Of a DNA stretch of 64,000 nt, positions 1-64,000 are shown piece by piece. The stretch is from Bacillus sp. HSf4 (GTDB lineage Bacteria > Bacillota > Bacilli > Bacillales > Bacillaceae), in assembly GCF_029537375.1 (NCBI RefSeq), contig NZ_CP120679.1:167501-231500 (forward strand), written 5' to 3'. The notes beneath the pieces were generated by a model. The model saw nothing but the letters and a program-made list of their open reading frames with translations. It was not told the origin of the DNA and did no database searches. Every line of letters begins with the position of its first letter. The first letter of the stretch is position 1. Position numbers and translations under genes: made by a program.

Positions 1-1632
<1,632 letters not shown>

Positions 1633-1689
1633 AAATGAATGTCTTACGACACCGTTATCTAGTTTTGAGAGAACACCTCTCAAATAAGG

Positions 1690-1805
<116 letters not shown>

Positions 1806-1847
1806 CATTTATATATTTTACCTTGCATGAAATGAAGCTTAATTTAT

Positions 1848-1922
1848 TCCGCAGTAGCTCAGTGGTAGAGCAATCGGCTGTTAACCGATCGGTCGTAGGT
1901 TCGAATCCTACCTGCGGAGCCA
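1848..1922 (+). tRNA. tRNA-Asn (GTT)
   Basis: The acceptor arms TCCGCAG and CTGCGGA pair and the anticodon loop reads CTGTTAA, giving anticodon GTT. The CCA end is encoded. It is cotranscribed with the rRNA genes upstream. Confidence 0.97.
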
Positions 1923-1924
1923 AT

Positions 1925-1997
1925 GCTTCCATAGCTCAGCAGGTAGAGCACTTCCATGGTAAGGAAGAGGTCAGCGGTTCGAGCCCGCTTGGAAGCT
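1925..1997 (+). tRNA. tRNA-Thr (GGT)
   Basis: The acceptor arms GCTTCCA and TGGAAGC pair and the anticodon loop reads ATGGTAA, giving GGT. CCA is not encoded, so nucleotidyltransferase must add it. It is the last gene of the rrn operon and starts 2 bp after tRNA-Asn. Confidence 0.96.
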
Positions 1998-2018
1998 TAA
2001 TAAAAACTGACGATCTGG

Positions 2019-2048
2019 TTTCTCAAGAATGAGAAAGCTTTTTTTGTT
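2019..2048 (+). terminator. Rho-independent terminator of the rrn operon
   Basis: A perfect 7-bp stem (TTTCTCA / TGAGAAA, loop AGAA) is followed by GC and a run of eight T. It sits 21 bp after the last tRNA. Confidence 0.85.
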
Positions 2049-2085
2049 TTGATGATGAATTATACAGCGGTCGCTTTAACGTAAG

Positions 2086-2103
2086 GTTTAAACAAACGTT
2101 TAA
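2086..2103. repeat. 18-bp exact repeat, copy 1
   Basis: GTTTAAACAAACGTTTAA occurs here and again at 11251-11268. Here it lies in non-coding DNA between the rrn terminator and the next hairpin. Each copy holds the complementary half-sites TTTAAAC/GTTTAA, so an operator is possible, but no function is shown. Confidence 0.6.
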
Positions 2104-2136
2104 ATAAGTGATCACAATAGGGAAGAATCCTCAAAT

Positions 2137-2173
2137 CACGGTCTCTTGTTAAAAGCTAGAGGCCGTGTTTTTG
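2137..2173 (+). terminator. Second terminator downstream of the rrn operon
   Basis: CACGGTCTCT (2137-2146) and AGAGGCCGTG (2158-2167) form a 10-bp stem with one G-T pair, followed by TTTTTG. No gene lies between it and the previous terminator, so it is either a backup terminator or the 3' end of an unrecognised short RNA in 2049-2173. Confidence 0.7.
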
Positions 2174-2261
2174 TTTTGCCAGCAATAATTAGGTTATCGG
2201 GAAGTTTTCCTTATGTGTTATTTGTAGTGGGAATATATTCTGAACCCTCGTTAGAGAAAAG

Positions 2262-2292
2262 ACAAAAGCAGGCACACGATGCCTGCTTTTGT
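2262..2292 (-). terminator. Terminator of the small membrane protein gene
   Basis: A perfect 12-bp stem (ACAAAAGCAGGC / GCCTGCTTTTGT) is followed on the minus strand by CTTTTCT. It ends at the stop codon of the gene at 2292-2465. Confidence 0.85.
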
Positions 2293-2465
2293 TATCCGGA
2301 GCCAAATAATACGATTGCCGCTATTTCTAAAACCAAGAGATAGATCATGTACCTGCCGTATTTGAATATTTCCTGATCGAAATGCTTTTGGCCTCTAAAA
2401 GTCCAAACAAATAAGCCTAAAACTGTGATGACAAGCAGTAATTTGCTAATCGTTAAAGCTGACAT
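2292..2465 (-). CDS. Small two-TM membrane protein, unknown function
   Basis: This 57-residue protein has two hydrophobic segments, about residues 6-20 and 37-55, joined by a charged loop containing RGQKHFDQE. I chose the ATG at 2465 because GAGGG lies 9 nt upstream; a TTG 9 nt further out is also in frame but is too close to that site. A strong terminator ends the gene, which supports its being real. I do not recognise the family. It is transcribed leftward towards the rrn operon and may stand alone, since the neighbouring gene begins 1.2 kb upstream after a different promoter region. Confidence 0.65.
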   Translation of the reverse strand: MSALTISKLLLVITVLGLFVWTFRGQKHFDQEIFKYGRYMIYLLVLEIAAIVLFGSG

Positions 2466-2533
2466 TCTAAACAACCCTCATGTCTTTTTAGTCTTATTAC
2501 TTCTTCGACGAAAGCGAATAAATCCCTTTCAAT

Positions 2534-3709
2534 TTAAGATCCGTTTAAAATAGAGAAGATGCGATTGTTGACGGTCCCAAATGATTTAATATTATTTTGG
2601 ATATTGGAAAAGAGTATCACGTATCTGTCCCCTGTCAGGCTGAAGCTGTTTAAAATATTATACCCGGGCATCACGCCGTGGCTTGAATAGCTTCCCGGAG
2701 AAATATAAAAGCCCATCCCGTATGTGGCTTTGTTTGGCGTAAACATTTTTGTGAAACTTTCATCGCTAATAATTTTTCTGTCGTAAAGCGCCTTATCAAA
2801 CAAGTACATGTCATAAGCGGTCATGTATATATCCCCTGCTCCGTAAAGCTGTGATAAATCAGGCATATCAGGCGTATACAGCTTTTTAAGTGCATTGAGC
2901 TTATAACCTGTTGACTGGTAAGACTGATCGGAAAAGGTTTTATAAAACCCTGCATGCTTCATGCCGGCAGGTTTAAAAATATGTTCTTCGACATATTGAT
3001 CTAAAGGTTCGCCGCTTACCTTTGAAACAATGTAAGCCAGAACAGAATAGTTGGAGTCTTTGTAATTCCATTGTCCGGGCCCTGATTTAACCCCGCGATC
3101 CTCAATGTCTTGTATAAGGTCGTCTGGTGAAATATAGCCAGTGCCTTCTTTATGCCCGCGAATGCCTGATGTGTGTGTCAGAAAATGATAGAGGGTGATG
3201 TTTGTGCCATTTGGAAAATCCGGAAGGTATAACGAAACCGGGTCGTTTACTGACAGCAGTCCTTTTTCTTCAAGCTGAAGAATGGCAGTTGCAATAATCG
3301 CTTTTTGAGAAGAACCGATATAAAAGACGGTATCCGGCGTATTCGGCACCTGTTGTTTCCGGTTTGCATACGAATAGCCCTTGCTTGTAACAACTTCTCC
3401 TTTGTCTACAATCAGTGCTGTACCGCTGAATTCAATGCTTTTTAAATAGTCGTCCAATTGTGCATTATCGTTTTTTGTTATGATATGACTTTGTTTTTCT
3501 TCTTTTTTCTTATGAGACGTGTTCTTTTTCTTCTCTGGTTTTGTTTGTTTTTCAGTTGCCTGCACATGATGTTCCTGTTGATCATTTGGGGCTTTTGGAA
3601 AAGCGATATAAATTAATCCGCAAATAAGGAGAGAGGCGAAAATGAGCAGTCTCCGATTTCTGTTATGCCTTTTTCTTTTTTTTATTCGTGTTCGGTACGT
3701 TCTTGACAT
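2534..3709 (-). CDS. pbpX: PbpX-like membrane-anchored serine hydrolase (beta-lactamase fold)
   Basis: This 391-residue protein has a very basic N-terminus, one membrane anchor (about residues 20-38), a Lys/Glu-rich linker and a class C beta-lactamase/PBP-like domain outside the cell. The catalytic motif SSQK is at 133-136. The second motif reads YKD at 216-218 where many relatives have Y-x-N, and SHGVMPG near the C-terminus is the third. From memory it resembles B. subtilis PbpX in length, these motifs and the tail. The substrate, presumably a cell-wall peptide or D-alanyl ester, cannot be read from sequence. AGAAGGAG precedes the ATG, and an ECF-type promoter lies upstream, fitting a gene induced by envelope stress. 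Confidence 0.8.
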   Translation of the reverse strand: MSRTYRTRIKKRKRHNRNRRLLIFASLLICGLIYIAFPKAPNDQQEHHVQATEKQTKPEKKKNTSHKKKEEKQSHIITKNDNAQLDDYLKSIEFSGTALIVDKGEVVTSKGYSYANRKQQVPNTPDTVFYIGSSQKAIIATAILQLEEKGLLSVNDPVSLYLPDFPNGTNITLYHFLTHTSGIRGHKEGTGYISPDDLIQDIEDRGVKSGPGQWNYKDSNYSVLAYIVSKVSGEPLDQYVEEHIFKPAGMKHAGFYKTFSDQSYQSTGYKLNALKKLYTPDMPDLSQLYGAGDIYMTAYDMYLFDKALYDRKIISDESFTKMFTPNKATYGMGFYISPGSYSSHGVMPGYNILNSFSLTGDRYVILFSNIQNNIKSFGTVNNRIFSILNGS

Positions 3710-3745
3710 GGCGGTACTCCTTCTAAAAGATGTGACGTATTTACT

Positions 3746-3772
3746 GACGCATGATCTCCTTAAAAAGTTTCT
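3746..3772 (-). promoter_or_regulatory. ECF sigma factor promoter of the pbpX-like gene
   Basis: On the minus strand, AGAAAC (3767-3772) is followed after 17 bp by CGTC (3746-3749). This fits the AAC / CGTC core used by sigma-M, sigma-X and sigma-W. It lies 37 bp upstream of the start codon. B. subtilis pbpX is known to be under ECF control; which sigma factor acts here is not decided. Confidence 0.6.
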
Positions 3773-3812
3773 TATTTACTGCTAAAATTTTCATGTGTGC
3801 CAAAATTTACTC

Positions 3813-3841
3813 TTGAAACAGAACGAGTGTTCGTATAAAAT
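3813..3841 (+). promoter_or_regulatory. Sigma-A promoter of the small WYL-like gene
   Basis: TTGAAA (3813-3818), a 17-bp spacer and TAAAAT (3836-3841) lie 22 bp upstream of the start codon at 3864. Confidence 0.6.
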
Positions 3842-3863
3842 AATATATGAAAGGAGTGAGAAG

Positions 3864-4088
3864 ATGCAAAACATGCTGCAGCGGGCCATGGAAGACTGTT
3901 TTCCGGTCGATATCATTTATATGAAGAAAAGCGAATTCACAAAAAGGACGATTCTCGTTAAACAAATCAAAAATGGTTATGTGAAGGCATTCTGTTTCCA
4001 AAAGCGCCAGATCAGAATGTTTAAAAGCGAGGCCATTTTGGCTGTGCTTCCGCATAAAAAAAGAACAAATCCGGCTAATTATGCATAG
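3864..4088 (+). CDS. Small WYL-domain-like protein
   Basis: This is a 74-residue basic protein. The pattern of short beta strands (VDIIYM, RTILVKQI, YVKAFCF, RQIRMFK, EAILAVL) resembles a lone WYL-type beta domain, which usually binds small ligands or nucleic acid in regulators. I chose the ATG at 3864 because AAGGAG lies 7 nt upstream; an in-frame start 69 nt further out has no ribosome site and precedes the promoter. There is no HTH, so it is unlikely to be a DNA-binding regulator by itself. No operon partner is evident. Confidence 0.65.
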   Translation: MQNMLQRAMEDCFPVDIIYMKKSEFTKRTILVKQIKNGYVKAFCFQKRQIRMFKSEAILAVLPHKKRTNPANYA

Positions 4089-4206
4089 ATACGTGTTCTC
4101 CTCTGTACACAGTCTTCCGCTTATTCAATCCCTTCCTGTTTTAATATTCCATCTTTTGTTATAATTAATGTAAATATGTTTTAAAGAGAGCGGGCGTTTT
4201 ACACCT

Positions 4207-5184
4207 ATGCTTCAGACCATCAATCAAACACTTGGAAAAATAATGCCTTTACTGACGCCTGTCAGCGTTGTCAGCGGGGTGCTGCTGTCAGCCTATTTAA
4301 ATGGGTTTGCGGATTTTGTACCGTGGATTTTTGCTTTTATGACGTTTGCCGGAAGTTTGGCAGCCAACTTTCAGTCTCTAAAGGCAGCGGTGATTCATCC
4401 CCTGCCAATGCTGCTGGCTCTGTTTGTTTTGCATATATTTATGCCGCTGTTGGCATTGGCTACGGGTCACCTTGTGTTTCATGGGGATTCATTAACGATT
4501 ACGGGGCTCGTTCTTGGCGTTGTGATACCAACCGGTATAACAAGCATGATTTGGGCGGCCATGCATAAAGGGAATGTCGGCTTGACCCTGTCGATTATTT
4601 TAATTGATACAATCCTCTCTCCTTTTATTGTGCCGTTCAGCCTTTCAGTGCTTGCAGGTGCTCATGTGGAAATGGATGTGGCGGGGATGATGAAGGGCTT
4701 GTTCGGAATGGTTGTCATCCCTTCCTTGTTGGGCATGCTCGTCAATCAGTTTTCAGATCCGGAAAAAACAGCGCGATTAAGCGCCAATTGTGCTCCGTTT
4801 TCTAAAATCGGCTTGGCCCTCGTCGTTGCTATTAACAGCTCAGTTGTCGCTCCTTACCTGAAATCTGTTGACCTTCGGTTTTTAACAATAGCGGTGACGG
4901 TATTTTTAGTGGCCTTCACAGGCTATGTAACAGCGTGGCTATTAGGCAGGCTGTTGAAACGGCCGCAGGAGGAAATCACTGCTTTAATTTTTACTGGCGG
5001 CATGCGTAATATCAGCGCAGGCGCCGTCTTGGCCACCAGTTTTTTTCCGGCGAAAGTGGCCGTGCCGGTCGTGATCGGCATGCTGTTTCAACAAATATTG
5101 GCGGCGTTGTTTGGCCAAATGCTGGCAAGAAGCGAGTTGAAGAAATCGTGTCATGTCGATAAAAAAACGAGTCTGCCTTCATAG
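4207..5184 (+). CDS. Bile acid:sodium symporter (BASS) family transporter
   Basis: The 325-residue protein is almost entirely hydrophobic, with 9-10 predicted membrane helices, the length and layout of BASS transporters such as B. subtilis YocS. The family's duplicated crossover regions appear as GVVIPTGITSMIWA and GGMRNISAGAVLATS, where sodium and substrate bind in characterised members. Substrates across the family include bile acids, pantoate and other organic anions, and this one cannot be assigned. The ribosome site is weak (GAGCGGG, 17 nt upstream). TATAAT lies at 4160-4165 with a poor -35. It appears to be monocistronic. Confidence 0.85.
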   Translation: MLQTINQTLGKIMPLLTPVSVVSGVLLSAYLNGFADFVPWIFAFMTFAGSLAANFQSLKAAVIHPLPMLLALFVLHIFMPLLALATGHLVFHGDSLTITGLVLGVVIPTGITSMIWAAMHKGNVGLTLSIILIDTILSPFIVPFSLSVLAGAHVEMDVAGMMKGLFGMVVIPSLLGMLVNQFSDPEKTARLSANCAPFSKIGLALVVAINSSVVAPYLKSVDLRFLTIAVTVFLVAFTGYVTAWLLGRLLKRPQEEITALIFTGGMRNISAGAVLATSFFPAKVAVPVVIGMLFQQILAALFGQMLARSELKKSCHVDKKTSLPS

Positions 5185-5196
5185 AAGGTCAGACTC
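5169..5196. terminator. Hairpin overlapping the end of the BASS transporter gene
   Basis: GAGTCTGCCTTC and GAAGGTCAGACTC pair with one bulged T. On the plus strand no T-run follows; on the minus strand GTTTTTTTAT follows, although no leftward gene lies nearby. It may slow or trim the upstream transcript. Confidence 0.45.
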
Positions 5197-5244
5197 AATG
5201 TTTCCGCCTGCAAGTTTAAATTGAAGTTCGTTAAGGAGAGAAAA

Positions 5245-5661
5245 ATGATTAAAACGAATAAAGTAAGTGTGATGATCATGACTTTAATCTCTGCAGTCCT
5301 ATTTTGTTCTTTGTTAGTCTCTGCTTCACTTTCCCCGCTTGCGGATTCAGGACCTAACGTTAATCAGTTTGGTTCATTAGGTATGTGGGCGGCAATGGCA
5401 ACCGTTTTGCTATTTTATATGCTGCCTCTTATTGTATATATGATTGGAATTAATGCAATGAAGTTTGTGATGGCCGTTCTTTGCGGAATCGGACTATTGG
5501 CCGTTATTGCGATGATTCCAATTATTTTGATATTTGGAGCCTTTAGTGGAACGACGCCTTCATTATTAGGAATCATCGGTATCTGCATTGTGTTAGCCTT
5601 CGTGAATGTTATTTGGTTATTCGTCGCTTTTCGCCGGCCGTCAGTGAATACTTCTTTCTGA
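5245..5661 (+). CDS. Four-TM membrane protein, unknown function
   Basis: This 138-residue protein has four clear hydrophobic segments, around residues 7-28, 47-67, 72-97 and 104-127, and a short positively charged C-terminus. I chose ATG 5245 because AAGGAG lies 7 nt upstream; a TTG 24 nt earlier is in frame but lies upstream of that site. I do not recognise the family beyond a resemblance to small uncharacterised Bacillus membrane proteins. It converges with the PhzF-like gene 50 bp downstream, and no clear terminator separates them. Confidence 0.7.
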   Translation: MIKTNKVSVMIMTLISAVLFCSLLVSASLSPLADSGPNVNQFGSLGMWAAMATVLLFYMLPLIVYMIGINAMKFVMAVLCGIGLLAVIAMIPIILIFGAFSGTTPSLLGIIGICIVLAFVNVIWLFVAFRRPSVNTSF

Positions 5662-5710
5662 TTTTGCCTCTTTACAGGCTTAAGACGAATAAAAAGACCC
5701 CGCGCTATCT

Positions 5711-6580
5711 TCAAGTTCTCCAAGTTCCTTTTGCGATCAGGTGAACGTTTCCGCCGACATGGATCTCTATGCTGTTTTCCGTTGTTTGCGCTTCAATATA
5801 AAGCAGGGAAGGTCGGTTTATTTCAAACCCTTGTTCAGCCCTTATGCTGAGATGATTTTTACTTAAGTAACTGTTATGCAGTAAATATCCTGCGAGATCC
5901 CCGATTGCGCTTCCTGTTGCAGGATCTTCCGGAACGCTGAAACAGTCGCAAAATACCCGGGCATTGATGTCGTTTTGTTCATGATATGTTTCCGTAGAAA
6001 AAACGAGCAGACTGGCTTCTGTTTCTTTTATAAAAGCTTCATACCGTTCTCTGTTGACTTTGCATTTTTTAACTGCATTCAGCGAATTTAATGGAACAAT
6101 AACCGCGGGAAGACCTGTGGAAACCTCCTGTATCGGGAAATTCGCGTCTATATCGCATATATCGATTCCCAGTACGCCTGCCATCATTTCTTTGTCAAAG
6201 GTTTTGTTAAACACAGGAGGGTTTTGTTTCATCCAAATGACCTGATCTTCACTTTTGTCAAACGTCACTGGAATGGCGCCAACTTCTACATTCAAAATGA
6301 TCTTTGAAGAAAGTCCAGTTTCGATTTCATTTTGAATGATAAATGCTGTGCCCAATGTCGGATGGCCCGCAAACGGAATTTCTTTTTCCGGGGTGAAAAT
6401 TCGGACGTCATACCCGCCGTTTCTCTGTTTTCCAAAAATAAATGTTGTTTCGGAAAAATTGATTTCCCTCGCGATTTTTTGCATCTCGTCACTCGATAGG
6501 TCCTTTTCGACTTTAAAAACAGCGAGCTGGTTTCCTGTGTATTTTGCCTCTGCAAACACATCTACAAGATAAAATTCCAT
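5711..6580 (-). CDS. PhzF family isomerase-like protein
   Basis: The 289-residue protein begins MEFYLVDVFAEAKYTGNQLA, the usual start of PhzF/YddE proteins, which fold like diaminopimelate epimerase. The NFSETTFI segment carries the Glu used for acid-base catalysis (about residue 44), GHPTLGTA supports the first half, and DPATGSAIG marks the second. PhzF itself isomerises dihydro-hydroxyanthranilate in phenazine synthesis; no phenazine genes lie nearby, so the substrate here is unknown. GGGGGAGAG precedes the ATG. The upstream region (6581-6670) separates it from the muropeptide operon terminator. Confidence 0.88.
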   Translation of the reverse strand: MEFYLVDVFAEAKYTGNQLAVFKVEKDLSSDEMQKIAREINFSETTFIFGKQRNGGYDVRIFTPEKEIPFAGHPTLGTAFIIQNEIETGLSSKIILNVEVGAIPVTFDKSEDQVIWMKQNPPVFNKTFDKEMMAGVLGIDICDIDANFPIQEVSTGLPAVIVPLNSLNAVKKCKVNRERYEAFIKETEASLLVFSTETYHEQNDINARVFCDCFSVPEDPATGSAIGDLAGYLLHNSYLSKNHLSIRAEQGFEINRPSLLYIEAQTTENSIEIHVGGNVHLIAKGTWRT

Positions 6581-6670
6581 GTTGAAATCTCTCCCCCTTA
6601 AAATGCCACTTCCTGCCTCAAGCAGTTTTACATATCTTACACGAGATGGGGGCTATTGAACAGTCTAAGC

Positions 6671-6703
6671 CTAAAAAATAAAGAAGAGCGCCTGCCGCTC
6701 TTC
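6671..6703 (-). terminator. Terminator of the MurNAc operon
   Basis: A perfect 8-bp stem GAAGAGCG / CGCTCTTC with loop CCTGC is followed on the minus strand by CTTTATTTTTTAG. It abuts the stop codon of namZ. Confidence 0.9.
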
Positions 6704-7933
6704 CTAATAAAGCAAATACTTGTTTCTGACATTCATAAACCGTTTCTGCTCCGCTTCATATTTTGCAACGGTGTCGTCTAATGAAGCACCTTGTTCAATC
6801 ATTGTTTTGACCCATCCGTTGCCAATGAGGCGGTTGAAATGGCTGTTGGGGAGGAATTCAAAGTCGTTTGGATAAAGATCATGAATCGTTTTTATGATCG
6901 CGATGCCGGTTTTGACAGGCTGAAAGGCGGTGCGGTTTTTCACGTAAAGCTCAACACCGTGACACAGTTTGTTTTGATGCTTTGAAAACGTCGGTGTAAA
7001 GGATGCTGCTCTGAATACAACGCCGGGCAGCTTCAGGCTGTTTAGTTTGTCTGCCAGCTCTGTACTTTTCATGTAAGGTGCGCCTATGAGCTCAAAAGGC
7101 TTGGTTGTTCCTCTTCCTTCGGAAACGTTGGTGCCTTCGATTAAGCCTGTGCCGGGATAAACGATGCTTGTGTCAGCCGTCGGCATATTTGGAGAAGGAA
7201 GGACGAAAGGAAGCCCTGTATCCTCAAAAAACATCTTCCGTTTCCAGCCCTTCATTTTGATGACGGTTAAATCAGCTCCGATGTCAAACTCCCGGTTGAA
7301 AAGCTTTGCCAGTTCTCCAGCTGTCATGCCGTGTATTAAAGGGATCGGATATCTTCCGATAAATGATGAATAATCAGGGTCGAGAACCGGGCCTTCCACT
7401 TTTGTGCCGCTTTGCGGATTTGGCCGGTCCAGTACGATAAACGGAATGTCGTTTTCTTTGGCTGCTTCCATTGCGTATGCCATGGTGTAGATATAGGTGT
7501 AAAAGCGTGTTCCGACGTCTTGAATATCAAAAAGAAGAACATCAACATTTTTCAGCATTTCCGGTGTGGGTTTTTTCGTATCACCGTAAAGACTGTAGAC
7601 GGGCAGACCGGTTTTTTCGTCAATATATGATTCAACTTCGTCGCCGGCTTGCGCGTCTCCCCTGACGCCGTGTTCCGGGCCGAAAAGCGCTGTCAGCTCA
7701 ATATCTCGGTCTTGGTAAAGCAAATCGATGCTGCTCGTCAACTCAGCATTTACACCGGTAGGATTTGTGATGAGCCCCACTTTCTTTCCTTTTAAAAAAC
7801 GTTTCTTTTCTATGAGCACTTCGATGCCTGGTGAAACTTTCGCTTTCTTTTCTTTTTCCGGATAGGCAGCCGCCGCCGTCAGTGTGCTTAAGACAACCAA
7901 TCCAGTGATCAGCCAAAACGCTTGTTTTTTCAT
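6704..7933 (-). CDS. namZ: Exo-beta-N-acetylmuramidase NamZ (YbbC), DUF1343
   Basis: This 409-residue protein has an N-terminal signal peptide (about residues 1-23) and the DUF1343 fold. In B. subtilis the homologue YbbC/NamZ removes MurNAc from the non-reducing end of peptidoglycan fragments outside the cell. Conserved stretches such as LITNPTGV, FGPEHG and the GTNVSEGRGTTKPFE region are present. It is the last gene of the leftward operon: nagZ ends 12 bp upstream and AGGAGGGG lies in that gap. Its product feeds MurNAc to the MurP transporter encoded in the same operon. Confidence 0.93.
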   Translation of the reverse strand: MKKQAFWLITGLVVLSTLTAAAAYPEKEKKAKVSPGIEVLIEKKRFLKGKKVGLITNPTGVNAELTSSIDLLYQDRDIELTALFGPEHGVRGDAQAGDEVESYIDEKTGLPVYSLYGDTKKPTPEMLKNVDVLLFDIQDVGTRFYTYIYTMAYAMEAAKENDIPFIVLDRPNPQSGTKVEGPVLDPDYSSFIGRYPIPLIHGMTAGELAKLFNREFDIGADLTVIKMKGWKRKMFFEDTGLPFVLPSPNMPTADTSIVYPGTGLIEGTNVSEGRGTTKPFELIGAPYMKSTELADKLNSLKLPGVVFRAASFTPTFSKHQNKLCHGVELYVKNRTAFQPVKTGIAIIKTIHDLYPNDFEFLPNSHFNRLIGNGWVKTMIEQGASLDDTVAKYEAEQKRFMNVRNKYLLY

Positions 7934-7945
7934 TCAATCCCCTCC

Positions 7946-9862
7946 TTATCGAAGCGGTTTACCGTTTTTGAGATTTAATCCAAATCCATATTCGTACAAA
8001 ATCTCCCCTGGCTTTGTAACGGAAGGGATGTCGACCGGCAATGTTCCTTTAGGTTTTGCTTTTCCGAAGATGACTTCAACACCCGCCGGGATGTTCGGCT
8101 GCCTGAACCGCCCGTTTGAATAGCCTTTAAATCCATACACCGCAATCACCGCCTGGGCTTCTTCAAAATTTGCCGTGTCATAGGGATTGCGAAGGCTCAT
8201 GATGACAAATTTTTTCTGTTTGGATTGGGCGTATTTCATGGCTGCGCGCGGAAAGACAGTCGCCCATTTACTTGAGTCTTCAATGGTATCGTCGATGATT
8301 CCGTCGTTGACAACAGGGTCGTTTTTGACGACGTATGAGCCTGTAATGACATAATCAGCCTGGTCGATTTGTTTTTGGACATCTTCATTAAAGGTTTTCT
8401 CTGCAAAGGAATATTCGTTTAATACAACCTTTTTCTTGATGCTTTTGATTGTTTTCGAGATCGCTTTTGTTTGGTCTTCATAAGGAGCGAGAATGAGAAT
8501 GGTGTCCCCTTTTTTTGGCTTAAACGGAAGGATGCGGCTGTTGTTTTTTAATACGGTGACGCCTTCTCTAGCCATTTTCATTTCCGCTTTCGCGTGTTTT
8601 GGATTGCCGACCGTTTTTAAAGCGTGTTTGATTTTTTTCTGAAGCGATTCGGATGACGCGCTGTCAAGGATGCCCCTTTTCAATTTGAGGGAAAGGATTC
8701 TTTCCACCGAGTGATTGATTTGTTCAACCGGAATCTCTCCTTGTCTGACAGCTTTGAGAAGGGCATCAAATACAGCGGCAAGGTTTTTTTCCGTCTCCAG
8801 GGATGTGACCTGTGCCGGCATCAGTGCGATGTCGACCCCTGCTTTGACGGCCATGACGACGGCTTCCTCCTGACCGAAATTGTCGGAGATGGCTTTCATG
8901 TTCAAGGCATCAGTCACGACAACGCCGTCAAAACCGAGATCTTTACGTAAAAGATCTGTCATGACTTTTTTGGAGAGTGTTGCCGGAACCATGATGTCTT
9001 TTCCGTCTTTTTTGCTTTTATAGGTTGTATCGTCAAATGCGGGGAACTGGACGTGCGCCGTCATGATCATGTCCATTCCGGCATTGATCGCTTGTTGAAA
9101 TGGGACGAGTTCGACGCTTCTGAGCCGTTTTTCATCGTGTGGAACAAGCGGCAGGCCGTAATGGCTGTCAACCGCTGTATCGCCGTGGCCGGGAAAATGT
9201 TTCGCGGTGGCTGCGATTTGCTCGCCTTGAAGACCTTTCATTGTCTGGATGCCGAGCCGGGCGGCCAGTTCCGGTTTGGAGCTGTAGGAGCGGACGCCGA
9301 TCACCGGGTTGTCGGGATTGTTGTTCACATCCAAGACAGGGCTGAAGTTGACGTTAATGCCCAATGCTTTTAATTCTTTTCCGATGATTTGTCCTGACCG
9401 GTAAGCGTTTTTCCTGCTTTTTGAAGCGCCGATCGCCATATTTCCGGGCAAGTTCGTGCCTGATTCCAGCCTTGTGACAATTCCCCCTTCCTGGTCAATT
9501 GCAATCAAAAGCGGAATATCCGGGCTCGCTTTTTGCAGACCGTCGGTTAATCGGACTGTCTGCTCAGTGCCTGTCACATTCTCTGCGAACAGAATCACGC
9601 CGCCGAGGTGATACCTTTGAATGATTCCGGCTACTTCCTCATTCATTCTCGTAAACCCTGTTGCGCTGGAATCGTCTTTTTTCTTCCAGTTCCTGAAATC
9701 AGGCATCAGCATCTGCCCGATTTTCTCTTCCAGTGTCATTGCGCTCACCATTTGTTGAATGCTCTGTTGCGATTGTTTTGCTTCCGCACCGGAAGTGCCA
9801 GGCTGCAATGCAAGGGATGACAGCAATACAATGACCAGTGTGCATCGAAAAAATGTTTTCAT
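7946..9862 (-). CDS. nagZ: Secreted beta-N-acetylglucosaminidase NagZ (YbbD)
   Basis: This 638-residue GH3 enzyme has a signal peptide, a catalytic barrel and the extra C-terminal domain of the Bacillus type. [16 protein letters not shown] contains the Asp232-His234 pair and [11 protein letters not shown] the nucleophile Asp318; these numbers coincide with those known for B. subtilis NagZ. It cleaves GlcNAc from GlcNAc-MurNAc muropeptides after AmiE has removed the peptide. It lies between amiE and namZ in the operon, with a GAGGCG ribosome site in the 15-bp gap after amiE. Confidence 0.95.
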
Positions 9863-9877
9863 TCGGAGAATCGCCTC

Positions 9878-11233
9878 CTATTGATTGTTCAGCGCTTCAT
9901 AAACAGCAGTGATCACACTGCCGTACTTTCCCGTTGAAAATAAATCACCCTCGAACTGATTCGGGTTTTTCGCAGGATCGATGACAGGTGAATGTTTTTT
10001 GTTGGTCAATAAGACAATCCCCAATTGATATGCTGGATCAATGATGGTGACAGTCCCCGTCCAGCCGGTATGTCCATATGCCCTGCTTGAGGCATGCTTT
10101 CCAAACATCCATTCCATATCGGTATTGCCGTTGAGACGCCACCCTAGACCATATGTTGCATCTGTTTTTGACGGTTTCGTAAACTGCGCAATAATCCTTT
10201 TGCTGAATAGCCGCTCCTCGCCGTATCCTCCTCCGTTCAGCATGACTTGGAGAAGCACCGCCATGTCATCTACTGTTGAAAATAGACCGGCATGCCCAGA
10301 AATGCCCTCCATCGAGTAAAACGCTTTTTCGTCGTGAACCTCCCCTTGTAATGTATATGTTCGAATATTGGGAAACCATACCGTTCCGTCTCTCGTATTT
10401 CCCATTAACTCTGTGGCGGCGAATTGGGCAGGCTTAAATCCCTTTTTTAGAGGATTGAACATGGTATGCCGCAAACCGAGAGGACGGTAAAGTCGATTTT
10501 CCGTATAATGATCTAAAGGCTGGCCTGTGATTTTCTCGATGACGAGTCCGAGCAGCATATAATCGACGTCGCTGTAAAGCTGCTTTGTGCCTGGTTCATA
10601 TGCCAAGGGGGTTTTTGAAAGAAAGGACAGCGTTTTCTCCCGCGTTTGGGAATAAAGCCTGCCAGCCGTTTTTGGATCGTAGTAGTTCCAGCTTGCCGGG
10701 AATCCTGCCGTATGATGAAGCAGGTCTATCACCCGAATTCGATTCTTTCCTTTGATGATGTCTTCGGGCGGGTCTTTAAATTCGGGGATATAGCGCGAGA
10801 TTTTCGCATTTAGATCAAGCTTTCCGCTGCTAGCCAAATGCTGTAAAGCGAAGTTGACGGCATACATTTTTGTGTTGGAAGCCAGGTCGAACATCGTATT
10901 TGTTTTCATCTTTCTCGGATGTTTGAGCGGATTGAGTCCGTTGTATTTTTGCTTGTAACCGTATGCTTCTTTTTTTACGATCTTTCCGTCTTTGATGATG
11001 ATAAGCGCAGCGCCGGGGAAACCTTTGCTGATATCCTGCTCGATTAAATCGTCGACCTGTTTTAGTTTTTCTGAAGAAAAGCCGGCTTCTTCAGGCTGCT
11101 TTGCTTTCTTTAAGGTGGGGTATGTCTGCTGCTGCCTGTCCTTAGCTATTGTCGTCTCAGCGGAAACTGAGGAAGGCAGAATCAATGAAAGAGATAAGAA
11201 GGCTGCGATGCTTCCGGTGATCCATTTTCTCAT
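9878..11233 (-). CDS. amiE: N-acetylmuramyl-L-alanine amidase AmiE (YbbE)
   Basis: This is a 451-residue serine hydrolase of the beta-lactamase/PBP-like fold, not of the zinc amidase type. I start it at ATG 11233, after AAAGGAGT, because the protein then begins with a good signal peptide (MRKWITG ... VSA); longer frames run into murP. Motifs are SNTK at 119-122, YSD later and GHTG near the C-terminus. The B. subtilis homologue removes the peptide from MurNAc in muropeptides. It lies 31 bp after murP, and the gap contains the second copy of an 18-bp repeat. Confidence 0.93.
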   Translation of the reverse strand: MRKWITGSIAAFLSLSLILPSSVSAETTIAKDRQQQTYPTLKKAKQPEEAGFSSEKLKQVDDLIEQDISKGFPGAALIIIKDGKIVKKEAYGYKQKYNGLNPLKHPRKMKTNTMFDLASNTKMYAVNFALQHLASSGKLDLNAKISRYIPEFKDPPEDIIKGKNRIRVIDLLHHTAGFPASWNYYDPKTAGRLYSQTREKTLSFLSKTPLAYEPGTKQLYSDVDYMLLGLVIEKITGQPLDHYTENRLYRPLGLRHTMFNPLKKGFKPAQFAATELMGNTRDGTVWFPNIRTYTLQGEVHDEKAFYSMEGISGHAGLFSTVDDMAVLLQVMLNGGGYGEERLFSKRIIAQFTKPSKTDATYGLGWRLNGNTDMEWMFGKHASSRAYGHTGWTGTVTIIDPAYQLGIVLLTNKKHSPVIDPAKNPNQFEGDLFSTGKYGSVITAVYEALNNQ

Positions 11234-11250
11234 GCCGACACTCCTTTTTT

Positions 11251-11268
11251 GTTTAAACAAACGTTTAA
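11251..11268. repeat. 18-bp exact repeat, copy 2
   Basis: GTTTAAACAAACGTTTAA is identical to 2086-2103. Here it covers the murP stop codon and runs up to the amiE ribosome site. Confidence 0.6.
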
Positions 11269-12632
11269 TCAAATTCAACGGCCATTTCGTCGTTGAAGCC
11301 AAAAGCATATGTGAAAAGAAATCCGGCGGCATACGAAATCAATAAACCGACCACGTACAGCAAGATTTGATGTGTATGAACAAGGAACGAAAGAGGGAGT
11401 CCTGAGACGCCGATTGATACGGTCGCGATTTTGAAATAGGCTTGAAATGCTCCGCCGATTCCCGCCCCAAGGCAAGCGGTCAAAAACGGCCGTCCAAGCG
11501 GAAGGGTCACACCGAATATCAGCGGTTCTCCGATGCCGAGCAAACCTGACGGGAGACCGCCGCCAATCGCTCTTTTTAACCTGGCTTTTTTCGTTTTAAA
11601 GTAGATGGCAAAAGCGGCCCCTACCTGACCCGCGCCTCCCATGGCCAAAATCGGCAGCAGGGGATCGTCTCCGATGGAATTGATCAATTCCATATGAACG
11701 GGTGTCAGTCCCTGATGCAGCCCGGTGACAACGAGCGGGAGAAATGTGGCGCCCAATATGAATCCCGCTGCAATGCCGCCAATATTTAATATGGCTAAAA
11801 GTCCTGAAGTAATTGCGTCTGATATAAAGCCGCCGACAGGCATGAAGATGACGTAGGTGACGATTCCTGTGAGAAGAAGGGAGACTGTAGGTGTCACAAT
11901 GATATCAAGTGAATGAGGGGTGCGGCGCCTGACTCGTTTTTCGATAAAAGCGATAAAAGCGGCAGCGAACAAAACGCCGATCAAACCGCCCCTTCCAGGG
12001 AGCAGGGCTTCACCGAACAGTTTAATGTCGCCTGCGGCAGGGTTCATGATCAATATCCCTGCGAGACCGCCGAGCGCCGGGGAACCGCCGAATTCTTTCG
12101 CTGTATTTACCCCGACGAGGATGCCCAAATAAGCAAACAAACCTGAGCCGATGACTGTTAAAATGATTGCGGGCTGAGACGTTTCGGCAAGCCAGCCGGC
12201 TTGGACAACGGCTTTTGTAATTCCGGTAATTAAGCCGGAGGCAACAAGCGCGGGGATCAGCGGAATAAAAATGCTTGCGATTCGCCGCAGAAACAGTTTA
12301 AAGGGTGTTGCGTTTTTCTTTGAGCGGGCCGCTTTATGTTTGGCCGCCGCCTCTTTTAAATCATCTTGTTCAGATGAAACCAGCAGCTTGCCAAATTCAT
12401 CTGAAACACGCTGAACAACGCCAGTGCCAAGAATGATTTGCAGCGTTTCTTCTTCGACAACACCGATGACGCCTTCAAGCGCTTTGATCGATTCGATATT
12501 TGCCTTTTGACGGCTGACGGGTGTGATCCGCAGACGAGTCATACAATGGGTGAAGCCGGCGACGTTTTCTGCACCGCCGATTTGTTCTAAAATCTGCTTT
12601 GCCAGGATGGCGTATGTTTTGTTTCCGCTCAT
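11265..12632 (-). CDS. murP: PTS N-acetylmuramic acid transporter EIIBC (MurP)
   Basis: The 455-residue protein has an N-terminal EIIB domain with phospho-cysteine Cys30 in FTHCMTRLR and a C-terminal EIIC domain of about ten helices. There is no EIIA, so phosphate must come from a general glucose-type EIIA, as known for MurP. It imports MurNAc as MurNAc-6-phosphate, the substrate of MurQ. I prefer ATG 12632; a GTG one codon earlier is in frame, but AGGGGG gives better spacing (8 nt) to the ATG. It follows murR by 14 bp. Confidence 0.94.
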   Translation of the reverse strand: MSGNKTYAILAKQILEQIGGAENVAGFTHCMTRLRITPVSRQKANIESIKALEGVIGVVEEETLQIILGTGVVQRVSDEFGKLLVSSEQDDLKEAAAKHKAARSKKNATPFKLFLRRIASIFIPLIPALVASGLITGITKAVVQAGWLAETSQPAIILTVIGSGLFAYLGILVGVNTAKEFGGSPALGGLAGILIMNPAAGDIKLFGEALLPGRGGLIGVLFAAAFIAFIEKRVRRRTPHSLDIIVTPTVSLLLTGIVTYVIFMPVGGFISDAITSGLLAILNIGGIAAGFILGATFLPLVVTGLHQGLTPVHMELINSIGDDPLLPILAMGGAGQVGAAFAIYFKTKKARLKRAIGGGLPSGLLGIGEPLIFGVTLPLGRPFLTACLGAGIGGAFQAYFKIATVSIGVSGLPLSFLVHTHQILLYVVGLLISYAAGFLFTYAFGFNDEMAVEFD

Positions 12633-12646
12633 CACAGGTTCCCCCT

Positions 12647-13504
12647 TTAGTCATCCATTTTGCCTAGCAAGCTGATGGCCGCTTTTGTTTGATCAATATA
12701 TTGAATGATTTCTTCGTATCGCTCAGCGGCCATTCCTAAAAACAACACATCGATCATATAAAGCTGAGTTAAACGAGAGGAGGTTGCGGCGCTTCGAAAC
12801 GGCGCTTCATTTGAACATGATGTATACAGTATGATATCGCTTAATGAAGAAACGGCAGACTGGCCGAAGCGGGTTAATCCAATCGATTTGATGCCGTATC
12901 TTTTGGCAAGCTGTAATACATTAGCGACTTCCTGCGTTTCACCGGAGTGGGAGATGGCAAATACGATATCATGTTCATCCGCATTGGCGATTAATGTTGC
13001 GACAAGGTGCATGTCTGTAAAGGCGGTTGCTCTTTTATTAATTCTTAAAAATTTTTGCTGGGCGTCTTGTGCGACGATGCCGGAGGCGCCGATTCCGCAA
13101 AAGTGAATCGTATTTGCACCGATCAGTAATTGAATGGCTTTTTGCAGCTGTTCGTGATCTATGTTTTCACATGTATCGCGAATCGCCTGAATCGAATTGT
13201 TGGCCGTTTTTTGCACGATTGAGTAAAGCTGTTCTTGCGGTTCAATATCCCGGTATCCCTGATCAGTCGGTTTCATCAGGTCTCCGGCGACGCGCATTTT
13301 TAAGTCCTGGAATCCTTTCAGTCCGAGTGATTTGCACAGCCGGATCGCAGCCGCGCCGCTTGTCTTTGCCGAAGCGCTGACTTCGTGGATGGTGCTGTTT
13401 ACGATGTCATGCGGATTTTCTAAAATGTACTCAGCTAGCTTCCGTTCGGACTGCGGCAGCTTGTGAAGCATGGTTCGAATGATTTCCAATCCTCCTGTAG
13501 CCAT
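12647..13504 (-). CDS. murR: RpiR-family regulator MurR (YbbH)
   Basis: This 285-residue protein has an N-terminal RpiR helix-turn-helix (about residues 1-75; SGAAAIRLCKSLGLKGFQDLK) and a C-terminal SIS sugar-phosphate domain (GIGASG, SGETQEV). It should sense MurNAc-6-phosphate and control this operon. ATG 13504 gives the start MATGG expected from B. subtilis; two in-frame starts further upstream would overlap murQ, and AAAGGAAG is correctly placed for 13504 or the ATG just before it. A palindrome in the murQ promoter is a candidate binding site. Confidence 0.92.
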   Translation of the reverse strand: MATGGLEIIRTMLHKLPQSERKLAEYILENPHDIVNSTIHEVSASAKTSGAAAIRLCKSLGLKGFQDLKMRVAGDLMKPTDQGYRDIEPQEQLYSIVQKTANNSIQAIRDTCENIDHEQLQKAIQLLIGANTIHFCGIGASGIVAQDAQQKFLRINKRATAFTDMHLVATLIANADEHDIVFAISHSGETQEVANVLQLAKRYGIKSIGLTRFGQSAVSSLSDIILYTSCSNEAPFRSAATSSRLTQLYMIDVLFLGMAAERYEEIIQYIDQTKAAISLLGKMDD

Positions 13505-13520
13505 CATTTCTTCCTTTCCT

Positions 13521-14438
13521 TTAAGAGTGTTCTCCATGAATGGTTAATGCTTTTTCAATGCTGCCATCTGATTCTTTCAGCAGTTTTTGCGCCGTGGTTA
13601 GATCGGCATTTGTTTTGAGCATGACGATTGCGGTTTTGACTTGATTTTCGGCAGCAGCCAATGCTGTTTCCGCTGTTTTTTGATCGGCCCCTGTGACAGT
13701 TTGGATGATTCGGATTGCGCGCTGTTTCAGTTTGGCATTGCTGACACTGACATCGACCATCAGATTCTCGTAGACTTTTCCCATTTGGATCATGGCTGTC
13801 GTCGAGATCATATTTAAGATCATTTTATGAGCAGTTGCCGCTTTCATTCTGGTTGATCCGGCAACGACTTCCGGTCCGACGACCACTTCGATCGCATGGT
13901 CGGCTGATTGGCTGATGGCAGAGCCTTTGTTGCAAGTGAGGGATACAGTTTTTGCGCCGATTTGTCCGGCATATTTCAGTCCGCCGTGAACATATGGGGT
14001 ACGGCCGCTGGCGGCAATTCCGATGACCGTGTCGTTCTTAGAAAGGCGGATCGATTTCAGATCACGCACTCCAAACGTCTCACGGTCTTCGGCGCCTTCG
14101 ACAGCTTCGAACATTGCTTTTTCCCCTCCGGCGATCACTCCTTTTACAGTATCTGGAGGGATGCTGAATGTCGGCGGACATTCGGCAGCATCGAGGACAC
14201 CGAGCCGTCCGCTTGTTCCAGCGCCAATGTAAATGAGCCGTCCTCCTTTTTTCAGCGAATCGACCACATAGTCGACGGCTGTTTTGATGTCGGGCAGCAC
14301 GGCTTCGACCGCTTCAGCCACTGTTTTGTCCTCTTCATTCATGATTTTGAGTATATCGATTGTCTCAGCTCGATGAATATGCTTCGTCTTTTCATTTCGG
14401 CGCTCGGTCGTTAAGGAGCTTAAATTGCTGTTTTCCAT
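13521..14438 (-). CDS. murQ: N-acetylmuramic acid 6-phosphate etherase MurQ
   Basis: This 305-residue SIS-domain enzyme cleaves the lactyl ether of MurNAc-6-phosphate to give GlcNAc-6-phosphate and D-lactate. [20 protein letters not shown] and the [11 protein letters not shown] segment form the sugar-phosphate site. ATG 14438 has AGGAGG 8 nt upstream and gives the usual N-terminus. It is the first gene of the operon, so the cytoplasmic step and its regulator precede the transporter and the three extracellular hydrolases. GlcNAc-6-phosphate can then re-enter wall synthesis or glycolysis. Confidence 0.95.
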
Positions 14439-14482
14439 CAACAAATCCTCCTGACACAAATGCGAATGATTTCTTAATTTTC

Positions 14483-14511
14483 AGTATATTAACTCTGGAA
14501 TTTTATTTCAA
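14483..14511 (-). promoter_or_regulatory. Sigma-A promoter of the murQ operon with overlapping palindrome
   Basis: On the minus strand TTGAAA (14506-14511), a 17-bp spacer and TATACT (14483-14488) form a near-consensus promoter 44 bp from the murQ ATG. The palindrome TTTCA-ACA-TGAAA (14506-14518) covers the -35 and is a candidate operator for MurR or another regulator. Confidence 0.75.
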
Positions 14512-14578
14512 CATGAAAAGAAAAATAATGAAATTTAGTTTTATAATGGTTCTGAATCAGTTGAAGAGCGAATAAAAT

Positions 14579-14603
14579 AGAGCGCAGTTGCAGACTGCGC
14601 TCT
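14579..14603 (-). terminator. Terminator of ybbK
   Basis: AGAGCGCAGT and ACTGCGCTCT form a 10-bp stem, followed on the minus strand by ATTTTATTC. It lies 10 bp after the ybbK stop. Confidence 0.88.
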
Positions 14604-14612
14604 GACGGGCAT

Positions 14613-15065
14613 TTACAGCTCATCAAGCTGATGTTCGGAAACCACCCTGAAACCTTCTCTTTTCAGAAGGGCTGCTGTGATTCCGTTTCCGGCTACTTTT
14701 TGGCTGGAAAAGCTTCCATCGTATATGTGGCTGCTTCCGCAGGACGGACTGTTTTCTTTTAATACAACGGTGTCAGCCTGGATGTCCCTGGCGATTTCCA
14801 GCGTTTTGTAAGCGCCTTTTATATAAAGGTCTGTTACGTCCTCGCCTGACCTTGTGATGATGGCCGCATTTCCATTTAAAACATCTTCACCCGTCCCGCC
14901 GGATATTTCGGCGGGTTCCCTTGGAGTGGCAAAACCGCCGAGGACTTCTGGACAAACAACCGCTGCTTTCTTTTCTTGAACGAGTTTGTTGATCTTTTCG
15001 ACATAGCTGTGCGTCCCGTTATAACGGCATTCAACACCTGCCAAACACGAGCTGACCAATATCAT
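14613..15065 (-). CDS. ybbK: DUF523 protein YbbK
   Basis: This 150-residue protein matches DUF523, small cytoplasmic proteins with conserved cysteines. Seen here are Cys7 and Cys13 in SSCLAGVECRYNG, the VCPEVLGG segment and the SPSCGSSHIYDG segment. Its function is not known; the Cys pattern suggests metal or iron-sulfur binding. It sits next to the MurNAc operon as in B. subtilis, but the small gene ybbJ found between them there is absent. Its ribosome site GAGAGGGG lies 7 nt from the ATG. Confidence 0.88.
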   Translation of the reverse strand: MILVSSCLAGVECRYNGTHSYVEKINKLVQEKKAAVVCPEVLGGFATPREPAEISGGTGEDVLNGNAAIITRSGEDVTDLYIKGAYKTLEIARDIQADTVVLKENSPSCGSSHIYDGSFSSQKVAGNGITAALLKREGFRVVSEHQLDEL

Positions 15066-15165
15066 TCAGACGTTCCCCTCTCCTCTAAATCAGATATTCA
15101 TATTTTATATCATCTCCCGTCTTTTTCAGCTGAAAAGTTGGAAAATAAAAATTTTAAATTACCCC

Positions 15166-15195
15166 TTTACAAATGGGGATGATCCTGTATATAAT
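15166..15195 (+). promoter_or_regulatory. Promoter of the five-tRNA cluster
   Basis: TTTACA (15166-15171), an 18-bp spacer and TATAAT (15190-15195) lie 44 bp upstream of tRNA-Glu. Confidence 0.7.
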
Positions 15196-15238
15196 AACTT
15201 TTGTCAGCTTTACGAGAGCTGTCTGGACAAACGATTTT

Positions 15239-15313
15239 GGCCCGTTGGTCAAGTGGTTAAGACACCGCCCTTTCACGGCGGTAACACGGGTTCGAATCCC
15301 GTACGGGTCACCA
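15239..15313 (+). tRNA. tRNA-Glu (TTC)
   Basis: The acceptor arms GGCCCGT / ACGGGTC pair with one G-U. The anticodon loop is CTTTCAC, giving TTC. CCA is encoded. Confidence 0.97.
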
Positions 15314-15394
15314 TTCTTTTTTGGACAGAAGAGGAAGGCATGCTAAAGGCGCAACGTCCTGTTACAACGCATGCACTTGTACGTCCTGTACTTC

Positions 15395-15470
15395 GGAGGA
15401 TTAGCTCAGCTGGGAGAGCATCTGCCTTACAAGCAGAGGGTCGGCGGTTCGATCCCGTCATCCTCCACCA
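15395..15470 (+). tRNA. tRNA-Val (TAC)
   Basis: The acceptor arms GGAGGAT / ATCCTCC pair. The anticodon loop is CTTACAA, giving TAC. CCA is encoded. An 81-bp spacer separates it from tRNA-Glu. Confidence 0.97.
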
Positions 15471-15522
15471 TTTTTCGGAGCGGTTTTCACATCCGCACGA
15501 GTTAAAACATAAGATAAAATAT

Positions 15523-15595
<73 letters not shown>

Positions 15596-15604
15596 CTGTT
15601 TTTT

Positions 15605-15689
15605 GGAGGGGTAGCGAAGTGGCTAAACGCGGCGGACTGTAAATCCGCTCCCTCAGGGTTCGGCGGTTCGAATCCGTCCCCCTCCACCA
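15605..15689 (+). tRNA. tRNA-Tyr (GTA)
   Basis: This 85-nt class II tRNA has a long variable arm (CTCCCTCAGGGTTCGG region) and anticodon loop CTGTAAA, giving GTA. CCA is encoded. Confidence 0.96.
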
Positions 15690-15693
15690 TTTT

Positions 15694-15765
15694 TGGGCTA
15701 TAGCCAAGCGGTAAGGCAACGGACTTTGACTCCGTCATGCGCTGGTTCGAATCCAGCTAGCCCAG
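15694..15765 (+). tRNA. tRNA-Gln (TTG)
   Basis: The acceptor arms TGGGCTA / TAGCCCA pair. The anticodon loop is CTTTGAC, giving TTG. CCA is not encoded. Confidence 0.96.
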
Positions 15766-15770
15766 TTTTT

Positions 15771-15797
15771 GGACATCCTGTGTCGGATGTCCTTTTT
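15771..15797 (+). terminator. Terminator of the tRNA cluster
   Basis: A perfect 8-bp stem GGACATCC / GGATGTCC (loop TGTGTC) is followed by TTTTTATTTT. Confidence 0.92.
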
Positions 15798-15891
15798 ATT
15801 TTGCCTTTTTGTATAACTATTCAAAAACATGTCGTGTTGAGTCAATTTTGTATTGGACGGTACAATGAAGGTCTGAAAGGGGGATACACAC

Positions 15892-16806
15892 ATGTTAAAA
15901 CAACGGATTTCAATGGTTGGTGTGCCGATGGATCTCGGACAGCTGAGGCGGGGAGTCGATATGGGACCGAGCGCGATCCGCTGTGCGGGGGTAAATGAAC
16001 GTTTGGAATGCCTTTTCCGCGAGATTGAAGATTTGGGAGATTTGACAATCGGGCAGAGAGAGGATGAGAAGGAAGGCGGAGAAGAAGCCGCGGAGGAATT
16101 ACGAAATTTGAAAGCGATTACAAAAGCGAGTTTGAAACTTGCTAACACCGTTGACGAGATCGTTGCAAAAGATTCATTTCCTCTCGTGCTTGGCGGAGAC
16201 CACAGCATTGCGATCGGCACGCTTGCCGGGCTTGCGAAACATTATCGAAATCTGGGTGTCATTTGGTATGATGCGCATGCAGACTTAAATACAAGGGAAA
16301 CGTCTCCTTCAGGCAATATTCACGGAATGCCGCTGGCCATCAGCCTGGGGATCGGCCATAAGGAGCTGACCGGTCTCTGTGGAAAAGGTGCCAAAATCAA
16401 AGCGGAAAACATCGTCATCATTGGAGCGAGATCTCTTGATGATGGGGAAAAGAAATTGATCCGTGAAAAAGAAATCAAAGTGTATACGATGCATGAAATT
16501 GATCGCCTCGGTATGACGAAGGTGATGGAGGAAACGATTGATTATCTGCGTGACCGGACGGACGGCGTTCATTTGTCGCTTGATTTAGATGGTCTTGATC
16601 CGCATGATGCACCTGGCGTCGGGACTCCTGTAGCAGGAGGGATCAGCTATCGTGAAAGTCATTTGGCGATGGAAATGCTTGAGGAATCCAATTTGATTAC
16701 ATCGGCTGAGTTTGTTGAAGTCAATCCGATCCTTGATGAGAAAAACAAAACCGCGGAAGCGGCAGTTGCTTTAATGGGATCATTGTTTGGCGAAAAGTTA
16801 CTATAA
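15892..16806 (+). CDS. rocF: Arginase
   Basis: This 304-residue ureohydrolase converts arginine to ornithine and urea. All manganese ligands of the family are visible: His104 in GGDHS, Asp127/His129/Asp131 in DAHADLN, His144 in NIHGMP, and Asp231/Asp233 in DLDGLDP. AAAGGGGG precedes the ATG. It sits directly upstream of sigW. In B. subtilis 168 rocF lies elsewhere with rocDE, so the position is a lineage difference. A CAGCGGC / GCCGCTG hairpin follows (16819-16840) but has no good T-run. Confidence 0.94.
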   Translation: MLKQRISMVGVPMDLGQLRRGVDMGPSAIRCAGVNERLECLFREIEDLGDLTIGQREDEKEGGEEAAEELRNLKAITKASLKLANTVDEIVAKDSFPLVLGGDHSIAIGTLAGLAKHYRNLGVIWYDAHADLNTRETSPSGNIHGMPLAISLGIGHKELTGLCGKGAKIKAENIVIIGARSLDDGEKKLIREKEIKVYTMHEIDRLGMTKVMEETIDYLRDRTDGVHLSLDLDGLDPHDAPGVGTPVAGGISYRESHLAMEMLEESNLITSAEFVEVNPILDEKNKTAEAAVALMGSLFGEKLL

Positions 16807-16973
16807 ACATTACATTGGCAGCGGCTTACGGAGGCCGCTGTTATAATCGGCATATGTCTCGGATTCAATCTATTTACTACGTATAATAATTTTAAGCTAA
16901 TATTAAGCGCTCGATCCAGCGGAAACCGTCTACACCCTGTCATTTATTTGATAAAATATTTTTATGCATTTCA

Positions 16974-16999
16974 TGAAACCTTTTAAAAATCAATTCGTA
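16974..16999 (+). promoter_or_regulatory. Sigma-W autoregulatory promoter
   Basis: TGAAAC (16974-16979), exactly 16 bp, then CGTA (16996-16999) match the sigma-W consensus. It lies 36 bp upstream of sigW, as expected for positive autoregulation. Confidence 0.92.
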
Positions 17000-17035
17000 T
17001 ACATAAAGACCGGTGAAGGCAGAGGTTAGATAAAT

Positions 17036-17599
17036 ATGGAAACAATGATAAAAAAGAGAATCAAACAGGTGAAAAAAGGCGACCGTAACGCATTTGCAGA
17101 CATCGTGGATATCTATAAAGACAAAATTTATCAGCTTTGCTACCGTATGCTCGGCAATGCGCATGAAGCGGAAGATATTGCGCAGGAAGCATTTATTAGA
17201 GCATACGTGAATATCGACAGTTTTGATATCAACCGGAAGTTTTCCACGTGGCTTTATCGAATCGCAACCAATTTAACCATCGACCGCATTCGCAAAAAAA
17301 AGCCGGACTATTATTTGGATGCAGAGGTGGCAGGGACAGAAGGACTGACGATGTATTCCCAAGTTGCGGCGGATGCTGCGCTTCCAGAGGATGAAGTGAT
17401 TTCTTTGGAGCTGCACAGCACCATTCAGGAAAAAATCTTAAGGCTTCCCGATAAATACAGGACGGTCATCGTATTAAAGTACATTGATGAGCTCTCACTC
17501 ATTGAGATCAGTGAAATTTTAAATATTCCCGTGGGAACTGTAAAAACGAGAATACACAGGGGCAGAGAGGCTCTCAGAAAACAATTAAGGGATCTTTAA
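17036..17599 (+). CDS. sigW: ECF RNA polymerase sigma factor SigW
   Basis: This 187-residue group 4 sigma factor has region 2 at about residues 20-85 (YRMLGNAHEAEDIAQEAF, FSTWLYRIATNLTIDRIR) and region 4 at about 130-187 (VGTVKTRIHRGREALRK). It is nearly identical to B. subtilis SigW as I remember it. SigW turns on defence against agents that disturb the membrane and wall. It is transcribed with rsiW 13 bp downstream and is preceded by its own consensus promoter. The ribosome site is AGAGG, with ATG 17036. Confidence 0.97.
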   Translation: METMIKKRIKQVKKGDRNAFADIVDIYKDKIYQLCYRMLGNAHEAEDIAQEAFIRAYVNIDSFDINRKFSTWLYRIATNLTIDRIRKKKPDYYLDAEVAGTEGLTMYSQVAADAALPEDEVISLELHSTIQEKILRLPDKYRTVIVLKYIDELSLIEISEILNIPVGTVKTRIHRGREALRKQLRDL

Positions 17600-17612
17600 G
17601 TGGGGTGATGAA

Positions 17613-18251
17613 ATGAGCTGTCCGGAGCACATTGTTCAGCTTATGCATAAATATCTTGACGGAGACATTCTACCCGAAGATGAAACGCGACTAAAAGAGC
17701 ATCTGCAATCATGTGAAAGGTGCAAAAAACACCTTCGTGAAATGGAGAAGTCTATCGCTCTAGTGCAAAGCACGTCGCATCTTACAGCTCCGGCAAACTT
17801 TACAGCTAATGTGCTGGCAAATCTGCCGAAGGAAAAGCGGACGGTGTCCATTAACAGATGGCTGAAAGCCCACCCGTTTATTGTGGCGGCAGCTTTATTT
17901 GTGATTTTAATGGGCGGCAGCTTTTTTTCGAGCTGGCAAAATGACCACGACTTCAGTGTGTCCAGCCAGCCTAATCTCGTCGTGAAAAACAACACGGTCA
18001 TCGTACCTGAGGGCGAAGTTGTCAAAGGCGATGTAACCGTGAAAAACGGCAAGCTGATTATAAAAGGTAAAATAGATGGCGACGTAACCATTGTAAACGG
18101 AGAAAAATATACGGCTTCAGCCGGACAAGTCACCGGTCAGATCCACGAAGTCAATAAGGTGTTTGACTGGATCTGGTACAAAATCAAGTCAACAGGAAAA
18201 GCGGTTTTCGGCGGGGGTCACTCGAAAGATCAAGAGCAAAGCGGACATTAG
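17613..18251 (+). CDS. rsiW: Anti-sigma-W factor RsiW
   Basis: This 212-residue protein has an N-terminal zinc anti-sigma domain with the H-x3-C-x2-C motif (His30, Cys34, Cys37), a single membrane helix at about residues 87-107 and an extracellular C-terminal domain. It holds SigW inactive until PrsW and then RasP cleave it. GGGGTGATGAA precedes the ATG. The C-terminal part overlaps a terminator, so most transcription from the sigma-W promoter should stop here and not enter cdaA. Confidence 0.95.
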   Translation: MSCPEHIVQLMHKYLDGDILPEDETRLKEHLQSCERCKKHLREMEKSIALVQSTSHLTAPANFTANVLANLPKEKRTVSINRWLKAHPFIVAAALFVILMGGSFFSSWQNDHDFSVSSQPNLVVKNNTVIVPEGEVVKGDVTVKNGKLIIKGKIDGDVTIVNGEKYTASAGQVTGQIHEVNKVFDWIWYKIKSTGKAVFGGGHSKDQEQSGH

Positions 18252-18269
18252 GGGCTTTGCTCTTTTTTT
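18232..18269 (+). terminator. Terminator after rsiW
   Basis: AAGAGCAAAGC (18232-18242) and GCTTTGCTCTT (18254-18264) form an 11-bp stem followed by a T-run. The rsiW stop codon lies in the loop. Confidence 0.92.
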
Positions 18270-18284
18270 AGGGAAGGCAGTCAT

Positions 18285-18314
18285 TTCACTTGGAAAATCA
18301 AATTGTGCTATAAT
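18285..18314 (+). promoter_or_regulatory. Promoter of the cdaA-cdaR-glmM operon
   Basis: TATAAT (18309-18314) is consensus. The best -35 at normal distance is TTCACT (18285-18290, 18-bp spacer). TTGGAA at 18290 is a better match but only 13 bp away. Confidence 0.5.
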
Positions 18315-18389
18315 AGCCTCTGTATAAATATCATACGATTTTGTAACATATTAACTTTACTAATGACTGAATTCTTGGAGGACGAGGAA

Positions 18390-19211
18390 ATGGCTTTTGA
18401 GGATATCCCTTTCTTGCAGTACCTCGGCGATGCCGTTGATATTCTCCTTGTTTGGTACGTAATATATAAATTAATGATGGTCATCCGCGGGACGAAGGCG
18501 GTTCAGCTTTTGAAGGGAATCGTAGTCATTGTTCTCGTCCGGCTGGCCAGTCAATATTTAGGCTTAAGCACCCTGCAGTGGTTGGTTGACCAGGCGATAA
18601 CATGGGGGTTTTTGGCAATTATCATCATATTCCAGCCTGAATTAAGGAGAGCGCTGGAACAGCTTGGACGGGGACGGTTTTTTTCCCGGAGCGGAACCCC
18701 TGAAGAAGAGCAGCAGCAGAAAACGATCGATGCGATTACAAAGGCGATCAAATATATGGCGAAACGGCGCATCGGTGCTCTGTTAACCATTGAACGGGAA
18801 ACCGGAATGGGCGATTACATAGAAACGGGGATTCCTTTGAATGCAAAGGTCAGCTCTGAACTATTGATCAACATCTTTATTCCGAATACACCGCTTCACG
18901 ACGGCGCTGTGATTATGAAAAATGACGAGGTGGCCGCAGCCGCCTGCTACCTTCCGCTGTCGGAAAGCCCTTTTATTTCTAAAGAGCTCGGCACGAGGCA
19001 CAGGGCGGCGGTAGGGATCAGTGAAGTGACCGACAGCTTGACGATCATCGTATCCGAAGAAACCGGCGGAATCAGCGTTGCCAGAAACGGGGACCTTCAT
19101 CGTGATTTATCGGAAGAAGCTTTGACGAACATGCTTGAGGCGGAGTTCAAGAAAAATTCGCGGGAAGCTTCCTCAAATCGCTGGTATTGGAGGGCGAAGA
19201 AAAATGGATAA
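18390..19211 (+). CDS. cdaA: Diadenylate cyclase CdaA (YbbP)
   Basis: This 273-residue enzyme makes cyclic di-AMP from two ATP. Three membrane helices lie in residues 12-82, followed by the DAC domain with the DGA motif at 171-173 and GTRHR at 201-205. I start at ATG 18390 (MAFEDIPF), after GAGGACGAGG, because this matches B. subtilis; an upstream in-frame extension crosses the leader. Its 3' end overlaps cdaR by 8 bp, so the two are translated together. CdaR and GlmM, encoded downstream, are known regulators of CdaA. Confidence 0.97.
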   Translation: MAFEDIPFLQYLGDAVDILLVWYVIYKLMMVIRGTKAVQLLKGIVVIVLVRLASQYLGLSTLQWLVDQAITWGFLAIIIIFQPELRRALEQLGRGRFFSRSGTPEEEQQQKTIDAITKAIKYMAKRRIGALLTIERETGMGDYIETGIPLNAKVSSELLINIFIPNTPLHDGAVIMKNDEVAAAACYLPLSESPFISKELGTRHRAAVGISEVTDSLTIIVSEETGGISVARNGDLHRDLSEEALTNMLEAEFKKNSREASSNRWYWRAKKNG

Positions 19212-20520
19212 GTTTTTAAACAATCCTTGGGCCGTCAAGGTTGTCGCGTTATTGTTCGCGTTCCTGCTTTACTTTGCGGTCCACAGTGCGCAAGCTCCGA
19301 CCCCGAAGAAACCAGGTGAATCGTTTTTCCCGACAACGACGACAGATGAAGCAACGCTCACCGATATACCTGTAAAGGCGTATTATGATGATGAAAACTA
19401 CGTTGTTACAGGCGTACCGCAAACCGTGAATGTCACGATCAAAGGGCCGACAGGAACTGTAAAGAAAGTAAGACAGGTTAAGGATTTTGAGGTCTACGCA
19501 GACATGCAGGACTTGAAGACAGGAAGACACAAAGTCGAACTGAAAGCCAGAAACGTTGCCGACGGGCTAAGCATCTCCATCAATCCATCGGTAACGACTG
19601 TGACGATCGAAGAAAAAACGTCGAAAGAGTTTCCGGTTGAAGTCGACTTTTACAATAAAAACAAAATGAAAGACGGCTACACGCCGGAACAGCCGATTGT
19701 CAATCCGAAAAACGTCAGTGTCACAGGCTCCAAAGCCGTGATCGACAGAATAGCAAGCATAAAAGCGACGATTAATTTGGAAGGCATCGATCAATCGGTT
19801 GAAAGGGAGGCCAAGCTGACGGTCTATGACCGGGACGGCAATGTTCTTCCGGTGGAGGTTGATCCTTCCGTCGTCAACATCACCGTTCCGGTTACAAGCC
19901 CCAGCAAAAAGGTCCCGATCAAACTTGATCGGAAAGGGAGCCTTCCGGACGGCATCAGCATATCCAGTGTGGATACAAACCCGGGTGAAGTAACGGTCTA
20001 CGGACCGGAAAATGTTCTCGATTCGTTAGAATTTGTCGACGGCCCTGAGCTTGATTTAAGTAAAATTAAAGATGACACTGAATTGGAAGCTGATGTTCCG
20101 GTGCCTGACGGCGCTAAAAAAGTGTCGCCCGAAAAAGTCAAGATTAAAGTGAAAGTAGACAAGGAAGAGGACAAAGAACTGAAAAACGTTTCAATCAAGG
20201 CCGTTGGGCTGAATGACAGCCGCAACCTCGAGTTTCTCGACCCAAAGACGGGTAAGCTTGATATTACGGCAAAGGGGTCTGAGGCCTCGATTGAAAATCT
20301 GCAGCCGTCAGACATAGAGCTGTATATCAATGTGGCTGATCTCGATGACGGTGAGCACGATGTCAAGCTTGAAGTGAACGGACCGCAGAATGTAGCGTGG
20401 TCGCTGCCGCAGAAGAGCATTAAAGTGAGAATTTCTTCTAAAACATCTCAAAAAGAAAATGACAAAGGTCAGGATGAAAAAGAACAGGATCATTCTGAAA
20501 CAGATTCACAACCTTCATGA
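19204..20520 (+). CDS. cdaR: CdaA regulator CdaR (YbbR)
   Basis: This 438-residue protein has an N-terminal membrane anchor (about residues 8-27) and an extracellular part with four YbbR-type repeats, seen for example as [19 protein letters not shown] and [13 protein letters not shown]. It binds and modulates CdaA. ATG 19204 overlaps the end of cdaA in another frame. The low-complexity acidic tail after the last repeat is short (about 25 residues); I recall a tail some 45 residues longer in B. subtilis. glmM begins 20 bp after the stop. Confidence 0.95.
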
Positions 20521-20540
20521 ATCAAAAAGGAGCGATATTA

Positions 20541-21887
20541 ATGGGCAAGTATTTTGGAACAGACGGTGTGAGAGGTGTGGCAAACAGTGAACTTACACCC
20601 GAGCTGGCCTTTAAAGTCGGACGTTTTGGCGGATATGTCCTAACAAAAGATAAAGAACGTCCCAAAGTGCTGATCGGCCGTGACACACGTATTTCCGGAC
20701 ATATGCTGGAAGGGGCCCTTGTCGCCGGTCTCCTCTCGATAGGAGCGGAGGTCATGCGCCTTGGCGTCATTTCGACGCCCGGTGTCGCATATTTGACAAA
20801 AGCCATGGATGCTGAAGCGGGAGTGATGATCTCGGCTTCCCACAACCCTGTCCAAGACAACGGTATCAAGTTTTTCGGCGGCGACGGCTTCAAGCTGTCC
20901 GATGAACAGGAGCTTGAAATCGAGCGTCTGATGGATCAGCCGGAAGATACTCTCCCAAGACCGGTCGGCGCTGATCTCGGAATGGTTAACGACTATTTTG
21001 AAGGCGGACAGAAATATCTGCAATTTCTTAAGCAGACTGCCGATGAGGACTTTACAGGCATTCATATCGCGCTCGACTGCGCACACGGGGCGACATCGTC
21101 GCTTGCAACCCATTTATTTGCCGATCTTGACGCAGATGTCTCAACGATGGGGACGTCTCCGAACGGATTAAATATCAATGACGGGGTAGGATCGACACAC
21201 CCAGAAGCTCTGGCGGCATTTGTGAAAGAAAAGGGAGCGGACGTCGGCATGGCGTTTGACGGAGACGGCGACCGTTTGATCGCTGTGGATGAAAAAGGAC
21301 ATATTGTCGACGGCGATCAAATCATGTACATATGTGCGAAGTATTTGAAGAATGAAGGCCGTTTAGCAGACAATACCGTGGTTTCAACCGTTATGAGCAA
21401 CCTCGGCTTTTACAAGGCGCTTGATGCGGAAGGCATTAAAAGCGTTCAAACCGCTGTCGGCGACCGCTATGTAGTGGAAGCGATGAAAAAAGACGGGTTT
21501 ACGCTCGGCGGTGAACAGTCCGGACATCTGATTTTCCTTGATTACAACACAACTGGAGACGGTTTGCTCTCAGCGATCATGCTGATGAACACGATCAAGA
21601 TGACGGGCAAGCCGTTATCAGAGCTTGCGGCGGAAATGCAGAAGTTTCCGCAGCTTTTGATCAATGTCAAAGTGACGGATAAATATAAAGTGACAGAGAA
21701 CGAAAAAGTTAAAGCCGTCATCGAACAGGTGGAGCAGGAAATGAACGGCGACGGCCGCATCCTCGTGCGTCCGTCAGGAACGGAGCCGCTTGTCCGCGTG
21801 ATGGCCGAAGCCAGAACGAAGGAGCTTTGCGAGCAATATGTAGGCCGCATTGTCGATGTCGTGAAGGCGGAAATGGGAGCGGAGTAA
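20541..21887 (+). CDS. glmM: Phosphoglucosamine mutase GlmM
   Basis: This 448-residue enzyme converts glucosamine-6-phosphate to glucosamine-1-phosphate for wall precursors. The phosphoserine loop MISASHNP places the active Ser at 100. The metal loop DGDGDR and the C-terminal phosphate loop [12 protein letters not shown] are intact. ATG 20541 has AAAAAGGAG upstream. GlmM also binds and inhibits CdaA, which fits the shared operon. It is followed by a long-range inverted repeat and then glmS, which makes its substrate. Confidence 0.97.
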
Positions 21888-21907
21888 TTTTCCGCAAAAG
21901 ACGAATG

Positions 21908-22030
21908 AACAAGACAAGCTGATTCGGCATACGATAAAGGGAACCGGTGCAATCTTGAAAAAAATGTGAACCATTTTAAAAATTGTTTGACGGTTCAATT
22001 ATGCGTGTAGTAAAATCAGCTTGTCTTGTT
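21908..22030. repeat. 17-bp inverted repeat spanning the glmM-glmS junction
   Basis: AACAAGACAAGCTGATT (21908-21924) is the exact reverse complement of 22014-22030. The arms enclose 89 bp that include the glmS promoter, and TTTTATTT follows the second arm. A transcript reading through from glmM could form a terminator-like hairpin; one starting at the glmS promoter cannot. Confidence 0.8.
21987..22016 (+). promoter_or_regulatory. Sigma-A promoter of glmS
   Basis: TTGACG (21987-21992), an 18-bp spacer and TAAAAT (22011-22016) lie about 60 bp upstream of the ribozyme cleavage site. Confidence 0.75.
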
Positions 22031-22061
22031 TTATTTAAAAGGAAAGGCAGGGTAGAGAGAA

Positions 22062-22245
22062 TTTTTGATAGTTATAGCGCCCGGACTAAGCGTACGGATG
22101 ACAAAGCTTAGTTGACGAGGATGGAGGTTATCGAAGTATTCGGCGGATGCCTCCCGGCTGACCTCAAAGATCACAGCCGCAAGGATTTCCTCAAACCAAA
22201 GAGGCGACTCTTTGAACAAAGGGAAATCGCATGATCTTCCAACAA
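22062..22245 (+). ncRNA. glmS ribozyme (glucosamine-6-phosphate riboswitch)
   Basis: The conserved core TAGCGCCCGGACTAAG begins at 22075, followed by GTTGACGAGGATGGAGGTTATCGA and GCGGATGCCTCCCGGCTG. By comparison with known glmS ribozymes, self-cleavage should occur between A22076 and G22077. Glucosamine-6-phosphate is the cofactor, and cleavage leads to mRNA decay, so glmS is shut down when its product is abundant. The ends of the interval are approximate. Confidence 0.95.
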
Positions 22246-22337
22246 ATAAAAACATGTAGGAGGGGACGGAGAAATGTCCCCGCCTTAAAAGCAGACTTTC
22301 TTCGTCTCCTGCCTGCGACTTTAGGAGGAAGAAACAT

Positions 22338-24140
22338 ATGTGTGGTATTGTAGGTTATATTGGCCAGCTTGATGCAAAGGAAATTTTATTAAAAGGCTTG
22401 GAAAAATTGGAGTATCGCGGCTACGATTCAGCCGGAATCGCTGTAGCGAACGAAGACGGCGTGCACGTATTCAAAGAGAAAGGCCGCATTGCCGATCTGC
22501 GCGCAGCCGTTGATGAAAACGTGGTATCCCAGGCGGGAATCGGACATACACGCTGGGCAACCCACGGAGAGCCAAGCCGCTTAAACGCTCACCCGCATCA
22601 AAGCGCATCAGGCCGTTTTACACTTGTGCATAACGGTGTCATCGAGAACTATGTTCAGCTGACACGCGAATATCTGCAAGGTGTAACCCTTAAAAGTGAT
22701 ACGGATACAGAGGTTGTTGTGCAAGTGATCGAACAATTCGTCAACAAAGGTCTTGACACTGAAGAAGCGTTCCGCCAAACGCTCATGCTGCTCAAAGGCT
22801 CTTATGCGATTGCATTATTCGATCATGAAAACAAAGAAACCATCTATGTTGCGAAAAATAAAAGCCCGCTTCTTGTCGGCCTTGGAGACAATTTCAATGT
22901 TGTCGCGTCTGATGCGATGGCAATGCTTCAAGTGACAAATGAATATGTGGAGCTTATGGATAAAGAAATGGTGATTGTCACTGACAAAAAGGTCATGATT
23001 AAAAACCTTGACGGTGAAATCATGTCCCGTGCCTCTTATATTGCAGAGCTTGATGCCAGCGATATCGAGAAGGGCACATACCCTCACTACATGTTAAAAG
23101 AAATCGATGAACAGCCGCTCGTCATGCGGAAAATCATTCAAACATACCAGGATGAAAACGGCAAGCTCTCCATTCCGGGAGATATCGCCGCAGCCGTGGC
23201 TGACGCTGACCGCGTTTATATTATCGCCTGCGGAACGAGCTACCACGCCGGTCTTGTCGGTAAGCAATTCATTGAAACATGGGCAAAAGTTCCGACTGAA
23301 GTTCATGTCGCAAGCGAATTCTCTTACAACATGCCATTGCTTTCTGAGAACCCGCTGTTTATCTTTATCTCTCAAAGCGGAGAAACGGCTGACAGCCGCG
23401 CCGTTCTCGTACAGGTAAAAGAGCTCGGCCACAAAGCGCTGACGCTGACAAATGTACCGGGATCAACGCTTTCCCGTGAAGCGGACTACACGCTTCTGCT
23501 GAATGCCGGACCGGAAATCGCGGTTGCATCAACGAAGGCGTACACAGCGCAAATCGCCGTTTTGGCCATCCTGGCGGCCGTCACTGCGGAAAGCCGCGGC
23601 AATGAACTCGGCTTTGACCTTGTTAAAGAGCTCGGCATCATCGGAAACGCGATGGAAGCCCTTTGCGACCAAAAGGATGAAATGGAAATGATCGCGCGTG
23701 AATACTTGACCGTCACTCGCAATGCCTTCTTTATCGGCCGGGGACTCGACTACTTCGTCTGCCTTGAAGGCTCCCTGAAGCTGAAAGAGATTTCCTACAT
23801 TCAAGCTGAAGGCTTCGCCGGCGGCGAACTGAAGCACGGCACGATCGCTTTGATCGAAGAAGGCACACCGGTCATCGCTCTTGCGACACAGGCACACGTC
23901 AACTTAAGCATCCGCGGAAACGTCAAAGAAGTGACCGCCCGCGGCGCCAACCCTTGCGTGATCTCCCTGAAAGGTCTGGAAGAAGCAGACGACCGCTTCG
24001 TCCTGCCTGAAGTGCATCCGGAGCTCGCACCGCTCGTCTCCGTCATCCCGCTGCAGCTGATCGCATACTACGCAGCACTGCACCGCGGCTGTGACGTTGA
24101 TAAGCCAAGAAACTTGGCGAAGAGTGTGACGGTGGAATAG
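22338..24140 (+). CDS. glmS: Glutamine-fructose-6-phosphate aminotransferase GlmS
   Basis: This 600-residue enzyme makes glucosamine-6-phosphate from fructose-6-phosphate and glutamine. The N-terminal Ntn glutaminase domain starts at Cys2 (MCGIVGYIG), with GHTRWATHG further in. Two SIS sugar-phosphate domains follow (about 285-425 and 455-590; [18 protein letters not shown], ending [13 protein letters not shown]). The gene is under the ribozyme at 22062-22245. The ATG has TTTAGGAGG 8 nt upstream. Confidence 0.98.
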
Positions 24141-24156
24141 GCGTTCACTTCGCAAA

Positions 24157-24192
24157 ATATCTACCCATGAAAGCATGGGTAGATATTTTTTA
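24157..24192 (+). terminator. Terminator of glmS
   Basis: ATATCTACCCATG and CATGGGTAGATAT form a perfect 13-bp stem (loop AAAG) followed by a T-run. Confidence 0.93.
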
Positions 24193-24423
24193 TTTTCTGG
24201 AGACTACATGCTAGACAATACGTGTGATGGAGAAGAAGGAAAAGGACAACCTGCTATAATGAATAGAGTTGAGAAGTCGGTAAATCCACAGAAACGAGGG
24301 ATTCGTTTGAAGGAACTCACTTAGAACTCTTTCATCAGGATGTAAAAAGTCCAATTTCTCAGCTATACTGTGTTATGTTTATCACGGCGAAATGGGGTCT
24401 TCCCACGAAGCCTGTGGAACTTA

Positions 24424-25113
24424 TCATTGAAGATTGATGTTTAAAGCGGGACGAACACCATAACCAGCTATACTGTTGTTTCCATAGCTGCGAATGCTGA
24501 AATTTGTCCCGATAAAAAACGCGCGCGAAGGCTTGTTTCCTTGAGTTCGCAGCCACCACCAGGAACAGCCGAATTCTTCGCCGTTTCTGATGATATAGTC
24601 ATTTTTATTCGTTTTATCGTACACATATAAGTTGCATCCATCGGGTTTTTTCGTTTTGGCAAAGTCCGTTCCAACGGCGCGCCGAAAATCGTTGCCGAGT
24701 ATATCAGATAAATTCTTTATCTCGCTAACGCTAAGCAAAAAAATCTTGTCCTCTGTATCCTGGCTGCTCTCTCCGTTGTCCGTGCAATAAGTCGTTTTTA
24801 TCAATTCTTTTTCGGCGGTATTGAATGCGGTGTGATAGAATTCATCGTTCAGCCACTTGCGCAAATCACAGTCACGCCAGGTAATATCTACGCAATCACG
24901 CCACGTCATATTTACGGACTTGCCGTGATACCGCTTGCAATCCAAAATGTACTCGCTCACAATGAACAGCTCTTTACCTGAATGTTTCAGCACCCGCCAC
25001 TTGATCGGCGATCTGTCTGTGCCGTCAGCAGTCTGCGGATAAGTGCCAAAAGTAATGATTTCGCCGGGCTTTGCATTCCAATGCGGTGTTGAAGCAATAT
25101 GATCACTTACCAA
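24424..25113 (-). CDS. DUF6273-like protein, unknown function
   Basis: This protein of 229 residues, from a TTG start, has a Trp-rich C-terminal domain (CSWWWLRTQG, GYGVRPALNINL) typical of DUF6273, which has a formylglycine-generating-enzyme-like or lectin-like fold and is common beside phage and surface genes. I prefer TTG 25113 because GGAGGAG lies 6 nt upstream; an in-frame ATG at 25155 lacks a site. There is no signal peptide. The 235 bp between it and the glmS terminator contain no gene I can support. No operon partner is visible. Confidence 0.7.
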   Translation of the reverse strand: MVSDHIASTPHWNAKPGEIITFGTYPQTADGTDRSPIKWRVLKHSGKELFIVSEYILDCKRYHGKSVNMTWRDCVDITWRDCDLRKWLNDEFYHTAFNTAEKELIKTTYCTDNGESSQDTEDKIFLLSVSEIKNLSDILGNDFRRAVGTDFAKTKKPDGCNLYVYDKTNKNDYIIRNGEEFGCSWWWLRTQGNKPSRAFFIGTNFSIRSYGNNSIAGYGVRPALNINLQ

Positions 25114-25307
25114 TGAAATCTCCTCCATTTCATATCTAGTTTCATTGTATAACATTTATGCAAGTGCGAAGGTTAAGTCAGCATACCCTTGATTTTCTTC
25201 ATATCAATATAAAAAACTTTATCAATATACTTTAATGTTTTTCTCTAAGGTTTGTGCATGGGGTATCGTGAAATTTACACTTGTGATGATGAAAGGAAGA
25301 AGAAGAG

Positions 25308-26009
25308 ATGCGTTACTACAAACCGATTGAGATTGCCAGAGAACTCAACATCAGCACAAGCGCGTTGCGGCACTACGAATCCTGGGGAGTGGTTCCCAAA
25401 CCCGCTCGGGATGTCAACGGCTATCGCCTCTATACTAAGGTGCACTTCGCTTACTTTCGGTGTCTGCGTACCATGTTTGCCGGCTTTGGGGTGGGGGTCA
25501 CCTGTGAAGTACTGCGATCCATACAAAACGCTGAGATGGACAAAGCGTTTTGGCTTGTCAACAAAGAACAAGCCAACCTGCAACAAGAAAAAAACTCTGC
25601 AGATCAGACCTTGGCGTTAATAGAGAACTTGGAGTTGCCGACTGACGAAACAAATATAAAACAAATGATGACAATTGGTGAAGCCGCAGACTTTACGAAG
25701 GTGAACGCATCAGCGATCCGCCATTGGGAAAAGGAAGGGTTATTGACTCCAAAACGTGATCCGGAGAATGGTTATCGGCTGTTCACGCCTCTGCACATAC
25801 GAAAGATCCTCCTCATAAGCACACTGAGAAAGACCGTCTATTTTCTCAAACACATGGAAGAATTTGTGGAGGCTATTGAAAACCAGAGTCTTGAACAAGT
25901 GAAAAAAGTCTTGGAAAAGGCGCTTTCCAGCATCAATAAGCGTAACCGCGAGCAATTACGCGGCGTGCATCAGCTGATTGAGCTTTGCAATGTGTTGGAC
26001 CTTATGTAA
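25308..26009 (+). CDS. Tandem MerR-family regulator (two HTH domains)
   Basis: The 233-residue protein contains two MerR DNA-binding domains in a row. The first (residues 1-70) reads KPIEIARELNISTSALRHYE and ends VNGYRLYTK; the second (about 118-185) reads IGEAADFTKVNASAIRHWEKEGLL and ends ENGYRLFT. A helical segment after each would form the dimer coil. No metal-binding Cys cluster is present, so it is not a metal sensor of the classical kind; the ligand is unknown. GGAAGAAGAAGAG precedes the ATG. The quinone reductase gene lies 161 bp downstream after a separate operator region. Confidence 0.85.
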   Translation: MRYYKPIEIARELNISTSALRHYESWGVVPKPARDVNGYRLYTKVHFAYFRCLRTMFAGFGVGVTCEVLRSIQNAEMDKAFWLVNKEQANLQQEKNSADQTLALIENLELPTDETNIKQMMTIGEAADFTKVNASAIRHWEKEGLLTPKRDPENGYRLFTPLHIRKILLISTLRKTVYFLKHMEEFVEAIENQSLEQVKKVLEKALSSINKRNREQLRGVHQLIELCNVLDLM

Positions 26010-26077
26010 CGAAATAGCGCTGATTTCACCTTGATATAAAAGATAAACGATAGCTGGAACCGCTTGATGCTTACCTC

Positions 26078-26114
26078 TATGTAAGTACCTGTAGTAAAAG
26101 TGCATACTTACATA
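26078..26114. promoter_or_regulatory. Palindromic operator upstream of the quinone reductase gene
   Basis: TATGTAAGTA (26078-26087) and TACTTACATA (26105-26114) are perfect inverted repeats 17 bp apart. They lie 57 bp upstream of the reductase start. An HxlR-family regulator is encoded just beyond that gene and is the obvious candidate to bind. Confidence 0.65.
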
Positions 26115-26170
26115 TTTTCCGTGTGCCCTTTATACTCAGAATGAAAATATCCTTTTAGGAGGGCAAGTCT

Positions 26171-26731
26171 TTGAAAACTCTTGTTATCGTTACACACCCA
26201 AGGATCGAAACATCAGTCGTTAATAGGCGTTGGGTAAAAGAACTCCAAAAGTATCCGGAAAAGTATACTGTCCACGAATTGTCCACGGTTTATCCTGATG
26301 GAAACATAGATGTAAAAGCAGAGCAAACATTGGTTGAATCCCATGGTAACCTTGTGCTTCAGTTCCCTATCCATTGGTTTAATTGTCCGCCTCTTCTTAA
26401 AAAATGGCTTGATGATGTTTTGGTTTATGGATGGGCTTACGGTTCAAATGGCGGGAATCAATTAAAGAATCGCAAAGTGGCTTTAGGTGTAACTGCCGGA
26501 ATCAAAAAAGAAGATTATCGTGAAACCGGAAGATACCGATATACGCTCGAGCAAATATTAGTTCCGTTTGAAACGACATTTCTGTATTGCAATGCCGATT
26601 ATCGCTCGTTCTTTGCGTTTTACGGCAAAGAAAGCAATCCCGGCGGAAACGAAGAAGAAGAACATGCACCTGGCGCAAGCGAATTGGAAAAAAGCGCACA
26701 AGATTATTTGAATTTTATTGACAGCCTGTAA
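26171..26731 (+). CDS. NAD(P)H quinone oxidoreductase, KefF/YwrO type
   Basis: The 186-residue flavodoxin-fold protein begins TTG after AGGAGGGCA. LVIVTHPR forms the FMN phosphate loop, and FPIHWFNCPPLLKKWLDDVL is the hallmark of the KefF/YwrO/MdaB group, which reduces quinones by two electrons. In Bacillus such enzymes are induced by quinones and aldehydes under HxlR/MarR control. It is preceded by a palindromic operator and converges with an HxlR regulator gene, so the pair probably forms an electrophile-response module. Confidence 0.88.
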   Translation: MKTLVIVTHPRIETSVVNRRWVKELQKYPEKYTVHELSTVYPDGNIDVKAEQTLVESHGNLVLQFPIHWFNCPPLLKKWLDDVLVYGWAYGSNGGNQLKNRKVALGVTAGIKKEDYRETGRYRYTLEQILVPFETTFLYCNADYRSFFAFYGKESNPGGNEEEEHAPGASELEKSAQDYLNFIDSL

Positions 26732-26764
26732 TGGGAGCATAAAAAAGAGGCCCTAAAGAGCCGG

Positions 26765-27109
26765 CTATTTGTTTTTCTCTCCCCACTCGCACATCATATT
26801 CAACAAAGGAACAAGAGAAAGACCGCGTTCAGATAATGAATACTCAACCTTTGGAGGTATTTGAGGGAATTCTCTTCGTATGATAAGGCCGTCTGCCTCC
26901 AGCTCCCTTAACATGATGCTGAGCGTTTTAAAGGAAATGGTACCGATGCTTCGCTTCAGCTCATTATGCCGCATCACCTTGTTTTCAGACAGCCAATAAA
27001 TAATGATCATTTTATATTTGCCGCTTATTAAGGATAACGTATATCCAAAGCCCGTGTCCTTGAGGTCAACGCCAGTCGGAACACACGTTTTTCCGGTTTC
27101 ACTTCGCAT
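26765..27109 (-). CDS. HxlR-family transcriptional regulator
   Basis: This 114-residue winged-helix protein has the HxlR layout: a Cys near the N-terminus (KTCVPTG), LISGKYKMIIIYWL, the recognition part LKRSIGTISFKTLSIMLRELEADGLI and the wing PPKVEYSLSERG. In relatives such as YodB the N-terminal Cys senses quinones or hypochlorite. I start at ATG 27109, with AAAGGAGA 10 nt upstream; longer in-frame starts precede that site. It converges with the quinone reductase gene. Its own upstream region contains the half-site TATGTAA, also present in the operator at 26078. Confidence 0.88.
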   Translation of the reverse strand: MRSETGKTCVPTGVDLKDTGFGYTLSLISGKYKMIIIYWLSENKVMRHNELKRSIGTISFKTLSIMLRELEADGLIIRREFPQIPPKVEYSLSERGLSLVPLLNMMCEWGEKNK

Positions 27110-27560
27110 CACATACACTCTCCTTTGAAAAAATGTCCTACAATAGATCATTATGTAATCTTAAGGAAAGGATGTAAAGCAAGATCGCTTTCCATCATGC
27201 TGCCTTCATAAACGCAGTTGAGACAATGCCGCGGAACGGCTTGCTTATGTCTGAATGGCTTTTCCTTAGGTGAAAACGAGAAGCTCATTTCCGGAGGGAA
27301 GCTTCTGACTCTACCTGATGATGGAGAGCTGAAAAAGAGCATAGAAATGTGTTTTAACGATCAAGCGATCATATTTTTTCATTCTATTATTTTCACTGAT
27401 AGGTTATATCATAGGCTGTCGGGTTCAGTCTCGTTAGAAACCAATAGATCACGCGGCCTTTTTTTGGTAATCTTAAAAGGGGTTAAAAAGCCCGTAGATA
27501 GGGAGCCGGTCTTATTGATGCTCTTATAATAGATTTTAAAATTCCTGAGGATGTGTAATC
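27110..27560. other. Intergenic stretch with no supported gene
   Basis: The left end carries the leftward promoter region of the HxlR gene, with TATGTAA near 27154. The remaining 400 bp contain open frames on both strands that lack ribosome sites and recognisable composition. I see no repeat, RNA motif or clear remnant. Confidence 0.5.
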
Positions 27561-27881
27561 ATGAATCAAAAGACATACATTGAAGTGAGCAGGACATCAC
27601 AGTACATGAATAAATGGAGAGGATTTTCTGTACTGATTGATGGGGTTGAGGCAGGAAAAATCAAAGATGGAGAGAGTGTGCGAATGGATTTACCGCCTGG
27701 CGAACATACTATCCAAGTGAAAATTGATTGGTGCACAAGCCAAATATTAAGGTTTACTTTAGATGAAGGAGAAGTGCTGAAGTTTAGATGCGGAAGTCCG
27801 ATCCGGGGGTGGAAGATATTCGCGGGGCTGTTTTCTGTTTTGGGAAGTCCAGAGAAGTATCTGTTTATCGAGCAGGAATAG
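27561..27881 (+). CDS. Small beta-sandwich protein (PEGA-like), unknown function
   Basis: This 106-residue soluble protein reads as a run of short beta strands: IEVSRTSQYMNKWRGFSVLIDGV, KIKDGESVRMDLPPGEHTIQVKIDW and ILRFTLDEGEVLKFRCG. The DLPPGEHTIQVK stretch recalls PEGA-like surface or carrier-binding domains, although a signal peptide is absent. GAGGATGTG lies upstream of the ATG. It stands alone, 148 bp before the arsR gene. I do not recognise a named homologue. Confidence 0.65.
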   Translation: MNQKTYIEVSRTSQYMNKWRGFSVLIDGVEAGKIKDGESVRMDLPPGEHTIQVKIDWCTSQILRFTLDEGEVLKFRCGSPIRGWKIFAGLFSVLGSPEKYLFIEQE

Positions 27882-27994
27882 GCGGGGATCGTGCTGACGG
27901 GGATTTAAACTGCGGACAACACCGTTTTGGGCAGGCTAATGGCCCGAATAGAATTGGTCATCATGGGAAAGGGATGTTTTGGTGTAAACACATA

Positions 27995-28022
27995 TTGACA
28001 TATCGGGATATTACGATATAAT
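27995..28022 (+). promoter_or_regulatory. arsR promoter with embedded operator
   Basis: Consensus TTGACA (27995-28000) and TATAAT (28017-28022) are 16 bp apart. The palindrome ATATCG-N8-CGATAT (28000-28019) fills the spacer and most of the -10. Transcription should begin near 28029-28030, at the ATG of the gene. Confidence 0.8.
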
Positions 28023-28029
28023 GATTCCT

Positions 28030-28332
28030 ATGGAACCAATTGAAATTTTCAAGGCGTTATCAAATGAATCAAGGCTGCAGATTTTGCAATGGCTGAAGGA
28101 GCCTGATCGTCATTTTACACCCCATGAAGGGATTGATATGAACACAATCGGGGTCTGTGTCAGCCAAATCACTGACAAATTGAAAATGACGCAATCAACG
28201 GCTTCCCAATATCTTACCATCCTTTTAAGAGCCGGCCTGATTAAGGCGGAACGAATCGGAAAGTATACGTACTACAAAAGAGACGAAGAGGCCATTGAAA
28301 AACTTGCTGACTTTCTGAAAACAGAGATATGA
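28030..28332 (+). CDS. ArsR-family repressor, probably leaderless mRNA
   Basis: This is a 100-residue winged-helix repressor (IFKALSNESRLQILQWLKEPD, LKMTQSTASQYLTILLRAGLIKAERIGKYTYYK). The usual metal-binding Cys of ArsR or SmtB is missing from its helix, so the signal is probably not a metal; one Cys lies in the TIGVCVSQI segment. The first in-frame ATG (28021) overlaps the -10 box and cannot be in the mRNA made from that promoter. The second ATG (28030) coincides with the expected transcription start, and neither has a Shine-Dalgarno sequence. It is followed by an MFS pump gene whose promoter carries two more copies of the same operator. Confidence 0.85.
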   Translation: MEPIEIFKALSNESRLQILQWLKEPDRHFTPHEGIDMNTIGVCVSQITDKLKMTQSTASQYLTILLRAGLIKAERIGKYTYYKRDEEAIEKLADFLKTEI

Positions 28333-28335
28333 TGA

Positions 28336-28367
28336 TAAAAATAAACATCTCAAGGTGTTTATTTTTA
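28336..28367 (+). terminator. Terminator after arsR
   Basis: TAAAAATAAACA and TGTTTATTTTTA form a perfect 12-bp AT-rich stem; the second arm supplies the T-run. Confidence 0.7.
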
Positions 28368-28375
28368 CGCCCTAT

Positions 28376-28395
28376 ACATCGACATATTGCGATGT
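28376..28395. promoter_or_regulatory. ArsR-type operator 2
   Basis: ACATCG-N8-CGATGT has the same form and spacing as the site in the arsR promoter. It lies upstream of the MFS gene. Confidence 0.7.
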
Positions 28396-28416
28396 GTTTA
28401 TTTTTTTTAAATCAAA

Positions 28417-28436
28417 ATATCGATATTTCGCGATAT
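28417..28436. promoter_or_regulatory. ArsR-type operator 3
   Basis: ATATCG-N8-CGATAT has the same arms as the arsR promoter site. It lies 33 bp upstream of the MFS start codon and 41 bp (centre to centre) from operator 2, about four helical turns. Confidence 0.72.
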
Positions 28437-28468
28437 GTTGATTCATAATGATGAAGGAGTGAACATTG

Positions 28469-29644
28469 ATGTCTAACACCTGGAAAATTTATATTTTAGC
28501 CATTGTGAGCTTCCTGGTAGGAACCTCAGAGTACATCATTTCCGGTATTTTGGATCAGATTGCTCATACACTTGGGATCACATTAGCTGCTGCGGGCCAG
28601 CTGATTACGATCTTTTCACTTGTATATGCTATTTTCACACCGATTCTCATGGCGCTGACCGGAAGCATGGATAGACGGAAAATCATGATTTATGCACTCG
28701 GTTTATTTGTGGTTGGAAATATCCTCGCCTTTGTCCTGCCTGGTTATGGATGGTTTATTGCAGCACGGGTCATAATGGCGATGGGGGCAGGTATGGTTGT
28801 TGTAACCGCATTGACGATTGCCGCCAAGATCGCGCCTGAAGGTAAGCAGGGCAGTGCGATTGCTACTGTCGTCATGGGATTTACCGCTTCCCTCATCATT
28901 GGTGTTCCACTCGGAAGAATGACAGCGGAGACGTTGGGCTGGAAATCTGTATTTGGCGGAATTGCTCTATTGGGATTCATCGCAATGATCATTATTTCCT
29001 TTATGATTCCGCATACGGAAGGAGATAAGCCCGTACCTATACGTCAACAGCTTTCCCTTTTGAAGAAGCGAAAAGTTGCGATGGGGTTATCGATCACTTT
29101 TTTCTGGCTCGGGGGATATTCCGTTGCTTATACTTATTTATCACCATATCTCCTGACCGTTTCAGGGATAAGCAGCCATTTGCTGAGCGGCGTTCTGCTG
29201 ATTTTTGGCATCGCCAGCTTGGTTGGATCGAAGTTTGGAGGATACAGCACAGATAAGTGGGGAGTGCCCTTTACACTCGTCGGCGGGATGACATTACATG
29301 TCATCACACTGATTTTGCTGTCGCTTGTCACCCATTCCTATATCGGTGTGTTGGTGATTCTCATTCTATGGTCGTTTGCCGCATGGTCTACCGGCCCGAC
29401 ACAGCAATATCATCTGGCTACAATCGAACCGGAATTATCAGGTGTATTGCTTGGCATCAATCAGTCGATGATGCAATTTGCCATGGCTGTAGGTGCAGGA
29501 GCAGGGGGGATTTTTGTAGAGAACGTATCATTGGCTTCGATCACCTGGATTGGTGCATTGGGGGTTATGATCGCGATTGTCGCTGCTTTGATGACGTCCC
29601 ATTTTAAACAGAAAGCGCCACATTTAAAAGAAATCAATCAATAA
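28469..29644 (+). CDS. MFS drug-efflux-type transporter
   Basis: This 391-residue, 12-helix major facilitator belongs to the AraJ/YdhP-type DHA1 group. LVGTSEYIISGILDQIA at the start and RVIMAMGAGMVVVTALTIAAKIAP at the motif C region are typical. The ATG at 28469 is preferred over a TTG one codon earlier because AAGGAG then has 9-nt spacing. Expression is probably controlled by the ArsR protein through the two operators just upstream. The exported compound is unknown. Confidence 0.87.
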   Translation: MSNTWKIYILAIVSFLVGTSEYIISGILDQIAHTLGITLAAAGQLITIFSLVYAIFTPILMALTGSMDRRKIMIYALGLFVVGNILAFVLPGYGWFIAARVIMAMGAGMVVVTALTIAAKIAPEGKQGSAIATVVMGFTASLIIGVPLGRMTAETLGWKSVFGGIALLGFIAMIIISFMIPHTEGDKPVPIRQQLSLLKKRKVAMGLSITFFWLGGYSVAYTYLSPYLLTVSGISSHLLSGVLLIFGIASLVGSKFGGYSTDKWGVPFTLVGGMTLHVITLILLSLVTHSYIGVLVILILWSFAAWSTGPTQQYHLATIEPELSGVLLGINQSMMQFAMAVGAGAGGIFVENVSLASITWIGALGVMIAIVAALMTSHFKQKAPHLKEINQ

Positions 29645-29721
29645 TACCTTGCCTTGAAGATTCAATGGTTTCATTGTCATATTCATTTGCTTCTTGCAGC
29701 CCGACAAATCGAAAAATCTGA

Positions 29722-29755
29722 CATCCGCTCGTTACAGACGCGAGCGGATGTTTTT
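29722..29755 (+). terminator. Terminator after the MFS gene
   Basis: CATCCGCTCG and CGAGCGGATG form a 10-bp stem followed by TTTTTG. It may also serve the convergent DinB-family gene, which ends 2 bp away. Confidence 0.88.
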
Positions 29756-29756
29756 G

Positions 29757-30281
29757 TTAGTCCGCCAAAATCCGCAAATAAGCCTTCCAAGGTCCGACAT
29801 CGTCCTGATACCGCTTTGCCAGCACCCTTGCGATTTGCGAGATGTGAGTGAGGTCGTGGGCCACCCATGTCGAGAGCTGTTCTCTAAGCTTGACGATTCC
29901 AAATTCGGGGTGCACTCCCGTTTGTTCGAAGTCGGTTTCTGAATCAACGAGTTGCCGTAATGTCTTCAGGTTCTCCCGGCGGAGCGCCGCAAACTCGCCA
30001 AGTAATTGCTCAATGGTCTTCCCGGCGTTTTGCTGCATCTGCCCGACGCGGTCGAAGGGCGGAAATGTTTCCGTTTCTCCTTTTGTCAGGATCATCTCGA
30101 TCCGCGGAATCCAATTGTTTTTTTCACCTTCGATTAAATGTCCCACGACATCAAAGGCGTTCCAGGTACCCTCGCCTTCATCACTGCTGATCCACTCACG
30201 CGATAATCTAGTCAGCAACTGACTCAGCGTTTCCGGCGTGCGTTCGAGGATTTCGATTGCTTCATCAAGCTGAAAGTTCAT
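29757..30281 (-). CDS. DinB/YfiT-like four-helix metal protein
   Basis: The 174-residue protein matches the DinB/DfsB superfamily: a four-helix bundle with metal ligands in DVVGHLIEGEKNNW and WVAHDLTHISQIARVLA. Some relatives are thiol-S-transferases using bacillithiol; whether this one is active is not known. AAAGGAGGT precedes ATG 30281, which I prefer to an in-frame ATG 21 nt earlier. It stands alone and converges with the MFS gene. Confidence 0.85.
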   Translation of the reverse strand: MNFQLDEAIEILERTPETLSQLLTRLSREWISSDEGEGTWNAFDVVGHLIEGEKNNWIPRIEMILTKGETETFPPFDRVGQMQQNAGKTIEQLLGEFAALRRENLKTLRQLVDSETDFEQTGVHPEFGIVKLREQLSTWVAHDLTHISQIARVLAKRYQDDVGPWKAYLRILAD

Positions 30282-30427
30282 GTTTATGACCTCCTTTAAC
30301 AATTTAAAATAAAAGCTTTTGGATTAATGAAGCGGTATGGTTTGAATTACATTTTATTTTAATTGATTGTGTGGAAAACAGAAACATAGAGTCGGCTTTT
30401 TTCTGACGAATAGAACAACTCAGACAG

Positions 30428-30458
30428 ATGGTTGAACAATTGGTTTAACCATTTTTTT
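30428..30458 (+). terminator. Terminator-like hairpin ahead of the LanFEG operon
   Basis: ATGGTT (30428-30433) and AACCAT (30447-30452) pair with a 13-nt loop and are followed by seven T. No gene ends immediately upstream, so it could be an attenuator in the leader of the operon or an isolated feature. Confidence 0.4.
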
Positions 30459-30527
30459 AATGTTGGAAGAGTCTTGATTTTTAATTGCTAAACTCTTTTT
30501 ATAAAGGCGAAAAGGAGTTATTTGAAG

Positions 30528-31232
30528 ATGAATCATGAGTTTATTTTGCAAACGAGGCACTTAACCAAGAAATACAAAAAGTCGATTGTTTTAAACGGTG
30601 TATCAATGAATGTAAGAAAGAACACTGTTTACGGCCTGCTGGGGCCAAATGGGGCAGGTAAGTCAACGACGCTAAAAATAATATCCGGTTTGCTCAAACA
30701 AACATCAGGAGAGGTAATTTTCAATGGAAATCAGTGGACAAGGAAAGATTTGCTTTATATCGGTTCTTTAATTGAACATGCTCCGCTTTATGGGAATTTA
30801 ACTGCTATAGAAAATCTTGAGGTGATAAATACGATTCTCGGCCTGCCAAAAGAGCGAATTCAGGAGGTTCTTCAAATTGTTGGGTTAACAAATACGGGAA
30901 GTAAAAAAGTGATGAATTTTTCTATGGGAATGAAACAACGACTTGGCATTGCCCTTGCCATTTTGAATCGTCCCAAGCTATTAATTTTAGATGAGCCTAC
31001 TAATGGATTGGATCCTATTGGGATTCAAGAATTAAGAGAATTGATCGCTTCATTTCCGAAGCAGGGAATGACCGTTCTTTTATCCAGCCACTTGTTATCG
31101 GAAGTTGAACATTTAGCTGATGATGTCGGCATTATCAGCAATGGAATACTCGGTTATGAAGGTAAATATCATTCATATGATAACTTAGAAAATCTATTTA
31201 CAGATGTTGTGCGAAAGCATAGAGCCCGATAG
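30528..31232 (+). CDS. Lantibiotic-immunity ABC transporter, ATP-binding subunit (LanF type)
   Basis: This 234-residue ATPase has Walker A GPNGAGKST, signature FSMGMKQR and Walker B LLILDEPTNGLD. The Q-loop position reads LIEHAPLYGNLT, with Glu where most ABC proteins have Gln; this E-loop is a hallmark of lantibiotic-immunity LanF proteins. With the two membrane proteins downstream it would expel lantibiotics or related peptides from the membrane. ATG 30528 gives a 10-nt spacing to AAGGAG; a TTG 6 nt earlier is possible. No lantibiotic precursor or modification gene is in the window. Confidence 0.9.
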   Translation: MNHEFILQTRHLTKKYKKSIVLNGVSMNVRKNTVYGLLGPNGAGKSTTLKIISGLLKQTSGEVIFNGNQWTRKDLLYIGSLIEHAPLYGNLTAIENLEVINTILGLPKERIQEVLQIVGLTNTGSKKVMNFSMGMKQRLGIALAILNRPKLLILDEPTNGLDPIGIQELRELIASFPKQGMTVLLSSHLLSEVEHLADDVGIISNGILGYEGKYHSYDNLENLFTDVVRKHRAR

Positions 31233-31243
31233 GAGGTTGCCGA

Positions 31244-32002
31244 ATGTATTTATATTTAAAATCAGAAATCATAAAAACAAAAAGAACAATGATTAGAAAA
31301 ATGTTGTTGGTGATACCCCTAATATGTTCCATTCTTGCACTAGGTTTTAATTTTCTAGGCGGTCCGGAGATCGTAAGGCTGAGTGCAGAAACGATCATTA
31401 ATCATTGGGGAATATTATGGCTATCCGTGTTTGCAGCCCTTTCCACTGGGCTTTTAAATCATCTCGAAAAAAAATCGACGAATTTTAAAACGATTATTGG
31501 CTTACCCATAGATCTTCAAAAAAAGGAAATGAGCAGAGTTTTATTGACAACTGGATTAATGGGGCTAGGGTCTCTTCTGTTAATCATTTTTATCATCCTA
31601 ACGAGTTTGCTGGTTAAGACAAGTCCATACTTGGTTTCACTTGCCTCTTGTATTTTAGCGGTGATCCTGATGTTTATCACTTCACTATGGCAGATCCCGT
31701 TTTGCTTGTGGCTTTCTAGAAAAACGAATCTTTTTATCACCTTACTGTTAAATAGCATGCTTCATTTAAATCTAGGTTCAGTTTTTGCCCCTACGGAATA
31801 TTGGTGGTTTGTTCCATACAGCTGGCATTTAAGAGTGCAAATGCCGTTAACGAAACTGCACTCAAACGGAATCCCTTTGCCGCAAAATGACGAACTTCTG
31901 AGCTATTCAGTAATTCCAACCGCTCTAGTTTTAAGCATTACACTTTTTACTATCCTTACTTTGATTACGGTTAAGTCGTTGAATAAACTTGAGGTGAACT
32001 AA
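31244..32002 (+). CDS. Lantibiotic-immunity ABC permease (LanE type)
   Basis: This 252-residue protein has six hydrophobic segments (from about residue 20 to 245), the size and topology of LanE/LanG permeases. It starts at ATG 31244, 11 bp after the ATPase gene, with AGGAGG upstream. Its last codon overlaps the start of the next gene as TAATG, a sign of translational coupling. Assignment rests on topology and on its place between the LanF-type ATPase and a second permease. Confidence 0.85.
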   Translation: MYLYLKSEIIKTKRTMIRKMLLVIPLICSILALGFNFLGGPEIVRLSAETIINHWGILWLSVFAALSTGLLNHLEKKSTNFKTIIGLPIDLQKKEMSRVLLTTGLMGLGSLLLIIFIILTSLLVKTSPYLVSLASCILAVILMFITSLWQIPFCLWLSRKTNLFITLLLNSMLHLNLGSVFAPTEYWWFVPYSWHLRVQMPLTKLHSNGIPLPQNDELLSYSVIPTALVLSITLFTILTLITVKSLNKLEVN

Positions 32003-32769
32003 TGCTGCAATTTTACAGATGTTTGCTGGGCGAATGTAAAAAAAGAAAGCGAAGTATATTTTTATTATCCCACTTAAGCATTCCGCTCGTTTTATCTGGT
32101 GCTTTGGTGATGTACTTCTTATTCAGGAATGTACCCGTAGGTGCGGAAGCAAGCTATCTCATTTTTTTCGAATTAATTGGAGTCGGTACACCGGTCATCA
32201 TTTCGATTATTTGCGGGCTGGTGGCCGATTCTGAAAATGAGGCAGGCCATTTTCAAAATATACTTGGATTGATTCAGAGCAGGACCGTTTCATTCATCAG
32301 TCAAACAACAATGATGATATTCTTTTATACTGCTGCACTGTTTTTAACAATATCAATCTATACCCTGGCTCTGAAACAACTGGCCGGCGTCGATGAGGTT
32401 GACCTTTCTCTCTACTATGTAACAGGTATGATTTTTGCAGGAGCTTCCATCTTTCAATATTTCTTCTATCAAGTCGTTGGTTATAATTATGGGATAGGGA
32501 TGTGCAGTATATGCGGGTTTGGAGGAGTGATAATCACCGCTCTTTGCTTGACCACAATAGGAGATAAAATCTGGTGGCTCCTGCCTTGGGCGTGGGCAAA
32601 CCGATTCGGAGAATATGTAACGGAGTATTTGAAAATCAAAGATGTAAAACCGGTGGGTAATCCCACAATTCTAATGGGAGGTTATTCTTTTTTACTTATG
32701 ACAACAGGCATAATTCTACTAAGTATCGTTTGGATAAATAGGTGGTCAGGTAGGAAAACAAACGATTAA
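32002..32769 (+). CDS. Lantibiotic-immunity ABC permease (LanG type)
   Basis: This 255-residue protein has six predicted helices and begins with the basic segment LGECKKRKRS, common in LanG subunits. It overlaps the previous gene by one base. ATPase, LanE-type and LanG-type genes in this order match the subtilin, nukacin and CprABC-type immunity sets. A response regulator gene follows after 14 bp, so all five genes probably form one operon. Confidence 0.85.
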   Translation: MLQFYRCLLGECKKRKRSIFLLSHLSIPLVLSGALVMYFLFRNVPVGAEASYLIFFELIGVGTPVIISIICGLVADSENEAGHFQNILGLIQSRTVSFISQTTMMIFFYTAALFLTISIYTLALKQLAGVDEVDLSLYYVTGMIFAGASIFQYFFYQVVGYNYGIGMCSICGFGGVIITALCLTTIGDKIWWLLPWAWANRFGEYVTEYLKIKDVKPVGNPTILMGGYSFLLMTTGIILLSIVWINRWSGRKTND

Positions 32770-32783
32770 AGGGTGGTTCAAAT

Positions 32784-33452
32784 ATGGCCAAAATCTTGGC
32801 GATTGATGATGATGCTGCAATTCTAAGACTGATCAGGAAAATGCTGAGCTTAAAAAAACATGAGGTTACAACTTTGCAAAGTATAAAAGATATGACGATA
32901 GAGGAATTGAATCAATATCACCTCATTTTATTAGATGTCATGATGCCGGATGAAGATGGATTTAAAATTTGTGAGAAGATGAGGTCTTTAATTGATATAC
33001 CGATCATCTTTATGACTGCCAAAAGTGATGAATCTTCAATAATTAAAGGTTTATCCATTGGCGGAGATGATTATATTGTAAAGCCATTCAGCATTCATGA
33101 AGTGAATGCCCGTATTGAGGCCCATTTAAGGCGGGAGGCAAGACCGAAAAAGGGGGTTAAAAGTGTATTTATCGATGGTGACATTCTGATTGATTTAGAA
33201 GCGAAAAAAGTAATGATCAAAGGGGAGGAAGTAAGCTTTACTAAAACTCAATACAAAATTTGTGAACTGCTTGCATTACACAAAGGGAAAATCTTTTCCA
33301 AAGAAGATATCTATGAGTCTGTCTATTCAATAGAAAGCGATTCTCAAATTTCAACGGTTGTTGAACATATCAGAGTCATAAGGAAAAAAATTGCCCAGTT
33401 CAATTTAGCCCCTATCAGTACGGTCTGGGGTGTGGGGTACATATGGGAATAA
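32784..33452 (+). CDS. Response regulator, OmpR type (LanR/SpaR-like)
   Basis: The 222-residue protein has a receiver domain with phospho-acceptor Asp51 (LLDVMMPDEDG), acidic pocket IDDD, Thr in FMTAK and Lys in VKPFS. A winged-helix DNA-binding domain follows (about 125-222; VVEHIRVIRKKI). It overlaps the kinase gene by 10 bp. By analogy with SpaR and CprR it should activate the immunity genes upstream when the peptide is sensed. Confidence 0.9.
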   Translation: MAKILAIDDDAAILRLIRKMLSLKKHEVTTLQSIKDMTIEELNQYHLILLDVMMPDEDGFKICEKMRSLIDIPIIFMTAKSDESSIIKGLSIGGDDYIVKPFSIHEVNARIEAHLRREARPKKGVKSVFIDGDILIDLEAKKVMIKGEEVSFTKTQYKICELLALHKGKIFSKEDIYESVYSIESDSQISTVVEHIRVIRKKIAQFNLAPISTVWGVGYIWE

Positions 33453-34795
33453 GGAATACGTTATCGGCTTATTTTGTTAAATGGATCATAAAATTAGGTT
33501 TTGCAGGTTTGTTAATGTTGGCTCTGAATATCGGGTTCGTAACTTGGGGACTCAATCATCAACTTTTTCTCCCGGCGAACGAACCGATAAAAAAAGCGGA
33601 AAACATACAGAGTAAAGTTGAAAGCGCCGATTATATTGATCCCAGCATCATTCCTCCAGAACTGGATTACGCCGTTTTCAATAAGCAAACAAACAAAATC
33701 GTAAAGAGTAATATGAGCTCAAGAAATAAAGTAAAAGCAAGAGAAGCTTATCAGCATCCTAGTCAGGATAACATGAGCTCCTTTATAAGGTATGACAGTC
33801 GCTATGAAACGATTTTGATTCATTATAGTTTAAAAATTCAATTCGCCAATATTGAATTAAGAAGGGTATTTCCGAACCCTGGCGTATGGCTATCCGTTTT
33901 TTCAATCTTAATTTATTGTGTTTATTTAGTTTGGTATATCAGAAGTTTTTCTCGAATGATTGTCCAAGAAAACCAAAAGCTTATCCAAGTAGCCCGTAAA
34001 ATAAAAGAAAGAGACTTAAATATCGAATTTCCGCGAGTTCGGTTTAATGAGTACAAAGATGTAATGGGCGCAATGGAGAGTTTATCAAAAGCGCTTGTTA
34101 AATCCATTCAGAAGGAAATTGAGATTACCAATTCAAAGGCAGAACAGATCAGTTATTTAATCCACGATATAAAAATTCCGCTGACTGTGATAAAAGGGAA
34201 TATAGAACTTTTGGAAGCAATGGGAGATGAGGACGAGAAGGAAAATTTGAGCGACATTATAAATTCTATACAGCAGATTGAACGATACATTCAGGAAGTG
34301 ATCGATATCAACCTGGACAACAAACAAGCCAATACGAATATGGAAGAAGTATCGGTAACCGATTTCTTATGCAAGCTAAAAGCCGAAGTTAAAAGCTTGG
34401 GCAATAATATCATTGTCGAAGATTGGACACATAAAGAGGCTAGCCTTTATATAGACGTCATCCTGCTTATTCGAGCAATCAATAATATTGTATTAAACGG
34501 AATAGAAAGAACACCGCCGCCTAAAAAAGTGCAAATGATCGTCAAGCAGGATAAAGACCATATTCAATTTGTTATCATCGATCAAGGACCCGGTTTTTCG
34601 GAAGAAGCTCTAAAAAAAGGTACTGAACTTTTTTACACCGAAAACTTTGGACGGACGAATAACAGCCATTATGGATTGGGATTAACGTTTACCGAAAAGG
34701 TCATCAAGCAGCATAATGGAAGAATGAAGCTTGATAATAATGCTAACAACAACGGAGAGGTATTGGTGGAGATACCTGTTCTTTCGAAGGATTAA
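33443..34795 (+). CDS. Sensor histidine kinase (LanK/SpaK-like)
   Basis: This 450-residue kinase has two membrane helices (about 15-37 and 148-168) enclosing an extracellular domain of about 110 residues, the layout of lantibiotic-sensing SpaK/NisK/CprK kinases. A HAMP-like linker follows. The dimerisation His is His241 in LIHDIKIPLTVIK, and the ATP-binding domain carries IDQGPGFSEEAL and the HYGLGLTF G-box. It is the last gene of the operon. A hairpin (34806-34844) with no T-run lies between it and the convergent ABC exporter gene. Confidence 0.9.
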   Translation: MGIRNTLSAYFVKWIIKLGFAGLLMLALNIGFVTWGLNHQLFLPANEPIKKAENIQSKVESADYIDPSIIPPELDYAVFNKQTNKIVKSNMSSRNKVKAREAYQHPSQDNMSSFIRYDSRYETILIHYSLKIQFANIELRRVFPNPGVWLSVFSILIYCVYLVWYIRSFSRMIVQENQKLIQVARKIKERDLNIEFPRVRFNEYKDVMGAMESLSKALVKSIQKEIEITNSKAEQISYLIHDIKIPLTVIKGNIELLEAMGDEDEKENLSDIINSIQQIERYIQEVIDINLDNKQANTNMEEVSVTDFLCKLKAEVKSLGNNIIVEDWTHKEASLYIDVILLIRAINNIVLNGIERTPPPKKVQMIVKQDKDHIQFVIIDQGPGFSEEALKKGTELFYTENFGRTNNSHYGLGLTFTEKVIKQHNGRMKLDNNANNNGEVLVEIPVLSKD

Positions 34796-34805
34796 TCAAA
34801 AAATC

Positions 34806-34844
34806 ATAAAGGAGTCCCGCATTTATCAATTGAAACTCCTTTAT
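34806..34844. terminator. Hairpin between convergent genes
   Basis: ATAAAGGAGT and ACTCCTTTAT are perfect 10-bp arms, 19 nt apart. A T-run is lacking in both directions, so efficiency is doubtful. Confidence 0.5.
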
Positions 34845-34857
34845 ATTCGAGGAAAAC

Positions 34858-36597
34858 CTACGTCAACTGCCGCTCCGCAAACTCCCGATACAGCGCATGC
34901 GAAGCAACCAGCTCATGATGCCGTCCCATCCCGGTAATCTCGCCTTTTTCGATAAACAAAATTTGATCCGCGTTTACAATCGTCGAGAGGCGGTGAGCGA
35001 TGACGAAGGTTGTGCGTCCTTTCATGAGGCGGGTGAGGGCCTGCTGGACAATGCCTTCGGACTGGCTGTCAAGGCTGGCTGTCGCTTCGTCCATCATTAA
35101 AATTTTCGGATCGCGCAGGAAGGCGCGGGCGATAGCGATGCGCTGTCTCTGTCCGCCTGAGAGCTTGACGCCGCGTTCACCGACTTCTGTATCCAGCTGG
35201 TTTGGAAACTGTTTGATGAATTCAGCGGCAAAGGCCATTTCTGCGACTTCCCATAGCTTCTGATCGTCAATTTCGCCGGCGTTGTCCAATCCGTAGCAAA
35301 GGTTCTCACGGATTGTCCCCGCCATCATCGGGCTGTCTTGGGAGACGTAGCCGATTTGGCTGCGCCACGATTTCATCGACAGTTCGTGAATGGGTGTGTC
35401 TCCGATTTTAATCACGCCTGAATCCGGTTCATAAAAGCGTTCGAGCAGGCCGAACATCGTTGTTTTCCCGCCGCCGCTCGGACCGACAAAGGCGATCATT
35501 TGCCCGGGTTCGACATCAAAGGAGATATTGCGCAGGACGGGTTCATCATGGCTGTAGGAGAAAGAAACATGTTCAACGCGTATCGGCTGATTCGCAATAT
35601 CGCGTTCGATCCCTTTCTGTCCTGCCTCTTCTTCCGTATTGAGAATGTCGACAATCCGTTCTGTGGCGCCTTTTGCTTTTTGCAGCTGAGTAAAAAACAT
35701 TGTAAATGATGTAATCGGAAAAATGATTTGAAAGAGATAAAGCAAAAACGCGATAAGCGAGCCTGCCGACATCGTTCCGTCGGCGACGCGGATGCCGCCA
35801 TAGCCGATGATAGCAACGATGACAATCATGATCACAAGGTGCATGAACGGAGAGACGAGCGCAAAAATACGGGCTTCTTTCAAGCCGTATTCAAACAGCT
35901 TTGAAATCCCTGATAACCCTTTCATTTTTTCTGTCTCCTCCGCGTTGGATGCTTTCATCAGTCTGATTTCGCTTAATGTCTGCTGGACATTCCCCGTAAA
36001 GGCGGCGGTTTCATCCTGCATCGTTTTCGAGATGTTGTGCATCTTCATACCAAGCGGGATCATAATCACGGTTGTAATCGGAACGGCAATCAGCATGAGG
36101 AGCGTCATTTTCCAGTCCATGATCAGCAAAATGACAACGGCTCCGATAATCGTGATCATCCCTGAAATGAATTGCGGAAAATGGTCGGATATTAAGTCTT
36201 CCACGATGCCGGTATCATTGACAACGCGGCTGACGGTTTCGCCGCTCGTCTTTTCGTCAAAGTACCGAACGGGGAGTCGCAGCAATTTAAACCACATCCG
36301 CTCACGCAAGGAAGCGACGACTTTTTGCCCGGCATAGGCAAGAAAATAGGTGGAAAACCCGTCGCAAATCGCTTGAATGATAAAAACGAGCGCGAGGATT
36401 CCCGCTAAGGCGATGTTGATCGATTGGGCGGAAAAGCCGTCAACCATTTCCCTCGTTAAAAGCGGGATGGACAGCCCCACCAATGTCGTAATCAGGCTTG
36501 TGCTTAAGCCGATTGCTAATGCGAGTTTAGGGACGTTGGATGAGAGAATCAATGAGAAGAACGGTTTTATGCTGGTTGGTTTGTTCTCTGTTTTCAT
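34858..36597 (-). CDS. BmrA-like multidrug ABC exporter
   Basis: This 579-residue half-transporter joins a six-helix ABC membrane domain (about 1-320) to an ATPase: Walker A GPSGGGKTT, signature LSGGQRQRIA, Walker B ILMMDEATASLD and the H-loop VIAHRLST. The ATPase part is close to B. subtilis BmrA (YvcC) as I remember it, but the membrane domain differs enough to suggest a paralogue. It would function as a homodimer exporting lipophilic drugs. It is monocistronic and divergent from the DsbA-family gene, so the repeats at 36704-36744 might act on both. Confidence 0.9.
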   Translation of the reverse strand: MKTENKPTSIKPFFSLILSSNVPKLALAIGLSTSLITTLVGLSIPLLTREMVDGFSAQSINIALAGILALVFIIQAICDGFSTYFLAYAGQKVVASLRERMWFKLLRLPVRYFDEKTSGETVSRVVNDTGIVEDLISDHFPQFISGMITIIGAVVILLIMDWKMTLLMLIAVPITTVIMIPLGMKMHNISKTMQDETAAFTGNVQQTLSEIRLMKASNAEETEKMKGLSGISKLFEYGLKEARIFALVSPFMHLVIMIVIVAIIGYGGIRVADGTMSAGSLIAFLLYLFQIIFPITSFTMFFTQLQKAKGATERIVDILNTEEEAGQKGIERDIANQPIRVEHVSFSYSHDEPVLRNISFDVEPGQMIAFVGPSGGGKTTMFGLLERFYEPDSGVIKIGDTPIHELSMKSWRSQIGYVSQDSPMMAGTIRENLCYGLDNAGEIDDQKLWEVAEMAFAAEFIKQFPNQLDTEVGERGVKLSGGQRQRIAIARAFLRDPKILMMDEATASLDSQSEGIVQQALTRLMKGRTTFVIAHRLSTIVNADQILFIEKGEITGMGRHHELVASHALYREFAERQLT

Positions 36598-36686
36598 TTG
36601 CTTGCCTCCTTTCTGTAACGAATCATACTACGAGATAGGCGGCAAAAGGTTTCCAAGCCTGCCGTTTTTTTTATTTAACTTTAAGG

Positions 36687-36744
36687 TTGACAGATGAAAG
36701 AGGTGTAACTATTATTATTACATAATGTAACTTGTGTAGTTACA
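36687..36744 (+). promoter_or_regulatory. Promoter and repeated operator motif of the DsbA-family gene
   Basis: TTGACA (36687-36692), 17 bp and TATTAT (36710-36715) form a good sigma-A promoter. TGTAACT occurs at 36704 and 36726, and its reverse complement AGTTACA at 36738. The 13-bp palindrome TTACATAATGTAA (36718-36730) lies over the transcription start. The arrangement suggests repression, perhaps by an HxlR or MarR protein. Confidence 0.7.
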
Positions 36745-36765
36745 AATGAGAAAGGAACAAAAAAC

Positions 36766-37410
36766 ATGACCTTGAACATTAAAGTCTATTCAGATTACGT
36801 CTGCCCGTTTTGTTTTCTTGGAAAAGACCAGTTTGAGAAAGCGATCGAAGGGAAGGATGTTGAAGTCGAGTGGCTGCCGTTCGAGCTGAGGCCGCGTCCA
36901 ACGGAGCAGCTTGATCCTTTAAACGATCCGTCAAAATTGGCGATGTGGGACGGCGCCATTAAGCCGAGAATTGAAGCGTGGGGCGTCGATATGAAGCTCC
37001 CGAATGTCTCTCCGCATCCTTATACAGATTTGGCCCATGAAGGTTACCACTTTGCGAAAGAGCATGGCAAAGAGAAAGCGTACAATGACCGGGTCTACAA
37101 AGCGTTTTTCCAAGAAGACCAAAATATCGGCGATATCGATGTGTTAACAACACTCGCCAAAGAAGCGGGACTGGATGAACAGGCATTTCATGACGCTTTG
37201 GCTGAAAGAAAGTATCAAGACGTACAGCGGCAGGCGCTAAGGCATGCCTATGAAGAAGCCGGAATTACAGCCGTCCCGACTTTTATCATCGGCAATGAGC
37301 GGATCGCCGGAGCTGCAGCTCGGGAAGTGTTTGAACAGGTAATTGAAAAGGAAAGCAAACAAAAGTCTGTTGACGGCTTGCAGTGCGATCTTGACGGAAA
37401 CAGCTGCTAA
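36766..37410 (+). CDS. DsbA-family thiol oxidoreductase (FrnE-like)
   Basis: This 214-residue cytoplasmic protein has a thioredoxin fold with an inserted helical domain and active-site Cys13-Pro-Phe-Cys16 (SDYVCPFCFLGK). The cis-Pro loop is TAVPTFIIG. An additional Cys pair at the C-terminus (CDLDGNSC) is a feature of FrnE-type proteins from stress-resistant bacteria. There is no signal peptide, so it works inside the cell, probably on thiol or disulfide stress. GAAAGGAAC precedes the ATG. The promoter contains repeated operator-like motifs. Confidence 0.88.
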   Translation: MTLNIKVYSDYVCPFCFLGKDQFEKAIEGKDVEVEWLPFELRPRPTEQLDPLNDPSKLAMWDGAIKPRIEAWGVDMKLPNVSPHPYTDLAHEGYHFAKEHGKEKAYNDRVYKAFFQEDQNIGDIDVLTTLAKEAGLDEQAFHDALAERKYQDVQRQALRHAYEEAGITAVPTFIIGNERIAGAAAREVFEQVIEKESKQKSVDGLQCDLDGNSC

Positions 37411-37430
37411 GCAGGAATATGATCGATTTG

Positions 37431-37457
37431 AAGAACCCTTTAACAGGGTTCTTTTTT
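37431..37457 (+). terminator. Terminator of the DsbA-family gene
   Basis: AAGAACCC and GGGTTCTT form an 8-bp stem with a 7-nt loop, followed by a T-run. Confidence 0.88.
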
Positions 37458-37512
37458 ATACAGGAAGGAAGAGAGAAGACACGGTAAGGAGCTTCCGCTG
37501 GGGAGTTTTCGG

Positions 37513-37807
37513 AATCAAACAGAAGAAGGTTTGATTGATATCGACGAGATTGATCAAGGGTACGAAATGGCCAAAACAATATGCAGCAAGCTATTTGTAT
37601 ATGAGGCAACGGCTGTTTGCATCAGCCCGGAAATGACATAAGGGCGTTATTCAACTATACCAATTTAAATATTGCCGAGGACGAAGATATTGAAGTTTAC
37701 TCTTGCTGGGACGTGAGGAAGACAGAGAAAAAGACGATCGCTTAGATGTATTCATTCATTTACAGGCTCTTCAGTTAGGCAAACATATCAAGCTGAATAC
37801 ACAGTAA
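37513..37807 (+). pseudogene. Decayed gene fragment, frameshifted
   Basis: Three consecutive open segments in different frames read like parts of one protein: one beginning NQTEEGLIDIDEID and ending AVCISPEMT, one beginning FNYTNLNIAEDEDIEVYSCW, and one ending IHLQALQLGKHIKLNTQ. The segments keep protein-like composition but are separated by stops and frame changes, and no start codon precedes the first. I cannot name the family. It lies in a 580-bp stretch that otherwise lacks a gene. Confidence 0.55.
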
Positions 37808-37992
37808 ATGACTTTGGTTTGTTACGAATAAGAATTATCGAAGATTAGTTGTTGTAAATATCATCCAATTACACTATCACCCTTAAATATCTTTATCCTT
37901 TGAAACCCGGGAGATTGTTTTTCTTTCAAATGTTTTAATGCTAAATTTGTTATTAGACATGTATGTTAATGATATAACTAACAGTTGTTCGT

Positions 37993-38220
37993 TTGTATAT
38001 TTGTTATAATTTTTATATTAATCATCAAGAATGGAATAATTATTTGGAGGATTTTGTTTTAAAAAAGCTTGAATATAGTGTCTTAATGATGGGGGTATCG
38101 TTACTGATCTGCGCTTTGATAGAATTTGTTATCGCCTTTACAATTAATAAGCCGCCTGCAGGAAGTTTGGATCTACATTTCTTTTTATTAGTCGAGAAAA
38201 ACAACATAAAACTAAGTTAA
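37993..38220 (+). CDS. Possible small membrane ORF
   Basis: An open frame of up to 75 residues contains one strong hydrophobic segment (MMGVSLLICALIEFVIAFTI). GGAGG lies inside the frame near 38047, but no start codon follows at suitable distance in frame, so the true start is uncertain or the gene is broken. It lies 32 bp ahead of the TDT transporter gene and might belong to the same transferred piece of DNA, given the similar AT-rich composition. Confidence 0.3.
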   Translation: MYICYNFYINHQEWNNYLEDFVLKKLEYSVLMMGVSLLICALIEFVIAFTINKPPAGSLDLHFFLLVEKNNIKLS

Positions 38221-38252
38221 GGTTAGTGAAATAGTGAATTAGGAGTGAGCCT

Positions 38253-39305
38253 GTGTTACGGTATATAAAAATTCATTTAAAAGATTTATTTCCAGGATAT
38301 TTTGCACTAGTTATGGCGACTGGTGCCTTGTCTATCGGATCTTACCTTCTTGGTATGACAATCTTTGCAAAGCTTTTGTTATACGTGAATATAGTTGCTT
38401 ACATTGCTTTATGGGTGCTTACTCTCCTGCGCATTTATTTCTTTTTTCCAAGAATGCTAGTAGATATCACTAGTCATACTCGTGGACCCGGTTTCTTTAC
38501 GTATGTTGCCGGAACATGTGTGTTCGGTAGTCAGATTATTGTCGTTACTGAACAATATTCAATTGCTGTCTATTTGTGGGTACTTGCAATCCTATTGTGG
38601 TTACTTATCATGTACACCTTCTTCACAGCTGTTACGATTAGAAAAAATAAACCTTCTGTCTCAGAGGGAATTAATGGTGCATGGCTAATAGCTGCTGTTG
38701 CAACACAGTCTATTTCCATCCTAGGTACGCTTCTTACCCCATATGTAGACAATGTAAAAGTTGCTGTTTTATTTTTTACATTATGTATGTATTTTCTCGG
38801 GTGTATGCTTTATTTAAATATTATTACGTTAATTTTTTATCGCTTTACTTTTTTAAAACTTGAATTCTCAGCATTAACACCACCATATTGGATTAATATG
38901 GGTGCGGTTGCAATCACAACATTAGCAGGCTCCACCTTAATTCTTCACGCAAAAAGTTGGTCCTTGTTAAGTGAGATTACTCCTTTTTTAAAAGGCTTTA
39001 CTTTGTTTTTTTGGATTACTGGGACATGGTGGATTCCATTATTATTTATTCTTATGATTTGGAGACATCTGATCAATCGTTATCCACTTTCATATGACCC
39101 TCAGCTTTGGGGGATGGTTTTTCCGCTTGCGATGTACACAACAAGTACACTGCAATTATCAAAGGCATTAGACTTCGGTAAATTAATGATAATACCCCAT
39201 TTTATGGTTTATATCGCAATCACAGCTTGGATTTGTGTGTTTTTTAGTCTACTGCAGCAAATTTATAAAAATGCACGAACCCATTACAAATTAAAAGCTA
39301 AATAG
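38253..39305 (+). CDS. TDT/SLAC1 family transporter (TehA-like)
   Basis: This 350-residue protein has ten predicted helices and the start LFPGYFALVMATGALSIGS, which matches the tellurite-resistance/dicarboxylate transporter (TDT) family that includes TehA, Mae1 and plant SLAC1 anion channels. The substrate, an organic acid or anion, is not known. It starts at GTG 38253 with AGGAG 7 nt upstream. The DNA is clearly more AT-rich than the flanking core genes, which suggests acquisition from elsewhere. It is followed by its own terminator. Confidence 0.87.
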   Translation: MLRYIKIHLKDLFPGYFALVMATGALSIGSYLLGMTIFAKLLLYVNIVAYIALWVLTLLRIYFFFPRMLVDITSHTRGPGFFTYVAGTCVFGSQIIVVTEQYSIAVYLWVLAILLWLLIMYTFFTAVTIRKNKPSVSEGINGAWLIAAVATQSISILGTLLTPYVDNVKVAVLFFTLCMYFLGCMLYLNIITLIFYRFTFLKLEFSALTPPYWINMGAVAITTLAGSTLILHAKSWSLLSEITPFLKGFTLFFWITGTWWIPLLFILMIWRHLINRYPLSYDPQLWGMVFPLAMYTTSTLQLSKALDFGKLMIIPHFMVYIAITAWICVFFSLLQQIYKNARTHYKLKAK

Positions 39306-39323
39306 AAAGTTAACCTTTAACAC

Positions 39324-39370
39324 AAAAGCTCGTTCGCAACAGAAATTACTGATGTTCACGAGCTTTTCAC
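39324..39370 (+). terminator. Terminator of the TDT gene
   Basis: AAAAGCTCGT and ACGAGCTTTT are perfect 10-bp arms with a 24-nt loop; the second arm ends in the T-run. Confidence 0.72.
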
Positions 39371-39413
39371 ATATTACACACATAAATTATCAGAGAGCTT
39401 ACTGACAAATATG

Positions 39414-39563
39414 TTAGCAGCCTTCTTGTGGTTTATGTTGTTCCCTTTCATCACACTTAAAGCAAAGATAGTCATGGTCTGAGAGTAATACCCCATTAAA
39501 AAATCCATTTTCACAATAAATTTCTTTTCCACAGATTTTACATTCACCGATATATTCCCTCAA
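39414..39563 (-). CDS. Small zinc-ribbon-like protein, unknown function
   Basis: A 49-residue frame starts at TTG 39563 with GGAGG 6 nt upstream. It contains Cys8-x2-Cys11, Cys17 and Cys34-x2-Cys37 (ECKICGKEIYC ... LCFKCDE), the spacing of a small zinc ribbon. The strong ribosome site, Cys pairs and charged tail suggest a real gene, although it is too short for a 60-residue cut-off. It precedes nothing obvious: the racemase gene lies upstream on the same strand (start 40286, end 39594), so it could be the second gene of that operon, 30 bp after it. Confidence 0.65.
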   Translation of the reverse strand: MREYIGECKICGKEIYCENGFFNGVLLSDHDYLCFKCDEREQHKPQEGC

Positions 39564-39593
39564 ACTAATACCTCCAATCTACACACTTTAAAC

Positions 39594-40286
39594 TTAATCT
39601 AATCGTTCGACGAGAGTAGAGACATGGATAGCTGTTGTGTTGAATTGCGGCAGGGAGGTATCTGCCGGTTTAATAAGCATAGGGTGCTCCGTGCATCCTA
39701 AAATTAGACCTTCTATACGGTCCTCGTTTTCCATCCGATTGATAATATTTAGGAAAACTTCTTTAGTGTCCTCATTTACAATCCCGTTTTCCAATTCTTC
39801 AACTGTTTTTTCATGGATTAGCGCTTGTTCGTTTTCGGTGGGAACAATTACATTTATACCTGCATTTCGGAAAGGTTTTTTGAAAAAATCGTTTTCCATC
39901 GTGAAGCATGTGCCAATTAGTCCTACACTGTTTAGATGATATTGACGGACAGCCTGAACCGTTTCCTCAACAATACTGATCATAGGAAGCCGGGTTTGTT
40001 GGTTAACTTGTTCAAACACTATATGTGGAGTATTTGCCGAAATGGCAGCAAGTTCGGCGCCGGCCGCTTCTAATTCATTAACTGCCTTAGTAAGATAATC
40101 AATTAAACCTTGAGTGTTGTGTTCATCGATAAACGCAAACACTTTATACATATTGATGCTGTTGATGACAAGATGTGGTAAAACTTTATTGTTTCCATGT
40201 TTTTCTTGGTAGCCATTAATAATAGATTGATAATAATCAACTGTCGATTCGGGCCCTAAACCGCCGACCAAACCGATTTTAGCCAT
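39594..40286 (-). CDS. Aspartate/glutamate racemase family protein
   Basis: This 230-residue protein matches the broad aspartate/glutamate/hydantoin racemase family (IGLVGGLGPESTVDYY, LILGCTEHPML). These enzymes use two Cys. Cys198 is in place, but at the first site the sequence reads SANTPH, with Ala84 where CNTxH is usual. E. coli YgeA also lacks one of the two, having Thr, and handles L-substrates; here the residue is Ala. GGAGG lies 5 nt before the ATG. The possible product, a D-amino acid or an L-specific enzyme, cannot be decided. Confidence 0.85.
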   Translation of the reverse strand: MAKIGLVGGLGPESTVDYYQSIINGYQEKHGNNKVLPHLVINSINMYKVFAFIDEHNTQGLIDYLTKAVNELEAAGAELAAISANTPHIVFEQVNQQTRLPMISIVEETVQAVRQYHLNSVGLIGTCFTMENDFFKKPFRNAGINVIVPTENEQALIHEKTVEELENGIVNEDTKEVFLNIINRMENEDRIEGLILGCTEHPMLIKPADTSLPQFNTTAIHVSTLVERLD

Positions 40287-40411
40287 AAAAATCCTCCTTT
40301 AAACGTAAGTTCGACTAAATAGATAGGAATAGAAACCTTTAATACCTTAATTTTACTACACATCATTTTAATAGCAAATGAATAACTAACCATTAAGAGA
40401 GGATTACCAAA

Positions 40412-40633
40412 ATGAATCGTCTTTTTAGATCCTTATATTTACTCAAAAGGCCATATGATTGCCATCAAAATGGACCGAGCGGATGTTGCGAAGATGTCGT
40501 GTATTGCTACTCAATCTTTTCTTTCTTTATCAGTGAAAGCGGAGACTTCAGTCGGGATCATTGCATGATGAAGCGGTACCTCGTCCATGTTCAGCATCTG
40601 CGATCCGGCGCCAAGGAGATTGATTTTAGCTGA
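40412..40633 (+). CDS. Small Cys-containing protein, unknown function
   Basis: The 73-residue frame has AGAGAGG upstream of its ATG and a strong terminator 5 bp after its stop, which supports expression. It has no membrane helix and five Cys (DCHQNGPSGCCEDVVYC, HCMM). I do not recognise the family. It lies between the leftward racemase gene and the rightward pentapeptide-repeat gene and appears to be its own transcription unit. Confidence 0.55.
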   Translation: MNRLFRSLYLLKRPYDCHQNGPSGCCEDVVYCYSIFSFFISESGDFSRDHCMMKRYLVHVQHLRSGAKEIDFS

Positions 40634-40637
40634 GATG

Positions 40638-40669
40638 CAAGCCTTGCACATCACGTGCAAGGCTTGTTT
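40638..40669 (+). terminator. Terminator after the small Cys protein
   Basis: CAAGCCTTGCAC and GTGCAAGGCTTG form a perfect 12-bp stem (loop ATCAC) followed by TTTC. Confidence 0.88.
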
Positions 40670-40741
40670 CAATTCCCGATTGTATTTTTTCCAAGATCAG
40701 ACTATGATTAAGCATAGCCATTTTCAGAAGGAAGTGTAAGT

Positions 40742-41566
40742 ATGAACAACGACAGTATTCCCGGTCATTTAAGAGCGGACTGTGAGAATTGCTTCGGGTT
40801 GTGCTGTGTTGCTTTACCTTATGCAAAGTCTGCTGACTTTGCTTTTGATAAAGACGGAGGCGATCCTTGTCCCAATTTGCAGCCGGATTACAGGTGCGGC
40901 ATCCATCACGATTTGCGGGAAAGAGGGTTTCGGGGCTGTGCTGTTTATGAATGCTTCGGCGCCGGACAAAAGGTATCGCAAGAAGCCTATCAAGGAAACG
41001 ATTGGCGCGATCACCCGGCATTGGCGGAAGAAATGTTTGCCGTGTTTCCCGTGATGCAGCAGCTTCATGAAATGCTGTATTATCTGAATGAAGCGGTTCA
41101 TGTAAAAGCGGCCCATCCCATTAAGGAAGATTTGCAGATTGCTATAGAAAAAACGGAATCCCTCACGAATCTGGATCCAGCATCACTTCTTGATCTTGAT
41201 GTTCCAGGGCATCGGGCGATGGTGAATGACCTGCTTCTCTCGACAAGCGAATTCGTTCGGGCAAAAGCGAAAAAGCAGAACCGGCGGATGAAGATAGGCA
41301 GGGGAATCGATATGATCGGTGCCAATTTAAGAGGAGCCGACCTTCGGGGAGCGGATCTCAGAGGGGCGTTTTTGATTGCGGCTGATCTTCGAGGGTCTGA
41401 TATGAGGATGGCGGATCTGATCGGAGCCGATCTGCGAGACGCTGACTTGAGCGGGGCTAATCTTTTGGGAAGCATTTTTCTCACGCAAGCTCAGGTCAAT
41501 TCGGCTAAGGGTGATCGCAAAACGCAACTACCGCCTGCTTTAAAGAAACCTGGGCATTGGCTGTAG
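40742..41566 (+). CDS. Pentapeptide-repeat protein with N-terminal Cys-rich domain
   Basis: The 274-residue protein has two parts. Residues 1-75 contain a Cys cluster (CENCFGLCC, CPNL, RCGIH, GCAVYECFGAG) that probably binds metal. A helical middle follows, and residues about 194-245 hold ten or so A(D/N)LRG-type pentapeptide repeats (GANLRGADLRGADLRG), which fold as a right-handed beta helix. From memory it resembles B. subtilis YybG. Related repeat proteins can mimic DNA, but this one has too few repeats to infer gyrase protection. GGAAGTG lies upstream of the ATG. Confidence 0.87.
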   Translation: MNNDSIPGHLRADCENCFGLCCVALPYAKSADFAFDKDGGDPCPNLQPDYRCGIHHDLRERGFRGCAVYECFGAGQKVSQEAYQGNDWRDHPALAEEMFAVFPVMQQLHEMLYYLNEAVHVKAAHPIKEDLQIAIEKTESLTNLDPASLLDLDVPGHRAMVNDLLLSTSEFVRAKAKKQNRRMKIGRGIDMIGANLRGADLRGADLRGAFLIAADLRGSDMRMADLIGADLRDADLSGANLLGSIFLTQAQVNSAKGDRKTQLPPALKKPGHWL

Positions 41567-41604
41567 GGCACTGGCCAACAAAAGACAAAAGCGGAGGCAT
41601 ACCT

Positions 41605-42312
41605 ATGAAAACGTATCGCACTTTATTGTTTGATGTCGATGACACACTTTTGGATTTCGGCGCCGCGGAAAACACCGCGCTGCGCCTGCTCTTTGAGGAA
41701 CAAAACATTCCTTTCACAGATCAAATCAAAGCTGATTACAAAAGAATCAATCAGCATTTATGGCGGTCTTTTGAAGACGGCGGCATCAGCCGCGATGAAG
41801 TGGTGAATACCCGTTTTTCCCTTTTATTGAAGGAATATGGCTTGGAGGCTGACGGGGCGCTGCTTGAGAAAAAATATCGCGGTTTCCTGGAGGAAGGGCA
41901 TCAGCTGATAGACGGAGCTTTTGACTTGATCGAGCGCCTGCGCCGGGATTATGATCTGTACATTGTCACCAACGGCGTTTCCAAAACACAGTATAAGCGC
42001 CTGCGTGATTCAGGGCTGTACCCAAGTTTTCAGGATATTTTCGTTTCGGAGGACACCGGCTTTCAGAAGCCGATGAAGGAATTCTTTGACTATGTGTTTG
42101 CGCGGATCCCTGATTTTTCCCCAGAGCAGGGGCTGATCATCGGCGATTCTTTGACGGCCGACATCAAAGGGGGACGGCTGGCGGGGCTTGATACATGCTG
42201 GTTTAATCCAGGCAGAAAAGCGAGTGATCCAGACATTGTTCCGACGTATCAAATCCAGCATCTCGATGAGCTGGAACAGATTTTAAATGTTGAGAGGAAG
42301 ACGCCTGTTTGA
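41605..42312 (+). CDS. yfnB: HAD-family nucleotidase, YjjG/YfnB type
   Basis: This 235-residue hydrolase has all HAD motifs: DVDDTLLDFG near the N-terminus, VTNGVSKTQ, Lys in FQKPMKEFF and GDSLTADIKGG. YjjG-type enzymes dephosphorylate non-canonical pyrimidine nucleotides. The length equals that of B. subtilis YfnB as I recall. ATG 41605 is preceded by GCGGAGG; an in-frame extension upstream overlaps the previous gene. A hairpin with T-run (42300-42336) follows. Confidence 0.87.
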   Translation: MKTYRTLLFDVDDTLLDFGAAENTALRLLFEEQNIPFTDQIKADYKRINQHLWRSFEDGGISRDEVVNTRFSLLLKEYGLEADGALLEKKYRGFLEEGHQLIDGAFDLIERLRRDYDLYIVTNGVSKTQYKRLRDSGLYPSFQDIFVSEDTGFQKPMKEFFDYVFARIPDFSPEQGLIIGDSLTADIKGGRLAGLDTCWFNPGRKASDPDIVPTYQIQHLDELEQILNVERKTPV

Positions 42313-42336
42313 GCATTGTTCAGCAGACGTTTTTTG
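42300..42336 (+). terminator. Terminator after yfnB
   Basis: ACGCCTGTTTGA and TTCAGCAGACGT pair with two G-T or mismatched positions and are followed by six T. The first arm overlaps the stop codon. Confidence 0.7.
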
Positions 42337-42424
42337 TCTGGAATGATCTCAATATTATTCATATTAAAATAATATATTTTTAAACAGTCAATATATCAAA
42401 AAAGTGTTCTTCTGAAAAAAACAA

Positions 42425-42453
42425 TTGTATTCACTGGGGGAATTTATTATGAT
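42425..42453 (+). promoter_or_regulatory. Promoter of the amino acid permease gene
   Basis: TTGTAT (42425-42430), a 17-bp spacer and TATGAT (42448-42453) lie about 105 bp upstream of the start codon, leaving a leader of roughly 95 nt. Confidence 0.6.
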
Positions 42454-42489
42454 AAAATAAGTAATTTGGAAATAAAACGATTAAATGAT

Positions 42490-42504
42490 AATTTTCAGAT
42501 TTTT
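42490..42504. promoter_or_regulatory. CodY-box-like sequence
   Basis: AATTTTCAGATTTTT matches the CodY consensus AATTTTCWGAAAATT except at three positions. It lies in the leader of an amino acid permease gene, a typical CodY target. The match is imperfect and the region is AT-rich. Confidence 0.4.
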
Positions 42505-42558
42505 ATAACATAATAATGCGGAGTTCCAGATATTTGGCCGTAAAGAGGAGGAAATGAA

Positions 42559-43929
42559 GTGGCGAAGGAAGAACTGAAGCGGGGCCTGGGAGCGCGTCAT
42601 ATTCAGATGATCGCTTTAGGCGGCACAATCGGTGTTGGTTTATTTATGGGATCAGCCAGCACGATTCAGTGGACAGGCCCGTCCGTCCTGCTTGCTTATG
42701 CAATCTGCGGGATTTTTATCTTTTTTATTATGCGTGCAATGGGAGAAATGTTGTATGTCGAGCCCAGCACAGGCTCATTTGCGACATTCGGCCATCAATA
42801 TATACATCCGCTTGCAGGGTATATGACCGCATGGAGCAACTGGTTTCAGTGGGTCATTGTCGGGATGAGCGAGATTATCGCCGTCGGTGAATACATGCAG
42901 TACTGGTTTCCGGATCTGCCTGCCTGGATACCGGGCATCATCGCGATGGCGATTCTTGGAGGAGCCAATCTGATTTCCGTGAAGTCATTCGGCGAATTTG
43001 AATTTTGGTTTGCCATGATTAAAATTGTCACGATCATCCTCATGATTATCGCCGGACTGGGGATTATTTTCTTCGGTTTCGGCAATGACGGACAAGCGAT
43101 CGGTTTGTCCAATCTCTGGTCGCACGGCGGTTTCTTTGCAGGCGGCTTCTCAGGCTTTTTCTTTGCGTTGTCTCTTGTGATCGCGGCTTATCAGGGAGTG
43201 GAGCTGATCGGCATTACTGCCGGCGAAGCAAAAGATCCGCAAAACACGCTAAAGAATGCGATTCAAAGCATCATCTGGCGGATTTTGATTTTTTACATTG
43301 GTGCCATCTTTGTGATTGTTACGGTGTACCCTTGGGATGAACTCAATTCGATCGGAAGCCCGTTTGTATCAACATTCGCGAAAATCGGCATTACCGCGGC
43401 AGCCGGAATCATTAACTTTGTCGTGATTACGGCGGCTATGTCAGGCTGCAACAGCGGGATTTTCAGCGCGGGCCGCATGCTTTACACATTGGGTGTAAAC
43501 GGGCAGGCGCCGAAGTTCTTTACGAAGATTTCCCGAAATGGCGTGCCGTTGTACGGTACGATTGCCGTTTTGATCGGCCTGGCCGTCGGTGTCGTGTTAA
43601 ATTATATTGCACCGCCTAAGATCTTTGTGTACGTATACAGTGCGAGTGTTCTCCCGGGGATGATCCCGTGGTTTGTCATTCTGCTCAGCCATATTGGATT
43701 CAGAAAGGCGAAAGGAGCGGAACTCGACAGTCATCCGTTCAAAATGCCTTTCGCTCCTGTGACAAACTATGTGACGATCGCCTTCTTATTGATGGTGTTG
43801 GTCGGCATGTGGTTTAACGATGACACGCGGGTGTCTTTGATTGTCGGAATCATTTTTCTGGCGGTTGTGGCTGTCAGCTACTATGTGTTTAGGATCGGAA
43901 AGCGTTCCTCGACAGATGTGCAAAAATGA
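42559..43929 (+). CDS. Amino acid permease (APC superfamily, AapA/AlaP type)
   Basis: The 456-residue protein has 12 predicted helices and begins with the AAT-family signature [40 protein letters not shown] and [20 protein letters not shown] are typical of the alanine/neutral amino acid permeases AapA, AlaP (YtnA) and relatives in B. subtilis. The substrate within this group cannot be settled. It starts at GTG 42559 after AGAGGAGG. It has its own promoter, a long leader and a possible CodY site, and converges with the DUF5667-like gene across a repeated element. Confidence 0.92.
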
Positions 43930-43932
43930 AAA

Positions 43933-43959
43933 AAGGACCCGATATGTTTTCGGGTCCTT
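43933..43959. terminator. Hairpin at the 3' end of the permease gene
   Basis: AAGGACCCGA and TCGGGTCCTT form a perfect 10-bp stem. On the minus strand it is followed by TTTTTTCATTTTTG, so it is a good leftward terminator; rightward it lacks a T-run. It borders the repeated element at 43962. Confidence 0.8.
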
Positions 43960-43961
43960 CC

Positions 43962-44141
43962 AGATTGTTGACAAAATCCCAAAACGGCTTTTAGTTTTGG
44001 GATTTTGTCATCCTTCTTTCAGCGTGATTGAAAACCCTTGCAGTCTAGGAAGGTCGAGCATCGTAGCGGAGCGAATGTTGCAATTCGTGAGCACCGACGC
44101 GCAGGCCTGACAACGAATGCGAGGGTTTGTCGACACGCTGA
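43962..44141 (-). repeat. Structured intergenic repeat element, copy A
   Basis: These 180 bp recur, inverted, at 56428-56604 with about 85-90% identity by eye. The minus strand runs from TCAGCGTGTCGACAAACCCT to TTTTGTCAACAATCT. Its outer parts pair (CAGCGTG with CACGCTG; AACCCTTGC with GCGAGGGTT), and a separate long hairpin is formed by GACAAAATCCCAAAAC and GTTTTGGGATTTTGTC. It has no coding frame shared by both copies. Both copies lie between convergent genes. B. subtilis is known to have a 190-bp intergenic repeat; whether this is its counterpart needs alignment. Confidence 0.88.
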
Positions 44142-44164
44142 GGGTCACACGTATTGTGTGACCC
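44142..44164. terminator. Hairpin between the repeat and the DUF5667-like gene
   Basis: GGGTCACAC and GTGTGACCC form a perfect 9-bp stem with loop GTATT, 13 bp after the stop of the leftward gene. No T-run follows, so transcripts probably continue into the repeat. Confidence 0.6.
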
Positions 44165-44177
44165 ATTGTTTAAGATA

Positions 44178-45392
44178 TTACTCTTCGTCTTCTTTTTCTT
44201 TTTCCTTAAGTGCCTTTTCTTCTCTTTTCTTGGCTTCTTCCCGCTGTTTTTCAGCGCGTTTTTCTGCTTCTTCGCGTTGTTTCTCTTGAGCTTTTCTAGC
44301 TTGTTCTTCTTTTTTCTTGGCTTCCTCCCGCTGCTTTTCAGCGCGTTTTTGCGCTTCTTCGCGCTGTTTCTCTTGAGCCTTTCTAGCTTGTTCTTCTTTT
44401 TTCTTAGCTTCTTCCCGCTGCTTTTCTTCTTGTTTTTTCAACGCTTCCCGTTGTTTTACTTCTGCATTCGTACGCGCATCTTTTTTATCTTCATCATCTG
44501 TTTTATTGTCGGAGTCTTCTTTATCCTCTTCATCTGCTTTACTGTCAGACTCCTCTTTTTCGTCTTTAACCGCTTCTGCCGTTTCTTCGTTGATTTCTTC
44601 AGCAGCATCGGCTTGTTCTTCTGCCAGCTCTTTATTCAATTCAAGAAGTTCCTCATTGTACTCTTTTTCATCCATTTCACCGGACGCCAGTTTTTCTTCA
44701 AGTTCGGCGCGTTTTTCCTCAGCCTTTTGCTCGATTTTCGCTAATTTTTTGTTGAGTTTCTTTTCTAACTTCTCTTGTGCTTTGACGATATTTTTTTGCA
44801 GCGCTTTTTTTGCTTCCGGATTGTTGATTTGATTTAACACGTTTTGCAGCGCGAGGATGTTAGAAGAAAATTGTTCTTCAAGCTGGTCAGATGTATCTTC
44901 TTGTTTGTCACCATCATCCATTGGTTCGGATTGCTCGTATTTTTCCAGTGCTTCCTCTTGAAGCTCAACGGCCTCTTCAAGAATGTCACGGGCTAATTCT
45001 TCCTGACCTTCCGCAAGCAGCGCCTCTGCTTCTTTGATGCGTTCTTCAGCGAAAAACGCCAGCAATTCAGCCTCTTTCACTTCATCAAAGGCCAGGGCCA
45101 GCTGGACATTTTCCATGAGTCTTTTTGAGAAATAGAAGAAATCATCAGGCAGAAGTGAAGGTATGTCCTCATCATTTACAGATGTTGATTGTTCGGTATC
45201 CGCTTCATCTGTGTTTTTCGTTTCTTCGGCCTCATTTTCATTTGTGTCTTGTTGAACGGTTTCTTCTTCTTGTCCGTCAGATTGGTTGTCCTGCTCTTCT
45301 GCAAAAGCTTGTCCGGTTCCAAATACAAAAGCGAGAAGTGCGGCGGCAAAACCGGTCGAAACAATCATGCGGCCTTTTTTGAATAACGACAT
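44178..45392 (-). CDS. Secreted DUF5667-like coiled-coil protein
   Basis: The 404-residue protein has a signal peptide ending AFA before EEQDNQ, an acidic linker, a DUF5667-like helical domain (about 80-150; PDDFFYFSKRLMENVQLALAF then AELLAFFAEERIKEAEALL) and a very long charged coiled coil. The C-terminus carries a 29-residue repeat twice (REEAKKKEEQARKAQEKQRE...), encoded by two 87-bp units at 44247-44333 and 44334-44420. I start at ATG 45392, after GGAGGGA, because this gives the signal peptide. A c-di-GMP-I type riboswitch lies in the leader, pointing to a role on the cell surface or in the matrix. Confidence 0.85.
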   Translation of the reverse strand: MSLFKKGRMIVSTGFAAALLAFVFGTGQAFAEEQDNQSDGQEEETVQQDTNENEAEETKNTDEADTEQSTSVNDEDIPSLLPDDFFYFSKRLMENVQLALAFDEVKEAELLAFFAEERIKEAEALLAEGQEELARDILEEAVELQEEALEKYEQSEPMDDGDKQEDTSDQLEEQFSSNILALQNVLNQINNPEAKKALQKNIVKAQEKLEKKLNKKLAKIEQKAEEKRAELEEKLASGEMDEKEYNEELLELNKELAEEQADAAEEINEETAEAVKDEKEESDSKADEEDKEDSDNKTDDEDKKDARTNAEVKQREALKKQEEKQREEAKKKEEQARKAQEKQREEAQKRAEKQREEAKKKEEQARKAQEKQREEAEKRAEKQREEAKKREEKALKEKEKEDEE

Positions 45393-45426
45393 AAAAAAAT
45401 CCCTCCAAAACAAAGTTTTTGTAAAG

Positions 45427-45477
45427 GAAGAATCGCTGAATCCACTCTGTAAAAACGGAGTGTTGACCCGATTCTTC
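45427..45477 (-). promoter_or_regulatory. Expression platform hairpin of the riboswitch
   Basis: GAAGAATCG and CGATTCTTC are perfect 9-bp arms enclosing an inner CACTC/GAGTG stem. The hairpin begins directly after the aptamer and ends 34 bp before the ATG. The following CTTTAC is a weak T-run, so whether it controls termination or translation is open. Confidence 0.6.
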
Positions 45478-45562
45478 ATTTGGCAGCCCAGCCACCGTAG
45501 TGAATACACCGTAGGTCTGTGACTTTGCGCCTCTATTTTTCAATAGATTTGCCTTTTTCAAA
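45478..45562 (-). ncRNA. c-di-GMP-I (GEMM) type riboswitch aptamer
   Basis: Reading the minus strand, GGCAAATCTATT-GAAA-AATAG is the P2 hairpin with a GAAA tetraloop, followed by GGCGCAAAGTCACAGACCTA, a P3 hairpin, and TACGGTGGCTGGGCTGCC. These are the conserved segments of GEMM-I: GGCAAA, tetraloop, GCAAAG, the receptor and the closing UGCC that pairs with GGCA. Known members bind c-di-GMP, and a few bind cGAMP. It lies about 90 bp upstream of the DUF5667-like gene. Confidence 0.85.
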
Positions 45563-45875
45563 AGAGAACGGTTCATTTGGTTAAATCGTTCAACTTTATC
45601 AAAATGAGTATACATTAAAAAAAGATGGAGGAATAGGATTAATTATTTATATATTTGTAATTTTCTGTTTAATAGAATTATTTACCTTCTTTTGTATGAT
45701 AGAAAATCAGTGAAGACGCGGGCAGCCAGAGAGGGATTTTGATCAATCGAGTTTCTTCAATTCTGTCACATAACCCGGTGACAAATTACGGTCAACTGAC
45801 GGCCGTTTGCAAAAGCTGAACATGCTACAATCGTATTGAAAGCGGAAACATTTAAATATCGGGAGGTCTGCCAAG

Positions 45876-46871
45876 ATGAAAGCACTTGTAGTTGAAGCAC
45901 CGTTTCAAGCGGTGGTAAAAGAGGTGCCATATCCATCACCGGGTCCGAAAGATGTTGTAATTAAAGTTGAAAACATCGGAATATGCGGAACCGATATTCA
46001 TATTTTCAAAGGTGAGTTTCTGTCACCTTATCCGATTATTCCTGGGCATGAATTTTCCGGAACGGTATATGAAACAGGCCAGGACGTGACTAATGTAAAA
46101 ATTGGTGATCGTGTGACAGCTGATCCGTCTTTGTTTTGCGGTGAGTGTGATTATTGTTTAACAAACCGCGGCAACCAATGCAGCAATTGGGGAGCCCTTG
46201 GGAATACAACAGATGGAAGCATGGCCGAGTATGTAAAAGTGCCGAGCCGAAATGTCGTGAAGCTCCCTGATACAATGAGCTTTGAGGAAGGTGCCTTTAT
46301 TGAGCCGATGGCTTGTGTTGTACATGGGATGAATCGGCTCAATCTCCAAGTTGGTGACCGGGTTATTCTGTTTGGCGCAGGGGCGATGGGGCAGCAGTTG
46401 ATTCAGTCGTTAAAAATGGCGGGTGCTTCAGAACTTGTGGTTGTCGACATCTCTCAAGAGAAACTCGACATGGCGCTGAAGTGGGGCGCGACAAAAGGTG
46501 TGCTGAGCGAAGATCTTAGACCTGAGGAATTTCCGACCGGATTTGATGTCGTGGTTGATGCCACTGGAATTCCTGCCGTGATCGAAAATGCCTTTCAGTT
46601 TATGGGGAAAACAGCGACATATCTGCAGTTCGGTGTGACGGCGCAAAATGAGTCGGTACGCCTTGATCCCTTTAAGCTGTACAACAATGACTGGACGATT
46701 TTAGGATCGATGGCCATTAATTATACATTTTTACCAGCGTTCCATTGGGTGAAAGAAAAGCGGATTGAGGTGGAGCATTTGATCTCGCAAAAGCTTACGT
46801 TGGAAGAAGCGGTCGGCTTTTTAAGAGGACCGAGAAGCTCTGATTTGTTTAAAGTTCAGATTAAGATGTGA
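45876..46871 (+). CDS. Zinc-dependent polyol/alcohol dehydrogenase (MDR family)
   Basis: This 331-residue medium-chain dehydrogenase has catalytic zinc ligands Cys37, His58 and Glu59 (ICGTD, PGHEF) and the structural zinc set Cys88, Cys91, Cys94 and Cys102. LFGAGAMGQQLIQ is the NAD(P) phosphate loop. It groups by eye with sorbitol, arabitol and galactitol-1-phosphate dehydrogenases, and the PTS regulator and permease genes downstream suggest a polyol or polyol-phosphate substrate. CGGGAGG precedes the ATG. The regulator gene starts 175 bp downstream, perhaps from its own promoter. Confidence 0.87.
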   Translation: MKALVVEAPFQAVVKEVPYPSPGPKDVVIKVENIGICGTDIHIFKGEFLSPYPIIPGHEFSGTVYETGQDVTNVKIGDRVTADPSLFCGECDYCLTNRGNQCSNWGALGNTTDGSMAEYVKVPSRNVVKLPDTMSFEEGAFIEPMACVVHGMNRLNLQVGDRVILFGAGAMGQQLIQSLKMAGASELVVVDISQEKLDMALKWGATKGVLSEDLRPEEFPTGFDVVVDATGIPAVIENAFQFMGKTATYLQFGVTAQNESVRLDPFKLYNNDWTILGSMAINYTFLPAFHWVKEKRIEVEHLISQKLTLEEAVGFLRGPRSSDLFKVQIKM

Positions 46872-47046
46872 AGCTCCATTCCCCTGGTCATGAACAGGGG
46901 ATTATTTTTCTTGATGATGCGGATGAGGAATTGACATAGGTGCTGGATCAAGATGGATATATTGACGTTTACATGATCTTCATGTGATGGTGGGTAAATA
47001 TGGAATTTACGAACGTTGAAACGCGCTTAAGAAAGGAGCGGTCACA

Positions 47047-49101
47047 ATGGAGCAACAAATTGTTATGAATTCACGGCAAAAACAGATCATCCATCGTCTG
47101 CTCCATGTAAGCAATCCTGTCCCGTTAAAAGAAATCGCCGAAGACCTGAATATTAGTGTCCGTACGGTTCAGCGGGAAATGAACGCCATCAAAAACATTT
47201 TGAAACACTATCAGCTTCATATCTCCAAAACATTTGGCATGGGAATGGTTCTGAAAGGAGAAAAAGCGAAGAAAGAACGTCTGGCATCTGATCTTGATTT
47301 TTTCTTTGAGATGAAGGACTATTCTCCGGAAGAACGAAAGCAGGGGTTAATTTGTGATTTGTTAAAGCTGGATGAGCCTGCGAAGCTGTTTGTTTTCAGC
47401 CGCCAATACCATGTGTCAGAATCAACGATCAGCCATGATCTCGAAAAATTAAAAGCATGGTTCGCTTCTTTTCAAATTCAGCTTCATCGTAAACCGGGCA
47501 TCGGGGTGTACATACAGGGAGAAGACATGGACATACGACAAGCGATTGCGGCTGTGCTGCTTGAACAAATGCTTCCCGAAGCGTGGATTGAGCTGTTTCA
47601 TAAAATGGATCATGCGAAAACGTGTGTAAAACAGCTGTTGCCTGATCGCTATCAGCGGCTGATCGACATTGAGCTGCTTCATAGAGTGCATCGTGTCATC
47701 ACAGGTGTACTCTCACAAGAAGGCGTCCGGCTCGACGAGAGAGACATGCTTCATTTAAGCATTCACCTGGCACTTGCGATTACCCGCTGTTCGGGACGCC
47801 AGATCGAACACAATCGAACACTGCCGGTGGGTTACCCGCTGACCTCTCATGTGCTGAAGCGCATCGAAGCTACCTTTGATATTCAACTGTCACCAGACGA
47901 CATCAACCATGTTAAACATCATTTGGCAGGCGTGGAAAAAGAGCAGCAAACCGTTAAGATCGATGACGCGTTTGCGGCCTATCTCACACAGCTTTTTATT
48001 TTGAAAACAGAGGAAGCGCTCCAAGAACCGTTAATGAATTCCTCTTTGCTCGAAGGACTGAAAAACCACTTGCGGTCTGCCTTGACACGCATCATAGGAG
48101 GACTGGCGATTCATAATCCGCTGCTGCGGCAAATTCAAGAAAAATACAAGCCCGTCTATAACGCCTGTGAACAAGGCGCCAAGGTCATCGCCGCGGAAAT
48201 CGGCACACCCGTTCCCGATGCGGAAATCGCGTTTTTAACATTGCATATCGGCGCCTCTTATTACGACAGGCAGACGAAACAATCGGAATGCAGGGCGATT
48301 GTGGTCTGCGCAAGCGGTTTTGGCACTTCCCGCTTTATATCCGCTAAATTGAAAAAAGAAATCAGAAATCTTGTGATTGTTGATATCGTCGCTTCTCACC
48401 AGCTGGCAGAGTGGCTGAATGATCATGATACCATTGATTTGATTATCTCGACCATTCGTCTCGACCAGATGAAGGAAAAGACGGTCGTCGTTTCGCCTCT
48501 CTTAACCGATAAGGAAATCGGCCTTTTACAAAACCGCATCGCCAATTGCCGTCATGATAAAACAAACGTCAACAGCCCGATCGATGTGAATAAGGAGATG
48601 AAATATCTGCAAACGGCGGCATTTGGAGAGGGGATGCTGCAGATTTTCCGGCATTTTTCCGTCAGTTCGATCAGCATTCCGCCTAAAGTCCAATTTGAGA
48701 TCAAGCGCCACCTTGATGTTTCCGATTTGCCTCTGGAAAACAGCTCTGTTTTTGTCGAGGATTTACAGAAACGGGAGGGAAAAGGCGGATTTATCGTGAA
48801 TAAATTGGCTGTGCTTCATACTCGATCAACGGGAGTTTGGAGTTTATTTGTGCAACTGATCCGCTCCGATCGGCCGCTTTTTTGGAATGGGAAAGAAGCA
48901 GACGCTATTTTGGTGATGGCCGGTCCGGCGGATGCACCGGCCGAGCATTTTGCGGCATTGGGCGAAATCAGCCAATCGTTTATTGATGAACAGCATATCG
49001 AGGTGTTTTTAAAAGGAAGTGAAGAAGAGGTGAAACAGCAAATCAAACACACACTCGTCAAAGCATACAAAACAAGACTTCAGCATATTGGGGAGAAGTA
49101 A
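47047..49101 (+). CDS. PRD-containing PTS regulator, MtlR-like activator
   Basis: The 684-residue protein has an N-terminal HTH (residues 8-65; PVPLKEIAEDLNISVRTVQREM), a second HTH-like region, two PRD domains (about 175-400), a Gat-type EIIB domain with Cys421 (VVCASGFGTSRF) and a C-terminal EIIA-like domain with His591 (LAVLHTRSTG). This is the architecture of MtlR, which is controlled by phosphorylation of the PRD, EIIB and EIIA domains. It should activate the adjacent polyol genes. AAAGGAGCGG precedes the ATG, and the permease gene starts 4 bp after its stop. Confidence 0.9.
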   Translation: MEQQIVMNSRQKQIIHRLLHVSNPVPLKEIAEDLNISVRTVQREMNAIKNILKHYQLHISKTFGMGMVLKGEKAKKERLASDLDFFFEMKDYSPEERKQGLICDLLKLDEPAKLFVFSRQYHVSESTISHDLEKLKAWFASFQIQLHRKPGIGVYIQGEDMDIRQAIAAVLLEQMLPEAWIELFHKMDHAKTCVKQLLPDRYQRLIDIELLHRVHRVITGVLSQEGVRLDERDMLHLSIHLALAITRCSGRQIEHNRTLPVGYPLTSHVLKRIEATFDIQLSPDDINHVKHHLAGVEKEQQTVKIDDAFAAYLTQLFILKTEEALQEPLMNSSLLEGLKNHLRSALTRIIGGLAIHNPLLRQIQEKYKPVYNACEQGAKVIAAEIGTPVPDAEIAFLTLHIGASYYDRQTKQSECRAIVVCASGFGTSRFISAKLKKEIRNLVIVDIVASHQLAEWLNDHDTIDLIISTIRLDQMKEKTVVVSPLLTDKEIGLLQNRIANCRHDKTNVNSPIDVNKEMKYLQTAAFGEGMLQIFRHFSVSSISIPPKVQFEIKRHLDVSDLPLENSSVFVEDLQKREGKGGFIVNKLAVLHTRSTGVWSLFVQLIRSDRPLFWNGKEADAILVMAGPADAPAEHFAALGEISQSFIDEQHIEVFLKGSEEEVKQQIKHTLVKAYKTRLQHIGEK

Positions 49102-49105
49102 CAGC

Positions 49106-50827
49106 GTGAAAAAGATATTCAGAATGTACAGCGCCGTCGTCTATCAAAACATGATTCTTGTGATCACAGCGGGAGTCGTCAATATAATGTTTGGCGAACA
49201 CGGGTGGCTGCCGCTTCCCCGATTCGCCCCTGTCATCGACAGCCTGTATCTTTTTGTCATCCCGCTCATTTTTGCATTCACCGGAGGCAGAATGGCGGCA
49301 GGGCAAAGAGGCGGCATTGCGGCAGCGGCAGCCACGCTCGGGATCATTTTGTCCAGTGATCTTTCGATGATTCTCGCCGCTATGCTTTTTGGTCCGTTGT
49401 TTGGCTGGCTGTACAAGTATTGCGAAAGATGTACACAGAACAGATTTCCGATTGGAACGGAACTGCTGGTCAGCCACGTGACGGGTGCGTTTTTGTCGAC
49501 CGGGTTTTTGCTTTTCTGTTTTTACGCTGCCGGTCCGTTTTTAAATACCGCGATGACACATTTTTATCACTTGGTGCTGACTGTGGCAAATTCTATATGG
49601 CTTCCGGCAGCCGCTCTTTTGATTGAACCGGGAAAGGTGCTTTTTTTAAACAATGTGATGAATCACGGCCTTCTTGGGCCGCTCGGCATCCAGCAGACGA
49701 AAGAGCTGGGCAAATCCATTTTCTTTCTGCTTGAAGCTAACCCGGGACCGGGATTAGGCGTGCTCATCGCCTGTCTTTTCCGTCTTAAAAAGGAAGAGTG
49801 TCTGGCGTTAAAAACAGCCATTGGGATTCATGCCATCGGCGGCATCCATGAGGTTTATTTTCCATACATTTTAAAGCGCCCCTTGCTCTTTCTGCCGTTA
49901 ATCGCAGGCGGCGCGGCGGGCACCGCTGTGTTTTCTTTATTCAACGCGGGACTGGCTTCCACCGCTTCCCCGGCAAGCGTGCTGCTTATCTTATTGTTAT
50001 CACCAAAAGGGGATATACTGTCTGTAGCTGCTGGCATGGCCGTTTCCTGTGCAGCCTCATTGATGTTATCTATACTGATTTTGTCCCCTTCAAGACATCA
50101 TGATGAGCCGATGTCATCCGACGATGATGAGCCGGTTCCTGCACGTCACCCCCGGAAGCTGATTGTGACATGTGATGGCGGACTTGCTTCAAGCGCGATG
50201 GGCGCCGCTATTTTAAAAAAGCTTACAACCCGTAAATATCCGAATTTGCAGATTGGCTATGCCGCCATCCATCAAATCCCCCAAGATGCGGATGTTATCA
50301 TCGGACAACAGGAACTAAAGCCGGAAGTGAAAAAATACAATCCTAATGTTCCGTATATCGGCCTTTTGTCATTGGCTGATGAAAGAGAATATGACAAGGT
50401 CCTTTCATATCTTGCGCCAAATCGTGATGAACGGCTGATCCTGCTGAAGCAAACAGCCGAAACAAAAACGGAAGCGATCATGATGCTGGGTGAATGCATG
50501 CAGACCCTCGGCTTCATAAATCGTACGGACGGAACGCTGGAAAAATATCCCGTTCTCAGAAATGGAGCGGCTGTTTTCCGCAGTTCCGGCAAGACGGCGG
50601 GACTTGTGATCATCCAGTTTCCCGAAGGGGTTTATTTTAAAGGCGCGCCGGTTTATCTGCTGATCGGACTTTCTGGGAGCAGCCCTCAACAGCTTCGTGC
50701 GGCGAATGAAATCAAGGCGGTGTTGTCAGATGAAAGCATCAGCAGCCGATTGCGGCATACCGACGACAAGCAGGAGATCCTGAAGGCGTTTCGGCCTTTT
50801 TTCCTGCAAAGTTTTTCTAAAACATGA
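49106..50827 (+). CDS. Mannitol-type PTS permease EIICB with degenerate EIIA
   Basis: This 573-residue protein has a membrane EIIC domain (about 1-330), an EIIB domain with phospho-Cys356 (TCDGGLASSAMG) and a C-terminal domain that aligns with mannitol EIIA (TAGLVIIQFPEGVYF, VYLLIGLSG). Where EIIA has AVPHG with its phospho-His, this reads AVFRSS, Arg492 replacing His, and the preceding segment is shortened. The EIIA is therefore probably inactive, and another EIIA must donate phosphate. GTG 49106 has GGGGAG 10 nt upstream; a TTG at 49088 is less likely. A terminator follows. Confidence 0.88.
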   Translation: MKKIFRMYSAVVYQNMILVITAGVVNIMFGEHGWLPLPRFAPVIDSLYLFVIPLIFAFTGGRMAAGQRGGIAAAAATLGIILSSDLSMILAAMLFGPLFGWLYKYCERCTQNRFPIGTELLVSHVTGAFLSTGFLLFCFYAAGPFLNTAMTHFYHLVLTVANSIWLPAAALLIEPGKVLFLNNVMNHGLLGPLGIQQTKELGKSIFFLLEANPGPGLGVLIACLFRLKKEECLALKTAIGIHAIGGIHEVYFPYILKRPLLFLPLIAGGAAGTAVFSLFNAGLASTASPASVLLILLLSPKGDILSVAAGMAVSCAASLMLSILILSPSRHHDEPMSSDDDEPVPARHPRKLIVTCDGGLASSAMGAAILKKLTTRKYPNLQIGYAAIHQIPQDADVIIGQQELKPEVKKYNPNVPYIGLLSLADEREYDKVLSYLAPNRDERLILLKQTAETKTEAIMMLGECMQTLGFINRTDGTLEKYPVLRNGAAVFRSSGKTAGLVIIQFPEGVYFKGAPVYLLIGLSGSSPQQLRAANEIKAVLSDESISSRLRHTDDKQEILKAFRPFFLQSFSKT

Positions 50828-50840
50828 TACGGACAATCTG

Positions 50841-50888
50841 ACAGACGCTGTTTTTCGTTTTGTATAGCATCCCAGCGTCTGTTTCATT
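50841..50888 (+). terminator. Terminator of the polyol PTS operon
   Basis: ACAGACGCTG and CAGCGTCTGT form a perfect 10-bp stem with a 22-nt loop, followed by TTCATTTG. Confidence 0.72.
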
Positions 50889-50943
50889 TGTAAATGTCAA
50901 TAAGTAGTGACCAGTGTCCTGACGGCGCCGTCCCCCGCACAGG

Positions 50944-52215
50944 CTAGGCCTTTGTTTCTCTTATACAGTCTATCTGCTGCCGTGTCGGCTGTTCAGACTC
51001 CGGCAGGGTGATAAAAACAGTCAAAATCGAGCTGATAACATAAAGGATGGCCAGCACCCAAATGACCCCGGCCGAGCCGATCGTTCCGATGAGCAGCCCT
51101 ACAAGTGCAGGCCCTACAAAAACAGGCAGGCCGGCGCCAAGATTCAAGATGGAAATCGCGGCACCTTTTTCTTCTTGAACAAGTGAAGGAACAAGTGCGG
51201 ACAGCGGGACATAACCGGCCAAAGAAGCCCCCCAAAGCATTCCGGCTATCGTGATCATGACGATATTGCCATTCGTCCATTCCGGTGAATAATATAACAG
51301 CAACGTAGAAATGGCTGCCGATACGCCGCCGAACCAAATAACGGTATTCCGCCATCCCAGCTTGTCGCCGATGACGCCAAAGCAAACATTGAACAAAATA
51401 TTACTTGTGAAAATAGCGCCCCAAATCTGCAGCCATGTTGTTGTGGAAATACCGAAATCCGCCATATGGAGCGGCAAAAAAACCGGAAAGGCAAACTGCG
51501 AGGTTGTGTTAATGGTTCTCACGATGCCGCCGAGCAGCACTTTAGGCTCCCGTTTAACAATCGTCACACCTTTGAAAAGCTCTTTTACTTTTTGTTTCGC
51601 TGTTGTATCTTTTTTTCGTTCAAGCTTGTCACGGTTTAAGACGAGGGCAAAAAATGCCCCAAGCGTCACCCAAAACAGCGAGCTCCACATTGTGTTTAAA
51701 TGCCCCATATATATGATGGCCCAACTCGAGTAATATGCCCCAAGCACATTTAATCCGCCTGTAAAGAAAAACCAAAACCACCCTGCGGCCGTGCTGAGTT
51801 TTTCTTTCGGGCTGCGGTAGGCGATCCAAACGAGAAACGAATAGGCAAACAGCGGATAGCCGAAGCCGCGTACGGCATATGTCACAAGCATGGTAGAAAA
51901 CGACAGGTCAGGCATCCCGAACCCGACAAAGCCTATTGTTCCGAGAATATAAAGCAAAAGCCCTGTCAACATTGTTTTTTTCGCACCAAGCGCCTCGACC
52001 AGCACACCGGAAAACCAGGAAGAAATCGCGATCGTTACTCCATAAGCCGTAAATAAAGTCGCTGAAAGCTGAACTGTCAGACCACGATCAACCAAATAAG
52101 GGCTAAGCCAGCCGATCTCGATGCCATCTCCCATCATAAAAATTAGGATCCCCAAGTATCCCCAGCCGATTTTACTTGGAATGCCGATTTTATCTAAAAC
52201 ATTCTGTGGTTTCAT
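50944..52215 (-). CDS. MFS polyol permease family transporter
   Basis: The 423-residue, 12-helix protein resembles the polyol permeases DalT (D-arabinitol) and RbtT (ribitol): GWGYLGILIFMMGDGIEIGW near the start, the VRGFGYPLFAYSFLVWI segment and TTTWLQIWGAIFTSNILFNV in the second half. A polyol substrate also fits the dehydrogenase and PTS genes on the other side of the shared terminator region. I choose ATG 52215, 9 nt after AGAGGA; an ATG at 52224 abuts the ribosome site. It is transcribed leftward, convergent with the PTS operon. Confidence 0.8.
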   Translation of the reverse strand: MKPQNVLDKIGIPSKIGWGYLGILIFMMGDGIEIGWLSPYLVDRGLTVQLSATLFTAYGVTIAISSWFSGVLVEALGAKKTMLTGLLLYILGTIGFVGFGMPDLSFSTMLVTYAVRGFGYPLFAYSFLVWIAYRSPKEKLSTAAGWFWFFFTGGLNVLGAYYSSWAIIYMGHLNTMWSSLFWVTLGAFFALVLNRDKLERKKDTTAKQKVKELFKGVTIVKREPKVLLGGIVRTINTTSQFAFPVFLPLHMADFGISTTTWLQIWGAIFTSNILFNVCFGVIGDKLGWRNTVIWFGGVSAAISTLLLYYSPEWTNGNIVMITIAGMLWGASLAGYVPLSALVPSLVQEEKGAAISILNLGAGLPVFVGPALVGLLIGTIGSAGVIWVLAILYVISSILTVFITLPESEQPTRQQIDCIRETKA

Positions 52216-52353
52216 TGCATTCATTCCTCTCCATTACCTCATATTGTTTGCGCTTTCATTGCTAATATTGTAACGTGTTTGCACATAAAGCCGTGCCCAT
52301 ACTTCCGGCAGTTTTGGCGAAGAAACTTGTGACAAAATCAAGCGAGCACAAAA

Positions 52354-52384
52354 AAACCAATTGCTTGGTACGAACAATTGGTTT
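52354..52384 (-). terminator. Terminator of the LysR gene
   Basis: AAACCAATTG and CAATTGGTTT form a perfect 10-bp stem, followed on the minus strand by a T-run of the AAAAAA complement. Confidence 0.85.
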
Positions 52385-52436
52385 CGCTTTAAAACCCATG
52401 TCGACTGATTGCAGGCATATGCCAAAAACCTGCCGA

Positions 52437-53321
52437 TTAAGGTGTATACGGAGCGGTTTTCATCATTTGCATAAAGTTAATGGCAGAAGCAGAAAGGTAA
52501 TCTTCTCTTCTCATGCATAATGAAATCGGATTTTTCAAGTTGATTTTCTCGACATGAACCGTTGCAATATCCCCGCGGTCCATATATTCGTTCACTTCAA
52601 GAGCGGAGGCGAACATCACGCCATACCCTTCCATAACCGTTCTGATCGTTTCGTTCAATCCGTTGATTTGTACACCTATTTTTGGTTTGTCTACATGATG
52701 CAATGTACATAACGAAATCAATTTCTCCCGGGAAAAACTGCCTTCTTCCCGAAAGACAAACGGTTCTTTCACAACTTCTTCTAATGTTGTGTGCTGTGAT
52801 GCAAGCTTGTGGTCTTTATTGACGACAAACAGCATGTCATCTTCCAAAAGCAGCGTTCCTTTTATGAAGGGGCCGAATTCCGTTGTTCCGCCGATCAGGC
52901 CTATGTCCGCTTCATAGTTGATCAGCTGTTCACAAGCCTTTTGAAAATTCGTGGTCGTAATTTCCACTTCTGTCTTGGGAAATAGCTGTTTAAATTGGCT
53001 GATCCATCTTGGCAGCAAAAAATTGGCGGGGAGAAAGGTGGCGGCAATGCGCAGCTTTCCCATTGAACCCTCTTTGACATATGATTCAATTTCTTTTTCA
53101 AGTGAAAACAGCCGCTTTGCCTGTTTTGCAAGCTCTGCGCCGGACTGTGTCAACAAGATGCCTCTGCCTTTAGGAACGAGTAAGGTACAATCGATATCGC
53201 GTTCTAAATTCTTAATTTGAGAAGTAACGGCCGGTTGGCTGATGTTTAACTGTTTGGCGGCTTGGGTGACACTGCCTGTTTCAGCGACCGTATAGAACAG
53301 CCGCAGTGCATGAAGATTCAT
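52437..53321 (-). CDS. LysR-family transcriptional regulator
   Basis: The 294-residue protein has the LysR HTH in residues 1-60 (FYTVAETGSVTQAAKQLNISQPAVTSQIKNLE) and a periplasmic-binding-like effector domain. It is divergent from the ATP-grasp gene 122 bp away, the classical position for LysR control of a neighbour. The intergenic region contains several AT-rich palindromes of the T-N11-A type, such as ATATC-N7-GATAT near 53356. The inducer is unknown. It is followed by its own terminator. Confidence 0.9.
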   Translation of the reverse strand: MNLHALRLFYTVAETGSVTQAAKQLNISQPAVTSQIKNLERDIDCTLLVPKGRGILLTQSGAELAKQAKRLFSLEKEIESYVKEGSMGKLRIAATFLPANFLLPRWISQFKQLFPKTEVEITTTNFQKACEQLINYEADIGLIGGTTEFGPFIKGTLLLEDDMLFVVNKDHKLASQHTTLEEVVKEPFVFREEGSFSREKLISLCTLHHVDKPKIGVQINGLNETIRTVMEGYGVMFASALEVNEYMDRGDIATVHVEKINLKNPISLCMRREDYLSASAINFMQMMKTAPYTP

Positions 53322-53443
53322 GTTTCACACCTCTAATCATAAATAAGATTTATGAATATCTAATAAAGATATATTAGAGTTATCTAAATACTTTCATTAT
53401 TATAAAATTGAAAAACGTCTTTTACAAGAAAGGAGAACCTGTT

Positions 53444-54661
53444 ATCAGTACGCTTATTCTGAATAAAACCGCTTATGGCAAATCTCCGTATGATGTATGG
53501 CTGGAGGAACTAGACGGACCGGTGGTGATGCTGACTTCAGCAGACCGTGTGAATGAATGCCGAAATTATGATGTGATCGAAGCGTTTGACGATTATCCGG
53601 TGAATGGGTGTATCGAAATGCGCGCTTTGGAGCTGAATGAAACGTATCACTTTAAAACGATTATTGCCTCATCGGAATTTGATATGTTGAGAGCGGGGAA
53701 GCTGAGATCGCTTTTGGGGATAAAAGGGCAGTCTTATGAAAGCGCCCGGCTGTTCCGCAACAAAGTGTTGATGAAAGAGCATGTTAAAAAAGCGGGTGTA
53801 AGGGTTCCTGATTTTAAGAAAATCGACTCGGCCGCCGACTTATCTATGTTTGTTCAAACGTTCGGTTTTCCTGTGATCGTAAAGCCTGTCTACGGCTCAG
53901 GATCTGTTGATACAACCGTTTTGAGGAACCGGCAGGACATGTGGGATTTTCTTGCGAAAGGTCTTCCCGATCATCTGGAGGTTGAGGTGTTTATCGAAGG
54001 AGATATGTATCATATAGACGGCCTCATTTTAGGAGGAGAGACTATCCTGAGCTGGCCGTCCCGTTATATCAACGGGTGTCTGGCGTTTCAAGAGCAACAG
54101 TTTTTAGGCAGCCTCCAGCTTGAACGGAAAAATCCGCTCACCCGCCGGTTGACTGATTTTGTTCAAAAAGTGCTTGATGCCCTGCCTGTTCCCGAGACGA
54201 CAACATTTCATGCTGAAGTATTTCACACACCGGACGATGAGTTGGTGTTCTGCGAAGTGGCCAGCAGGACAGGCGGCGCTATGGTGCGTGAAGCAACTGC
54301 GCAAACTTTCGGCTTTGATATCAATGAAGTGTGTGTCAAAGCGCAATGCGGCCTGGACTTTCATATTCCCGAGATGAACAACGGTCCGCGTCATTTAAGC
54401 GGCTGGCTGTTGATTCCTCCAAAAGACGGCGTGCTGAAAGAAATTAAGGCTGCTCCGTCAGCCGGCTGGTTAGCAAAACAACACATTTCCGCTCAACCCG
54501 GGGACAGGTTTCACGGCTCATCCTCCAGTGTAGATGCGATTGCAAGCTGCCTGGTTACCGGGCGCACAGAAGCTGAATTGAGCGGCAGCATTGACCGGCT
54601 TGCAATGTGGTTTCAAGATCATACCGTATGGGGAAAAGCTTCTGATGTTTACACAATTTAA
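53444..54661 (+). CDS. ATP-grasp ligase, possible L-amino-acid (dipeptide) ligase
   Basis: The protein of about 405 residues has the ATP-grasp fold: the nucleotide-binding KPVYGSGSVDTT loop, the FIEGDMYHIDGL segment and the metal-binding FHAEVFHTPDDELVFCEVASRTGG. BacD-type enzymes and the B. licheniformis Met ligase BL00235 share this fold and, like it, lie beside MFS exporters; identity with BL00235 is plausible but unverified. The start is unusual. The only good ribosome site (AAAGGAG, 53429-53435) is 8 nt before ATC 53444, while the nearest in-frame TTG (53408) overlaps the probable -10. Its end overlaps the MFS gene. Confidence 0.82.
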   Translation: MSTLILNKTAYGKSPYDVWLEELDGPVVMLTSADRVNECRNYDVIEAFDDYPVNGCIEMRALELNETYHFKTIIASSEFDMLRAGKLRSLLGIKGQSYESARLFRNKVLMKEHVKKAGVRVPDFKKIDSAADLSMFVQTFGFPVIVKPVYGSGSVDTTVLRNRQDMWDFLAKGLPDHLEVEVFIEGDMYHIDGLILGGETILSWPSRYINGCLAFQEQQFLGSLQLERKNPLTRRLTDFVQKVLDALPVPETTTFHAEVFHTPDDELVFCEVASRTGGAMVREATAQTFGFDINEVCVKAQCGLDFHIPEMNNGPRHLSGWLLIPPKDGVLKEIKAAPSAGWLAKQHISAQPGDRFHGSSSSVDAIASCLVTGRTEAELSGSIDRLAMWFQDHTVWGKASDVYTI

Positions 54662-55868
54662 AGCATTCAGCCGCCTTCATCCGCTGATCCGGTTTTTGCT
54701 GATAGGCACGCTTGTCACGAAGGCGGCTAAGTCGATGACAACGCCGTTTTTGGCGCTCTATCTGCATATGAAAACGGGAGCTGATTTTGCAGCCATCGGG
54801 CTTGTGATCGGTTTAGGCTATTTTTCAAGCACTGTAGGAGGGGTAGTCGGAGGAGCGCTTTCAGATAGAGTCGGCAGAAAAAAGGTGATGCTTTCAGCGA
54901 TTTTCATCTGGAGCTTTGTGTTTATTTTTTTCGGGCTTGTCCATGATTTCATGTGGTTTTTATTGTTAAACATGTTAAGCGGGCTGTGCCATTCGTGTTT
55001 TGAACCTGTATCTAAGGCTTTGATGGCCGAGTTATCGGAACGGGAAATGAGATTCCGCATCTTCTCTTTGCGGTATTTGGCCATCAATATCGGAGCCGCA
55101 GTCGGCCCTTTATTGGGAACTTATTTCGGTTTTGCCAAAACAGGAGCTCCGTTTATCATCACAGGTCTTGTCTATTTTGGCTATGCTGCATTTTTGAGCG
55201 TAATGATGCGGCACATCACGGTGGAAGAGACAAAAACCGCTCCGAAGCCAGTTCGGGCAAGTTCCGTTGTGAAAACGTTAAAGCAGGACAAGGCACTTCG
55301 CTTTTACATAGCCGGTGGCATCCTTTTGTTGTTCAGCTACTCGCAAATGGAAAGCACTTTGCTGCAGTATTTGAATCACGACATTGCAAACGGGGTTAAC
55401 ATCTTTTCGGCTTTAATCACCTTAAACGCGGTTACCGTCATCCTTTTACAAGTTCCGCTCACCCGTTTGTTTGAAAAGTACAAATCCTTAACCACGATAT
55501 CAATAGGAACCGTTTTTTGCATTTTGGGGTATATCGGATTTTCTGTCGCAAATGGCTTGATTTTTTTCATGTTTTCGATGTTTGTCCTGACAATCGGCGA
55601 AATTTTATGTTTCCCTTCAATGAATGTCCTTTTGGATGAGCTGGCTCCAGATCATATGAAGGGCGCTTACTACGGCATGCAAAATGTGTACAACATCGGC
55701 GAGTTTTTAGGGCCGTGGCTGGGTGGGATGATTCTTGGCTTGTACGGAGGAAAGGTCATCTTTCTCATTGCCGCGTTTTCAGTCTTCTTGGCTTTAGGCG
55801 CTTACCATATGGGAAGGAGAAAGTTTTTATCTGCACAGCATCATGGTGTATCGCCTTTTTCTTATTGA
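54645..55868 (+). CDS. MFS exporter, partner of the ATP-grasp ligase
   Basis: This 407-residue, 12-helix major facilitator overlaps the ligase gene by 17 bp, which indicates coupled translation. GGALSDRVGRKKVM is motif A, and RYLAINIGAAVGPLLGTYFG is the region of motif C. In bacilysin synthesis BacE, an MFS protein, exports the product of the ligase BacD and gives self-protection; the same arrangement suggests that this transporter exports the product of the ligase. The ATG at 54645 lies inside the ligase gene with AAAAGC upstream, a weak site. Confidence 0.85.
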   Translation: MFTQFKAFSRLHPLIRFLLIGTLVTKAAKSMTTPFLALYLHMKTGADFAAIGLVIGLGYFSSTVGGVVGGALSDRVGRKKVMLSAIFIWSFVFIFFGLVHDFMWFLLLNMLSGLCHSCFEPVSKALMAELSEREMRFRIFSLRYLAINIGAAVGPLLGTYFGFAKTGAPFIITGLVYFGYAAFLSVMMRHITVEETKTAPKPVRASSVVKTLKQDKALRFYIAGGILLLFSYSQMESTLLQYLNHDIANGVNIFSALITLNAVTVILLQVPLTRLFEKYKSLTTISIGTVFCILGYIGFSVANGLIFFMFSMFVLTIGEILCFPSMNVLLDELAPDHMKGAYYGMQNVYNIGEFLGPWLGGMILGLYGGKVIFLIAAFSVFLALGAYHMGRRKFLSAQHHGVSPFSY

Positions 55869-55937
55869 AAATTTGCGCCGCTCATGCATGAATCATCACG
55901 AATTCACCCAACCTAAAGGAAAAAAGGAGATTGAATC

Positions 55938-56186
55938 ATGGATACCACATTAGGCTACCTCCGGGAATCGCTGTCCAATCATCTTGAGCATGACACAGGA
56001 CAGAGCATTTACAGAAAAATCGCCTCCCAGCAATACGCGAATGAGGAAGAATTCGTCAGACACTTGGATGAGCGCGAAATGGCTTTTCTGAATAAAGTGC
56101 TCGAACATGAGATCACATATGCGCTGAATGAACAGGATCACAAACGGACGCAAGAACTAAATGAAGTGTATGAACTGCTGTTTTGA
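55938..56186 (+). CDS. csgA: CsgA-like sporulation protein
   Basis: This 82-residue acidic helical protein (MDTTLGYLRESLSNHLEHD, FLNKVLEHEITYALNEQD, ending EVYELLF) agrees in length and ends with B. subtilis CsgA, which is made in the forespore under sigma-G. The downstream ybxH-like gene is the same neighbour as in B. subtilis. AAAGGAG lies upstream of the ATG. A TGCATGA sequence at about 55887 with CCAACCTAA downstream is a weak candidate for a forespore promoter. The function in the spore is unknown. Confidence 0.75.
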   Translation: MDTTLGYLRESLSNHLEHDTGQSIYRKIASQQYANEEEFVRHLDEREMAFLNKVLEHEITYALNEQDHKRTQELNEVYELLF

Positions 56187-56202
56187 AAGGCGGGCCGAAT
56201 AG

Positions 56203-56394
56203 ATGGGAGCGATCGAAAGGAACGGCTATACATTTGAACCGGAGTACAGTGTCACAAGGCAAAACGGAGCGATTCACGTGTACCGGCGCGGGGAGTTTGT
56301 CGAGGAGATTCCGTTTGATTTTCGCGGGGAATTTCCGGAGCATGATTTGATCGAAGAGCTGGTGAATCATTATTGTTATGAGAATAAGATATAG
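56203..56394 (+). CDS. ybxH: YbxH-like small protein
   Basis: This 63-residue protein has alternating short strands (YTFEPEYSVTRQNGAIHVYRRG, FVEEIPFDFRGEFPEHDL) and an acidic pI. It follows csgA by 16 bp with AAAGGCGGG ahead of the ATG, the same arrangement as csgA-ybxH in B. subtilis. Function unknown. Its 3' end is followed by a terminator-like hairpin, then the inverted copy of the structured repeat. Confidence 0.7.
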   Translation: MGAIERNGYTFEPEYSVTRQNGAIHVYRRGEFVEEIPFDFRGEFPEHDLIEELVNHYCYENKI

Positions 56395-56396
56395 CA

Positions 56397-56428
56397 AAAG
56401 GACTGCCGTCGGGATACGGCAGTCCTTT
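56397..56428 (+). terminator. Terminator after ybxH, hairpin 1 flanking repeat copy B
   Basis: AAAGGACTGCCGT and ACGGCAGTCCTTT form a perfect 13-bp stem with loop CGGGAT. Nearly the same hairpin occurs on the other side of the repeat at 56605. Confidence 0.85.
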
Positions 56429-56604
56429 CAGCGTGTCGACAAACCCTCGCATCCGTTGTCAGGCCTGCGCTTCGGTGCTCACGAATTACAACATTCGCTC
56501 CGCTCCGATGCTCGGCCTTCCTAGACTGCAAGGGTTTTCAATCACGCTGAAGGGAAGACAAAATCCTAAAACTTTAAACCGTTTAAGGATTTTGTCAACA
56601 ATCT
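56428..56604 (+). repeat. Structured intergenic repeat element, copy B
   Basis: This is the inverted counterpart of 43962-44141, running from TCAGCGTGTCGACAAACCCT to TTTTGTCAACAATCT on the plus strand. Differences from copy A are mostly single bases, several of them in loops, and some are paired changes that keep the end hairpin (GACAAAATCC ... GGATTTTGTC). It lies between the convergent genes ybxH and 56643-56918 and is bracketed by two almost identical hairpins. Confidence 0.88.
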
Positions 56605-56638
56605 AAAAGGACTGCCGTGGTGATACGGCAGTCCTTTT
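56605..56638. terminator. Hairpin 2 flanking repeat copy B
   Basis: AAAAGGACTGCCGT and ACGGCAGTCCTTTT form a perfect 14-bp stem with loop GGTGAT. It ends 5 bp from the stop of the leftward gene and has T-runs in both directions. Confidence 0.87.
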
Positions 56639-56642
56639 ATGC

Positions 56643-56918
56643 TTATTTTTTCTTTTGATCATAATAATGGACCGGATACATCGATCCTTCCGAAACCATC
56701 TTATTGTCCTCAATATCCTGCGGAGACGGGTTTCCTGCTTTCTCGACCGGGAATGAGGTTTTTTCTTGTTTACCCGAGAAATAAGGGATTTTTTCTTTTG
56801 CGTTTTCGATGTACGCTTTCAGCTTTTGGCGATTGGCCTGATCCTTCAACATATACACGGTGACTCCGGCGATAACGGTTGGAACTGCGAGACGTGACAT
56901 GACGTTTTTTTGCTTCAT
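56643..56918 (-). CDS. Small membrane-anchored protein, YbyB-like
   Basis: This 91-residue protein has one hydrophobic segment near the N-terminus (LAVPTVIAGVTVYML) followed by a basic stretch (KDQANRQKLKAYIENAKEKI) and a hydrophilic tail. The layout recalls YtxH/YbyB-type small proteins. GAAAGGGG lies upstream of the ATG. It is transcribed leftward from just after the yyaL gene, whose end lies 54 bp upstream, so the two might be cotranscribed. Confidence 0.65.
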   Translation of the reverse strand: MKQKNVMSRLAVPTVIAGVTVYMLKDQANRQKLKAYIENAKEKIPYFSGKQEKTSFPVEKAGNPSPQDIEDNKMVSEGSMYPVHYYDQKKK

Positions 56919-56971
56919 GCATACAAAACCCCTTTCTGGTTTTTAAATGCTATTCCCATGATCACCGTCTC

Positions 56972-59023
56972 TTAAACGGAAAGGAGCCGGTTCAGCGCTT
57001 CGCCTATATCAGTCGTCGGCTGCTGGCAGGCGAAGTTTTCGCAAATATAAACCGTTGTTTGGCCGTCGACAGCTTTGTATTCTGCCGCGAATTCGGCAAC
57101 GCCTTTAAAATCATCCGGCGATTCCGCGGCCAGGATGGCGTAGTTCGGCTGAAAGGCCTGCTGCAACGCCGTGATGATTTTTTGCCGTGCCGGGTCATCT
57201 TGTTTTCCAAGCACGACAATTTCTTTTTGCGGCATCACATGGCTTAACAGGCTTTGGAGAAAGTTTGTATGGCCGCTCGGGTAGGATGAGATGTCACCAT
57301 AAAATGCAGAAAACATTTTCGTAACCTGGTCGATTAGTGACAAATCGCCCGTCAGCCGTCCGAGCCGCAGCAGCTGTACGGCCGCGACGCCGTTTCCGGA
57401 AGGGAGGGCGCCGTCGTATACTTCTTTATCCCGGACGATTAACGCTTCGGCGTCGCTTCCGGTGAAATAAAAGCCGCCATTCTCTTCATCCCAAAACAGC
57501 CCGGTCATGTCTTCGGCCAGTTCTTTTGCCTTCCGCAATTCATTCAAATCGAATGATGCTTCATACAATTCGAGATATGCCCACAGCAAAAACGCGTAGT
57601 CGTCGATGAAACCTTTATGTTTAACTTCACCGTCGCGATAGCGCACCATCACCCGTCCGTCTTTGATCAGCTCGCCTTCGATAAAAGAAGCGGCGGTCCG
57701 CGCCATATCAAGGTATTCCGGCATCTCGTACACCTTCGCCGCTTTGGCGAGGCCGGCGATCATCAAGGCGTTCCAGGATGTCAGCACTTTATCGTCAACA
57801 TGCGGGTATGTCCGGGTCTGCCGTTTTTCAAACAGTTTGTTTCGCGCTTCTTCAAGCTTTTCTTGAAGCGCTGCATCTGTTATGGAGAACTCGGCCTTCA
57901 CATCTGCCCATCTCGTATAAATCAAGTTCGGAATATTGTGCCCCTCAAAGTTGCCTTCGGGTGTGATATTGTAGACGGCACAGTACAAGCGGCCGAGGTC
58001 GTCTCCGAGCGCTTCCAGGATTTCGTCTTTTGACCATACATAATACTTGCCTTCTACACCTTCCGTGTCGGCATCAAGCGCTGAATAAAAAGCGCCTTTG
58101 TCATCGGTCATTTCCCTTTGGACAAAGGTGATGATCTCTTCGGAAATTCGGCGGTACCGTTCGTTTTTCGTCAATTGATAGGCCTCTGTATAGGCGATGA
58201 GCAACAATGCATTGTCATAGAGCATTTTTTCAAAGTGGGGGACGAGCCATTCGTTGTCGGTCGAATAGCGGGCGAACCCGTAGCCGATATGGTCGTAGAT
58301 GCCTCCGTCCGCCATGCTGTCAAGCGTTTTCGTGACGCTGTACAAGGCGTTTTCTTCCCCGCTGTATTGGTGGTAGCGAAGCAGAAAGGACAGCATATGG
58401 GGAATCGGAAACTTCGGCGCGCTGCCAAAGCCGCCGAACGCCGCATCAAAGCTGTTGATCATCTGTTGATACGTGCGCATGAGAATATCCTCGCCAAGTG
58501 ACTCGCCGCCTTCGCTTTTCGCTTTGATTCTTAAATTGTTGGCCGCCTTTTCGGCGATGTCTTCCACATGATCGCGGTTTTTCGCAAACGTATCAGAAAG
58601 CTGCTTCAATACTTCGACAAACCCCGGTCGGTTAAAACGGCTTGTCTTCGGAAAATATGTACCGGCATAAAACGGCTTCTGCTCAGGCGTCAAAAAAACA
58701 TTCAACGGCCAGCCGCCCTGCCCCGTCATCATCTGGCAGATCGTCATATAAATCGAATCGACATCAGGCCGCTCCTCGCGATCGACTTTAATGGAGATAA
58801 ACTTCTCATTCAAGAGCTTCGCGACTTCTTCGTCTTCGAAGCTTTCGTGGGCCATGACGTGGCACCAATGACAAGTCGAATAGCCGATGCTCACAAGAAC
58901 CGGTTTGTTCTCGCGCTTCGCTTTTTCAAATGCTTCTTCACCCCAAGGATACCAGTCAACGGGGTTGTGGGCGTGTTGGAGCAGGTATGGGGACTTCTCA
59001 TCGATCAGTCTGTTCGTTGGCAT
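56972..59023 (-). CDS. yyaL: YyaL: DUF255 thioredoxin-like plus (alpha/alpha)6 barrel protein
   Basis: The 683-residue protein starts with a thioredoxin-like DUF255 domain (about 5-165) containing [16 protein letters not shown], where C-x2-C is the redox or metal motif, followed by a six-hairpin glycosidase-like helical barrel (about 190-560). B. subtilis YyaL has the same architecture and is reported to matter in sporulation or spore function; its reaction is unknown. I choose ATG 59023 ([10 protein letters not shown]), where AAGGTGA lies 4 nt upstream, over an ATG at 59041. A decayed duplicate of its first codons lies upstream at 59112-59177. Confidence 0.9.
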
Positions 59024-59111
59024 GGGGTCACCTTCTTTCATTGTTTTAATTTACCACACTTGGATAAAAAAATACCATGAATGCATAAATGAACTCGCAG
59101 GAACCTTTTAA

Positions 59112-59177
59112 AAAATCAGTACCAGTTAAATGGGCTAAAGCAGGTATGGCGACTTCTCACCGATCAATCTGTTCTTG
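59112..59177 (-). pseudogene. Fragment of a second yyaL 5' end
   Basis: On the minus strand this stretch reads KNRLIGEKSPYLL, matching [12 protein letters not shown] of yyaL. At DNA level 38 positions (59140-59177 against 58980-59017) agree except at four. Beyond this, GCCCATTTAACTGGTACTG resembles the next yyaL codons with a deletion, then similarity is lost. It is a truncated relic of yyaL or of a close homologue. Confidence 0.75.
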
Positions 59178-59206
59178 TATCTATTCAAAAGGAAAAACCT
59201 TCACAC

Positions 59207-59236
59207 TTGACCACAATACCCATTAGGGTATATCAT
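59207..59236 (+). promoter_or_regulatory. Promoter and CstR-type operator of the persulfide operon
   Basis: TTGACC (59207-59212), an 18-bp spacer and TATCAT (59231-59236) form the promoter. The palindrome ATACCCATTAGGGTAT (59216-59231) fills the spacer, so binding of a CsoR/CstR repressor would block RNA polymerase. The same motif recurs at 59953 and 59993. Confidence 0.82.
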
Positions 59237-59275
59237 GTTCGTGAACAAAAATTCGTTCATAAGGTGGTGTGTTAA

Positions 59276-59653
59276 ATGAGTTATTTGCTGATCCCGCTCC
59301 CGTTCATGATCATCTTTGATGCGTATAGACGTTATGATCCTGTTAAAGGAATTGCTTGTATCAACAGGGATGAATTAAAGAGCTTGGACATGACGATCTT
59401 GGATATTCGTCATTATCATGATACATCCAACTACTCTGATGCTGCACTTTTACACATTCCCTATGCGTATTTAAAACGTTATTATTTAGATATTCCACAA
59501 GATAAGATACACATAATTGCTGGGGATAGGGTAGAATTAAATTTAGGAGTGCGTTTTTTAAAACGCAAAGGTATTCATGTGCATAGTTATGAGGTGGCAA
59601 AATGCAAATGTATAAATCAATCAAAGAAAGGATTTCTGCGATATGGAGTATAA
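59276..59653 (+). CDS. Rhodanese-like protein lacking the catalytic Cys
   Basis: The 125-residue protein has a hydrophobic N-terminus (about 2-14) and a rhodanese fold (ITNRDEL-like start INRDELKSLDMTILDIRHY). The paralogue in this operon has VVDVR and VICQSGMRS; here the active-site position reads IIAGDRVE, with Ala82 instead of Cys, so sulfur transfer by the usual route is unlikely. The sequence KCKC near the C-terminus could still bind something. It is the first gene of the operon, with AAGGTGGTG upstream, and its end overlaps the cstR start. Confidence 0.7.
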   Translation: MSYLLIPLPFMIIFDAYRRYDPVKGIACINRDELKSLDMTILDIRHYHDTSNYSDAALLHIPYAYLKRYYLDIPQDKIHIIAGDRVELNLGVRFLKRKGIHVHSYEVAKCKCINQSKKGFLRYGV

Positions 59654-59903
59654 TCAACAGATTAAAAACCGTCTGCGCCGGATAGAAGGACAAATTAAAG
59701 GTGTGTTGACGATGATGGAACAAGAAAAAGATTGTCGAGATGTTGTGACCCAATTGGCAGCATCACGAAATGCCATCGACCGTGCGTTGGGTGTGATTGT
59801 CAGCACCAACCTTGAACACTGTGTTCGTGAAAGCCTGACAAAAGGAGAGGATACAGAAAACTTAGTCAAAGAGGCTGTTGAGTTATTGGTAAAGAGTCGA
59901 TAA
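59643..59903 (+). CDS. cstR: CsoR/CstR-family persulfide-sensing repressor
   Basis: This is an 86-residue all-helical repressor (RLRRIEGQIKGVLTMMEQEKDC, NLEHCVRESL). Its only cysteines are Cys31 and Cys60, exactly the pair that S. aureus CstR uses to sense persulfides. The His of copper-sensing CsoR (His61) is absent, since Val follows Cys60. ATG 59643 overlaps the previous gene, with AAAGGA upstream. It should bind the ATACCC-N4-GGGTAT operators in front of the operon and in front of the dsrE-like gene. Confidence 0.92.
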   Translation: MEYNQQIKNRLRRIEGQIKGVLTMMEQEKDCRDVVTQLAASRNAIDRALGVIVSTNLEHCVRESLTKGEDTENLVKEAVELLVKSR

Positions 59904-59952
59904 AAAAATTCATCAGCCTATATGGTTGACGGATTTTTATAAGCGTTATAAA

Positions 59953-59968
59953 ATACCCGTACCGGTAT
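59953..59968. promoter_or_regulatory. CstR-type operator 2
   Basis: ATACCCGTACCGGTAT has the same 16-bp layout as the site at 59216, in the gap between cstR and the dsrE-like gene. Confidence 0.78.
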
Positions 59969-59992
59969 ATGCATATATTTTTTGAATCAAAT

Positions 59993-60008
59993 ATACCCCG
60001 TAGGGTAA
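59993..60008. promoter_or_regulatory. CstR-type operator 3
   Basis: ATACCCCGTAGGGTAA lies 40 bp from operator 2, centre to centre, and 20 bp before the dsrE-like start codon. Confidence 0.78.
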
Positions 60009-60028
60009 TTAGAGATAGGAGGAGAAGC

Positions 60029-60511
60029 ATGACAGAACAAACAAAACGCACAACAATTGTTTTATTTAGCGGGGATTATGATAAAGCGATGGCTGCTTAT
60101 ATTATTGCAAATGGAGCGGCCGCCTATGATCATGAAGTGACCATCTTCCATACGTTTTGGGGATTGAACGCTTTACGTCAAGAAGAGCTGGTTCCTGTGA
60201 AAAAAGGATTTCTTGAAAACATGTTTGGGAAAATGATGCCTCGCGGTGCTGATAAGATGGGTTTATCTAAAATGAACTTTGCAGGTATGGGTCCTAAAAT
60301 GATGAAAAATGTTATGAAAAAGCATAACGCAATGACATTGCCCCAGTTAATTGAGATGGCTCAAGAACAGGATGTAAAGCTCGTAGCTTGTACGATGACA
60401 ATGGATCTGCTTGGTTTGCAGGAAAAAGAATTATTAGATGATATCGAATACGCAGGTGTAGCTGCATATTTAGCAGACGCTGAAGACGGTCATGTCAACT
60501 TATTTATTTAA
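60029..60511 (+). CDS. yrkE: DsrE/DsrF/DrsH-family protein (YrkE-like)
   Basis: This 160-residue protein has the DsrE fold: TTIVLFSGDYDKAMAAYIIANGAAA and a Met-rich insertion (NMFGKMMPRGADKMGL ... GPKMMKNVMKKHN), then VKLVACTMTMDLLG, with the Cys expected to carry sulfur. Relatives in persulfide operons relay sulfane sulfur to TusA and rhodanese proteins. ATG 60029 lies after AGGAGGAG; two operators precede it, so it heads a second CstR-controlled transcript. Confidence 0.88.
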   Translation: MTEQTKRTTIVLFSGDYDKAMAAYIIANGAAAYDHEVTIFHTFWGLNALRQEELVPVKKGFLENMFGKMMPRGADKMGLSKMNFAGMGPKMMKNVMKKHNAMTLPQLIEMAQEQDVKLVACTMTMDLLGLQEKELLDDIEYAGVAAYLADAEDGHVNLFI

Positions 60512-60535
60512 TTGAAGAGGGGTGGATTCAATCCG

Positions 60536-60904
60536 ATGGATAGCGGAGTCATCATCTATACCTTGCTTATTTTGTTTTTACTATGGATCGTGATTCGGAA
60601 TTTTTCACCAGTAAAAGGTGTGAAACAAATCACAACGACAGAATTAAAATCAGAGCTGAAAAATAAAGGGAAGCAGTTTGTAGATGTTCGAACACCTGGT
60701 GAGTTTCGTACAAGGCATATTAAAGGATTTCAAAATATTCCCTTGTCCATATTGCCTCAACAAACTAGTCAACTTTCGAAAGATCGGGAAGTATTGGTTA
60801 TTTGTCAAAGTGGCATGAGAAGCATGAAGGCGAGTAAGGTATTGAAGAAACAAGGGTTTAAACATGTCACAAATATAAAAGGCGGTATGAATGCATGGCA
60901 TTAG
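60536..60904 (+). CDS. Membrane-anchored rhodanese
   Basis: The 122-residue protein has one N-terminal membrane helix (about 5-21) and a complete rhodanese domain with the active-site Cys90 in VICQSGMRS, together with FVDVRTPGEF. It would handle persulfides at the membrane. I choose ATG 60536, about 11 nt after GAGGGGTGG; a TTG at 60514-like position out of reach of a site is less likely. It lies 24 bp after the DsrE-type gene. Confidence 0.87.
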   Translation: MDSGVIIYTLLILFLLWIVIRNFSPVKGVKQITTTELKSELKNKGKQFVDVRTPGEFRTRHIKGFQNIPLSILPQQTSQLSKDREVLVICQSGMRSMKASKVLKKQGFKHVTNIKGGMNAWH

Positions 60905-60934
60905 ACGGAAAAAGATATTTTTTTGACCGGTCAT

Positions 60935-60950
60935 ATACCCCCGCCCCTAT
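60935..60950. promoter_or_regulatory. Degenerate CstR-type half-site
   Basis: ATACCCCCGCCCCTAT keeps the left half ATACCC and the 16-bp length, but the right half reads CCCTAT instead of GGGTAT. TTGACC lies at 60923 and TATAAA at 60948, a poor promoter with a 19-bp spacer. Confidence 0.4.
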
Positions 60951-60972
60951 AAAAGTATGAGGAGGAAATAAA

Positions 60973-61542
60973 ATGATCCAAGCAAATGTTGTATTAAATG
61001 CCACAGGCCTAGCCTGTCCAATGCCTATCGTCAAAACGAAGAAGAAAATGAAGGATTTAGAGGCTGGTGACGTATTAGAAATTCAAGCAACGGATAAAGG
61101 CTTTACCGCCGATCTAAAAGCATGGGCGAGAAGCTCAGGTCATGAGTATCTAGGTACTGAAACAGAGGGAGACGTCCTTCGTCACTTTCTTCGTAAAGGA
61201 GGAGAGCGTTCGCCAAAAAGCGGATCTTCGGTTCCGGAGATTTCATTAGAAGCTTTCAAACAGAAAGTCGAAAGTGCTGAGCCTCTTAACATCTTAGATG
61301 TTCGGGAGGCGGAGGAGTATGAAGAAGCTCATATCCCCGGTGCAGCGCATATTCCTCTTGGTGAAGTGGAACAGCGCTCTCATGAGTTAAACAAAGATGA
61401 TGAAATGTATATCATTTGCCATTCGGGAAGAAGAAGTGAAATGGCAGCACAAACGATGAAAAAACAAGGCTTTAAAAAGTTAATTAACGTTGTCCCAGGT
61501 ATGCGTGACTGGACAGGTAAAACAGAAAAAGGAGGTATTTAA
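60973..61542 (+). CDS. yrkF: TusA-rhodanese fusion (YrkF-like)
   Basis: This 189-residue protein joins a TusA domain (1-75; Cys15 in [15 protein letters not shown]) to a rhodanese domain (about 88-185; [17 protein letters not shown] and active Cys in [10 protein letters not shown]). B. subtilis YrkF and S. aureus CstA have the same fusion and pass sulfane sulfur between carriers. GAGGAGG precedes the ATG. The next gene starts 2 bp after its stop, so the two are coupled. Confidence 0.92.
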
Positions 61543-61544
61543 AC

Positions 61545-62672
61545 ATGACCGTACAGGCACTTACCGCAAAAGAAGTGACACAAAAAATCTTGAATAAAGA
61601 ACCGTTATTCATCCTTGATGTGCGTAATGAAAATGATTTTAGCGATTGGAAGATTGAAGGGCATCATGTTGAGCATTTGAATATTCCTTATTTCGACCTT
61701 TTAGATGGCGTGGAAGATATCTTGGATATCATTCCTTCGAATAAAGAAGTACTTGTCGTCTGCGCCAAAGAAGGCTCATCCGTGATGGTGTCCGAGATGC
61801 TTTCAGAAGCCGGTCTTTCTGTATCGTATCTTAAAGGCGGTATGAAGGCGTGGAGCGAGCATTTAGAACCGGTAAAAGTCGGCGATTTAAAAGACGGCGG
61901 AGAGATTTATCAATTTGTTCGAATCGGTAAAGGCTGTCTATCATACATGGTTTTATCTGATGGGGAAGCCGCGATTATCGATGCTACACGTATGGCGGAG
62001 GTCTTTTTAAATTTTGCGAAGGAGAAGGGTGTGACGATTACACATGTGTTTGATACACACCTTCACGCAGACCATATTTCTGGCGGCAGAGCGATTGCCG
62101 AAAAAACAAAAGCAACTTACTGGTTACCGCCGAAAGACGCCGAAGAAGCGGTATTCGACTATCAGCCGCTGGAAGAAGGAAATGATGTCGCCATTGGGGA
62201 TACAACAATTGCGATTCAGCCGATTTATTCTCCCGGCCATACCATTGGCTCCACTTCTTTCATTGTCGATAATCAGTATCTCCTTTCAGGCGACATCCTG
62301 TTTATTGACTCGATCGGCAGGCCGGATTTAGCCGGTATGGCAGAAGATTGGGTAGGTGATTTAAGAGAAACACTTTACAGCCGTTACAAAGCGTTATCAA
62401 ATGAGTTCATCGTGCTGCCGGCACACTTTATGATCATTGACGAGTTAAATGAGGATGGAAGCGTTGGTAAAAAACTAGGGGCATTGTTTGCGGAGAATCA
62501 CGGTTTGAATATCGAGGATGAAACAGAATTTAGACACTTAGTGACAGACAATCTGCCGCCGCAGCCAAATGCATATCAAGAGATTCGCGAAACGAACATG
62601 GGAAAAATCAACCCGGATGAAGAAAAACAGCGTGAAATGGAAATCGGACCAAACCGTTGTGCGATTCGATAA
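61545..62672 (+). CDS. yrkH: Rhodanese-persulfide dioxygenase fusion (YrkH-like)
   Basis: This 375-residue protein has an N-terminal rhodanese domain (1-110; LDVRNENDF, Cys73 in VVCAKEGSS) followed by a metallo-beta-lactamase domain with the iron-binding motif H172-L-H174-A-D176-H177 ([11 protein letters not shown]), SPGHTIGS and GDILF. Such proteins oxidise glutathione- or bacillithiol-type persulfides to sulfite and detoxify sulfide. The domain order is the reverse of S. aureus CstB. AAAGGAGG overlaps the end of yrkF. Confidence 0.92.
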
Positions 62673-62697
62673 AGACCTAAACAGAGGAGAGATGAAC

Positions 62698-62925
62698 TTG
62701 AAATCAGATCAATTATTAGATGCAAAAGGGCTGGCATGTCCAATGCCAATCGTCAGAACAAAGAAAGCGCTGAATGAATTAGAATCGGGGCAAATTTTAG
62801 AGGTGCATGCAACAGATAAAGGAATCAAAAATGACCTGGCGGCTTGGTCTCAATCAGGCGGCCATCACCTTTTAGAACATGTAGAAGAAGGCGGGGTCCT
62901 GAAATTCTGGATTCAAAAAGGCTAA
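62698..62925 (+). CDS. yrkI: TusA-family sulfur carrier (YrkI-like)
   Basis: This 75-residue TusA protein has the acceptor Cys in [15 protein letters not shown] and matches the TusA part of the fusion upstream. I choose TTG 62698, because AGAGGAG is 8 nt upstream; an ATG at 62692 is in frame but only 2 nt from that site. It would carry sulfane sulfur between the rhodaneses and the dioxygenase. Confidence 0.9.
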
Positions 62926-62986
62926 TCAATGTGAAAGGGTATCGAATGAAAAGATGCCCTTTTCCTTTGAAAAGGAGGGAATCCGA

Positions 62987-63763
62987 ATGGATATGGCCTT
63001 TGTGATCACACTTTTCATCATAGGATTTATGGGTTCCTTTATCTCCGGAATGGTTGGTATAGGAGGATCTGTTGTGAACTATCCAATGTTATTGTACATT
63101 CCCCCTTTAGTGGGAGTCATGTCACTAACCGCCCATGAAGTGTCAGGGATTGGAGCTATCCAAGTTTTCTTTGCCACTATCGGCGGTGTTTTGGCTTATC
63201 GCAAGAGTGGAGCTTTACATCAAGCATTAATTGTTTATATGGGAAGCAGTATCCTGATAGGAAGTATCATGGGGAGTTACTTTTCTTATCTCATACCTGA
63301 AAAAGGAATTCATTTCATATACGGAATCTTAGGCCTTATAGCTGTTATCTTAATTTTGATGCCTAAAAAAGGACGAGAACATAGAGAAGGAGAAGAAGTC
63401 ACATTTAATAAATGGCTGGCTTCTTCCTTAGCCTTCATCATTGGGGGAGTATCAGGTATTTTAGGAGCTGGAGGCGCCTTTATCCTTGTTCCCGTTATGT
63501 TGTCCGTGTTAAACCTTCCTGTAAGAATCACCATTGCTTCCTCGCTTGCGATTACCTTTCTTTCATCAATTGGCGCAGCGGTTGGAAAAGTAATCACAGG
63601 TCAGGTGCTTTTTTTACCTGCTCTGGTTCTTATGATCGCTAGTTTAATTGCTTCCCCTATAGGGGCAAAAGCGGGGCAGAAATTAAATGCAAAATTCCTG
63701 CAATGGATGTTGGCTCTTTTCATTTCAGCAACAGTCGTTAAAATTTGGCTGGACTTTTTATAA
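62987..63763 (+). CDS. yrkJ: TauE/SafE-family anion permease (YrkJ-like)
   Basis: The 258-residue protein has 7-8 hydrophobic segments and the TSUP signatures [15 protein letters not shown] and [19 protein letters not shown]. As the last gene of a persulfide operon it probably exports sulfite or thiosulfate, the products of the upstream dioxygenase and rhodaneses, as proposed for TauE in the S. aureus cst operon. AAGGAGGGA precedes ATG 62987. Confidence 0.92.
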
Positions 63764-63781
63764 ATTACGTTATGGGAAAAG

Positions 63782-63816
63782 GAAGGCCGATCCCAGTGCT
63801 GGATGGGCTTCTTTTT
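63782..63816 (+). terminator. Terminator of the persulfide operon
   Basis: GAAGGCCGATCC and GGATGGGCTTC pair with G-T positions around a short loop and are followed by TTTTT. Beyond it, up to 64000, I see no supported gene; an ATG at 63975 with GGGGG upstream could begin a gene that continues outside the window. Confidence 0.82.
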
Positions 63817-64000
63817 GCTCGTGTTGATTTGGGCCAATTTTGATTATTGTCTTGGCATTTAGGACAGTTCTCTTCTTTTTTAAAACGATGGTTTGAACAG
63901 GTCAATATAAATCTGAGTACATTCCTTTAACCGTTGCATAGGATAATTTCATGACATGTTTAAAACTGTGGGGGATGAAAAAGTGTATTATGCACCTTAT

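Follow-up and report, generated by a model that had tools for sequence, protein, structure and literature searches.

A c-di-GMP-I riboswitch precedes a DUF5667 gene in Bacillus sp. HSf4 and recurs in Bacillales, with a predicted two-hairpin OFF switch

Two c-di-GMP riboswitches located before adhesion genes, Bc2 of B. thuringiensis and Vc1 of V. cholerae, are described as ON switches, with Bc2 acting on the collagen adhesion protein gene cap by anti-termination and Vc1 positively regulating gbpA (PMC4933901; PMC4744006). As a c-di-GMP-I element before a surface or secreted protein in a Bacillus (PMC4933901), Bc2 resembles the locus presented here. Another c-di-GMP-I riboswitch of B. thuringiensis, Bc1, is reported to exert both transcriptional and translational control, however, it has two separate terminators in a long platform, whereas in the present leader one short hairpin would serve both purposes (PMC11218506). 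In B. methanolicus, c-di-GMP riboswitches are described as preceding two genes of unknown function (PMC4342826). Neither a link of a c-di-GMP riboswitch to DUF5667 nor the word DUF5667 itself was found in the mostly open-access literature searched; as far as that search reaches, the pairing is unreported. The riboswitch class is known, and what is new is the target family together with a predicted ribosome-site hairpin followed by a U-run.

The window analyzed here is a stretch of 64,000 nucleotides of Bacillus sp. HSf4 (contig NZ_CP120679.1, positions 167,501 to 231,500), to which coordinates refer unless stated otherwise. A first-pass annotation had placed a c-di-GMP-I (GEMM-I) riboswitch on the minus strand in front of a secreted, DUF5667-like protein. 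The covariance model bears out this class, with a match to the full length of RF01051 (positions 1-87 of 87) that scores well above the Rfam gathering score of 35 (E = 1.2e-13 for the 64-kb window):

45479..45563, minus strand: c-di-GMP-I aptamer (RF01051, 78.1 bits) with Vc2-equivalent contact bases

The aptamer lies in the 5' leader on the gene's own strand, 86 bases from the start codon, and its alignment includes the GAAA-capped hairpin. By our own mapping on the Rfam alignment, the bases equivalent to the Vc2 contacts G20, A47, and C92 are G, A, and C, with C92 mapped to the first C of GCC; the correspondence of these contact positions follows a published account (PMC11218506). Judged by sequence, the identity of the aptamer is as good as certain. 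While it resembles its class in length, score, loop, and contact positions, it differs in a platform that would join ribosome-site masking with a T-run, and in a DUF5667 target that was not found in print. The genome holds two c-di-GMP-I aptamers, the window copy included. The other (L003 2040-2126, C1:435039-435125, 74.3 bits) precedes a long frame that by inspection resembles a lipopeptide NRPS; a c-di-GMP-I target before lchAA is known. Synthesis and degradation of the ligand are plausible in this organism given three GGDEF and two EAL matches in the genome.

The downstream gene stands alone on its strand, between an amino-acid permease (42559-43929) and a zinc-type dehydrogenase (45876-46871) that are both encoded on the opposite strand:

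44178..45392, minus strand: gene of a DUF5667 protein of 404 aa (PF18915, 73.2 bits against a cut-off of 27)
44823..45155, minus strand: DUF5667 domain, residues 80-190 (Pfam match)
45300..45392, minus strand: signal-peptide-like N-terminus, residues 1-31 (inspection of the translation)

The DUF5667 assignment is supported, and a signal peptide ending near residue 31 is probable by inspection, in agreement with the earlier annotation; the product is probably secreted. Behind its signal-peptide-like start the protein consists of the DUF5667 domain and charged helices, with mostly helix predicted from residue 85 onward. DUF5667 was the only family above its Pfam cut-off in the window protein and in eight of nine aptamer-linked proteins scanned, the ninth (L030) having no match in that scan, though the genome search found DUF5667 there. 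The family profile had no match among PDB sequences at E <=1. An AlphaFold model of middling quality (mean pLDDT 71.5, pTM 0.38) gave 401 Foldseek matches at E <=10 and none at E <=0.001, and many among the matches listed were designed or other helical proteins. A function from the fold was rejected on this uninformative outcome. It had also been proposed that the protein would fit an adhesion or matrix role, however, no adhesin domain or fold was found in Pfam, among PDB sequences, or by Foldseek at E 0.001.

Between the aptamer and the start codon, as well as upstream of the aptamer, the leader contains the following elements:

45469..45477, minus strand: arm A, GAAGAATCG, directly 3' of the aptamer, able to pair with arm B (hairpin H2)
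45427..45435, minus strand: arm B, CGATTCTTC, located in the sequence as the 3' arm of the earlier-noted hairpin H2
45426..45433, minus strand: anti-Shine-Dalgarno ATTCTTCC, overlapping arm B and complementary to GGAGGGAT with G-U pairs
45401..45406, minus strand: Shine-Dalgarno GGAGGG, predicted 3' arm of a competing hairpin H3
45393..45399, minus strand: T7 run between Shine-Dalgarno and start codon, a possible terminator U-tract
45564..45572, minus strand: strand upstream of the aptamer that by complementarity could extend the closing helix into arm A
45566..45591, minus strand: 5' hairpin GAACG ... CGTTC before the aptamer, arms located

The hairpin with 9-bp arms noted previously is present; when the 86-base spacer was shuffled 2000 times by mononucleotide, a perfect 9-bp inverted repeat arose in 17 cases. 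Because its 3' arm runs into the CC of ATTCTTCC, complementary to the ribosome site, H2 appears to be part of a switch and not an isolated stem. By complementarity it is one of two competing hairpins, the anti-Shine-Dalgarno being able to pair alternatively with GGAGGGAT, and a hairpin that has the Shine-Dalgarno as its 3' arm and is followed by a U-run is found at 45393-45433. The predicted minimum-energy structure of segment 45478-45381 contains H2, with some weak pairing remaining in part of the ribosome site. The upstream strand of the window differs from the pattern common to related leaders. H2 was also considered as a terminator and rejected, the T-run being absent after 45427. The 5' hairpin could protect the 5' end or make a third competing helix. 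Upstream of it, TGTATACT at 45607-45614 on the minus strand is an extended -10-like element recognized by eye, which the promoter scan did not list.

From this anatomy we propose that the single DUF5667 gene downstream is under the control of a canonical c-di-GMP-I riboswitch, which would act by way of two hairpins that exclude each other. In the ligand-free state, arm A would pair with arm B to form H2, keeping arm B off the ribosome site and leaving the gene ON. With c-di-GMP, the aptamer's closing helix, together with the extension of that helix, would capture arm A, arm B would then pair with the Shine-Dalgarno in H3, and the hidden ribosome site would turn the gene OFF; with the T7 run behind it, H3 could possibly end transcription as well. 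We assign this two-hairpin OFF switch, as the whole explanation, a probability of roughly 0.55.

The connection between aptamer and gene is firmer by recurrence than the single locus of the first-pass annotation could make it. In 299 genomes drawn from the order Bacillales, c-di-GMP-I was detected in 266 and DUF5667 over its cut-off in 100. The survey loci comprised the 141 listed DUF5667 matches over cut-off plus two same-genus orthologues, and matches to a covariance model built from 15 aptamers came from 30 of 91 and 14 of 52 sources. This amounts to 44 of 141 loci with an aptamer upstream on the same strand, neither same-genus orthologue among them. As six of the 15 training aptamers derive from linked loci, Rfam provides the independent test, and its gathering score was reached by all 44 linked aptamers (39 for RF01051 and five for RF03167). 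The latter class, c-di-GMP-I-GGC, belongs to the same Rfam clan and is the best match at L031, L058, L078, L116, and L123, whereas the window aptamer is plain RF01051. By eye, the frame downstream on the aptamer strand looks DUF5667-like in all 44 cases, which by our own tally are spread over 41 genomes and 16 families. A hand estimate for 2.5-Mb genomes with 14 sites each puts the chance expectation at about 0.4 among 141 loci, and most surveyed genomes show fewer c-di-GMP-I sites than the 14 assumed, a number that equals the maximum scored for any one genome. Additionally, a scan of named genomes with an alignment of window-type proteins returned 41 loci, 25 of them with an aptamer, in Metabacillus, Oceanobacillus, Mesobacillus, Planococcus, Lysinibacillus, and others. 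The pairing of aptamer and DUF5667 is therefore recurrent in many related bacteria.

The distance from aptamer to gene is 516-603 bases at eight of the 44 loci (L120, L149, L152, L156, L163, L168, L169, and L170). At least six of these (L149, L152, L156, L163, L169, and L170), and perhaps L120 and L168, have an operon form in which the aptamer is followed by a lipoprotein-like frame of roughly 150 codons and then by a divergent DUF5667 gene. Matches to the preQ1 riboswitch also occur near two DUF5667 loci (L063 62-106 minus; L076 91-135 minus).

Leaders of the window type were compared after the 44 and 25 aptamer-bearing loci had been pooled and five duplicates removed, giving a set of 34 that consists of all 20 remaining named leaders and 14 of the 44 survey leaders. 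Aligned from 5' to 3', they contain the 5' hairpin, the aptamer, arm A (TGAAGAATGGAGAA or similar), an inner hairpin, arm B (ATTCTTCC), the Shine-Dalgarno, in most cases a T-run, and the start. The mean predicted energies of H2 and H3 are -13.9 and -9.7 kcal/mol. The 14 survey leaders had been chosen by eye for the ATTCTTCC/GGAGG pattern, which biases the comparisons that follow toward H2 and H3. Own arms beat swapped arms in 28 of 34 leaders for H2 and in 27 of 34 for H3; for the 5' hairpin, the arms are co-adapted by the same measure in 25 of 34. Predicted openness of the Shine-Dalgarno core averages 0.20 when arm A is present, 0.02 when it is removed, and 0.066 when its sequence is shuffled, and the shift has the expected direction in 34/34 leaders upon removal and in 31/34 upon shuffling. 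For the window, predicted openness is 0.18 when arm A is present and 0.00 when it is removed, and the full leader gives 0.37. By comparison across leaders, the two-hairpin platform is well supported as a candidate switch. The gain from arm A, however, is predicted to exceed 0.3 in only seven of the 34, and mean predicted openness in full leaders is only 0.12; H3 is thus predicted to dominate even in the ligand-free RNA unless folding is under kinetic control, and with H3 stronger at equilibrium an open state would require that H2 form before it.

The step that would connect the ligand to the hairpins is the capture of arm A. In 19 of the 34 leaders arm A begins within the last aptamer bases, and in 25 of 34 the pairing between the upstream strand and arm A is stronger than that of shuffled strands. 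For the extended closing helix, no covariation was found among these leaders, and the own strand was better than a swapped one in only 17 of 34. This ligand-linked helix, lacking covariation support in the window, leaves room for the opposite sign, in which c-di-GMP binding would favor the open form and the protein would be made in the sessile state, as the precedents of Bc2 and Vc1 might suggest. We regard such an ON switch as unlikely. Bc2 is described as ON by anti-termination (PMC4933901), while the anatomy of the window suggests OFF. Arm A is needed for the open form, yet it overlaps the last aptamer bases in the 19 leaders mentioned above, and a closed aptamer should therefore compete with that form.

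Leaders of other types bear on the same question. Among 15 non-window-type leaders with a terminator, the predicted effect of the aptamer 3' strand on terminator pairing was strong in six, pairing falling from 0.68-0.99 without the strand to 0.00-0.02 with it (L063, L076, L082, L093, L095, and L132); the first five are close relatives from one family. The fall was from 0.74 to 0.56 in L145 and L147, and in the remaining seven of 15 the strand had little or no effect. In the L063-type and L132 leaders, the aptamer 3' strand would thus compete with a classic terminator, serving as the antiterminator, which is the same OFF logic; this speaks against an ON switch and lends partial support to the two-hairpin OFF switch. 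If the ligand-bound aptamer takes arm A, H3 would form and the gene would be OFF, and from this anatomy we predict with moderate confidence that c-di-GMP turns the gene off. Repression of this kind would run counter to the needs of a matrix protein that is induced in the sessile state, and any role of the protein in motility or attachment is inferred.

The T-run was visible during the assembly of the 34 leaders, though it was not a selection criterion. Within the 10 bases that precede the start, a run of at least five T is present in 28 of 34 window-type leaders (16/20 named and 12/14 survey), in three of 93 DUF5667 genes lacking an aptamer (counted after removal of near-identical starts and with automatically assigned start codons), and in none of 30 aptamer-linked leaders of other types. 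The median anti-Shine-Dalgarno score is 7.5 for linked genes, a set partly chosen on the motif, against 5.0 for unlinked ones, some of which also score high. The specificity of the T-run suggests that H3 may mask the ribosome site and also act as a terminator. Our own terminator finder, applied to fixed-length leaders independently of the start codon, found H3 terminator-like in 16 of 34 leaders, that of the window not being one of them, and H3 was not among the terminators found by a scan of the window. Taken together, termination at H3 is weakly suggested. A purely translational mechanism, in which the role of H3 is confined to masking the ribosome site and the T7 run serves as a favorable spacer and no terminator, is possible, although we place it below even odds: it is consistent with the modest mean energy of the H3 stem, with the window scan, and with the six of 34 window-type leaders whose T-run is shorter than five, but the T-run tracks the platform, which a plain spacer preference is not expected to do.

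Within the genus, the protein was found in only three of 37 genomes searched, the other two being B. changyiensis (L028/L176) and Bacillus sp. WMMC1349 (L029/L179), with 61-62% identity. In both, a distance of about 3 kb separates the gene from the same permease, with which it is convergent, and an aptamer was looked for at the two loci and not found. A tree of 142 domains, built without L162 because that locus yielded no domain, requires 17 changes of the riboswitch label, and well-supported branches force at least seven of these; the tree is rough, with few columns and long branches, and gain and loss are not separable on it. Gain, loss, or both have accordingly been repeated, and a single origin of the pairing was rejected on this tree. 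A phage origin of the leader was likewise rejected, as the leader had no match in phage records. The aptamer might also bind c-di-GMP without any bearing on expression in this organism, as is reported for Bc1 of B. thuringiensis, which binds the ligand while expression is unchanged (PMC11218506). The absence of the aptamer from the two orthologues and the unusual upstream strand of the window would fit this, however, the window preserves the aptamer, the contact-base positions, the two competing hairpins, and the T7 run, and many genera share the arrangement, and we find a silent aptamer quite improbable.

In a broader reading, secreted DUF5667 proteins would be a widespread and, as far as searched, unreported c-di-GMP output in Bacillales, repressed via several differently built platforms, in one of which the ribosome site is the 3' arm of a hairpin and the spacer its U-tract, such that one structure could halt transcription as well as translation; we consider this broader proposal evenly balanced. 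The pairing with the riboswitch offers a functional handle on a family of unknown function, as its expression is expected to track c-di-GMP; by the predicted sign, the DUF5667 protein would belong to the low-c-di-GMP state. The compact leader design, with the ribosome site doubling as a hairpin arm before a U-run, is testable in B. subtilis, and a natural comparison is provided by the orthologues that neighbor the same permease gene, some carrying the riboswitch and others lacking it.

Regarding the surroundings of the locus, a search of 20 further genomes in the genus gave no match at E 1e-100 to the dehydrogenase at 45876-46871 on the plus strand, and 19 of 20 had a match at 1e-180 to the permease on the other side. 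Elsewhere in the window, a glmS ribozyme (22065-22238, plus strand) and a Bacillaceae-1 RNA among tRNA genes (15327-15392, plus strand) are ordinary features.
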